A DNA stretch of 36,962 bases, from NCBI RefSeq assembly GCF_005233835.1, contig NZ_SZQA01000055.1, positions 1 through 36,962 of the forward strand. The letters are read 5' to 3'. Below the pieces are notes generated by a model that was given only the letters and a program-made list of their open reading frames with translations, had not been told where the DNA came from and searched no databases. The position numbers and the translations under genes were made by a program. Source of the DNA: Herbidospora galbida (GTDB lineage: Bacteria; Actinomycetota; Actinomycetes; Streptosporangiales; Streptosporangiaceae). Each line of letters starts with the position of its first letter. The stretch's first letter is position 1. Below, in pieces: positions 1-36,962 of this stretch.

Positions 1-755
1 CCGTCCGCTGGGCGGCGGCGCTCGGCGACCCCAGCAACGCCGCCTACGCCGCGGTCGCACGGGCCTCGGTGACCGACGCGGCCGGTGCGGTGCGGGCGCT
101 CGCGCCGCTCCACCGGACCGGCCACCGGGACGGCGTCGACGAGCCGGGCCTGGTCGGATGGCGGGAGGCGTATGTGGAGGCGCTGGTCCGGACCCGGGAA
201 CTGGAGACCGCCGGGGTCGTGCTGGCGGACCTGGAGCGGCTGGCGGAGGCGCGCGACCGGGCGTCGGCGCTCGTGGCGGCCGGCCGGGCGCGCGGCATGC
301 TGATGGCCGAGATGGGGCGGCGCGTGGAAGCGGAGGCGGCCTTCGAGGGTGCGCTCATCCAGGCGAAAAGGGCGGCTCAGCCGTACGAGACCGCCCTGAC
401 GCACCTGGAGTTCGGCGCGTTCCTGCGCCGGGGCGCGGCCCGCCGCCAGGCCGCCAGCCACCTGAGGGCCGCCCGCGACCTGCTCGCCCCGCTGGGCGCG
501 GCCCCCGCGCTGGCCCGCTGCCGCCGTGAACTGGCCGCCTGCGGCGCCGCCGATCAGGTCAGGCCGGCGGGCCCCCGCGCCCTCACGCCCCAGGAACACG
601 CGGTGGCCCGCCTCGTGGCGGCCGGCCTGACCAACCGGCAGGTGGCCCGCGAGCTGGTGCTCAGCGTGAAGACGGTCGAGTACCACCTCGGCCACGTCTT
701 CGTCAAGCTCGACATCGGCTCCCGGGCCCAGCTCGCCCGCCGCTTCAGGGAGTGA
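1..755 (+). CDS. LuxR-family transcriptional regulator, C-terminal part (5' truncated by window edge)
   Basis: The frame is already open at the first bases, so the true start lies upstream and only the last ~250 residues are present. The C-terminal ~60 residues form a LuxR-type helix-turn-helix: [20 protein letters not shown], then the recognition-helix region [15 protein letters not shown]. Upstream is an Ala/Arg/Leu-rich helical stretch like the TPR-like region of large LAL/MalT-type regulators (ATPase, then TPR, then HTH). The ATPase part cannot be seen, so membership of the LAL class is inference. Presumed role: DNA-binding activator of an unknown regulon. It converges on the small gene at 774-1211 with only 18 bp between the stops. 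Confidence 0.85.
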
Positions 756-773
756 CGGGCGGGCACGACCGGT

Positions 774-1211
774 TCAGGGGGACAGCGCGATCTGGTCGAG
801 GTCCACGATGCCCTTGATGGGCCCGGCGACCCCGAGACCGTCGATGTAGGTCAGCACCGCGCTGACGTTGTAGGCGTCTCCCGCGAAGGCGGCGGCCGGC
901 ACCAGCACGTCCACCACGTGGACGCCGCCCGCGGGCAGCGGCTGCGTGGGCTGGTCCGGCGCGGCCGTAGAGAAGTCGGGGATGGCGCCGACTCCGTCGA
1001 ACCGCGCCTCCGCGCGGAAGGATCCGCCGATCATGGTGGCCAGGACGCCGCTCAGGGTCCAGCGCACCCGCACCCGGAGGTCGGTGCCCGCCTTGATGAC
1101 CTCTTCCGGCTGGTTGCCGTCGTTGTCCAGGACCTCGGCCTCGACCGTGGCGGCGAGGAGCGCCGCCGTCAGTCCCTTGGGGACACTGATCTTCCCCGTT
1201 TTCACTGCCAT
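774..1211 (-). CDS. Hypothetical beta-rich protein, 145 aa
   Basis: This is a complete 145-residue frame with an ATG start at 1211 preceded by a GGAG-type ribosome binding site (CGGAGAAACTC before the ATG). I do not recognise the family. The sequence alternates hydrophobic and polar residues (for example VRVRWTLSG, GVHVVDVLVPAAAF, YNVSAVLTYIDG), which suggests an all-beta, immunoglobulin-like sandwich. There is no signal peptide, transmembrane helix or cysteine, so it is probably cytoplasmic. It is divergent from the peptidoglycan-binding-like gene at 1352, and the 140-bp gap probably holds both promoters. That the two act together is only a possibility. Confidence 0.7.
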   Translation of the reverse strand: MAVKTGKISVPKGLTAALLAATVEAEVLDNDGNQPEEVIKAGTDLRVRVRWTLSGVLATMIGGSFRAEARFDGVGAIPDFSTAAPDQPTQPLPAGGVHVVDVLVPAAAFAGDAYNVSAVLTYIDGLGVAGPIKGIVDLDQIALSP

Positions 1212-1351
1212 GAGTTTCTCCGTTTTCGTCTGGATCGAGTGCTCAGAACGCTACGGAGCAGGTCACCGGCGTCGCTTCAGGCGACGAACCGGGCATATCC
1301 CCTGGGTGCTCCCTGGGTTCGCCGACCCCGGACCCGCCTACCGTCGCCCTC

Positions 1352-2905
1352 ATGACGGACTTCCTCCGCTGGCTGATCGCCACCCTGACCCGCCCCACCT
1401 CGGGTCTGTTCGGCGAGCTCGACCTCCGCGACGGCGACCGTGACCCCGCCCCGGGCACGACCGCCCGCTACGCCGGTCAGGACCGACCCGGCCTGCTCGG
1501 CGCCACCCACGTCCACGACCTCAACCAGGCCCTGCGCACCCTCGGCTTCCTGATCGCCCCCACGGGGGGCGAGTTCACCCGCGACACCCGCTGGGCCCTG
1601 CAGGAGTTCCAGCGGTACGCCACCCTCCCGGCCTCCGCCGTGGAGCGGTTCCCCCACCTGCCCCGCTGGTCGGACCGGCTCGTGGCCCTCCCGATCGCCG
1701 TCCACGAGCGCTACCGGGGGACCGCCACCGGCGTGCTCAACGCCTGGACCCGCTTCACCCTGCGCCACTGGCTGGCCAACGGCCGCCGCTGCCCGGTCGT
1801 CGTCGAGGCCAGGAAGGGCGACGGCGTGGTCGCCGACAACGTCTGGCGGCCCGACGAGGTGCCGGACGACACGCCCCGGTTCCACGCCCTGGACTTCAGC
1901 GGGGCCTGGAAGGCCGCCGAGCCCGACGTCGCCGGCGACTTCACGCCCGCGGTCCGGGGCGGCGCGCGGTCGGTGCCGCCGATCCACACCTGGCAGCCGC
2001 TCGGCGAGGTGCTGCCGGAGCACCTGCTGCCCGGTTCGCCCGCGATCGGGGACCTGACCGTCGCGGCGCTGAGCACCTTCAAGGTGGTGCGCGCGGTCGC
2101 CGACGTGGAGTGCTACGGCTACTTCGACAGCCTCAACGCCTACGACAACGGCTACCTGTCGCTCGGCCTGTGCCACTGGACGGCGGGGCTGCGCGGCAAC
2201 CCGGAGACGGCCGTCGAGAAGGCCGAGCTGTGGCCGTACCTGAGCCTGCTCAAGAGCCGTGACCGGGCCGCCTTCGACGAGGCGGTCGGGCGGTTCGGGC
2301 TCGACGTGGTGCCCTGGGAGTCGGTCGAGTTCAACGCCAACCAGCGCAAGTACGTGGGGCGCGCTCTGGTCGTACAGGAGAAGGGAGACCCGGTTCCGCT
2401 CCCGGCCACCAGGAGCGAGTACGACGTCTTCCGCGGCTGGCACTGGTTCCACCGTTTCCAGATGGCCTGCCGCACGGTCGACGGCTTCCGCCGGGGCATG
2501 TGGACGATGAGCCGCATCCGCCTGCGCGACATCCTGTCGATCCCCTGGGACGGCCACCGCGTCGGCGACGTCGTCACCTCCGAACGCGGCGTGGCGCTGC
2601 TCCTGCGCTGGCACGTCAACCGGCCCGCCGACGTCTGCACCGGGGGTCAGGCCGGTCCGGGGCTCGCCATCGCCCGGACGGCCGCCGGGCTGACCGGCGA
2701 CCCGGCGGGCTGGGGCGACGCCGAGGAGCTGGCCCTGATCGCCGAGCTGGTCAAAGCGGCCCCGGCCGCCCTCACCGACTCCATGAAGTACGTCGAGGCG
2801 TGGCCGGAGAAGATGTCCAAGACACGCGGCTACACGCTGCCGACGGCGGGGCTGCGGCTCAGCGCGGCCCGTGGCTCCTTCGCCCTCGACACCTCCGGTC
2901 TATGA
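1352..2905 (+). CDS. Peptidoglycan-binding-like / putative lysozyme-fold protein, 517 aa
   Basis: The start is ATG at 1352. Residues ~50-95 look like a peptidoglycan-binding (PGRP-like) repeat: VHDLNQALRTLGFL, then RDTRWALQEFQRYA, the usual 'L..LG(F)...G.(F)...T..A...FQ' pattern. The central part contains ECYGYFDSLNAYDNGYLSLG followed by CHWTAG, which resembles the active-site region of chitosanase/lysozyme-like glycoside hydrolases; the Glu and Asp there are candidate catalytic acids. No signal peptide is evident, so a cytoplasmic or non-classically released protein is possible. The last bases overlap the 3' end of the convergent MarR gene. The binding-domain call is fair; hydrolase activity is a guess from motif shape. 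Confidence 0.8.
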   Translation: MTDFLRWLIATLTRPTSGLFGELDLRDGDRDPAPGTTARYAGQDRPGLLGATHVHDLNQALRTLGFLIAPTGGEFTRDTRWALQEFQRYATLPASAVERFPHLPRWSDRLVALPIAVHERYRGTATGVLNAWTRFTLRHWLANGRRCPVVVEARKGDGVVADNVWRPDEVPDDTPRFHALDFSGAWKAAEPDVAGDFTPAVRGGARSVPPIHTWQPLGEVLPEHLLPGSPAIGDLTVAALSTFKVVRAVADVECYGYFDSLNAYDNGYLSLGLCHWTAGLRGNPETAVEKAELWPYLSLLKSRDRAAFDEAVGRFGLDVVPWESVEFNANQRKYVGRALVVQEKGDPVPLPATRSEYDVFRGWHWFHRFQMACRTVDGFRRGMWTMSRIRLRDILSIPWDGHRVGDVVTSERGVALLLRWHVNRPADVCTGGQAGPGLAIARTAAGLTGDPAGWGDAEELALIAELVKAAPAALTDSMKYVEAWPEKMSKTRGYTLPTAGLRLSAARGSFALDTSGL

Positions 2906-3322
2906 CGGGCCGGCCAGCGCCTCGATCGCCGGGAGCGCGGCGGCCAGGGCGCTGCGCTGGTCGGCGGGCAACGCGTTGATGCGGGCGGCGAAGAAGGCGA
3001 TGCCGTCGCCGCGCAGCCGGGTCAGCTCGGCCCGGCCGGTCGGGGTCAGGCTGATGAGGGAGGCCCGTCCGTCGGCCGGGTCGGCCACCCGCGTCACCAG
3101 GCCCAGGTGCTCCAGACCGGCCACCACCCGGCTGAGCGTCGGCGCGCTGACGCCCTCCTCGGCGGCCAGGTCGACCAGCCGGACCGGCCCCAGAGTGGCC
3201 ACCGCGCCCAGGGTCGAGGTCTGGCCGGCGGTCAGGTCGCCCCTGGTCTGCCGGCGGCTGCGCCTGGCCAGCCGGGCCAGCGCCGTCTTGAGCCGTTCGG
3301 CCAGCACGTCGACGTCGGTCAT
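2900..3322 (-). CDS. MarR-family transcriptional regulator
   Basis: This is a 140-residue winged-helix protein. The core LVDLAAEEGVSAPTLSRVVA (recognition helix) is followed by the wing RVADPADGRASLISLTPTGR, which carries the DxR(A)xxxxLT signature of MarR proteins. The ATG at 3322 overlaps the stop of the upstream MFS gene (ATGA, 3319-3322), so the two are translationally coupled. Known role of such pairs: a repressor of the adjacent efflux pump that is released by the pump's substrate. A candidate operator lies upstream of the MFS gene at 5018-5056. The 3' end overlaps that of the convergent gene at 1352-2905 by 6 bp. Confidence 0.93.
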   Translation of the reverse strand: MTDVDVLAERLKTALARLARRSRRQTRGDLTAGQTSTLGAVATLGPVRLVDLAAEEGVSAPTLSRVVAGLEHLGLVTRVADPADGRASLISLTPTGRAELTRLRGDGIAFFAARINALPADQRSALAAALPAIEALAGPS

Positions 3323-5013
3323 GACCGGTTCACCGTGACCGCGGTGACCGCCAGCTCGTCGTGGACGTACCGGCGGCCTCTCAGCAGCGAGGCGACGGCG
3401 GCGACCAGCGACATGGCGATGGCCAGCAGGAACACCACCACCAGACCTTGGTGGAAGGGGCCGGAGACGAGGTTCGGGAAGTACTCGCGGCCGGTCAGGG
3501 TCGCGGCGTTCGCCGGGGTCAGGTGGGCGAGGGCGCCGGTCGGGCCGAGCAGGTTCCCGATGGGGTTGTAGCCCAGGAAGGCGGCGAAGAGCGTGCCGAC
3601 CGGGGGCAGCGCGCCGATCGTGGCGGCGAGCGCCGGCGGGACGCCGTGCTGGGCGAGGCCGCCGGTCAGGGTCTGCGGCAGGGTGGCGGCCAGGCCGGCG
3701 ATCATCAGCGAGAAGAACACGCCGATCGAGAGCACCATCCCGGCGTTGGTGAACGTCGCGCGCATGCCCGAGGCCACGCCGCGCTGCCCGGCCGGGACCG
3801 AGTTCATGATCGCGGTGGTGTTGGGCGCGGTGAACAGGCCCGACCCGACGCCGTTGAGGAAGATCAGCGCCGCGAACACCCAGTACGGGAAGTCGATCGG
3901 CACCAGCAGCAGCCCGAGGAAGGCCAGCGCGGACAGCATCAGTCCGCCGGAGGCGAAGGCGCGGGCGCCGTGCCGGTCGGACAGGTGGCCGGAGATCGGG
4001 CCCGCCAGCAGGAATCCGGCCGTCAGCGGCAGCAGGTAGATGCCGGCCCACAGCGGGGTGTCCTCGAACCGGTAGCCGTGCAGCGGCAGCCAGATGCCCT
4101 GGAGCCAGATGATCAACATGAACTGCAGGCCGCCGCGGGCGACCGAGGCCAGCAGCCCGGCCACGTTCCCGGCCGCGAAGGCCCTGATGCGGAACAGCGA
4201 CAGGTGGAACATCGGCTGCGCCACCTTGGTCTCGATCAGGCAGAAGGCCGCGAGGATCACCACGCCCACGGCGATCCCGCCGATCACGAGCGGGTTGGTC
4301 CAGCCCATCGAGTGGCCGCCGTAGGGCTGGATGCCGTAGGTCACCGCCGCCAGCACCATCGTGAGGCCGGTCGCGAAGGCCAGGTTCCCCCACCAGTCGA
4401 TCTTCGCACCCTCCACCCGGGTGACCGTCTCCCGAAGGCTCCGGTACGCCCACACCGTCCCGATGATCCCGATGGGCACCGAGGCCCAGAACACCAGCCG
4501 CCAGTCGAGCTGCGACAGCAGCCCGCCCGCGACCAGCCCCAGGAAGGTCCCGGCGATGCCGGCCACCTGGTTGACGCCCATCGCCATGCCGCGCCGCCCG
4601 GCGGGGAACGCGTCGGTCAGGATCGCCGCCGAGTTGGCCATCAGCAGCGCGCCCCCGACGCCCTGGAACAGCCGCCAGCCGATCAGCCAGAGCGCGCCGC
4701 CCGACTGCTGGAAGGGGTCGAGCGCCAGCACCACCGTGCCGACGGTGAAGACGGCGAAGCCGGCGTTGTACATGCGGACCCGGCCGAACATGTCGCCCAG
4801 ACGGCCCAGCGTGACCACCAGGACGGCCGAGACGAGCATGTAGCCCATCAGGATCCACAGCAGGTAGGAGACGTTGCCGGGCTCCAGCGGATTCAGGTGG
4901 ATGCCGCGGAAGACGGCCGGCAGCGAGATGATCACGATTGAGGAGTTGACGGTGGCGAGCAGCATGCCCAGGGTGGTGTTGCTCAGCGCGATCCACGGAT
5001 AACGGTCCGACAT
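3319..5013 (-). CDS. MFS drug:H+ antiporter, DHA2 (14-TMS, EmrB/QacA type)
   Basis: This 564-residue protein has about 14 hydrophobic helices, the length usual for the DHA2 family. Motif A follows the second helix (TLGRLGDMFGRVRMYNAGF), and the motif-C region is rich in Gly (GVGGALLMANSAAI). Expected role: proton-driven export of a drug or other amphipathic compound across the cytoplasmic membrane; the substrate cannot be read from sequence. The start is ATG at 5013 with a G-rich stretch (GGGGG) upstream. It is the first gene of a two-gene operon with marR. The 5' region carries an imperfect inverted repeat that probably binds that MarR protein. Confidence 0.92.
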   Translation of the reverse strand: MSDRYPWIALSNTTLGMLLATVNSSIVIISLPAVFRGIHLNPLEPGNVSYLLWILMGYMLVSAVLVVTLGRLGDMFGRVRMYNAGFAVFTVGTVVLALDPFQQSGGALWLIGWRLFQGVGGALLMANSAAILTDAFPAGRRGMAMGVNQVAGIAGTFLGLVAGGLLSQLDWRLVFWASVPIGIIGTVWAYRSLRETVTRVEGAKIDWWGNLAFATGLTMVLAAVTYGIQPYGGHSMGWTNPLVIGGIAVGVVILAAFCLIETKVAQPMFHLSLFRIRAFAAGNVAGLLASVARGGLQFMLIIWLQGIWLPLHGYRFEDTPLWAGIYLLPLTAGFLLAGPISGHLSDRHGARAFASGGLMLSALAFLGLLLVPIDFPYWVFAALIFLNGVGSGLFTAPNTTAIMNSVPAGQRGVASGMRATFTNAGMVLSIGVFFSLMIAGLAATLPQTLTGGLAQHGVPPALAATIGALPPVGTLFAAFLGYNPIGNLLGPTGALAHLTPANAATLTGREYFPNLVSGPFHQGLVVVFLLAIAMSLVAAVASLLRGRRYVHDELAVTAVTVNRS

Positions 5014-5017
5014 GAGG

Positions 5018-5056
5018 CCCCCAACAACTTGCTTACCCTAACTAACGAGTTGGGGG
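5018..5056. promoter_or_regulatory. Candidate MarR operator upstream of the MFS gene
   Basis: CCCCCAAC (5018-5025) is repeated inverted as GTTGGGGG (5049-5056). Inside it, AACTTGCTTA and TAACGAGTT form a second imperfect dyad around TTACCCTAA. It begins 5 bp upstream of the MFS start codon. Assigning it to the MarR protein is inference from position and symmetry. Confidence 0.5.
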
Positions 5057-5080
5057 TGGCGAAAAATGCCCCATACAACA

Positions 5081-5116
5081 CGAAAAGGGACGCGCGGGAT
5101 CGCGCGTCCCTTTTCG
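5081..5116. terminator. Strong hairpin terminator between the MFS and exopolysaccharide operons
   Basis: A perfect 16-bp inverted repeat, CGAAAAGGGACGCGCG (5081-5096) and its complement (5101-5116), has a 4-nt loop. The arms end in A4/T4 runs, so it can act in either direction. It lies 3' of the minus-strand exopolysaccharide operon. Confidence 0.8.
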
Positions 5117-5130
5117 GTTGCGTTCTGTCA

Positions 5131-5297
5131 GGCAGATGCAGAGCGCGGGCCACGACCGGCCTTCGGCCGGCCGCGTCTCGCGTACCTGGGCAGATTCAGA
5201 GCGCGAGCCACGACCGGCCTTCGGCCGGCCGCGTCTCGCGTACCTGGGCAGATTCAGAGCGCGAGCCACGACCGGCCTTCGGCCGGCCGCGTCTCGC
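5131..5297. repeat. Array of three 58-bp tandem repeats with palindromic core
   Basis: A 51-bp unit begins at 5131, 5189 and 5247, separated by the 7-bp spacer GTACCTG (period 58). Copies 2 and 3 are identical over the unit; copy 1 differs at two bases. Each unit contains a 6-bp perfect stem, CCGGCC-TTC-GGCCGG. The third unit ends one base before the stop codon of the UDP-glucose dehydrogenase gene. A fourth copy (46 of 51 identical) lies at 16896-16946 on the minus strand. The unit reads through in several frames, but the translations are unlike any neighbouring protein. I interpret it as a REP/BIME-like intergenic element. Confidence 0.9.
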
Positions 5298-6629
5298 TTA
5301 CGGCATGCCGAGCGCCCGGTACTCCCAGCCCTCGGCGCGCCAGAACTCGGCGTCGAGCGCGTGGCGGCCGTCGACGATGCGGCGGTGCTTGACCACGGAG
5401 GCCAGGGCCGACGGCTCGATCTCGCGGAACTCGGTCCACTCGGTCAGCAGCACCACGACGTCGGCGTCGGCCGCCACGTCCATGGCGCTGGTGCCGTAGC
5501 GCAGCTCGGGGTAGGCGCGGCGGGCGTTGTCGAGCGCGGCCGGGTCGTAGACCCGCACGTTGGCGCCCAGGCCGTGCATGGTGCGGGCCACGTCGAGCGC
5601 GGGGGCGTCGCGGATGTCGTCGGAGTTCGGCTTGAAGGCCGCGCCGAGGCAGGCCACCTTCTTGCCGTTCAGCTGCCCGCCGACCATCTCACGGACCAGG
5701 TCGATCGTGCGCGAGCGGCGGCGGCGGTTGATCGCGTCCACCTCGCGCAGGAACGACACGGCCTGGCCGACGCCGATCTCCTCGGCCCGGGAGGCGAAGG
5801 CGCGGATGTCCTTGGGCAGGCAGCCGCCGCCGAAGCCGAGACCGGGCTGGAGGAACCGGCCGCCGATGCGGTCGTCGAAGGCCAGCGCCTTGGCCAGGTG
5901 ACGCACGTCGGCCCCGGTGGCCTCGCAGATCTCCGCCATCGCGTTGATGTAGGAGATCTTCGTGGCCAGGAACGAGTTCGCGGCCACCTTCACGAGCTCC
6001 GCGGTGGCCAGGTCGGTCACCACGACCGGGGTGTCGTTGTCGATGATCGGCCGGAACGACGCCTCGAGCTGCTCACGCGCCCAGTCGGAGGCCACGCCGA
6101 ACACCAGCCGGTCGGGACGCAGGGTGTCCTCGACCGCGAAGCCCTCACGCAGGAACTCGGGGTTCCAGGCGAGCTCGACCTCGTCGCCGGCCGGGGCCAG
6201 CTCCTTGATCAGGCCGGTCAGGCGGGCGGCGGTGCCGACGGGGACGGTCGACTTGCCGACGACCAGGACCTTGCGGTCCAGGAGCGGGGCCAGAGCGGTC
6301 ACGGACGCGTCGACGTAGGTCAGGTCGGCGGCGTCCATGCCGGGCTTCTGCGGGGTGCCCACACAGATGAAGTGCACGTCACCGTGGGCGGCGGCCTCCT
6401 CGACCGACGTGGTGAACCGGAGTCGGCCGGTCGCCATCGTCTTGGCGAGCAGTTCGGGCAGACCTGGCTCGAAGAAAGGCACCTCGCCGGATTGCAGCCG
6501 TTCGATCTTGCGGGGGTCGGTGTCGAGTCCGACCACCTCATAGCCGAGGGAGGCCATGCAGATCGCGTGAGTGGCTCCGAGATACCCGGTCCCGATGACG
6601 GTGATCCGGGGGAGTGCGGTTTCAGTCAT
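5298..6629 (-). CDS. UDP-glucose 6-dehydrogenase (UDP-glucose/GDP-mannose dehydrogenase family)
   Basis: This 443-residue enzyme is predicted to oxidise a nucleotide sugar twice with NAD+, giving a nucleotide uronic acid (UDP-glucose to UDP-glucuronate). Visible features: an N-terminal Rossmann motif (VIGTGYLGATHA), the VGTPQKPG region, the Lys/Asn helix of the central domain, the catalytic cysteine in FGGGCLPKD (about residue 270), and the C-terminal motif AFKPNSDDIRDAP. UDP-glucose rather than GDP-mannose is the likelier substrate by overall resemblance, but the two subfamilies are hard to separate by eye. It is the last gene of the five-gene operon, 21 bp after the third beta-helix gene, with a GAGAGAAC ribosome binding site. 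It would supply the uronic acid precursor for the GT2 polymerase. Confidence 0.93.
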   Translation of the reverse strand: MTETALPRITVIGTGYLGATHAICMASLGYEVVGLDTDPRKIERLQSGEVPFFEPGLPELLAKTMATGRLRFTTSVEEAAAHGDVHFICVGTPQKPGMDAADLTYVDASVTALAPLLDRKVLVVGKSTVPVGTAARLTGLIKELAPAGDEVELAWNPEFLREGFAVEDTLRPDRLVFGVASDWAREQLEASFRPIIDNDTPVVVTDLATAELVKVAANSFLATKISYINAMAEICEATGADVRHLAKALAFDDRIGGRFLQPGLGFGGGCLPKDIRAFASRAEEIGVGQAVSFLREVDAINRRRRSRTIDLVREMVGGQLNGKKVACLGAAFKPNSDDIRDAPALDVARTMHGLGANVRVYDPAALDNARRAYPELRYGTSAMDVAADADVVVLLTEWTEFREIEPSALASVVKHRRIVDGRHALDAEFWRAEGWEYRALGMP

Positions 6630-6650
6630 TGTCAGTTCTCTCGCAGAAAC

Positions 6651-7856
6651 TCAGGAGCATTCGCTCTTCTTGGTGAGCGGGCCGCCGGTCACCTCGTTGT
6701 CGCAGGAGATCGTGTTGCCGCCTGCGGTGTCGTTGATGCCGTAGCCCCCTGAACCGCCCAGATCGATGACGTTGGCCCGGAAGGTGTTCCCGGTTCCCCA
6801 GCCATTGATGATCTTGTGGGTCTGGAAGCCGTCCGCGGGGGAGCCGCGGCCGGTGTTGCGTTCGATCAGGTAGCCGTTCCCCTTGACGTCCACCCAACTG
6901 TCGTTGTGGCCATCGCCGGTGATCATCGAGCCGTCGAAGATGTTCCCGATGATCTTGCCGTCGGAGGTGCCCTCCTTGATGTCGATGGCCTCCGCGGTGG
7001 CGCGGATGACGTTCCCGCGCGCGATGTTGCGGTCGCTCTTGTCCATCTGGCCGCCGGAGAAGGTGGCCCAGTTGCTCTCGGCGGTGCCGAAGTAGACCCC
7101 CTCGCCGTACTTGTCCTTACGGAGTCCGGTGCCCCAGATGAGGTTGTACTGGGCGATGTTGTCGGAGCTGAAGTTCCTGAAGTGGATGGCCTCGTCGCCG
7201 ATGTGGTTGACGTCGAGGTCCTGGACCACGTTGAAGTTCGACTTGTCGGCCATGACGCCCTTCTGGGCGTGCCGGACGGTGAAGCCGATGAGCCGCCAGT
7301 AGTCGGCCTCGTTCAGGTGGAAGGCGTAGCCCTCCTTGAGGCCGCCGCCGTCGATGATCGCGTCGCGGGAGCCGCAGACGAAGATCGGCTGGTCCTTGGT
7401 GCCCTTCGTCGCGGCCGCGAAATGACCCTGGTACTCGCCCGGCTCCATGAAGATCACGGTGCCCGGCGTGGCCGAGGCGAGGGCCTCGGTGAGCTCGTCG
7501 GCGGTGGTCACGGTCACGGTCGCCTCGGGACAGGCGATCTTGCCCTCGCCGTCGGGGATCGCGATGTCCGGAGGCTGCTGGACGGCGGTGAACGGCTCGA
7601 AGTCCTCCTTCTTCTCGTCCTCCTCCCGCACCTGCTCCTCCTCCTGGAAGTCTTCACCGGAGTCGTCGGCCCCCAACGTCGGCAGGGGCCGCTGACCGGT
7701 CTCGGGCTGGATGTTCTCGACCACCATGCCGGGTTGTTGCTCCTGACCACCGCCGCCGAAGATCCCGTACAGGACGACCACGATCAGGATCGTGAAGGCC
7801 GCACCGGCCCCCGCCGCGATCATGGTCTTCTTGTCGATGTCGATCTCGATGCGCAT
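6651..7856 (-). CDS. Membrane-anchored right-handed beta-helix protein (possible polysaccharide lyase or epimerase)
   Basis: A 401-residue protein. The start is ATG at 7856, two bases after the previous stop, with GAAAGGA as ribosome binding site. Residues ~10-33 form a single transmembrane segment (AGAGAAFTILIVVVLYGIF). A ~50-residue linker follows that is very acidic (DDSGEDFQEEEQVREEDEKK). The extracytoplasmic domain, from about residue 110, begins with CPEATVTVTT and shows beta-helix coils typical of pectate-lyase-like proteins (PGTVIFMEPGEYQG, DAIIDGGG, DYWRLIGFTVRHAQKG, GNVIRATAEAIDIKEGTSDG). Only three cysteines are outside the anchor, one near each end of the domain. It is not closely similar to the two AlgG-like neighbours. 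Trimming, modifying or exporting the polymer is inferred from context; no catalytic triad could be assigned. Confidence 0.85.
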   Translation of the reverse strand: MRIEIDIDKKTMIAAGAGAAFTILIVVVLYGIFGGGGQEQQPGMVVENIQPETGQRPLPTLGADDSGEDFQEEEQVREEDEKKEDFEPFTAVQQPPDIAIPDGEGKIACPEATVTVTTADELTEALASATPGTVIFMEPGEYQGHFAAATKGTKDQPIFVCGSRDAIIDGGGLKEGYAFHLNEADYWRLIGFTVRHAQKGVMADKSNFNVVQDLDVNHIGDEAIHFRNFSSDNIAQYNLIWGTGLRKDKYGEGVYFGTAESNWATFSGGQMDKSDRNIARGNVIRATAEAIDIKEGTSDGKIIGNIFDGSMITGDGHNDSWVDVKGNGYLIERNTGRGSPADGFQTHKIINGWGTGNTFRANVIDLGGSGGYGINDTAGGNTISCDNEVTGGPLTKKSECS

Positions 7857-7858
7857 GG

Positions 7859-9724
7859 TCAGGTCCTTTCGGCGGACGCGCCGGTGAGCGACCACACGGG
7901 ACGCTCCTCCATGACGGCCTGCCTCTCGTACGGGTCGACGATGCGACGTCCGACGCGGGGCCCGTTGTTCCCGAGCGCCCGGATGGCGGAGATCACGATG
8001 AGCAGGATGACGCCGAACCAGATCAGGTTCATCGGCTTGGCGATGCGCTTGACCGTGGTCCAGAAGTCCGCCGTGTCCTGCCAGCCGTCGACGTTGTTGG
8101 TGGTGACCGCGGCCATGCCGGTCGCGCGGTCGGTGTCGAGCGCGCTGCGCCCGGCCCCGCCCAGGGTGTTGCCGACGACCTCGGTGCCCGTGGCCACCCC
8201 CAGCACGGAGACGCCGTGCAGGGTCGCCTGGTTGACGGTGTTGCCCGTCACCTCGGCCTCGGCGTTGCGCAGGTAGATCGCGGTCGGGACGTTGTTCACG
8301 ATGTTTCCGACGATCTTGGCGCCGGTGACGCCGTCGCGTACCGCGATGCCCTGGCTCCACTGGCCGCTGATCCGGTTGCCGGAGACCCGGACCCCGGTCG
8401 CGTCCTTGTTCACCACGATGCCCGTCTGCCCGCCGGTCACCTCGGTAGTCTGGACGGCCAGGTCGACGCCGCCCTGGATCTCGACGCCGTAGCGCTTGTT
8501 CTCCTTCGACCACGAGCTGGTCACCGAGCTGCCGCCGAAGCTCTGCAGCGACTCGCCCGAGGCCGACGGGCCGCGGGCCAGCGGCAGGCCGCTGAGGGTG
8601 AAGCCGTTGCCGCCGTTGCCGACCGCGCCCGAACCGGTGATCGTCACGTTCTGGGTGCCGCGCGAGAGCACGAACCCGTCGCCGCGCGAGCCGGTCACCG
8701 TGGTGTTCTCGATGGTGGCGTTGCGGGCGAACCGGTGCAGCAGCACCCCGTCGACCAGGCTCCCGGTCACCGTCACGTTGGCCATCCGGGTCTGGTTGGA
8801 TGCCGTGATGAAGATGCCGTAGGCGTTGCCCTTGATCGAGGTCTCGGTGATCTCCCCGGTGACGAGGTTCGCCTTCGGCAGCTTGTACGCCACCCTCTTC
8901 AGGCCCTTGCCGTCGTGGATCACCACCTGGTCGTCGTCGCCCATGCGCGGCACCAGGGCGCCGCCCGGGAGCAGCACCTTCTCGTCGGTGAGCGGCGGGG
9001 CCGGCGTGAGGTCGGCGTCGAGGGTGGTGCGGTCGCTGCCGGTCAGCGAGAGGCCGCCGGTCGAGCCGCTCCAGAACCCGAGGTACTCGACCTGCGCGTG
9101 GCTCATCCGCAGCTCGCCGCCGATCACCCGCACGTAGGCCCGGCCGTCGTTGACCCGGCTGTCGGCCGTGTTGATGTTCGGGTCCCAGCTGGTGAGGCGT
9201 ACCGGGTTCTGCGGGGAGCCGTTGATGCGGATGCTGGCGCCGAAGCCGACGATCGTGGCGAACGACCCCGGCTCGCTGCGCATCCGGATCACCAGCGGGC
9301 CGGTCGCGTTCTGCAGCACCAGCTTGGCGTTCGGGCCGACGAACAGGTTGATGCCGAGGATGTACGACCCGTCGTTCTGCTTCTGGAAGTACTCCCCGCC
9401 CAGCTTCTCCAGGTCGGCGACCCGGTAGGGCTCGCGGCGCGAGGGCAGCACCAGCGTCTGGCCGTTGGCCGAGCTGGAGATGTGCGGCTGCCGGGCCCGC
9501 TGCGCGTTGGGGCCGCCGCGGGCGATCGCCGACATGAGCGTCGCCCGCGTCTGCATGATCCGCAGGTCCTCCTGGTCGACCAGGTTCGACTGCTGCTTGG
9601 CGTCGGCGGCGGTCACGTCGTCGACCGCGGGCGTCGGGGCCGGCCTGTCGGCATAGGAGAGGTAGGCCCAGGTGCCAGCGCCCAGCAGGAGGAGCACGAA
9701 GAACGTGATCCAGGCCTTCTTCAT
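7859..9724 (-). CDS. AlgG-like parallel beta-helix protein, membrane anchored (paralogue B)
   Basis: A 621-residue protein. The ATG at 9724 overlaps the previous stop (ATGA). An N-terminal membrane segment (WITFFVLLLLGAGTWAYLSY) is followed by a conserved N-domain (LVDQEDLRIMQTRATL). A right-handed beta-helix of about ten PbH1-type coils occupies residues ~150-540, and a C-terminal transmembrane helix (NLIWFGVILLIVISAIRAL) leads to a short tail with VDPYERQAVMEERPVW. The order of coils resembles the mannuronan C5-epimerase AlgG: VEYLGFWSG, then DGVLLHRFARN, then GDGFVLSRGTQN. Where AlgG has DPHD, this protein has VLLHR (His about residue 330), so the His is kept and both Asp are missing. Likely role: binding or epimerising the uronic polymer outside the membrane. 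Confidence 0.87.
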   Translation of the reverse strand: MKKAWITFFVLLLLGAGTWAYLSYADRPAPTPAVDDVTAADAKQQSNLVDQEDLRIMQTRATLMSAIARGGPNAQRARQPHISSSANGQTLVLPSRREPYRVADLEKLGGEYFQKQNDGSYILGINLFVGPNAKLVLQNATGPLVIRMRSEPGSFATIVGFGASIRINGSPQNPVRLTSWDPNINTADSRVNDGRAYVRVIGGELRMSHAQVEYLGFWSGSTGGLSLTGSDRTTLDADLTPAPPLTDEKVLLPGGALVPRMGDDDQVVIHDGKGLKRVAYKLPKANLVTGEITETSIKGNAYGIFITASNQTRMANVTVTGSLVDGVLLHRFARNATIENTTVTGSRGDGFVLSRGTQNVTITGSGAVGNGGNGFTLSGLPLARGPSASGESLQSFGGSSVTSSWSKENKRYGVEIQGGVDLAVQTTEVTGGQTGIVVNKDATGVRVSGNRISGQWSQGIAVRDGVTGAKIVGNIVNNVPTAIYLRNAEAEVTGNTVNQATLHGVSVLGVATGTEVVGNTLGGAGRSALDTDRATGMAAVTTNNVDGWQDTADFWTTVKRIAKPMNLIWFGVILLIVISAIRALGNNGPRVGRRIVDPYERQAVMEERPVWSLTGASAERT

Positions 9725-11823
9725 CGCCCGCCTCCCACGGTGACCGTCGGGACGGCCGGCTGCGTCGGCCTGCTACGCCCGTTGAACCCGCTGCCGTTGG
9801 TGGCGGCCGCCGCGTTCGCCAGCGCCCAGGACGGGCGCTCCTCCATCGCCTTCTGGAGCTCGTACGGGTCGACGATGCCCTTGCGGCGCCGGTCCATGAT
9901 GCCGCGCGACCGGAGCGCGGAGACGAGGATCAGCAGGATCACGCCGGCCCAGATGACGTTCATCGGCTTGACGTACCGCTTGGCCTTGCTCCAGAAGGTC
10001 GAGGTGTCGACCCACCGCTCCTCGTCGTTGTTGTGGTCGTTCACGTCGCCGCTCGACCGGGCGGTGCTGACCGCGCTGGTGCCCGAGCCGACGATCGTGT
10101 TGCGGGCCACCTCCGAGCCGCCGGCCGCGCCGACGACCGTGACGCCGTGGGCGTTCACGTCCTTCACGGTAGTGATCTTGTTGCCGACCACCTGGCCGTT
10201 GGAGTCGCGCATGTAGACGCCGGTCGGGCCGCCGGTGATCGTGTTGCCCGAGACGTAGGCGTTGCGCACGCCGTCGCGCAGTGCGATGCCCTGGCGCTTC
10301 TGGCCGGTCAGCTTGTTGCCCGACAACTGCACGGCCTCGGCTCCGGCGCGGACCACGATGCCCATGTCGCCGCCGACGACCTCGCTGGTCTGCACGGCCT
10401 GGCGGATCCCGCCCATGACCTCGATGCCGTAGCGGCCGTTGCCCCGGGCCACGCTGTTGTTGACCGAGCTGTCGCCGTAGACCGCCAGCGACTCACCCGA
10501 GGCCGACGGGCCGTGAGCCAGCGCCCGGCCGTCGAGGGTGAAGCCGTTGCGCCCGTTGTTCTCCGCCAGGCAGTCGTTGACCTGGACCTTCTCGGTGGCC
10601 CGGGAGAGCACGAAGCCGTCGCCGCCGCTGCCGGTCACCTCGGTGTGCGAGATCGTCGCGTTCTTGGCGAACCGGTGCATGAACACGCCGTGGACGATGC
10701 TGTCGCGGATCTTGTTGTTGATGATCTGCGTCTGGTTCGAGCCCGACACGAACAGCCCGTAGGCGTCGCGGGTGATCACGCTGTTCTCGATCTTGCCGGT
10801 GACCAGCTCGTCGGCCGGCACGTGGGAAGCGGTGCCGGGTCCGATCGGGTAGGTCTCGACGTCGCCGTAGGTGCCGCCGCCCTGGTCCTTGGTGTTGTTC
10901 TCCAGGCGGTCGGCCTTGTCCTGGTGGCGCTGGGCCTTGGTGCGGTGCCGGTAGGTGGAGGACGGGCGCTCGGTGCCGGTCAGCGCGATGCCGCCGGTAC
11001 GGCCGCTCCAGAAGCCCAGGTCGGAGACCTGGCCGTACACCATGTTGAACTGGCCGCCGACGGCCCGGATGTAGGCCCGGCCGTCGGTGGTGTCCAGGTC
11101 GGGCTTGCTGGCCTTGACGTCCCAGCTGGTGATGCGGACCGGCTTGGTCGCGGTGCCCTTGATGTCGATGTTGCCGCCGAAGGTGATGATCGAGCTGAAC
11201 GACCCCGGGATGCTGCCCATCCGCAGCGTCATCGGGCCGCGCAGCTGGAGCGTCGCGCCGTCGGCCACGAAGACGTGGACGCCCAGCAGGTAGGACCCGT
11301 CGGTCATCAGCCGGACGTACTTGCCCTTCTCGACCGAGATCAGGTCCTTGAGCGTGTACGGCCGCTCGTCGTTGCGGGCCGGCAGCACCATCGTGCGGCC
11401 GAACGACGAGGAGAAGATCTGCGGCTGCTTGCGCTGGGCCGCCGCGATGCCGCCGGTCTGCAGCAGCGCCGTGAGCGCCGCCCGGGTCTGCAGGATGCGC
11501 TGGTCCTCCATGTCGACGAGCGCCGACTGCGACTCGGCGTCCTCGGGGGAGATCTTGATCAGCGGCTCGGGCTCGGAGCTCGGGATGCTCGGCGCGTCAC
11601 TCGGGACGGCCGCCGGCGCGGTCTCCTGAGCGGGCTCCCGGACCGGCTCCGCAGTGGGCTTCGTGCTCGGGATGGTGTTGGTCATCCCGGTGTCGGCCGA
11701 CGGCCGCGCACTCGCCGGGGGAGTCGGCGAGGGCGAGGGCGCGGCGGCGACGGGCGGTACGCCGATCGTGAGCGCGCCGAGCAGCAGGGCTCCGGCCGTC
11801 ACGATGGTCCTGTGTATGGCCAT
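9721..11823 (-). CDS. AlgG-like parallel beta-helix protein with signal peptide and C-terminal anchor (paralogue A)
   Basis: A 700-residue protein starting at ATG 11823, which shares one base with the glycosyltransferase stop (TGATG). Residues 1-28 are a signal peptide (TIVTAGALLLGALTIGVPPV, cleavage after AAA). A ~50-residue Pro/Ser/Thr/Glu-rich linker follows, then the same N-domain (LVDMEDQRILQTRAALTA), beta-helix, C-terminal helix (NVIWAGVILLILVSAL) and tail (VDPYELQKAMEERPSW) as the next gene, so the two arose by duplication. A hydrophilic insertion of ~50 residues (after TGTERPSSTYRHRTKAQRHQ) is absent from paralogue B. The AlgG-like segment reads HGVFMHRFAKN, with His about residue 383, and GDGFVLSRATEK. 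The C-terminal tail after the last helix is longer than in paralogue B. Confidence 0.87.
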   Translation of the reverse strand: MAIHRTIVTAGALLLGALTIGVPPVAAAPSPSPTPPASARPSADTGMTNTIPSTKPTAEPVREPAQETAPAAVPSDAPSIPSSEPEPLIKISPEDAESQSALVDMEDQRILQTRAALTALLQTGGIAAAQRKQPQIFSSSFGRTMVLPARNDERPYTLKDLISVEKGKYVRLMTDGSYLLGVHVFVADGATLQLRGPMTLRMGSIPGSFSSIITFGGNIDIKGTATKPVRITSWDVKASKPDLDTTDGRAYIRAVGGQFNMVYGQVSDLGFWSGRTGGIALTGTERPSSTYRHRTKAQRHQDKADRLENNTKDQGGGTYGDVETYPIGPGTASHVPADELVTGKIENSVITRDAYGLFVSGSNQTQIINNKIRDSIVHGVFMHRFAKNATISHTEVTGSGGDGFVLSRATEKVQVNDCLAENNGRNGFTLDGRALAHGPSASGESLAVYGDSSVNNSVARGNGRYGIEVMGGIRQAVQTSEVVGGDMGIVVRAGAEAVQLSGNKLTGQKRQGIALRDGVRNAYVSGNTITGGPTGVYMRDSNGQVVGNKITTVKDVNAHGVTVVGAAGGSEVARNTIVGSGTSAVSTARSSGDVNDHNNDEERWVDTSTFWSKAKRYVKPMNVIWAGVILLILVSALRSRGIMDRRRKGIVDPYELQKAMEERPSWALANAAAATNGSGFNGRSRPTQPAVPTVTVGGGR

Positions 11824-13088
11824 CAGGCCAGTCCCTGCAGCGTCGCGGCCGTCTGGCCCTCCGAACCCGCCTGGTCGGCCTTGCGGGTCAGCCAGCCCTG
11901 CTTGTTCATGGTGAGGAACGCGTAGAGCTTGATCGGCAGGGCGATTCCGATGATGACCAGGGTGGTCAGCGGCAGCAGCAGGATCTCTTGCGGGTGGCGC
12001 TTGAGGTGCGACCAGCCGCGGATGCCGCGGCCGATGAGCAGCCAGCCGACGCAGGTGCCGATGCCCCAGGGCGTCAGCTCCAGGCGGCTGAAGAACAGGT
12101 AGCCGAGCGTGACGCCCATGGTGACCGGGGTGAGCAGGATCTGCAGCACGGTGACCTTGGTGACCAGCGGCGTCTTCCACAGCCAGCCCTTCCACAGGGC
12201 GGTCAGGTAGCAGCGGTAGGAGTTGCGGCTCCAGCGGATGCGCTGCTTGAAGAAGGCCCGGAACGAGCTCGGGAACATCGAGATCGCCCGCGCCGACGAC
12301 TGGTGCACCGTCTTGTAACCGGAGGCCAGCACCAGCCAGGTGAGCCGCCCGTCGTCGCCGGCGATGCAGCGGCGGCCGAGGAAGAACTCGTTCTCCAGGT
12401 GGTGGACGACCGGCATGATCGCCGACCGGCGGTAGGCGGCGGTGCGGCCGGACAGGCAGGCCACGCCACCACGGCTGCCCATGGCGGGCACGTAGTCGTA
12501 GTAGCGCAGGTTCACCAGCCAGTCGGCGATGCGCCGCCAGACGCTGGTGGTGCGCTGGAACACGTTCTGCTGGGTGCCGACGCCACCGACCTGCGGGTCC
12601 TCGAACGGCATCTGCACGGCGTCGAGCAGGCCGGGCTCCCACCAGGTGTCGGAGTCGGCGAACACCACGATGTCGCCACGGGCGGCCCGGATGCCGACCC
12701 CCAGCGCCGACCGCTTGCCCGAGTGTTCGTAGACGAGCACGCGCAGCCGGGGGTCGTTGACCTCCCGCAGCTTCGCGTGACATTCGGTGTCCGCGACGTC
12801 GACGACGATGATCACTTCGCCCGGGTTCTGGGAGAGCCAGCTCCCGAGGCACCGGACCAGGATCTCGGCGTCCTCACGGAACGACGGCACCACGACCGAG
12901 ACGGACGCGCGGTAACCGTTGACGACGGGCTTGGCCAGCCGGGACAGCACGACCCGGTAGATCCAGAGACCCCAGACGAGCAGACCCGCCAAGCCGAGCG
13001 GGACGATGTCCCGCCAACTCCCGTTGGCGCTCGACCTCACCAGCCATTCATAGGCGGTGTCGAGCCAATTCGCAGAATCAGACCCCAC
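11823..13088 (-). CDS. Processive GT2 glycosyltransferase, hyaluronan/cellulose-synthase-like
   Basis: I chose GTG at 13088 as start because AGGAG lies 9 bp upstream; an in-frame ATG at 13130 has no ribosome binding site. The protein is 421 residues. Order: one N-terminal transmembrane helix (residues ~25-50), the GT-A catalytic domain, then three C-terminal hydrophobic segments. Hallmarks of processive GT2 synthases are all present: VVDVAD, the metal-binding DSD (about residues 145-147), LSGRTAAYRR, the catalytic-base motif GDDGRLT (about 244-250) and QRIRW (282-286). GDD plus LSGxxxxYRR resembles hyaluronan synthases more than cellulose synthases (TED). It should polymerise and extrude a beta-linked polysaccharide from UDP-sugars at the membrane. 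The coupled UDP-glucose dehydrogenase suggests that glucuronate is one of the monomers. Confidence 0.9.
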   Translation of the reverse strand: MGSDSANWLDTAYEWLVRSSANGSWRDIVPLGLAGLLVWGLWIYRVVLSRLAKPVVNGYRASVSVVVPSFREDAEILVRCLGSWLSQNPGEVIIVVDVADTECHAKLREVNDPRLRVLVYEHSGKRSALGVGIRAARGDIVVFADSDTWWEPGLLDAVQMPFEDPQVGGVGTQQNVFQRTTSVWRRIADWLVNLRYYDYVPAMGSRGGVACLSGRTAAYRRSAIMPVVHHLENEFFLGRRCIAGDDGRLTWLVLASGYKTVHQSSARAISMFPSSFRAFFKQRIRWSRNSYRCYLTALWKGWLWKTPLVTKVTVLQILLTPVTMGVTLGYLFFSRLELTPWGIGTCVGWLLIGRGIRGWSHLKRHPQEILLLPLTTLVIIGIALPIKLYAFLTMNKQGWLTRKADQAGSEGQTAATLQGLA

Positions 13089-13174
13089 GACCTTGTTCTC
13101 CTGAGCTTTTCCGCACGCGAAAGAATGCACCGAGTCGTTCCGGGAATCTCAGGGAATGAGATGACCGGCGGAGC

Positions 13175-13201
13175 ACACTATTTGTTCGGCTGAAACGTCA
13201 A
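13175..13201 (-). promoter_or_regulatory. Possible promoter of the exopolysaccharide operon
   Basis: On the minus strand, TTGACG (13201-13196) is followed after 15 bp by TAGTGT (13180-13175), about 87 bp before the glycosyltransferase start. The spacer is short and the call is tentative. Confidence 0.3.
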
Positions 13202-13918
13202 CTTCTGCATCGAAGTCGCTTTGAGTTCGGGCCCCCTATTGGGGGGTGAGCCCGACTGCCGAGCCGAGACGGCGGGCCCGGTGGCCGCGGGCCGGGGAAA
13301 AATCAGCGGATCTCACGCTGGTCCTCTCGCGTGGCATGGGAGGGAGAGAGTCGGGATCCGCGCCTGGCCGGCTGCGAAGAGTCACAGCTGGAACAGGTGC
13401 CACAGCAGTCCCGAGGTGTACCGTTCCATAAGCTAATTTCGGGATAAGTCGGGTGTCAACGGGCCTGTCGTTGAAACTTTTATCTGTGGGGACGGCGGGG
13501 CCTGAGGTAAACACGGTACGACGTGTGACTTTCCTGGTGGGAGGCGGTTGGGGCTCCAGGCTGGGGGTTTCCTGCACGCGTCCAGAGGATGGTTCTATGC
13601 AGCAGAATTCACGTGCATGTAACCAGCGCTCGGATAAATGCCGAAACATGATCGTTATCGAATCCGGGTAAACCTTCGGGCGCTTCTGTAGGTGATCACT
13701 TACTTCGGGTCCCGAAGGATGATCACGCGGGCGTGCGCACCGCGGGGGCTGGGCGCGCACACCCGCGTGATCGTGGGTGGGGCAGTTGGTCTTTGAGAGC
13801 TTACGGGGGGTTCGATGGGCTTTGTGGGGGTTTTGGGTCAGGGTAGTCGTACTACCTGAGAACTCCCTGGGTGGGGCGGCCGTTCGCGGGGGTCAGGGCG
13901 GGCCGTCCGGGGGCGTGC
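13202..13918. other. Gene-free stretch between exopolysaccharide operon and cell-wall hydrolase
   Basis: I see no convincing gene in these ~700 bp. Base composition is visibly lower in G+C than in the flanks, and open frames here have no family-like sequence or ribosome binding site. It holds two hairpins 3' of the hydrolase gene (13703-13717 and 13721-13772). It may also hold upstream control elements, or a long 5' leader, of the exopolysaccharide operon. Confidence 0.5.
13703..13772. terminator. Double hairpin, probable terminator of the hydrolase gene
   Basis: CTTCGGG-T-CCCGAAG (13703-13717) is followed by an 11-bp perfect inverted repeat, GATCACGCGGG (13721-13731) and CCCGCGTGATC (13762-13772), with a nested GTGCGC/GCGCGCAC stem. 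It lies ~150 bp beyond the hydrolase stop. There is no clear T-tract, so the terminator function is inferred from position. Confidence 0.55.
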
Positions 13919-14890
13919 TCAGAACATCGAGATGTGAACGTGGTCGTAGTGGTTGGCGGTGTTGCCGCCCCGGTTGCTCATGAAGCGCCAGCCGGTGCCG
14001 CTGTTGATGCGCTGGCGCCAGATGACGTACTTCACGCCGAGCTTGGTGCGGTTCTTCAGGGCCCACTCGGCCAGCTGGTCGCCGAGGAGCTTGGCCGCGC
14101 CGGTGGCCATCGCGCCGCCGGTCGTCATCATGAAGTCGCAGGCGCGGCCGAGCGGGTGCTCGCCCATCGTGTCGACGCGGAAGCAGCCGATCGAGTTGTT
14201 CAGCTTGAAGGCCGCCTTGGCCTCCTCGCGCATCAGCCGGGTGCGGGCGGTGATGTTGTCGGCGCCAGTAGGCAGCTGCGGGGCCCAGCCGCCGTTGGCC
14301 AGCTTGCCGGGGCCGATCGGGATCAGGTCGTCGAGCCGGTCCTTGATGTCATCGATCAGGTCCTCCGCCTCCACGCGGCGCTTCTCGATGTCTTTGGACT
14401 TCTTGTCGATCTCGGTGATCAGGGTCTTGGCCTCGGCCGCCGCCTGCGCCCGCGCCTGCTCCTTCTGCTTGTAGTTGCGCACGATCGCGGCCTGCTCGTT
14501 GCCGAGCTGCATCGCGAGCGGCGACATGCCCATGCCGGGCGGCAGCACGATCCCGCCGTTGCCGGGGATCGACTGGTAGCTGAGGCCGGCCAGCCGGGCC
14601 ATCTCGCGCTGGGCCGCCGCGAACTCGGCGTGCGCCTTGTCCAGCTTCGCCTGCGCGGCCTTGTGCGCCGTCTTCGCCTCGGCGAGGTCGTCGCGCGCCG
14701 CGTGATATTGGGCGATCAGCGAGTTGACCTTCTTCTCCAGGCTGGACAGCTGCTTGCGCAGTTTGTCGGCGTCGGGCTTGGGGGCCGCGACAGCGGGGCC
14801 GGGCACCAGCGCGGCGCAGAAAGCGGCCACCAGGGCCGCCACCGGAAGGAGGAACCACCGGTGGTTGCGACGGTGCGTCGTGGCGGGCAG
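13919..14890 (-). CDS. Secreted coiled-coil LAS-family peptidoglycan hydrolase, c-di-AMP riboswitch controlled
   Basis: About 323 residues. A signal peptide (WFLLPVAALVAAFCAALVPG, cleavage near AVAA|PKPD) is followed by a long coiled coil (~residues 30-170: LRKQLSSLEKKVNSLIAQYH, then a second helix rich in K/E/D). The C-terminal domain of ~110 residues has GCFRVDTMGEHPLGRACDFM and ANHYDHVHISM. The HxxxxxxD and HVH ligands are those of the LAS (VanY/lysostaphin) zinc peptidase fold, so it should cut peptidoglycan peptides. The architecture resembles RipA/CwlO-type wall hydrolases. The start is uncertain: no ATG, GTG or TTG in frame fits. The best-placed codon is CTG at 14890, downstream of AAGGAGAGGAG; a GTG nearer that site is out of frame. 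A c-di-AMP riboswitch lies directly upstream. Confidence 0.85.
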   Translation of the reverse strand: MPATTHRRNHRWFLLPVAALVAAFCAALVPGPAVAAPKPDADKLRKQLSSLEKKVNSLIAQYHAARDDLAEAKTAHKAAQAKLDKAHAEFAAAQREMARLAGLSYQSIPGNGGIVLPPGMGMSPLAMQLGNEQAAIVRNYKQKEQARAQAAAEAKTLITEIDKKSKDIEKRRVEAEDLIDDIKDRLDDLIPIGPGKLANGGWAPQLPTGADNITARTRLMREEAKAAFKLNNSIGCFRVDTMGEHPLGRACDFMMTTGGAMATGAAKLLGDQLAEWALKNRTKLGVKYVIWRQRINSGTGWRFMSNRGGNTANHYDHVHISMF

Positions 14891-14906
14891 CGCCCACTCC
14901 TCTCCT

Positions 14907-15043
14907 TGCGCCGGCCGGGTTAGCTGACGGATTCGGGCGGAGGAGCCCGGGCGCGCGATAGCGCCTACACCCCAGGTTCTGGTGGGTCCCCGGCTCCCGG
15001 GCGACACGCCCGGGATTAGGCAGTCCGCCGAGATCTCGGCGGG
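14907..15043 (-). ncRNA. c-di-AMP (ydaO/yuaA) riboswitch
   Basis: On the minus strand the leader shows the conserved blocks of this class as found in actinobacteria, in order: TAATCCCGGGCG, GGGAGCCGGGGACCCA, CCTGGGGTGTAGGC, CCGAATCCGTCAGCTAACCC and GGCCGGCG, then the ribosome binding site of the hydrolase gene. An 18-bp perfect palindrome (CCGCCGAGATCTCGGCGG, 15025-15042) sits at its 5' end. Known biology: this class turns cell-wall hydrolase genes off when c-di-AMP is high. Boundaries are approximate. A TACTAT hexamer at 15058-15053 may be the -10 element. Confidence 0.88.
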
Positions 15044-15106
15044 TTCGTGTGGATAGTAATGGTAAAGACGAGGCAAGTGCTACTTGAAGTTGCGACCATA
15101 CGGAGA

Positions 15107-16123
15107 TCAATCCGTGATCTGGCGCCCCATCTTTCCCGATGCAGCCCTGAGCATAGAGGCCGCCTCCTCGGGTCGCACGTCGTTGACGAACGCTCCCATA
15201 CCGGATTCGCTACCTGCCAGGTACTTCAGCTTCTCCGGCGCCCTTCTGATGCTGAAGAGCTCCATGTGCACGTACGCCACCTCCCTTCCCCATCGGACCG
15301 GCGCCTGGTGCCAGGCGGCCACATACGGCATGCGGACCCCGAACAACCCGTCGAGGGCCCGCAGCACCCCGGTGTAGAGCGGCCCGAACGCCGCCCGCTC
15401 CTCGGGAGTGAGCGAGGGCAGGTCGGGCGCCTGCCGGTGGGGATAGAGGTGCACCTCGAACGGATACCGCGCGGCCCTCGGTACGAAGGCCGTCCAGTGG
15501 TCGTTCGCGGCGACGACCCGCTCCCCGGCACGCTCCTCCGCCACCACGGCCGCGAGCGAGCCGGGCCGGGCGACGGTGAGCATCCGCTGGGTGCGGGGTG
15601 TCACATAGGGATACGCATAGATCTGCCCGTGCGGATGGGGCAGAGTGATGCCGATTTCGGCGCCCCGGTTCTCGAAGCAGAAGACCTGCTCCACCCCGTC
15701 GAGCCCGGACAGCTCACGGGTGCGGTCGACCCAGGCGTCCATGACCAGCCCGGCCCGCTCGTCGCTCAGGTCGGCGAAGGAGGCGTCGTGGTCGTCGGTG
15801 AAGCAGACCACCTCGCAGCGCCCGATGGGCCCGCTGAACGAGGGGAACCGGTTCTCGAACACGGCCACGTCGTAGGCAGAGGGGATCTCCGACCACGGGC
15901 GGCCGGGGCAGAGCGGGCACTCCTCGGGCGGCGGGAGGTGGGTGCGGGTCTGCCGATGGCCGGCGACGGCCACCCACTCGTCGAGCACCGGATCGTGCCG
16001 CAGCTCCGAGGGGGCGGGCCGGGGCGGCAGGTCGCGCTGGTCCTTGGCCGAGTGGTCGCGGGGGTTCAGGTCGAAGTAGACGAGCTCCCGGCCGTCGGCC
16101 AGGTGGGTCAGATGGCGGTTCAT
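15107..16123 (-). CDS. galT: Galactose-1-phosphate uridylyltransferase
   Basis: This 338-residue Leloir enzyme exchanges UMP between UDP-glucose and galactose-1-phosphate. It has the N-terminal zinc CxxC (ECPLCPGRPWSE), the FENRFPSFSG motif, the catalytic HPHGQIYAYP loop (nucleophilic His in HxHxQ), and the C-terminal WHQAP and HMELFSIRR segments. Length is normal for the family. The ATG at 16123 overlaps the stop of the deoR gene (ATGA, 16120-16123), so the two form a coupled operon. The enzyme feeds UDP-sugar pools, which may touch the nearby polysaccharide operon, although control by the DeoR protein points to galactose use. Confidence 0.95.
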   Translation of the reverse strand: MNRHLTHLADGRELVYFDLNPRDHSAKDQRDLPPRPAPSELRHDPVLDEWVAVAGHRQTRTHLPPPEECPLCPGRPWSEIPSAYDVAVFENRFPSFSGPIGRCEVVCFTDDHDASFADLSDERAGLVMDAWVDRTRELSGLDGVEQVFCFENRGAEIGITLPHPHGQIYAYPYVTPRTQRMLTVARPGSLAAVVAEERAGERVVAANDHWTAFVPRAARYPFEVHLYPHRQAPDLPSLTPEERAAFGPLYTGVLRALDGLFGVRMPYVAAWHQAPVRWGREVAYVHMELFSIRRAPEKLKYLAGSESGMGAFVNDVRPEEAASMLRAASGKMGRQITD

Positions 16124-16950
16124 GCGGGTTCGGCGACGATCAGCTCGCCGACGTGGCCGGCCAGTTCGTCGCGCGCCTCCTTGTCCAGGCCGGAATCGGT
16201 GACGAGAACGTTGGCCCGGTCGAGCCGGGCGATGGTGGAGATGCCGACGGTGCCCCACTTGGTGTGGTCGGCCAGCACCACGAGCTGCTGCGCGGCGGCC
16301 ACCAGCTCGCGGTCGGTCTCGGCCTCCAGCAGGTTGGGCGTGGTGAACCCGGCCCGCGCGTTCATGCCGTGCACCCCGAGGACGAGCGTGTCGACGTTGA
16401 GCGATCTGATCGCCTGGACCGCGATCGGTCCGACGAGGGCGTCGGACGGGGTCCGTACACCACCCACCAGCACGATCGTCTGGCCGGGCCGCCCCGACCG
16501 GTGGAACACCTCGGCCACTCTGACCGAGTTGGTGATGAGGGTCAGGTCGGGCACGTCGACGAGATGGTGGGCGAAGGTCCAGGTCGTGGTGCCGGCCGAC
16601 AGGGCGACCGCGCTGCCCGGCCGCACCAGGTGGGCGGCGGCGCGGGCGATCGCCTCCTTCTCGGCCTGCTGCCGCACCGACTTGGCGGCGAACCCGGGCT
16701 CCTCGGTCGACCCCGGCCCCGCGACGGTCGCGCCGCCGTGCACCTTCTCGATCAGGCCCCGATCGGCCAGCGCCTCGAGGTCGCGGCGGATCGTCATGTC
16801 GGAGACGCCCAGATCGCGGACGAGGTCGGCGACCCGCACCCCGCCCGTGCGCCGGACCCGTTCGAGGATCGCCTGCTGACGTTGCTGGGCCAGCAGCGAG
16901 GCGCGGCCGGCCGGAGGACGGTCGTGCCTCGCGCCCTGAATCTGCCCCAA
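16120..16950 (-). CDS. DeoR-family transcriptional repressor with repeat-derived N-terminal extension
   Basis: The winged-helix core (LLAQQRQQAILERVRRTGG, then VSDMTIRRDLEALADRGLIE, then VHGGA) and the C-terminal sugar-phosphate sensor domain (ALSAGTTTWTFA, LITNSVRVAEVF, VLGVHGMNARAGF, VVLADHTKWGTVG) are typical of DeoR regulators. TTG at 16950 is the best start: AGAGGAG lies 8 bp before it. ATG at 16974 is in frame but sits inside the operator with no ribosome binding site. With the TTG start the protein has 276 residues, about 18 more than usual. The extra part, between the start and LLAQQ, is encoded by a copy of the 58-bp repeat. The likely effector is a galactose-pathway sugar phosphate, judged only by coupling to galT. 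Confidence 0.88.
   Translation of the reverse strand: MGQIQGARHDRPPAGRASLLAQQRQQAILERVRRTGGVRVADLVRDLGVSDMTIRRDLEALADRGLIEKVHGGATVAGPGSTEEPGFAAKSVRQQAEKEAIARAAAHLVRPGSAVALSAGTTTWTFAHHLVDVPDLTLITNSVRVAEVFHRSGRPGQTIVLVGGVRTPSDALVGPIAVQAIRSLNVDTLVLGVHGMNARAGFTTPNLLEAETDRELVAAAQQLVVLADHTKWGTVGISTIARLDRANVLVTDSGLDKEARDELAGHVGELIVAEPA
16896..16946 (-). repeat. Dispersed copy of the 58-bp palindromic repeat, inside the deoR 5' end
   Basis: On the minus strand, 46 of 51 bases match the unit found three times at 5131-5297, beginning GGCAGATTCAGGGCGCGAGG. The palindromic core is partly decayed (CCGTCCTCCGGCCGG). It falls between the deoR start codon and the winged-helix domain and stays in frame. Confidence 0.85.
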
Positions 16951-16971
16951 GAGACTCGCTCCTCTTCTCAA

Positions 16972-17012
16972 CATGTTCCAACAAATCATCGCATAGAAAA
17001 TGTTGGAACATG
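16972..17012. promoter_or_regulatory. DeoR operator: perfect 12-bp inverted repeat
   Basis: CATGTTCCAACA (16972-16983) and TGTTGGAACATG (17001-17012) are perfect complements separated by 17 bp of A+T-rich DNA. Each arm is itself a near-palindrome (TGTT-NN-AACA), so two dimers could bind 27 bp apart. It lies between the divergent deoR-galT operon and the bL37 gene. Autoregulation by DeoR is inferred. Confidence 0.8.
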
Positions 17013-17052
17013 GGAGGTGGACAGGTGTTCGCACGAGGCGCACAGTGGGCGA

Positions 17053-17130
17053 ATGGGTAAACGACAGCGCAAGTCCAAGGCTCGCCGCAAGAAGAAGGCC
17101 AACCACGGCAAGCGGCCCACAGGCCGCTAG
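17053..17130 (+). CDS. Ribosomal protein bL37 (25 aa)
   Basis: The complete peptide begins MGKRQRKSKARRKKKA and ends NHGKRPTGR: 25 residues, more than half of them Lys or Arg. The C-terminal ANHGKRP matches what I remember of the mycobacterial 24-residue large-subunit protein bL37 (ending KANHGKRPNA), which binds 23S rRNA. Such genes are often missed because of their size. The TAG stop overlaps the stop of the convergent TIGR03086 gene (CTAG at 17127-17130). A clear ribosome binding site is not visible (GAGGCGC lies 14 bp upstream). The galactose-type operator at 16972-17012 is just upstream. Confidence 0.8.
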   Translation: MGKRQRKSKARRKKKANHGKRPTGR

Positions 17131-17699
17131 TAGGCCCGGCGGCCCCACGCGGCGAGCAGCCGCGTCTGCGGGTCGGCGTTCTCCGGCACCGGCACGTGCC
17201 CGCCGATGATGCCCGAGCTCCGGTAGCCCTCCTCGCTGTCGGCGAACCAGGCGGCGCAGAGCGAGACGAGCTCCGGGTCGAGCCGGTCGGCCACGCCGAT
17301 GGCGTTCGACAGGTCCCACGTGTGGATCAGGGCGTCGGCGAACAGTTCGGTGACGTATTCACGTCCCGGCACGTCCCCGAACGACAGGTGCACGGTGCGG
17401 TCGAGCACGCCCTCCGCCGAGGCGGCGGTGACGGCCGCGTGGGCGGCGAAGTCGAAGGCCTTGACCGCGTCGTCGCCGATGAGGTCGCCGTCGAAGACGT
17501 CGCCTACTTCGGCCGGGCTGCGGCCGGCCAGGAGTTCGGGGGCCCAGAGAGACTCGTAGACGAGATGGTTCACCAGGGCGTGGACGTCCCAGTCGACGCA
17601 CGGCGTCGGGAGGTCCCACTGGCCGGGCTTGATGAGGTGGACGCGCATACCGAAGGCGTCCAGGGCCCGGCGGTAGGCGTCCTCGATTCCGATCGTCAC
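17127..17699 (-). CDS. TIGR03086-family metal-binding protein (DinB / maleylpyruvate-isomerase-like)
   Basis: A 190-residue protein with GTG start at 17699. The four-helix DinB-like fold is suggested by TPCVDWDVHALVNHLVYES, which carries the first metal-ligand His, and by ADALIHTWDLSNAIG, the HxWDL motif holding the other ligand. A C-terminal IGGHVPVPENADPQTRLLA is typical of the TIGR03086 subfamily. Relatives are mycothiol-dependent enzymes or have no known activity, so the reaction is unknown. It converges on the bL37 gene with overlapping stops. Confidence 0.88.
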   Translation of the reverse strand: MTIGIEDAYRRALDAFGMRVHLIKPGQWDLPTPCVDWDVHALVNHLVYESLWAPELLAGRSPAEVGDVFDGDLIGDDAVKAFDFAAHAAVTAASAEGVLDRTVHLSFGDVPGREYVTELFADALIHTWDLSNAIGVADRLDPELVSLCAAWFADSEEGYRSSGIIGGHVPVPENADPQTRLLAAWGRRAY

Positions 17700-18554
17700 A
17701 TTTCGACGGTAACCCGAACACGAGCTCACGTCATGGGGCTCCGGACCAAAGTGACAATTTAGGGCATTCCTGGCACGTGTGCTGGGACGACCATCTCCTT
17801 CTTGCCCGTCACCGGCAACCACCCGGGCGGAATCGTCACGCACACCCCGGGAATCAGCGCCGACGACCGACGCGAACATCCTCAGCCATCGTGCTGCGTG
17901 ATCGCCGGCACGAACCCCTGGTAAAGCGCGAGCGCCAACGGCACCGCCGGAACCCGCAGGCGCCCACGGTCAGCGCGACCAGCGCGACCAGAGGCCCGGC
18001 CTGCCGTGACCGTGAGCACTGCCTGTTGGTTGGACCACCAACAGCCCCAGCCGCCGACGAGCGCGATCACCGACCCCCGAGACCGGGTCGACGAGCCGGA
18101 ACCCGGGATGGCCCGGCACCTTCATATGCGGCGTCCGGCCCGAGAAAGGGCCACCGTGGTCAGCGCCCCGGCGGAGGATCGGGCCCGGCGTGCCCCGGAA
18201 ACCGCCAGATCGGCAGCCCTGTGGCGGTTCCCGCCAGGGTGAGGGCGAGCAGAACCCGCCACCACTAGAAGAAGGGCCAGATCGGGCGCTCCAACATTCG
18301 GCAAGCTCGGTGACACCGAAGAGGAGGAGACTCGCGCCGGCGCCGTCCGCCAAAGCGGGCAAAACCGATGCCAGTGGCCTGATCCACGCCGCCTTCGGGA
18401 TTCGCGCGTCCCCCCGGCCTCAATGCACCGGGAATACCCGTGGGGTTCTCAAAAGAAAGCCTCGCATCGCCAATAGTGCGCCATGTGAGGCATTTGTGGC
18501 GGTTTATGTGGTTATGGTGGCAATTGCTAGTCGACGAGGAAGGAGCTGGTCGCG
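17700..18554. other. Gene-poor stretch, possible decayed sequence
   Basis: No gene here can be supported. The minus strand between 17880 and 18400 has short open frames with hydrophobic patches (for example LVALVALTVGACG and APDLALLLVVAG) that shift from frame to frame, which might be the remains of a membrane protein gene. I could not name a family. The right end (about 18440-18550) should hold the promoter of the membrane protein gene at 18555. Confidence 0.4.
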
Positions 18555-18971
18555 TTGACCACCGCATCCACGACACCCACTTCGGGCGGACGACTGCCGC
18601 ACCCCTCCAACTGGCTGCGCTTCGCCGGGATCCTCGGCATCGTGGTAGGGCTGCTCAACATCGTCGGCGGGTTCGCCGCGATCTTGAAGAGCCACTACCT
18701 CGTGGTCGGGTCTTCGGGCGTGCTGATCTTCAACCTCACGGCATGGGGCATCATCTGGCTGGTGGCCGGAGTCCTCATGGTCATCGCGGGCGTGGGCATT
18801 CTCCAAGGCGCGATGTGGGCCCGCATGTTGGGCATCGTCCTGGCGGCACTGGTCATCCTGGGCCAGTTCGCCTACGCCGGGGCGTTCCCGATCTGGTCCC
18901 TCATCGTCGTCGCGCTGGCCGTGGTCGTGATCTACGGCCTGGTGGTGCCGCCGCGCGGCAGTATCGCGTAG
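18555..18971 (+). CDS. Four-helix membrane protein (DUF7144-like)
   Basis: A 138-residue protein with TTG start at 18555 and a GGAAGGAG ribosome binding site 9 bp upstream. After a polar ~20-residue N-terminus come four hydrophobic helices: FAGILGIVVGLLNIVGGFAA, LTAWGIIWLVAGVLMVIAGV, MLGIVLAALVILGQFAYAGA and WSLIVVALAVVVIYGLVVP. The layout and the spacing with WARMLGI after helix 2 match the small actinobacterial membrane family I know as DUF7144. Function unknown. It converges on the phosphatase gene with a 12-bp gap. Confidence 0.85.
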   Translation: MTTASTTPTSGGRLPHPSNWLRFAGILGIVVGLLNIVGGFAAILKSHYLVVGSSGVLIFNLTAWGIIWLVAGVLMVIAGVGILQGAMWARMLGIVLAALVILGQFAYAGAFPIWSLIVVALAVVVIYGLVVPPRGSIA

Positions 18972-18983
18972 GGAGAGCACCGC

Positions 18984-20759
18984 CTAGGGGAGCCGCTGCT
19001 CCACCCAGACGATCTTCCCGAGAGGGGTCGGGCGCGTACCCCACCGGTAGGTGAGGCGCTTGATGAGCTGCAGCCCGCGCCCGGTGTCGTCCTCCGAAGT
19101 CGGAGTGCGCAGCGCCGGGACGGTGGGCGAGCCGTCGGCGACCTCGCAGACCAGGGTTCTGCCCCGGCCCCTCAGCAACCTCAGCTCGATCGGCGGCCAG
19201 CCGTGCTTGAGCGCGTTGGTCACCAGCTCGCTGACCACCAGCTCGGTGGTGTCACGGACGGCGCCGAGCCCCCACTCCGCCAGCGTCGCCCGGACGAACC
19301 GGCGCGCGTGGCTGACGAAACGAGGATCGGCCGGCAGCGAGCAGGAGGCGATCTCGTCGGGCGCGAGTTCATGGACCCGGGCAAGCAGCAGCGCGATGTC
19401 GTCGCGCTCGTGCCCGGGTCGCTGACTGTTGATCGTCACATCGCACATCTCCTCCAGATCCTGGTCGGGCGTCGACAGCAGCCGGCGCAGCGCCATGATC
19501 CCCAGGTCGATGTCTCTGGCCCGGCTCTCCACCAGGCCGTCGGTATAGAAGGCGAGAATGCCGCCGGACGGCAGCACCATCTCCACCGTCTCCAGCGGGT
19601 CGTTCCCGATCCCCAGCGGCAGCCCCGAGGGCAGCTCGATGATCTCGGTACGACCGTCCGGATGGATCAGGACCGGCGGAACGTGCCCCGCCCGCGCGAG
19701 CGCGCAGGTCCGGGTCACCGGGTCGTAGGTCGCGTAGACCGCCGTGGCGATCTGGGTCGGATCGAGGTCCTGGCTCATCCGGTTGAGCCGGAACAGCACC
19801 TCGTCCGGCGGCAGGTCGAGCGAGGCGAGCGTGCGCGCGGCGGTCCGGAGCTGCCCCATCGTGGCCGCGGCCCGGGTCCCGTGCCCCATGACGTCACCCA
19901 CCACGAGCGCCGCCCGGCACCCGGGGAGCGGGATCACGTCGAACCAGTCGCCGCCGACCCCCATGAGGTCGCTGGCCGGTAGATAGCGCGAGGCGATCTC
20001 CATGCCCAGCGGCTGGTGCAGGTCGGCCGGCAGGAGGCTGCTCTGCAGTGTCAGGGCGGTGCGGCGCTCCCGGGCGTACAGGCGCGCGTTGTCGATGCAG
20101 ACGGCGGTCCGCGCGGCCAGCTCCTCGGCGACCGCGACGTCCTCCTCCTCGAACGGCGACCCGCCCGGGTTGCGGCTGAAGATCGCGCACCCGAGCACCC
20201 GTCCCCGCGCCTTCAGCGGCACGGCGATGAACGACCCGCCCACCAGGAGCTTGACCACCACGTCACGGTCGAGGCTGGCCCCGATCAGCTCCGCGGTGTG
20301 CTCGTCGAGCTCCGGATACATGATCGGATGCCCGGTCGACATGCACTGCGCCTGCGGCAACTGCGCAGAATAGACCGTGACCTCGTTGATCGGAAAAGCC
20401 TCGACCCACTCGGTCGGATCGGCCTCCGCCACCCCGATGGCCACCCGCCGCACGAGCGCCGTGCCGTCGACCGGCCGCGACGGGAACTCCCCGTCGATGA
20501 CGAGCCGATCCTGCACCATGATCGCTGAGGTGTCGGCGAACCGAGGCACGGCGACGTCCATGAGCTCACGGCTGGTCTCGCCCAGATCGAGGGTCGTCCC
20601 GATGCGACGGCTGGCCTCGTTGAGATAGGCCAGCCGCTCCTGAGCGGAGGCCGCCGAGGCCTGCCGCCACTCGAGCCGGTCACCCGGCACCGGCGTCTTG
20701 ATCACGCTGTTCCGGTTCATCTCTTCCGCATCGTAGGGAGGACAACCACGGCATTTCAT
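18984..20759 (-). CDS. GAF - SpoIIE/PP2C phosphatase - HATPase (anti-sigma-like) regulator
   Basis: A 591-residue three-domain protein. A GAF-like sensor domain spans ~40-210. A SpoIIE-type PP2C serine phosphatase spans ~225-435, with metal-binding motifs GGDWFDV, GDVMGHG and ERDDIALLLA. A C-terminal GHKL ATPase of the RsbW/SpoIIAB type spans ~455-590, with the N-box ELVTNALKHGW and a G1-like EDDTGRGLQLIKRL. Such fusions act in partner-switching cascades that control alternative sigma factors: the kinase phosphorylates an anti-sigma antagonist and the phosphatase reverses this. No antagonist or sigma gene is adjacent. The start is ATG 20759 (AAAAGG upstream) or ATG 20720 (GGAAG upstream). No transmembrane segment is present, so it is cytoplasmic. 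Confidence 0.93.
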   Translation of the reverse strand: MKCRGCPPYDAEEMNRNSVIKTPVPGDRLEWRQASAASAQERLAYLNEASRRIGTTLDLGETSRELMDVAVPRFADTSAIMVQDRLVIDGEFPSRPVDGTALVRRVAIGVAEADPTEWVEAFPINEVTVYSAQLPQAQCMSTGHPIMYPELDEHTAELIGASLDRDVVVKLLVGGSFIAVPLKARGRVLGCAIFSRNPGGSPFEEEDVAVAEELAARTAVCIDNARLYARERRTALTLQSSLLPADLHQPLGMEIASRYLPASDLMGVGGDWFDVIPLPGCRAALVVGDVMGHGTRAAATMGQLRTAARTLASLDLPPDEVLFRLNRMSQDLDPTQIATAVYATYDPVTRTCALARAGHVPPVLIHPDGRTEIIELPSGLPLGIGNDPLETVEMVLPSGGILAFYTDGLVESRARDIDLGIMALRRLLSTPDQDLEEMCDVTINSQRPGHERDDIALLLARVHELAPDEIASCSLPADPRFVSHARRFVRATLAEWGLGAVRDTTELVVSELVTNALKHGWPPIELRLLRGRGRTLVCEVADGSPTVPALRTPTSEDDTGRGLQLIKRLTYRWGTRPTPLGKIVWVEQRLP

Positions 20760-20947
20760 GCCTTTTCCCAGACTGTACGGCGCTTTACACGGTGGATTGC
20801 AGGGTCAAGCCCGGACCGATCGTCAAGAAGCCGAGTCATCGGCACGGAAAGGTAGTGTTCGTCGGCGTTTACGACGCAATGCCCGACTCCGGGCGAGGGC
20901 GTTGCGGACGGGAATTATTACCTTCGCCCGCAACGGCAAGACGTGTG

Positions 20948-21021
20948 TCGGGGTGACAGGATTTGAACCTGCGGCCCCCTGCTCCCAAAGCAGGTGCGCT
21001 ACCAAGCTGCGCCACACCCCG
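20948..21021 (-). tRNA. tRNA-Pro(UGG)
   Basis: The minus strand folds as a cloverleaf. The acceptor stem is CGGGGTG/CACCCCG. The anticodon stem CCTGC/GCAGG closes the loop TTTGGGA, giving anticodon TGG. The T-arm is GCAGGTTCAAATCCTGT. CCA is not encoded. Confidence 0.95.
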
Positions 21022-21111
21022 TTGGCCGCCTGGCGCCGACGCCCCGAGATCTCCGGTACGCTTACGCATTGACGGCCGGATGAAGTCTAGACCAGATGCC
21101 GACCGGCGCGC

Positions 21112-21185
21112 GCGGACGTAGCTCAATGGTAGAGCCCCAGTCTTCCAAACTGGCTACGCGGGTTCGATTCCCGTCGTCCGCTCCA
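21112..21185 (+). tRNA. tRNA-Gly(UCC)
   Basis: The acceptor stem is GCGGACG/CGTCCGC. The anticodon stem CCAGT/ACTGG closes loop CTTCCAA, giving anticodon TCC. The T-arm is CGGGTTCGATTCCCG. The 3' CCA is encoded (21183-21185). The 3' half is duplicated at 23589-23631, marking it as the insertion target of a mobile element. Confidence 0.95.
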
Positions 21186-21240
21186 ACGTTGAAAGGCCAG
21201 GTCACCCACAGTGTGGGGCCTGGCCTTTGATGTTTCTGAA
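21141..21240. repeat. Left attachment site (direct repeat with 23589-23689)
   Basis: The core 21141-21183 (TCTTCCAAAC to the tRNA 3' end) matches 23589-23631 at 42 of 43 bases. After a short diverged spacer, the similarity continues through the terminator hairpin to about 21240. Read as attL in the tRNA-Gly 3' end. Confidence 0.82.
21192..21228. terminator. Hairpin terminator after tRNA-Gly
   Basis: AAAGGCCAGG (21192-21201) pairs with CCTGGCCTTT (21219-21228) around an inner CCCAC/GTGGG stem. The A and T runs at the arms make it bidirectional, so it also serves the convergent integrase gene. A diverged copy is at 23641-23676. Confidence 0.75.
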
Positions 21241-21241
21241 T

Positions 21242-22120
21242 TTAGTTGCCGATCTTGCGTGCCCGTTGCGTGCCCGATGGGGTTCCGGCGTCCCCGCTCA
21301 TGGCCTGTTCGAAGGCGGAGCCGAGGGCCTTGGCGATCACCTCGTCCCGGTCCCGGGTGGCGTGAAGGTAGATCAGCGCGGCCCGGGTCGAGGCGTGGCC
21401 CATGCGGGCCATGAGCTCCTTCAGGCCGGCGCCGTTGGCCGCCGCAAGGGTGCTGCCGACGTGCCGGAGGTCGTGGAATGGAGATCCGGTTCACCGATGG
21501 CGGCTCTCGCCTTGTTCCACGTTCTCCGTTAGGCCGAGCGGCGTAGGGGGCGCCTTGGGCCGACGAATACCCAGCCGTCTTTGTCGGACTCCGCGAATCG
21601 GTCGACGTGCTCCCTGAGGGCCGGAATGATCTCGGGCGGGATCGTGACCACCCGTCGGCCCGCGCGTGACTTCGGGGTGTCGTCGATGAGGACGCCGCCG
21701 TCCAGTTCGACCAGGGCGCCGACGACCCGCACCACCCCGGCCTCCAGGTCGAGGCAGTCACGGCGGAGACCGGCCAGTTCACCCCAGCGGAGCGTGGTAA
21801 AGGTGCCGAGCAGCACGAGCGCCCGGTACCGCTCGGGACTCGCGCCGAGGAGCTGCGCCACCTTCGCCAGCGAGATCGTCTTGCGTTCTGGAGTGTCCGG
21901 GGTGCCCGCTCCTTTGATCCGGCACGGGTTGCGGTGGATCAGTTCGTCGTCTTGAGGAGCTGGTACGCCGTGCGACCGTGGGCTGACCGACCACGCCGAG
22001 GCGTTCCTCACGCCAGCACCGGACGTCGGCCTCCTTGATCTCCGAGAGGGCTTGCCCGCCGAACGTCGGAGCGAGGTGGTTCTTGAGCAGACTCCGGAGC
22101 CGGCAGTTGGTTGAACCTTC
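21242..22120 (-). pseudogene. Tyrosine recombinase (phage-type integrase), multiply frameshifted
   Basis: Parts of one integrase are spread over three frames of the minus strand. The core-binding domain (LLKNHLAPTFGGQALSEIKE, near 22040-22100) is in one frame. The catalytic N-part (RNPCRIKGAGTPDTPERKT, then TFTTLRWGELAGLRR with the first catalytic Arg, 21529-21950) is in another. The C-part (HDLRHVGSTLAAANGAGL, then MGHASTRAALIYLHAT, ending ARKIGN at 21242) holds the HxxR, His and Tyr of the active site. Small deletions around 21480-21560 and 21940-22010 break the frame, so no full-length enzyme can be made. Its 3' end lies ~57 bp from the tRNA-Gly 3' end, as expected for an integrase next to its attachment site. 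Confidence 0.85.
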
Positions 22121-22206
22121 GTTACCCCGGCTAATGGCGATCACCTATGACCGCTCCCCGTGCAGGTCACGCCCCTACGCCGCATTCGATATCGGTCACC
22201 GGCTCC

Positions 22207-23001
22207 TCAGGGAGCTTTCCTGTCTGGGTCGGGATCGTGCCGCCCGCTACCTGCCGACGGCGCGAGCCGATCGCACAGCGAACACCAAACCCCACCACGC
22301 TCCAGAAATCCGGTCATCCCGCTGAGCAGCAGTTCTTTCAACCGGCCGAGGCCAATGCCTTCCTTGCTGAAGCATTGCGCGCTCCAGATGTCGTGATCAT
22401 GTGTCCACCAGTTGTCGAGCTGAAGGTGGATGGCGGACACGTCGTCGGACCACCACAGGTCTGCCGGGCCTGAGACCGCGTCGGCGGGTGATGGGAGGCC
22501 GGCATCCGCCAGGGCCGGAACCATGCCTCGCGGGGTAGCCAGGTCCAGAATCAGATGCGGCCAGTGACGCACGGCCATGAGCAACGCGTGTGCCTCAAGC
22601 CGCTGCTCAACACTCCGATTGAGGACCCTGAGAGGCTTGTCCGCGAGAGTCATCCCGGCACGCCCATCCAACAGAATCTCGACTGCCCAGGTCCAATCCC
22701 CGTCCGAGATCCCGGGAAAGGCCCATCCCGCGGCCGTGCGGTAGACCGTTGTCTCCCCACCGAGTCCGTACTCCATGCCGTTTGGTCCTAGCGCAGGGAA
22801 CCAGAGGCCGCCGTACCTCTGCTCAAACGCGATCATCGCCTCGATTGCTTCATCGGAAGCGTCTGTCTCGACGCCCGTCTGATCGACGGCACGAGCATTT
22901 CGCTTGATCCAATCCGCAGGCATCGGGTCCCACCAACGTGCGAACTCGTCCAGAAAGCGGCAGAGGCGAGGCGACACCGATCGATCCGTCCTTATGTGCA
23001 T
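22207..23001 (-). CDS. SUKH (SMI1/KNR4)-like protein, possible immunity protein
   Basis: 264 residues from ATG at 23001; a TTG three codons upstream is an alternative. The N-terminal segment (RFLDEFARWWDPMPADWI), followed by AIEAMIAFEQRYGGLWFP and GMEYGLGGET, has the pattern of SUKH-superfamily domains: a helix ending in ER(Y/F)GG, then a beta strand. The rest contains W-rich stretches (DGDWTWAVEILLDG, WWSDDVSAIHLQLDNWW) and I do not recognise it. SUKH proteins are often immunity proteins against polymorphic toxins, but no toxin gene is next to it. It is the only apparently intact gene inside the tRNA-Gly element, so it probably came in with it. The last ~25 residues look atypical and may be read-through after a frameshift. 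Confidence 0.6.
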   Translation of the reverse strand: MHIRTDRSVSPRLCRFLDEFARWWDPMPADWIKRNARAVDQTGVETDASDEAIEAMIAFEQRYGGLWFPALGPNGMEYGLGGETTVYRTAAGWAFPGISDGDWTWAVEILLDGRAGMTLADKPLRVLNRSVEQRLEAHALLMAVRHWPHLILDLATPRGMVPALADAGLPSPADAVSGPADLWWSDDVSAIHLQLDNWWTHDHDIWSAQCFSKEGIGLGRLKELLLSGMTGFLERGGVWCSLCDRLAPSAGSGRHDPDPDRKAP

Positions 23002-23076
23002 GAACGTCAACCTACGACCGCCCCTTCAGCCAAGAGGGCTGGGATCTCATCGCAGAAACGATGCTCAGCTCATTGA

Positions 23077-23247
23077 CGGCGAGCTGACCGCGCACGGTGC
23101 GGACGGGAGATCGTTGATCTGACGATACGGGCGCTGGACAGGACGTGGTGGGACGTGGAGACGACCATACAAGAGGTCCTGGACAAGATCTCGCTGCTCT
23201 ATCCCGACGCGGAAATGCTGCCCTGGCGATCGCCTGATGAGGGCTGA
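23077..23247 (+). pseudogene. Open frame without start, probable gene remnant
   Basis: A 57-codon frame follows an in-frame stop and has no start codon. Its translation looks protein-like (DRTWWDVETTIQEVLDKISL, then LYPDAEMLPWRSPDEG) and its codon use is G/C-biased at third positions. Family unknown. It is probably the C-terminal end of a lost element gene. Confidence 0.3.
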
Positions 23248-23588
23248 TCCACGTACGGGTAGGGGCGATCAGGACGGGCAAGATCCGGGCTGCTAAAGCT
23301 GTATAGGTCTCGGGAGCCTTCCCCGCTATCTCCTGGTCTGTCGCGGACTCGGAGTGTCACTGGTCGAGGTCGAAGCAGCGTTCTGCCTGGTCGAGCAGAT
23401 AGGCGAACGGGTGAAGTCCCCCTGCCGACCTGAACACCTCCATGGCGATGTCGGTCCCATGGGCGGTAGACGACGTGCCCGTTCCGTGTCCGTAATGGCG
23501 GTCAATCGCGGGGGGCCGCGGGGCTTCGTGAAAGATTGAGACGGTGTCCCACCTGCGACGCAGCACGTGGAACAAGTCCGCACCGTAA
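23248..23588. other. Right part of the tRNA-Gly element, no supported gene
   Basis: Only short frames exist. On the minus strand one ends HPFAYLLDQAERCFDLDQ (stop at 23357) and looks protein-like over ~45 residues, but it runs into the attachment repeat without a plausible start. I treat it as debris. Confidence 0.35.
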
Positions 23589-23689
23589 TCTTCCAAACCG
23601 GCTACGCGGGTTCGATTCCCGTCGTCCGCTCTCACCTTGAAAAGGCCAGGTCACCCACATTGGGGGGCCGGCCTTTGATGTTCGTGAAT
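23589..23689. repeat. Right attachment site: duplicated 3' end of tRNA-Gly plus terminator
   Basis: The core 23589-23631 repeats the tRNA-Gly sequence from anticodon loop to 3' end with one mismatch. It is followed by a diverged copy of the terminator (AAAGGCCAGG 23641-23650, CCGGCCTTT 23668-23676) and GATGTTCGTGAAT. The 5' half of the tRNA is absent, so this is not a tRNA gene. Confidence 0.82.
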
Positions 23690-23811
23690 AGTCGTCGAAG
23701 TTCCCATTCCGGGGCGACCACCCCGTCCCGCTGGGATCCATGCTCAACGGGTCCGGCCGCTGTCCGGACGTTCCCGGAAAATGTCAGTTCATGATCGTAA
23801 GCTCCGCTCCC

Positions 23812-24333
23812 ATGACCACCACTCAGACCGTGTCGTTCGATCTCGGCGTCCACTATTCGCAGGCCTATCTCATCGACGACACCGACGAGGCCATGGGCCC
23901 CGCCGGGATGATCGCCGACCATCCCACGCACCCCGTCGGGATCATCCGGGTGGAAGAGGGGAGCGCCTTCCTGATCACCGGCCTGCACACGGGGACCGTC
24001 GGCTTCTCGGTGACGGTGGCCGACCACGACCCTGGAGCCGACACCGCCGGATACGAGGACATCGTGGAGATCAGCTTCGAGTCCGAGGCCGGCCGGGTCG
24101 CCGTCGAGGAGTGGGGCGGCGGTGAGTGGCACGAGATCCCCGAGCTGTCCGCGGGACCGGGGTGGTATCGGTTGCGGTATCACGCCCAGAACATGGACCG
24201 GGCCGCCGAGGTCGACACCTCAAGGGAGATCATCGACCGCTACCTGCTCCAGATCTGGCCCCAGGACGCGTCCGAGCCGCGCGTCGTCCAGAGCGCGAGC
24301 GGGCAGCTCGCCTACTGGCGCCGCCCGCGCTGA
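23812..24333 (+). CDS. Hypothetical acidic protein
   Basis: 173 residues from ATG 23812 (MTTTQTVSFDLG). ATG 23791 is an in-frame alternative with GGAAAA upstream, so the start is uncertain. The sequence alternates beta strands and turns (SFDLGVHYSQAYLID, EGSAFLITGLHTGTVGFSVT, WYRLRYHAQNMDRAAE, IIDRYLLQIWPQ) and is very acidic. It has no signal peptide or transmembrane helix. I do not recognise a family with confidence; similar proteins are usually annotated only as hypothetical in actinobacteria. It lies just outside the right end of the tRNA-Gly element and is followed by the DUF1707 gene. Confidence 0.75.
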   Translation: MTTTQTVSFDLGVHYSQAYLIDDTDEAMGPAGMIADHPTHPVGIIRVEEGSAFLITGLHTGTVGFSVTVADHDPGADTAGYEDIVEISFESEAGRVAVEEWGGGEWHEIPELSAGPGWYRLRYHAQNMDRAAEVDTSREIIDRYLLQIWPQDASEPRVVQSASGQLAYWRRPR

Positions 24334-24443
24334 ATCCGGCGCTTCCATCGGCGCCGCCGGAAGTCGTACCTTATGGCCATGACCTCAGTGTGGTCACTTC
24401 AGGCGGCTTGTCCGCCGGGCTCGGCGATCGCCGAGGTGCGCGC

Positions 24444-24995
24444 ATGACCGACCGCCGGCACCTGCGCGCGGCGCATGCTGATAGGGAGCGGGTCGCCGAG
24501 CAGCTCAGGGTCGCCGTCGTCGAGGGGCGGATCGATCTCGACGAGCTGAACGAGCGCATCGACCTCACCTACGCCGCCCGCACGCTGGGCGAGCTGGAGC
24601 TGGTGGTGGCCGACCTGCCCGCCGACGGCGAGGTCGCCGCGGCCGGGCTCGAGTTGCACACGGTCGACGGGAACATCCGTCAGGAGGGCCGCTGGCTGGT
24701 GCCCTCGCGCATCAGCGCCCGCGTCGGGCTGGGTGGGCGGGTGCGCATCGACTTCACCGCGGCCGACTGCGTGCACCGGGAGGTCGTCGTCGACATCGAT
24801 GCCACCTCCTGGTTCGGCGACATCGTCATCGTGGTGCCGCGTGGCTGGAAGGTGGACGACACCGAGGTCGTCAGGCTGACCGGGGGCAGCGTACACAACC
24901 TTCGCGGGGTCAATCTGGCGCCCGACGGCGTCGTCGTGCGGCTCACGGGTCAGGTGAAGACCGGTGACGTCTGGGTGCGCTACCGCAAGGTCTGA
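24444..24995 (+). CDS. DUF1707 domain protein with C-terminal beta domain
   Basis: 183 residues from ATG 24444. The N-terminal ~50 residues are a DUF1707 (SHOCT-like) domain: HADRERVAEQLRVAVVEGRI, then DLDELNERIDLTYAARTLGE and LVVADLP. The C-terminal half is a beta-strand repeat region (ARVGLGGRVRIDFTAADC, FGDIVIVVPRGWKVDD, GVVVRLTGQVKTGDVWVRY) like the bactofilin/LiaF-type C-terminal domain often joined to DUF1707. No transmembrane helix separates the two parts here. Function is unknown; related proteins are linked to envelope-stress systems. It converges on cutA with a 16-bp overlap of the 3' ends. Confidence 0.88.
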   Translation: MTDRRHLRAAHADRERVAEQLRVAVVEGRIDLDELNERIDLTYAARTLGELELVVADLPADGEVAAAGLELHTVDGNIRQEGRWLVPSRISARVGLGGRVRIDFTAADCVHREVVVDIDATSWFGDIVIVVPRGWKVDDTEVVRLTGGSVHNLRGVNLAPDGVVVRLTGQVKTGDVWVRYRKV

Positions 24996-25297
24996 TCGAT
25001 CCAGCTCAGGTAGTCGCCCGAACCCATGGCGACCGGCACCGCGATGATCTCCGGTACGTCATAGGAGTGCACCTCCCGCACGCACCCCGACAGGTCGCCG
25101 AACCGCTCAGCCGTCGTCTTGAACAGCACGAGCCACTCCTGCGACCGGTTCACCTCGCCGTCCCACCAATAGACAGAGGTGATCGGCCCGACGATCTGGG
25201 CGCAGGCCGCGAAGCGGTGCCCCACCACCGCGTCGGCCAACCGGTCGGCCTCCTCGGGTGATCCGGCCGTCACGCGGACCTCAATATGGTCAGACAT
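24980..25297 (-). CDS. cutA: Divalent-cation tolerance protein CutA
   Basis: 105 residues, the standard length of this trimeric ferredoxin-like protein. Characteristic segments are RFAACAQIVGPITSVYWWDG, EVNRSQEWLVLFKTT and EVHSYDVPEIIAVPV. CutA was first linked to copper tolerance, but its biochemical role is still unclear. The ATG at 25297 has no clear ribosome binding site. A TAGCGT hexamer ends 6 bp before it, so the mRNA may be leaderless. It is divergent from the flavoprotein gene with only 25 bp between the start codons. Confidence 0.93.
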   Translation of the reverse strand: MSDHIEVRVTAGSPEEADRLADAVVGHRFAACAQIVGPITSVYWWDGEVNRSQEWLVLFKTTAERFGDLSGCVREVHSYDVPEIIAVPVAMGSGDYLSWIDQTLR

Positions 25298-25322
25298 GCC
25301 TGCACGCTAACCCGGGAGACCC

Positions 25323-25796
25323 ATGGACCTCTACGTGATCGTCTGCGCCGCCGGGCCCGTGCGGGACCTGCCCGACCTGATCGCCGAAGCACAATCGAGG
25401 TCGTGGACGGTCCAGGTCGTCGCCACCCCCAAGGCGGTCGACTTCATCGACGTAGCCGATCTGGAGCGGCGTACCGGAAGAAAGGTGCGGGTCGACTATC
25501 GGCACCCCAGCGAGCCCAAGCCGCCCCGGGCCGACGCGATCGTCGTCTATCCCGCCACGTTCAACACGATCAACAAGTTCGCGCTGGGCATCACCGACAC
25601 CTATGCCCTGGGGCTGCTGGCGGAGGCTCCGGGCCTCGGCATCCCGGTGACGCTGGTGCCGTTCGTCAACGACGCCCTGGCCGGCCGCGCCCCTTACCGC
25701 GCGGCCGTGGCCGCGCTCGAAGAAGAAGGTGTACGTTTCACCGCCGGATGGCAGGAGGCGTTTTTGTCGGTGCCGCCCGACAGACTGAGCGGATGA
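25323..25796 (+). CDS. Flavoprotein, HFCD (PPC-decarboxylase-like) family
   Basis: 157 residues with ATG at 25323 preceded by GGGAG. The Rossmann-like core fits homo-oligomeric flavin-containing cysteine decarboxylases: YVIVCAAGPVRDLPDLIAEA, then VQVVATPKAVDFID, ADAIVVYPATFNTINKFALG (the PATANT-like loop) and GIPVTLVPFVNDAL. Real PPC decarboxylases have PASANT and a catalytic His and Cys; here the loop is PATFNT and no cysteine follows, so it may bind flavin but do other chemistry. It is the first gene of a three-gene cluster whose members overlap by 4 bp. Confidence 0.87.
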   Translation: MDLYVIVCAAGPVRDLPDLIAEAQSRSWTVQVVATPKAVDFIDVADLERRTGRKVRVDYRHPSEPKPPRADAIVVYPATFNTINKFALGITDTYALGLLAEAPGLGIPVTLVPFVNDALAGRAPYRAAVAALEEEGVRFTAGWQEAFLSVPPDRLSG

Positions 25797-26689
25797 CCAT
25801 CGCACTTGTCGCGGGCGCGACCCGAGGGGCCGGAAGAGGCATCGCCGCCGAGCTGGGGGCGATCGGGGCGACCGTCTACGTCACCGGCCGCACCACCCGT
25901 GACCAGCAGTCGGAATACCAGCGTCCCGAGACGATCGAGGAGACCGCCGAGCTCGTCACCCGGGCGGGCGGTCACGGCATCGCCGTCCAGGCCGACCACC
26001 TCGACAGAGACCAGGTCAGGGCGCTCGTCGAACGGATCGACCGGGAGCAGGGGCGGCTCGACGTCCTGGTCAACAACATCTGGGGCAGCGAGAACCTGTT
26101 CAGCTGGGACAAGCCGCTCTGGGAGCACGACCTCGACGACGGCATGCGGATGCTGCGCCTGGCCATCGACACCCACATCATCACCAGCCACTACGCCCTG
26201 CCGCTGCTGCTGCGGAACGAAGGCGGCCTGGTCGTCGAGATGACCGACGGCACCGCCGACTACAACGCCGTCAACTACCGCGTCACCTTCTTCTACGACC
26301 TGGTGAAGAGCTCGGTGCTGCGCATGGCCTTCGGCCTGTCCAAGGAGGTCGGGCCACGGGGGGCCACCGCGGTCGCGCTGACGCCGGGCTGGCTGCGGTC
26401 GGAGCTGATGCTGGAGCACTTCGGCGTCACCGAGGAGACCTGGCGCGACGCGCTGGAGAGCGAACCCCACTTCGCGATCTCCGAGTCGCCCGCCTACGTC
26501 GGCCGGGCGGTCGCGGCGCTGGCCGGCGACCCTGACCGGGCGCGGTGGAACGGCGCCTCGCTGTCCAGCGGCGGCCTCGCCCAGGTCTACGGCTTCACCG
26601 ACGTCGACGGCAGCCGTCCCGACGCCTGGCGTTACATCGTGGAGGTCCAGGACGCCGGAAAGCCGGCCGACATCACGGGTTATCGGTGA
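25793..26689 (+). CDS. Short-chain dehydrogenase/reductase
   Basis: 298 residues. The ATG overlaps the flavoprotein stop (ATGA, 25793-25796). Cofactor motif: ALVAGATRGAGRGIAAEL (TGxxxGxG type). The Arg in TGRTTRD after the second strand suggests NADP(H). The NNIWG motif replaces the usual NNAG. The active site is YDLVK (YxxxK) in FFYDLVKSSVLRMAFGLSKE. The C-terminal half (LTPGWLRSELMLEHFGVTEE, then ALAGDPDRARWNG) matches SDRs annotated generically as oxidoreductases. The substrate cannot be predicted. It overlaps the next gene by 4 bp (GTGA). Confidence 0.92.
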   Translation: MTIALVAGATRGAGRGIAAELGAIGATVYVTGRTTRDQQSEYQRPETIEETAELVTRAGGHGIAVQADHLDRDQVRALVERIDREQGRLDVLVNNIWGSENLFSWDKPLWEHDLDDGMRMLRLAIDTHIITSHYALPLLLRNEGGLVVEMTDGTADYNAVNYRVTFFYDLVKSSVLRMAFGLSKEVGPRGATAVALTPGWLRSELMLEHFGVTEETWRDALESEPHFAISESPAYVGRAVAALAGDPDRARWNGASLSSGGLAQVYGFTDVDGSRPDAWRYIVEVQDAGKPADITGYR

Positions 26690-27597
26690 GAGACCGCCAG
26701 CTGACGGCGATCGCCGAGATCGCCGGAATGGGTCTCGACGTCTGGCTGCGCGGCGGCTGGGCGATGGACTTCACGCTGGGGGAGGTGACCCGAGACCATA
26801 TCGATATCGACTGGTTCGCCTGGTCCGACGACGCCGACCGGCTCGAAACGGCCCTGATCGCCCGCGGATTCGCGCCTCAGCCGGGGCCGCCGCGCGAACA
26901 GCAGCGCGATTTCACGCGTGACGGGGTCGAGGTCAGTTTCGCCCTGCTCGCCCGCGACCTGACCGTCGCGGGCGGTACCCACCGGGGAGAGCCCTGGCCA
27001 GCCGGCCTGCTCGACGCGCCCCTGGGCAGTCTCGACGGCCTGACCTGCCCGGTCATCAGCGTCGCCGCGCAGATCGAGATCAAGGAAATGATGCCCGTCT
27101 GGGTGCCGGGCCTGCCCCTGAGGGAGAAGGACATGACCGACGTCGCGCGCCTGCGAATGCACGTTCGCCTGAGAGAGGTCAGAGACTCCGATCTGGAGGT
27201 CTTCCACCTCCAGGAACAGGACCCGGAGGCCACCCGCCGCTCCCGGTTCCCGGCCCGTGAGCGGGAGAGGTTCCTGACCCACTGGCGCCAGAACATCCTG
27301 CCCGACGAGACCTGCCACGTGCAGACCGTCGAGGTGGGCGGGCAGATCGCCGGCAACGTCGTCGCCTGGTGGGAGGGGGAGCGCCGCTTCCTCGGCTACT
27401 GGCTGGGCCGGGAGTTCTGGGGGAGCGGCGTCGGCACCCGCGCCCTGACCCTGTTCCTGGAGAAGGAACAGGTGCGTCCGCTTCACGCCGACCCCCACGG
27501 GGGCAACACGGCGTCGGTCCGCCTGCTGGAGAGGCTCGGCTTCACCCGGACGACCGTCAACGACGAGGGGTTCGTCCTCTACGTGCTGGAGGCCTGA
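26686..27597 (+). CDS. Fusion: ANT(2'')/LinF-like nucleotidyltransferase domain + GNAT acetyltransferase domain
   Basis: 303 residues with GTG at 26686 overlapping the SDR stop. Residues ~1-150 match the aminoglycoside nucleotidyltransferase-like fold: VWLRGGWAMDFTLGEVTRDH followed by IDIDWFAW (the GGWAxD...G..TRxHxDxD signature) and a closing REKDMTDVARLR. Residues ~153-303 are a GNAT N-acetyltransferase: VRLREVRDSDLEVFHLQEQD, then LGYWLGREFWGSGVGTRALT (acetyl-CoA loop, GxG replacing R/QxxGxG/A) and NTASVRLLERLGFTR. No stop or frame change separates them. Each domain type can modify aminoglycosides or other small molecules, but whether this one gives resistance is unknown. Coupling with a flavoprotein and an SDR could equally mean a metabolic role. 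Confidence 0.88.
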   Translation: MRDRQLTAIAEIAGMGLDVWLRGGWAMDFTLGEVTRDHIDIDWFAWSDDADRLETALIARGFAPQPGPPREQQRDFTRDGVEVSFALLARDLTVAGGTHRGEPWPAGLLDAPLGSLDGLTCPVISVAAQIEIKEMMPVWVPGLPLREKDMTDVARLRMHVRLREVRDSDLEVFHLQEQDPEATRRSRFPARERERFLTHWRQNILPDETCHVQTVEVGGQIAGNVVAWWEGERRFLGYWLGREFWGSGVGTRALTLFLEKEQVRPLHADPHGGNTASVRLLERLGFTRTTVNDEGFVLYVLEA

Positions 27598-27670
27598 AAC
27601 TTTCGACCACGCCCCGCAGTGGAGCGCCAGACCTTCTCGTTTCGGTCAGCACCCGAGCGGCCGGCCGGCG

Positions 27671-27729
27671 CCGGTTACGGCGCGAGATGGGGGCGGCGGA
27701 CGGCGCCGGGAGGGCGGAGCCGTAACCGG
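27671..27729. terminator. Bidirectional hairpin between convergent genes
   Basis: CCGGTTACGGC (27671-27681) and GCCGTAACCGG (27719-27729) are perfect 11-bp complements, with a 37-nt G+C-rich interior that can fold further. It lies between the stops of the convergent fusion gene and the HATPase gene. Confidence 0.55.
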
Positions 27730-27741
27730 GAAGAATGAGGA

Positions 27742-28209
27742 TCAGGCGCCGGTGCGGAACATCGCCCAGACGGCCTTGCCGCCCTCGTCGAGCGGGTCCC
27801 AGCCCCACGCCTGGCTGTAGGTCTCCACTATGTAGAGGCCGCGCCCGTTCTCCGAGACGAAGTCGGGCTCCTTGGGCGTGGGCACCTCGTCGCTGGGGTC
27901 GGCGACGGCGAGTATCACGTGGGGGGCGATCCGCACCAGCATGAGGGTGATCGGGTGATCGGTCGACGGGCGCGCCGGATACAGAGCGTAACGAACAGCG
28001 TTGGTCACCAGCTCCGAAACGACCAGGGTCGCGTCGTCGGTGAGTTCCGAAAGTCCCCAACCCTGCAGGGTGGATCGCGTAACATCGCGTGCGGTCTTCA
28101 CTGAGTCCGCGAGGGGGCGTAACGGGCAGGTGGTGGCGTCGGACTCGGGGGCGGTGCGCACCAGGCGCTCCACCCCGACATCGCGGGCGGATATGGGATT
28201 ATCCAACAT
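27742..28209 (-). CDS. HATPase (anti-sigma-factor-like) regulator
   Basis: 155 residues from ATG 28209 with GGAGG upstream. A single GHKL ATPase domain of the RsbW/SpoIIAB type: ARDVTRSTLQGWGL, the N-box LVVSELVTNAVRYAL, VILAVADPSDEVPTP (the D of the G1 box) and ENGRGLYIVETYSQAWG (G2 box). Such stand-alone kinases are very numerous in filamentous actinobacteria and act on sigma factors or partner proteins. It is divergent from an XRE/DUF5753 regulator, the arrangement known from whiJ-type loci of Streptomyces, where an AbaA-like ATPase accompanies the DNA-binding protein. A DUF397 partner is not seen here. Confidence 0.9.
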   Translation of the reverse strand: MLDNPISARDVGVERLVRTAPESDATTCPLRPLADSVKTARDVTRSTLQGWGLSELTDDATLVVSELVTNAVRYALYPARPSTDHPITLMLVRIAPHVILAVADPSDEVPTPKEPDFVSENGRGLYIVETYSQAWGWDPLDEGGKAVWAMFRTGA

Positions 28210-28243
28210 CCTGCCCGCACCTCCCGATCGCCAGATTTGAGAA

Positions 28244-28339
28244 CTAGTGCACCTTTGGCCCAATATGCACTAGGCCATCATGGGACAAGGGCCCCGCCCC
28301 TGCAAGACCCAAATGCACGTGCAAGCGCCTTGTGCACTT
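28244..28339. promoter_or_regulatory. Cluster of TGCAC boxes in the divergent HATPase/XRE promoter region
   Basis: CTAGTGCA (28244-28251) is inverted as TGCACTAG (28266-28273). Downstream come TGCACGTGCA (28314-28323) and TTGTGCACTTG (28330-28340), giving at least six TGCAC/GTGCA half-sites in 100 bp. Binding by the adjacent XRE protein is inferred. Confidence 0.55.
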
Positions 28340-28473
28340 GCCCAAAACGTTGAGCGATTGTGAAATGGACGGGGGGTTCAAGCCTTGTCTTCCTGGCCGG
28401 AAGTGGTGACACTGTGTGGGCTGGGGGTGTCGGCTCGACCTTCTCCGGCGAGTCGAGCAGAAGGGGAGGCGCC

Positions 28474-29343
28474 GTGACACGTACCCAGCCGGGACAAGGT
28501 CCCACGGCGCTGCGCATCCTTCTCGGCACCCAGCTGCGCAAACTGCGGGAGGAACGCGGCATCTCGCGCTTCGAGGCGGGGCACCTCATCCGCGGCTCCG
28601 AATCGAAGATCAGCCGCATGGAGCTCGGCCGCGTCAGCTTCCGCGAACGCGACGTCGAAGACCTCCTCACCATGTACGGCGTGGCCGACGAGGCCGCCCG
28701 CAAGCCCATCCTCGAACTGGTCAAGCAGGCCAACGAGCCCGGCTGGTGGCACCGCTTCAGCGACGTCCTGCCCGGCTGGTTCCAGGCCTACGTCGGCCTC
28801 GAAGAGGCGGCCGCCCGCATCCGGACCTATGAGGTCCAGTTCGTCCCGGGCCTCCTGCAGACCAAGGAGTACGCCCGCGCGGTCATCACGGCCGGCGCGG
28901 TCGGCTCGGCCCCCGAAGAGATCGCCCGGCGGGTCGACCTGCGGCTCGAACGCCAGCGCCAGATCCTCGAACGCACCACCCCGCCCACCTTCTGGGCCGT
29001 CATCGACGAGGCGGCGCTGCGCCGCCCGATCGGCGGCGTCGACGTGATGCGCGGGCAGATCCAGCACCTGGTCGAACTCATGGACCAGGCGAATGTCACG
29101 ATCCAGGTGATGCCCTTCCACTTCGGCGGACACGCCGCTGAGGGCGGCGCGTTCAGCATCCTGCGCTTCCCCGAGGCGGAGCTCCCCGACATCGTCTACG
29201 TCGAGCAGCTCGGCAGCGCCCTCTATCTCGACAAACGCGACGAGGTCGACAAGTACAGCGAGGTGATGGAGCGGCTGTGCGCGGTCTCCACCACGCCGAG
29301 CGAGACCGTCGACATTCTCAGAAAGATCTCGCGCGAGCTCTGA
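28474..29343 (+). CDS. XRE-family regulator with DUF5753 (WhiJ/Scr1-like)
   Basis: 289 residues with GTG at 28474 and GGGGAGG upstream. The N-terminal helix-turn-helix (residues ~15-65) has LGTQLRKLREERGISRFEAG, then SESKISRMELGR and DVEDLLTMYGV. The rest (~95-289) is the DUF5753 domain: YVGLEEAAARIRTYEVQFVP, then GLLQTKEYARAVI, the conserved R-rich VDLRLERQRQILER, VIDEAALRRPIGG, VMPFHFGGHAAEGG and YVEQLGSALYLD. Proteins of this type control development and antibiotic production in Streptomyces (WhiJ) and usually pair with a DUF397 protein. Here the partner is the divergent HATPase, and the shared intergenic region carries repeated TGCAC boxes. Confidence 0.93.
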   Translation: MTRTQPGQGPTALRILLGTQLRKLREERGISRFEAGHLIRGSESKISRMELGRVSFRERDVEDLLTMYGVADEAARKPILELVKQANEPGWWHRFSDVLPGWFQAYVGLEEAAARIRTYEVQFVPGLLQTKEYARAVITAGAVGSAPEEIARRVDLRLERQRQILERTTPPTFWAVIDEAALRRPIGGVDVMRGQIQHLVELMDQANVTIQVMPFHFGGHAAEGGAFSILRFPEAELPDIVYVEQLGSALYLDKRDEVDKYSEVMERLCAVSTTPSETVDILRKISREL

Positions 29344-29516
29344 CGCGTCACTCGCGGGGGCTGCTCTGCTCTAGACTGAAGTTTGGCGCTGGACACCCCG
29401 CCGCAGTGGAGCATGCCCATGTGCCCTCTTCGTGGGCGCGGCGCGCGTAACGTGCCGCGGTAGCTGTGCATGACGCGCCCGCGATCACCAGATGCTGTTA
29501 TTTAGGAGACCACCCC

Positions 29517-30896
29517 GTGAAGACCGCTGTCGAGGAGCTCAGCCCCACTCGGGTGAAGCTCACCGTCGAGGTGCCGTTCGAGGAGCTCGAGCCGAGCCTG
29601 AAGGCCGCCTACAAGAAGGTCGCGCAGCAGGTGCGCGTCCCCGGCTTCCGCCCCGGTAAGGTTCCGGCCCGGATCATCGAGCAGCGCTTCGGCCGCGCGG
29701 TCGTGCTCGAGGAGACCCTGAACGACGCGCTCCCCGGCCTCTACGGCCGCGCCGTCGACGAGGTCGATCTCTTCCCGGTGAGCCAGCCCGAGATCGAGGT
29801 CACCCGGATCGACGACGGCCAGCAGGTGGAGTTCACCGCCGAGGTCGACGTCCGTCCCACCTTCGACCTGCCCGACTACGAGGGCACCGAGGTCACGGTC
29901 GACGCCGCCACCGTCGCCGACGACGACGTCGACGTGCAGCTCGACGCGCTGCGCCAGCGCTTCGCCACGCTGACCGGCGTGGAGCGCGCGGCCACCAAGG
30001 GCGACTACGTCGTGATGGACCTGCGCGCCGAGATCGACGGCCGCAACCTCGACGAGCAGCAGGCCGCCGACGTCTCCTACGAGGTCGGCGCCGGTTCGGT
30101 CCTCGAGGGCCTCGACGCCGCGCTCGAAGGCCTGTCGGCCGACGAGGAGAAGACCTTCCGCACCACGCTCGTCGGCGGTGAGAACGCCGGCGAGGAGGCC
30201 GACGTGATCATCAACGTCAAGTCGGTCAAGGAGAAGGTCCTGCCCGAGCTCGACGACGAGTTCGCCCAGCTCGCCTCCGAGTTCGACACGCTCGAGGAGC
30301 TCAAGAACAGCATCCGCGAGCAGGTCCGCCGCAACAAGCTGATCGAGCAGGTCGTCCAGGCCCGTGAGAAGGCCGTCGACGCCCTCATCGGCGGTCTCGA
30401 CATCCCGCTGCCCGACAGCGCCCTCAAGGCCGAGGTCGACGCGCGCAAGCACAACCTCGAGCACCAGATCGCCGAGAGCGGTCTGAGCCGCGAGGCCTAC
30501 TTCCGCCTCTACCAGACGACCGAGGAGGAGCGCTTCGCCGAGTTCGACGCCAGCTCCGCCCGGGCGCTGAAGATGGGCTTCGTCCTCGACAAGATCGTCA
30601 AGGCCGAGGACATCGGCGTCAGCGAAGAGGAGCTGACCCAGTTCGTGGTCCGCCGCGCCGCCCAGATGGGCGTCGCGCCGAACACGCTGGCCCAGCACCT
30701 CGCCGACAACGACCAGCTGACCCTCGCGATGATGGAGATCGTCCGCGAGAAGGCCAAGTCGGTCGTGGGCGACGCCGCCAAGGTCGTCGACTCCGAGGGC
30801 AACGAGGTCGACCTCAAGGCCATCTACGCCGAGCTCAACCCCGAGCAGGAGGCCGAGGGGCTCGCCCAGGCCCCGGCCGGCGCCTCGGCCGAGTAG
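29517..30896 (+). CDS. tig: Trigger factor (ribosome-associated chaperone / prolyl isomerase)
   Basis: 459 residues from GTG 29517, with AGGAG 9 bp upstream. The N-terminal ribosome-binding domain has the signature GFRPGKVP (residues 43-50). The FKBP-like isomerase domain follows (~150-240, with KGDYVVMDLRAEIDG and LEGLDAALEGLSADEEKTF), then the helical C-terminal chaperone arms and an acidic tail rich in Glu/Ala. Trigger factor binds near the exit tunnel and shields nascent chains. It lies upstream of the clpP1-clpP2-clpX genes, the usual bacterial order. The gap before it holds a TAGACT hexamer (29372-29377) that could be a -10 box. A strong hairpin ends the unit. Confidence 0.97.
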   Translation: MKTAVEELSPTRVKLTVEVPFEELEPSLKAAYKKVAQQVRVPGFRPGKVPARIIEQRFGRAVVLEETLNDALPGLYGRAVDEVDLFPVSQPEIEVTRIDDGQQVEFTAEVDVRPTFDLPDYEGTEVTVDAATVADDDVDVQLDALRQRFATLTGVERAATKGDYVVMDLRAEIDGRNLDEQQAADVSYEVGAGSVLEGLDAALEGLSADEEKTFRTTLVGGENAGEEADVIINVKSVKEKVLPELDDEFAQLASEFDTLEELKNSIREQVRRNKLIEQVVQAREKAVDALIGGLDIPLPDSALKAEVDARKHNLEHQIAESGLSREAYFRLYQTTEEERFAEFDASSARALKMGFVLDKIVKAEDIGVSEEELTQFVVRRAAQMGVAPNTLAQHLADNDQLTLAMMEIVREKAKSVVGDAAKVVDSEGNEVDLKAIYAELNPEQEAEGLAQAPAGASAE

Positions 30897-30919
30897 GCGC
30901 CAGCTCAATCGCCTTTCTC

Positions 30920-30948
30920 TGGGCCCCCGGTTGTTCACCGGGGGCCCA
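30920..30948 (+). terminator. Terminator after tig
   Basis: TGGGCCCCCGG (30920-30930) pairs with CCGGGGGCCCA (30938-30948) around a 7-nt loop, 24 bp beyond the tig stop. Only a short T pair follows, so release is probably by hairpin strength. Confidence 0.75.
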
Positions 30949-31013
30949 TTGGCATGTGTTCGGTACGTCATGCGACGGTCGAAAGTCGTACAAACAGGGC
31001 GTTGGGGAGCATG

Positions 31014-31027
31014 CGCCGTCAGCGAAC
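31014..31027. promoter_or_regulatory. ClgR-type operator before clpP1
   Basis: CGC-CGTCA-GCGAAC is the reverse complement of GTTCGC-N5-GCG, the box I recall for the Streptomyces activator ClgR, which drives clpP1P2 and lon. It lies 87 bp upstream of the clpP1 start. The clgR gene itself is not in the window. Confidence 0.65.
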
Positions 31028-31113
31028 ACCCGGGTGAGGGGGCATGAGCTGTGGGCGGCGCGCGTTAGGGTCGAGCAAAGCCAATCGATAACGACGCATC
31101 GGAAGGTGACGCT

Positions 31114-31758
31114 GTGACCAGCCCGCCGACCTTCTTCCAGCCCATCGGCTTCGAGCCCGAGTCGCGTGGCAGAGAGAACGGCCCCGCCCGGCTTGAAGAC
31201 CAGCTCTACCAGCGTCTGCTGCGTGAGCGAATCGTGGTGCTCGGCACTCAGGTCAATGACGAGGTCGCCAACCGTCTCTGCGCCGAGCTCCTCCTGCTCG
31301 CCGCCGACGATCCCAACCGGGACATCTGGATGTACATCAACTCTCCCGGCGGTTCTGTGACGGCCGGCATGGCGATTTACGACATGATGGAGTATGTGCC
31401 GAACGACGTCTGCACGGTGGCGATGGGCCTGGCCGCTTCCATGGGCCAGTTCCTGCTCTGCGCCGGCGCTCCCGGCAAGCGGTACGCCCTGCCCCACGCC
31501 CGGATCATGATGCACCAGCCCTCGGGCGGCATCGGCGGCACCGCCGCCGACATCGCGATCCAGGCCGAGCAGATGCTCTACGTCAAGAAGACCTTGGCCG
31601 AGCGCATCGCCCACCACACCGGCCAGCCGCTCGACCAGATCGAGCGCGACTCCGACCGCGACCGCTGGTTCACGGCCGACGAGGCCAAGGACTACGGCTT
31701 CATCGACCAAGTCGTGCGCAGCGCGCGGCAGGTGCCCTCCGAGGGCGCCGTTTCATGA
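31114..31758 (+). CDS. clpP1: ATP-dependent Clp protease proteolytic subunit ClpP1
   Basis: 214 residues from GTG 31114 with GGAAGG upstream. This serine peptidase forms one ring of the mixed ClpP1P2 barrel in actinobacteria. Catalytic Ser109 is in MGLAASMGQ, His134 in MMHQPSGG, and the Asp in the DSDRDRW stretch. The conserved [15 protein letters not shown] forms the oxyanion region. It overlaps clpP2 by 4 bp (ATGA), consistent with equal production of the two subunits. A ClgR-type box upstream suggests stress activation. Confidence 0.96.
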
Positions 31759-32414
31759 CGGGAGCGTCCATGAGTGACCTGATCCGGCCGGGTGACATCA
31801 ACGGCCGCTACATCATCCCTTCGTTCGTCGAGCGCACGACCTACGGCGTCAAGGAGATGAACCCGTACAACAAGCTGTTCGAGGACCGCATCATCTTCCT
31901 CGGCGTCCAGATCGACGACGCCTCGGCGAACGACGTGATGGCGCAGCTCCTGACGCTCGAGTCGCTCGACCCCGACCGTGACATCAGCATCTACATCAAC
32001 TCGCCCGGCGGCTCCTTCACGGCCATGACGGCGATCTACGACACGATGCAGTTCGTCCGGCCGGAGATCCAGACGGTGTGCCTGGGCCAGGCGGCCTCGG
32101 CCGCGGCGGTGCTGCTCGCGGGCGGCACGCCCGGCAAGCGCTTCGCCCTGCCGAACGCCCGGGTCCTGATCCACCAGCCCTCCACCGAGGGCGGCGGCCA
32201 GGGATCCGACATCGAGATCCAGGCTCGTGAGATCCTGCGTATGCGGGACCTTCTGGAGCAGATCGTGGCCAAGCACACCCGTAAGGAGCCGGCCGAGGTC
32301 CGTCGCGACATCGAGCGCGACAAGATCCTCAGCGCCGACGAGGCCAAGGCCTACGGAATCGTCGACGACATCATTCCGTCGCGTAAGCGCCAGACGGCTG
32401 CCGTCGCCTCGTAA
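31755..32414 (+). CDS. clpP2: ATP-dependent Clp protease proteolytic subunit ClpP2
   Basis: 219 residues from ATG 31755; a second in-frame ATG at 31770 could also be used. Catalytic Ser115 is in [11 protein letters not shown], His140 in [10 protein letters not shown], and the Asp in the region [10 protein letters not shown]. It forms the second ring of the ClpP1P2 protease, and in known systems it is the ring that docks ClpX or ClpC. It is paralogous to clpP1 and translationally coupled to it. Confidence 0.96.
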
Positions 32415-32434
32415 GAGATCGAAGGTCGCAAGTG

Positions 32435-32469
32435 CACCGGAACGGTGCCCAATTGGGCACCTTCCGGTG
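32435..32469 (+). terminator. Long hairpin between clpP2 and clpX
   Basis: CACCGGAA (32435-32442) and TTCCGGTG (32462-32469) enclose the perfect palindrome GGTGCCCAATTGGGCACC, with a single-base bulge. It lies 20 bp after the clpP2 stop. The T-tract is missing, so it may be a terminator or an attenuator lowering read-through into clpX. Confidence 0.6.
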
Positions 32470-32612
32470 CGACTCACCGCTAGGGGGCTCACTGAGGGCC
32501 CGGAAGACGGTAACGTCGAAACCTGAGCGGGATGACGTTTTCGCACCGAAGTGACCGGCGCGAATGACCGGACCGCGGCAGCAGGGCGGTCCCACGCAAA
32601 GGAGAGTCTGGG

Positions 32613-33890
32613 GTGGCACGCATCGGCGACGGGGGAGACCTGCTCAAATGCTCGTTCTGTGGCAAGAGCCAGAAGCAGGTCAAGAAGCTCATCGCTGGAC
32701 CAGGCGTCTACATCTGCGATGAGTGCATCGAGCTCTGCAACGAGATCATCGAGGAGGAGCTCTCCGAGTCCTCTGAGCTGAAGTGGGACAACCTCCCCAA
32801 GCCTCGAGAGATCTACGAGTTCCTCGACGCCTACGTGATCGGCCAGGACAAGGCCAAGAAGGCCCTTTCCGTCGCGGTCTACAACCACTACAAGCGGGTC
32901 CAGTCCGGCGAGCGCGGCCGTGACGACGGGCTTGAGCTGTCGAAATCCAACATCCTCCTTCTCGGCCCCACCGGCTCCGGCAAGACGCTCTTGGCGCAGA
33001 CCCTCGCCAAGATGCTCAACGTGCCGTTCGCCATCGCCGACGCCACCGCCCTCACCGAGGCCGGCTACGTGGGCGAAGACGTCGAGAACATCCTGCTGAA
33101 GCTGATCCAGGCCGCCGACTACGACGTCAAGAAGGCCGAGACCGGCATCATCTACATCGACGAGGTCGACAAGATCGCCCGCAAGAGCGAGAACCCGTCG
33201 ATCACCCGCGACGTCTCCGGCGAGGGCGTGCAGCAGGCGCTGCTGAAGATACTGGAGGGCACCACCGCATCGGTGCCTCCGCAGGGCGGCCGCAAGCACC
33301 CCCACCAGGAGTTCATCCAGATCGACACCACCAACGTGCTGTTCATCTGCGGTGGCGCCTTCGCGGGCCTCGAGAAGATCATCGAGTCCCGGGTCGGCAA
33401 GAAGGGCATCGGCTTCAACGCCATCATCCGGTCGAAGGAAGAGGTCGACTCGGTCGACATCTTCGGCGACGTGATGCCCGAAGACCTGCTGAAGTTCGGC
33501 ATGATCCCCGAGTTCGTGGGGCGTCTGCCGGTCATCACCAGCGTCCACAACCTCGACCGCGAGGCCCTGATCCAGATCCTCACCGAGCCCCGCAACGCCC
33601 TGGTCAAGCAGTACCGGCGGCTGTTCGAGCTCGACAACGTGGAGCTGGAGTTCTCCGACGACGCGCTCGAGGCCATCGCCGACCAGGCGATCCTGCGCGG
33701 CACCGGCGCCCGTGGCCTGCGCGCGATCCTGGAGGAGGTCCTCCTCTCGGTGATGTACGAAGTGCCCTCGCGACAGGATGTCGCTCGGGTCGTCATCACC
33801 CGCGAGGCGGTCCTCGAACACGTCAACCCGACGCTGATCCCGCGCGACCAGCTGAAGCAGCAGCGCACCCCGCGAGAGAAGTCCGCATAA
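32613..33890 (+). CDS. clpX: ATP-dependent Clp protease ATP-binding subunit ClpX
   Basis: 425 residues from GTG 32613 with AAAGGAGA upstream. An N-terminal C4 zinc-binding domain (Cys13, Cys16, Cys35, Cys38) dimerises and binds substrates or adaptors. The AAA+ module follows: Walker A GPTGSGKT (118-125), Walker [10 protein letters not shown], pore and ClpP-docking regions including KKGIGFNA, and the sensor-2 motif [13 protein letters not shown]. It unfolds tagged proteins and feeds them to ClpP1P2. The 198-bp gap from clpP2 with its own hairpin suggests a separate or partly separate promoter. Confidence 0.97.
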
Positions 33891-33924
33891 CACATATTGG
33901 GCCGGGGCGCTCGGTGGGAGCTTC

Positions 33925-33930
33925 TAGAAT
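33925..33930 (+). promoter_or_regulatory. -10 element of a probable leaderless valS promoter
   Basis: TAGAAT ends 8 bp before the valS GTG, which would place the transcript start at or next to the start codon. No ribosome binding site lies at normal distance, and no good -35 is visible. Confidence 0.45.
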
Positions 33931-33938
33931 TGGCTCTC

Positions 33939-36521
33939 GTGACGACGCCTGAACTGCCGACCCAGTATGCCCCTGCCGATGTCGAGGCCCCCAGCTACGA
34001 GCGCTGGGTAGCGGCCGGTCACTTCGGAGCGAGCGCGGTAGACGGGCGAGAGCCGTACAGCATCGTCCTCCCGCCGCCGAACGTGACCGGCTCGCTCCAT
34101 GTGGGGCACGCCCTCGACCACTCGATCCAAGACGCGCTGACCCGCCGGGCCCGCATGCGGGGCAACGCCACCCTGTGGCTGCCCGGCATGGACCACGCCG
34201 GAATCGCGACGCAGAACGTCGTCGAGCGCGAGCTGGCCAAAGAGAGCCTCTCGCGCCACGACCTCGGCCGTGAGGCTTTCGTCGACCGGGTCTGGCAGTG
34301 GAAAGAGGAGTCCGGCGGCCGCATCCTCGGCCAGATGAAGAAGCTCGGCGACGGGGTCGACTGGTCCCGCGAGCGCTTCACGATGGACGAGGGCCTGTCG
34401 CGGGCCGTCCAGACGATCTTCAAGCGCCTCTTCGACGACGGCCTGATCTACCGGGCCAACCGCATCATCAACTGGTGCCCCCGCTGCCTGACCGCGCTGT
34501 CCGACATCGAGGTCGAGCACCAGGAAGACGAGGGCGAGCTCGTCTCGATCCGCTACGGCGACGGTGACGACGCGATCGTCGTGGCCACCACCCGGGCCGA
34601 GACCATGCTCGGCGACACCGCCGTCGCGGTGCACCCGTCCGACGAGCGCTACGCCCACCTGATCGGCCGCGAGGTCGAGCTGCCGCTGACCGGCCGGCGC
34701 ATCCCGATCGTCGCCGACGACCACGTCGACCCGGCGTTCGGCACCGGCGCCGTGAAGGTCACCCCGGCCCACGACCCCAACGACTTCGAGATCGGCCGCC
34801 GCCACGACCTGCCGTCCCTGGCGATCATGGACGAGCGCGGCGTCATCACCGCCCACGGTCCGTTCCAGGGCCTCGACCGGTTCGAGGCGCGCCCCGCGGT
34901 CGTCGCGGCGCTGCGCGCCGAGGGCCGGATCGTCGCCGAGAAGCGCCCCTACCTCCACAGCGTCGGCCACTGCTCGCGCTGCAAGACCGTGGTCGAGCCG
35001 CGCCTGTCGCTGCAGTGGTTCGTCAACGTCTCGCCGCTGGCCAAGGCCGCGGGCGACGCCGTCCGCGACGGCCGCACCCGCATCCATCCGCCGGAGCTGG
35101 CCAAGCGCTACTTCGACTGGGTCGACGACATGCACGACTGGTGCATCTCGCGCCAGCTGTGGTGGGGCCACCGCATCCCGGTCTGGTACGGCCCCGAGGG
35201 CGAGGTCGTCTGCGTCGGTCCCGACGACGAGATCCCCGAGGGCTACACGCAGGACCCCGACGTCCTCGACACCTGGTTCTCCTCGGGCCTGTGGCCGTTC
35301 TCGACGCTCGGCTGGCCCGACCAGACCGACGACCTCAAGAAGTTCTATCCGACGACCGTCCTGGTCACCGGCTACGACATCCTCTTCTTCTGGGTCGCCA
35401 GGATGATGATGTTCGGCCTCTACGCCATGGACGGGCAGCCGCCGTTCAAGACCGTCGCGCTCCACGGCATGGTCCGCGACCAGTTCGGCAAGAAGATGTC
35501 GAAGTCGTTCGGCAACGTCATCGACCCCCTCGACTGGATCGAGCGCTACGGCGCCGACGCCACCCGCTTCACCCTGCTGCGCGGCGCCAACCCCGGCTCC
35601 GACGTGGCGATCAGCGAAGACTGGGCGGCCGGCTCCCGCAACTTCTGCAACAAGATCTGGAACGCCACCCGGTTCGCCCTCATGAACGGCGCCGTCAGCG
35701 ACGGCCTGCCCGAGGAGCTGACCGCGGCCGACCGCTGGATCCTGTCGCGCCTGCAGTCGGTGGTCGCGCTGGTCGACACGGCCTTCGACGACTTCGAGTT
35801 CGCCAAGATCAGCGACTCGCTCTACCACTTCGCGTGGGACGAGGTCTGCGACTGGTATCTGGAGCTCGCGAAGATCCAGATCGCCGGCGGCGGCCAGGTT
35901 GCCGAGAACACCAAGCGCGTCCTCGGCCACGTCTTCGACGCGCTGCTGCGGCTGCTCCACCCGCTCACCCCGTTCGTCACCGAGGAGCTCTGGCGCGCGG
36001 TCACCGGCCGCGAGTCGATCGTGGTGGCGCCGTGGCCGGTGAGCGATCCGGCCTACGCCGACGCCGGCGCCGAGTCGGAGATCGAGGCGGTCCAGAACCT
36101 CGTCACCGAGGTCCGCCGCTTCCGTTCCGACCAGGGGCTCAAGCCCGGTCAGCGCGTCGCGGCCCGTCTTTCTCTGTCCGGTACGGCCACCGCCGCCCAC
36201 GAAGACGCCATCCGTTCCCTCCTCAGGCTCGACCCGTCGGGAGAAACGTTCACCCCGACCGCCCGCCTCGCGGTGGGCACGGTCATCGTCGAGATCGACA
36301 CGGCCGGCGCCATCGACGTGGCGGCCGAGCGCAAGCGCCTGGAGAAGGACCTCGCGGTCGCGAAGAAGGAACAGGCCCAGGTCACGGGCAAGCTCGGCAA
36401 CGAGCAGTTCATGGCGAAGGCCCCCGACGACGTGGTCGCGAAGGTCCGCGCCCGCGCCGCCCAGGCGGTCGAGGACATCGCCCGCCTGGAGGCTCAACTT
36501 GCCTCGTTGCCCCAGGTTTAG
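33939..36521 (+). CDS. valS: Valyl-tRNA synthetase
   Basis: 860 residues from GTG 33939, the usual length. This class Ia synthetase attaches valine to tRNA-Val. Visible features: [18 protein letters not shown] with the HIGH box at 54-57, the editing (CP1) domain with [19 protein letters not shown] and [22 protein letters not shown] at 519-523 ([16 protein letters not shown]), the helical anticodon-binding domain, and a C-terminal coiled coil ([20 protein letters not shown]). A TTG 42 bp upstream is in frame but unlikely. I see no T-box or other leader RNA. It follows clpX closely and precedes an rRNA operon. Confidence 0.96.
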
Positions 36522-36695
36522 GGTTTCGTGGCCAGGGAATGATTACCGGGTTGCCGAAGTGGGTCGCGGCAGCCCGGCAGAGGTGCTAATGTTCTTGTTA
36601 CGCCAAGCGGGACGGCGCGGCCCGGACTCGGAAGAGCCGGGGCGATCAGATCCCCAAGGCGTCCCCAACAACTTTCCTCCGGGAAGCCGGGCGAT

Positions 36696-36723
36696 TTGAC
36701 ATCGCACGGAGCTCGGGTAAGTT
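36696..36723 (+). promoter_or_regulatory. rRNA operon promoter
   Basis: TTGACA (36696-36701), a 16-bp spacer and TAAGTT (36718-36723) form a strong vegetative promoter upstream of the rRNA leader. Confidence 0.7.
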
Positions 36724-36786
36724 GGACGGGTTGCCCTCGCGAGGGGGCGCTTCCAGCGGGAAACGGAAAATGTCGAATCACTGAAT

Positions 36787-36815
36787 TTGACACTAACCAG
36801 AAGCGCTGCGAAGAT
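36787..36815 (+). promoter_or_regulatory. Second candidate rRNA promoter
   Basis: A second TTGACA (36787-36792) is followed 17 bp later by GAAGAT (36810-36815), a weak -10. Tandem promoters are normal for actinobacterial rRNA operons, but the -10 is poor. Confidence 0.4.
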
Positions 36816-36840
36816 AAAGACACAAAGAAAAAAGTAAGTC

Positions 36841-36962
36841 CGTTTCTTGAGAACTCAACAGTGTGCTAAAAGCCAGTGCATGATGCACAACCCCGTCTAT
36901 TAGACGGATTCCTTTGGTTGACATTATGTCAGCCGGGAAAATTCTCTGAAGACATCTTTTGG
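36841..36962 (+). ncRNA. Leader of an rRNA operon (16S gene beyond window)
   Basis: TTCTTGAGAACTCAACAGTG (36844-36863) is the conserved element found ahead of 16S rRNA in Streptomyces and relatives. Next come small hairpins: GTGCAT-G-ATGCAC (36876-36888), CCGTCT-ATT-AGACGG (36893-36907) and GGTTGACAT-T-ATGTCAGCC, and the leader sequence CCTTTGG. These match the layout of rRNA leaders used for antitermination and RNase III processing. No mature 16S sequence is reached. Confidence 0.82.

Follow-up and report, generated by a model that had tools for sequence, protein, structure and literature searches.

Five adjacent genes of Herbidospora galbida probably make up a self-contained locus that produces a uronic-acid polymer at the cell surface. 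What was observed is the order, homology and co-occurrence of the genes, together with predicted folds and conserved residues of the proteins; from these we infer the activities, the substrate, the polymer and the place of action. In the proposed pathway, a UDP-glucose 6-dehydrogenase (UGDH) would make UDP-GlcA in the cytoplasm, and a glycosyltransferase similar to hyaluronan synthase (HAS), here called GT2, would polymerise it, either by itself or in alternation with a second UDP-sugar. GT2 itself would form the membrane pore by which the chain leaves, making an outer-membrane exporter unnecessary. Outside the cell, membrane-anchored proteins with the fold of AlgG (PbA and PbB) would bind the chain and probably modify its uronic residues at C5, and a membrane-anchored PL31-type lyase (PbC) would trim, clear or release it by β-elimination. 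The locus works like the alginate and hyaluronan machineries combined.

If this is true, soil bacteria of a large group that includes many antibiotic producers possess a dedicated acidic polymer at their surface, a synthase of the hyaluronan type can work together with tailoring enzymes of the alginate type, and a PL31 lyase has its place in biosynthesis, not feeding. The locus also makes the idea of iduronate-type chemistry on a β-helix testable. With so few genes, and conserved ones, reconstitution on a small scale could provide the answer.

Organization of the locus

The window (the whole stretch of DNA that was analysed) covers 36,962 nt of contig NZ_SZQA01000055.1 from the 8.3-Mb H. galbida genome. 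The five tightly spaced minus-strand genes described in a sequence-only reading of this DNA were all recovered at the same positions, and their overlaps were confirmed (Table 1).

Table 1. Genes and terminator-like element of the H. galbida locus
Feature	Description	Position in window	Strand	Length	Remarks
GT2	HAS-like processive membrane glycosyltransferase	11823..13088	-	421 aa	
PbA	AlgG-like β-helix protein	9721..11823	-	700 aa	hydrophobic N-terminus; C-terminal TM helix and short tail
PbB	second AlgG-like β-helix protein	7859..9724	-	621 aa	layout as PbA
PbC	PL31-type uronate lyase homologue	6651..7856	-	401 aa	N-terminal membrane anchor
UGDH	UDP-glucose 6-dehydrogenase	5298..6629	-	443 aa	
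Hairpin	terminator-like, 3′ of UGDH	5081..5116	-		16 pairs

GT2 starts with a GTG codon preceded by AGGAGA. Its stop codon shares one base with the PbA start (TGATG), the PbA and PbB genes have 4 bp in common (9721-9724), and gaps of 2 and 21 bp separate PbB from PbC and PbC from UGDH. Three overlapping hairpin sites were found in the stretch, against 0.2 expected in shuffled sequences. Chance clustering of the genes was ruled out by the recurrence of their order and content in other actinobacteria; this recurrence, together with the terminator-like hairpin that follows the genes, makes the set more than chance. About 830 bp lie upstream of GT2 before the next gene. No σ70-type promoter was found ahead of GT2, a result of weak meaning for this genus. 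Surface anchoring had been proposed for all three β-helix proteins, and hydropathy analysis supports their membrane anchoring: PbA and PbB have N-terminal and C-terminal hydrophobic stretches, PbC an N-terminal one.

The neighbouring gene upstream of GT2 (13919-15076) carries a c-di-AMP riboswitch in its leader (14895-15032, minus strand). Because the longest ORF overlaps the riboswitch, this gene probably has its true start further in. This gene and the flanking MFS gene were considered as operon parts and rejected, strong matches being present only in six Herbidospora loci of the 79 described below; MFS matches of 27-30% identity in some other loci look generic.

Conservation and co-occurrence of the genes

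When the genome_contigs collection (84,980 species) was scanned, 212 GT2 relatives were found, and the best 79 of the 212 loci were kept. The nearest named relatives are six listed Herbidospora (Streptosporangiaceae), whose GT2 is 98-99% identical to that of the window. Actinobacteria are named in 78 of the 79 locus titles. The remaining contig (L128), titled Vibrio cholerae strain 35D, has 66.8% G+C and the whole gene set, and is probably a mislabelled assembly. Genes for GT2, AlgG-like protein (1-3 hits), PL31 protein (1-2 hits) and UGDH follow each other in that order on one strand in 67 of the 79 loci. In nine of the 12 others a contig end no more than 268 bp away truncates the locus; the available flank of L117 and of L123 is without UGDH, and in L134 a UGDH of 40% identity lies upstream. 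When 1,054 filtered ORFs from the 79 loci were clustered, four families proved to be present in 58-72 loci and no fifth was broadly conserved, the next occurring in 18. Between the four families, pairwise distances show correlations of 0.79-0.91 (64 of the 79 loci), which shared species history may explain.

Because the 79 loci had been picked by GT2 similarity, we also searched 296 genomes drawn evenly from the class; the three draws made were taken as the same genomes, their listed handles agreeing. At most six (GT2), seven (PL31) or four (AlgG-like) candidates were scored per genome, so that absences are not absolute. GT2 scored above 500 bits in 21 of the 296 genomes, the window's included, and about 250 bits in two more. 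With up to seven candidates per genome, PL31 proteins (E 1e-40) were found in all 21 GT2-positive genomes versus 4 of the 275 others; with up to four, AlgG-like proteins (E 1e-25) were found in 19 of the 21 versus none of the 275. All 19 AlgG-like hits lie on the GT2 contig, beside GT2. A concern raised earlier, that the β-helix proteins might persist without GT2, was thus not borne out for the AlgG-like proteins in the 19 class-sample genomes with a hit.

We fetched 19 of the 21 class-sample loci, leaving out the window and G296, where GT2 is near a contig end and PL31 on another contig. All 19 have AlgG-like proteins near GT2 (with an identity of just 27-29% in three), 18 have PL31 proteins there and 13 a UGDH of the same subfamily. 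One of the six loci without the latter has a UGDH resembling the PRK15057 type nearby (631.7 bits, cut-off 757). As to the two GT2 relatives at about 250 bits, G140 has a 26%-identical β-helix protein nearby and the other has none. The predicted neighbourhood of GT2, β-helix proteins and UGDH is therefore conserved in actinobacteria, but the linkage of UGDH, though common, is not universal. Co-occurrence of the four families supports a joint system for the predicted uronic polymer.

Spread of the locus on plasmids was considered and dropped, as the plasmid collection held no match at E 1e-60. Several loci deviate individually. On a Herbiconiux contig (L130), GT2, AlgG-like and PL31 genes each occur twice, next to one another and together with a pair of UGDH genes. 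One locus adjoins genes (L139 3628-5291) that resemble those for heptose-phosphate kinase and phosphoheptose isomerase, with scores under the model cut-offs in both cases, a hint of another sugar nearby. In L070 (13235-15698) the second AlgG-like gene, and in L134 (11824-14786) both the AlgG-like and the PL31 gene, have frames that look broken, through either sequencing error or decay.

GT2 resembles hyaluronan synthases

In Pfam, GT2 matches PF13641 and GT2 domains. A profile was built from alignment A5 (window GT2 and 27 relatives picked for spread). Its top solved structures, among the models and structures searched, are hyaluronan synthases, in agreement with the HAS-like polymerase of the sequence-only reading: HAS1 structure 8smm matched at E 2e-25 over profile positions 103-404 (of 419), a span that takes in the C-terminal membrane part, and Chlorella-virus-type HAS (CvHAS) entries at E 8e-24 to 6e-23. 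The DSD, GDD and QRxRW motifs on which that reading relied are invariant in all 28 sequences, as are GKR and WxTR, the variable x aside. Hydropathy analysis placed one N-terminal and two C-terminal segments above threshold.

In CvHAS, the residues described around UDP-GlcA are His174, Lys177, Asp201, Asp203, Arg341, Trp342 and Arg348 (PMC12987647), and those of the gating loop are Trp454 and Arg457 (PMC11750622). These residues align, by eye in HMMER alignments, with GT2 positions invariant in 28 of 28 sequences. Such aligned residues support a HAS-like mechanism but are no proof of the sugar. Several of them, key Lys and Arg included, are common to processive GT2s in general and therefore leave the sugar unfixed. 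We keep GT2 apart from HAS as a class, its product being a predicted one.

The best NCBIfam model for GT2 is NodC (141 bits), and GT2 could in principle make a neutral polymer or an oligosaccharide (chitin- or cellulose-like, or a NodC-type oligomer), with the β-helix proteins and UGDH serving other surface functions such as adhesion; β-helix folds do occur in adhesins and tailspikes. We consider this improbable: the NodC cut-off of 550 bits is far from reached, UGDH is usually alongside GT2, and the β-helix proteins are tied to GT2 and keep active-site residues of uronate enzymes. In the set of models and structures searched, GT2 groups with HAS and NodC; the clustering with non-processive or short-chain enzymes that would have spoken against the sequence-only reading was not seen.

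With HAS as the closest solved synthase and UGDH as a source of UDP-GlcA, the product might also be hyaluronan or another GlcA/GlcNAc capsule, made by a bifunctional GT2, with PbC as its lyase and the AlgG-fold proteins only binding or guiding the chain. This is a narrower case of the uronic-acid polymer proposed above, so the probabilities of the two overlap; we regard it as a serious possibility, though less likely than not. A difference at the switch loop speaks against it and also counts against the broader reading, since beside the Cys all 28 GT2 sequences have SGR where the two aligned HAS structures have SGP or GGP.

UGDH is closer to UDP-glucose than to GDP-mannose enzymes

UGDH matched TIGR03026 with 428 bits. 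The best of its solved-structure matches is a UDP-glucose dehydrogenase (338 bits) and most top matches are so named, one at 334 bits being named only as UDP-glucose/GDP-mannose family. GDP-mannose dehydrogenase scored 193 bits, animal-type UDP-glucose enzymes about 198 and others 101-132. The earlier designation as UDP-glucose 6-dehydrogenase is therefore probable, and the scores favour UDP-GlcA over GDP-mannuronate without settling the choice. Three further dehydrogenases of the UGDH family exceed the cut-off in this genome, so this polymer need not be the sole destination of UDP-GlcA.

These scores bear on whether the locus makes true alginate, a mannuronan in which some residues have been epimerised to guluronate. 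In its favour, a processive GT2 does have AlgG-fold proteins and a homologue of a polymannuronate lyase beside it. We nevertheless disfavour alginate proper and think it very unlikely: UGDH is closer to the UDP-glucose than to the GDP-mannose enzyme, a difference that is not decisive given that some distant UDP-glucose enzymes score lower still, the closest structures of GT2 are HAS, and the AlgG-like proteins are without the DPHD motif.

PbC is a homologue of PL31 alginate lyases

The third of the proteins called β-helix proteins from the sequence alone, PbC, is not a generic one but a PL31 alginate-lyase homologue with a conserved active site. It matched PsAly, the PL31 alginate lyase of Paenibacillus sp. 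FPU-7 (6kfn), over the whole domain by both sequence profile and fold. Catalytic Tyr184 and Lys221 and the cation ligands of PsAly have been assigned (PMC6796002). PbC keeps both catalytic residues, the side chains that bind the cation at either site, and those residues of the active site that are completely conserved. Twelve such positions and His278 are conserved in 45-46 of the 46 sequences of alignment A3 (window PbC and 45 of the 79 locus sequences, picked for spread; L134, whose frames look broken, was omitted). PsAly residues Asp188, Lys191, Tyr195 and Tyr244 are not kept in PbC (by eye, HMMER alignment); they are ionisable and were mutated in PsAly, and stand outside its completely conserved list (PMC6796002). 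PbC further differs from PsAly in being membrane-anchored and in its place in a biosynthetic operon. PbC thus has the PL31 features tested, lyase activity is predicted for it, and its homology makes the alginate analogy stronger. Uncharacterised lyase homologues in Streptomyces and other Gram-positives were mentioned in the PsAly paper (PMC6796002).

Lyase chemistry of the PsAly kind cuts at 4-linked uronate (PMC6796002). Such a linkage is also present in hyaluronan, as a GlcA/GlcNAc capsule would require, but PsAly, the best relative of PbC, prefers polymannuronate (PMC6796002). For the uronic-acid polymer proposed here, a model is provided by alginate producers, where a periplasmic lyase clears misplaced chains (PMC4444821); by analogy, PbC likely has a similar role, or a releasing one. 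The genome contains a second PL31-type gene (G000:C28:131960-132889, L055), 63% identical and unlinked to the operon, which encodes a signal-peptide-like N-terminus and was found in all seven genus genomes searched and in G033. Its apparently secreted product is a candidate for chain release.

PbA and PbB have features of AlgG

PbA has Beta_helix and NosD matches in Pfam and shares about 46-47% identity with the PbB proteins of Herbidospora relatives. Likeness of the β-helices to AlgG, the periplasmic mannuronan C5-epimerase, had been suggested, and comparison of the PbB model (spanning approximately residues 46-522) substantiated it: the closest fold among the matches listed is AlgG (4nk6, 4ozy, 4ozz, 4nk8), ranked above AlgE (29) and all further listed matches (27 and below). 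The Foldseek TM-scores are modest, 0.37-0.42 by query and 0.48-0.56 by target, with rmsd 8.7-8.9.

Alignment A4 comprises the window PbB and 52 of 105 locus sequences picked for spread, with L134 and L070 (frames look broken) and L116 (cut short) omitted. The catalytic base of AlgG, the His of its DPHD motif, is kept in 53 of 53 sequences (H301 of the PbB segment), and so is the Arg aligned with the AlgG Arg (mapping by eye from the HMMER alignment). Arg345 of AlgG presumably has a functional role. The HR...R residues of the family were also read directly in the translation of PbA, which is outside A4. The rest of the AlgG motif is different: V (26), L (18), F (6), I (2) or A (1) stands for Asp317, L (31), M (20) or F (2) for Pro318, Arg in 53 of 53 for Asp320, and D (25), H (23), G (3) or N (2) at the Tyr314 position. 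Neither the full DPHD motif nor Tyr314 is thus kept in the 53 aligned sequences, and for this reason PbA and PbB are not classed as AlgG, from which they also differ by a C-terminal TM helix. Against the NCBIfam AlgG model (cut-off 700 bits) PbA scored 19.1 bits and PbB was not listed at E 0.001.

The C5 epimerisation put forward by the sequence-only reading stays a proposal with evidence on both sides: the AlgG His and the aligned Arg are invariant, and DPHD and Tyr are not kept. Loss of the latter is what would be expected of proteins that only bind or guide a hyaluronan-type chain; an invariant His and Arg in an AlgG-like cleft suggest catalysis instead. In a more specific and rather unlikely version of the uronic-acid polymer pathway, the AlgG-fold proteins would be C5-epimerases of new specificity, converting D-glucuronate to L-iduronate in the finished chain, so that the product of the locus would be a glycosaminoglycan-like polymer containing iduronate, with the PL31 protein as its dedicated lyase. 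The known glucuronyl C5-epimerases have a fold other than the β-helix.

AlgG-like β-helix proteins were also seen in seven sampled genomes, all from one other family (L153, L163 (G140:C1), L155, L157, L159, L160, L164-L166). Four of these proteins were read and have a near-canonical YG-V/I-DPHS motif, a further one from G140 having YGLDGHD. A sugar-nucleotide dehydrogenase of about 30% identity is nearby in the four loci read, and in G140 two such proteins lie less than 10 kb from a 39%-identical HAS-like GT2.

Relation to known systems

In full-text searches of open-licence papers, none of the titles or abstract starts among the results pointed to a description of the operon. The Pseudomonas/Azotobacter alginate operon (AlgD, Alg8, AlgG, AlgL) likewise combines a sugar-nucleotide dehydrogenase, a processive GT2, an AlgG-fold protein and a uronate lyase, AlgL differing in fold from the PL31 β-helix. 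Here, in contrast, the dehydrogenase is of the UDP-glucose and not the GDP-mannose type, the synthase is HAS-like, DPHD is missing, and the proteins are membrane-anchored in a Gram-positive. With hyaluronan synthesis (HasA, HasB; class I HAS) the locus shares the HAS-like GT2 with its five motifs and the linked UDP-glucose-type dehydrogenase, and differs from it by the added AlgG-fold and PL31 proteins and by SGR for SGP/GGP. The Gram-positive Pel locus of Bacillus cereus is another synthase-dependent exopolysaccharide locus found via Gram-negative homology (PMC7112168), with different genes and polymer.

The operon has no Alg44, AlgK, AlgX, AlgE or acetylation genes. Absence of an AlgX equivalent, as stated earlier, holds for the operon but not for the genome, where an unlinked gene pair encodes MBOAT and ALGX-domain proteins (L167 8023-10382, G000:C40), as in alginate O-acetylation. 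The ALGX domain does not track GT2: it was found in 8 of the 296 class genomes and in 1 of the 21 GT2-positive ones, and AlgX-type acetylation was therefore rejected as part of the system.
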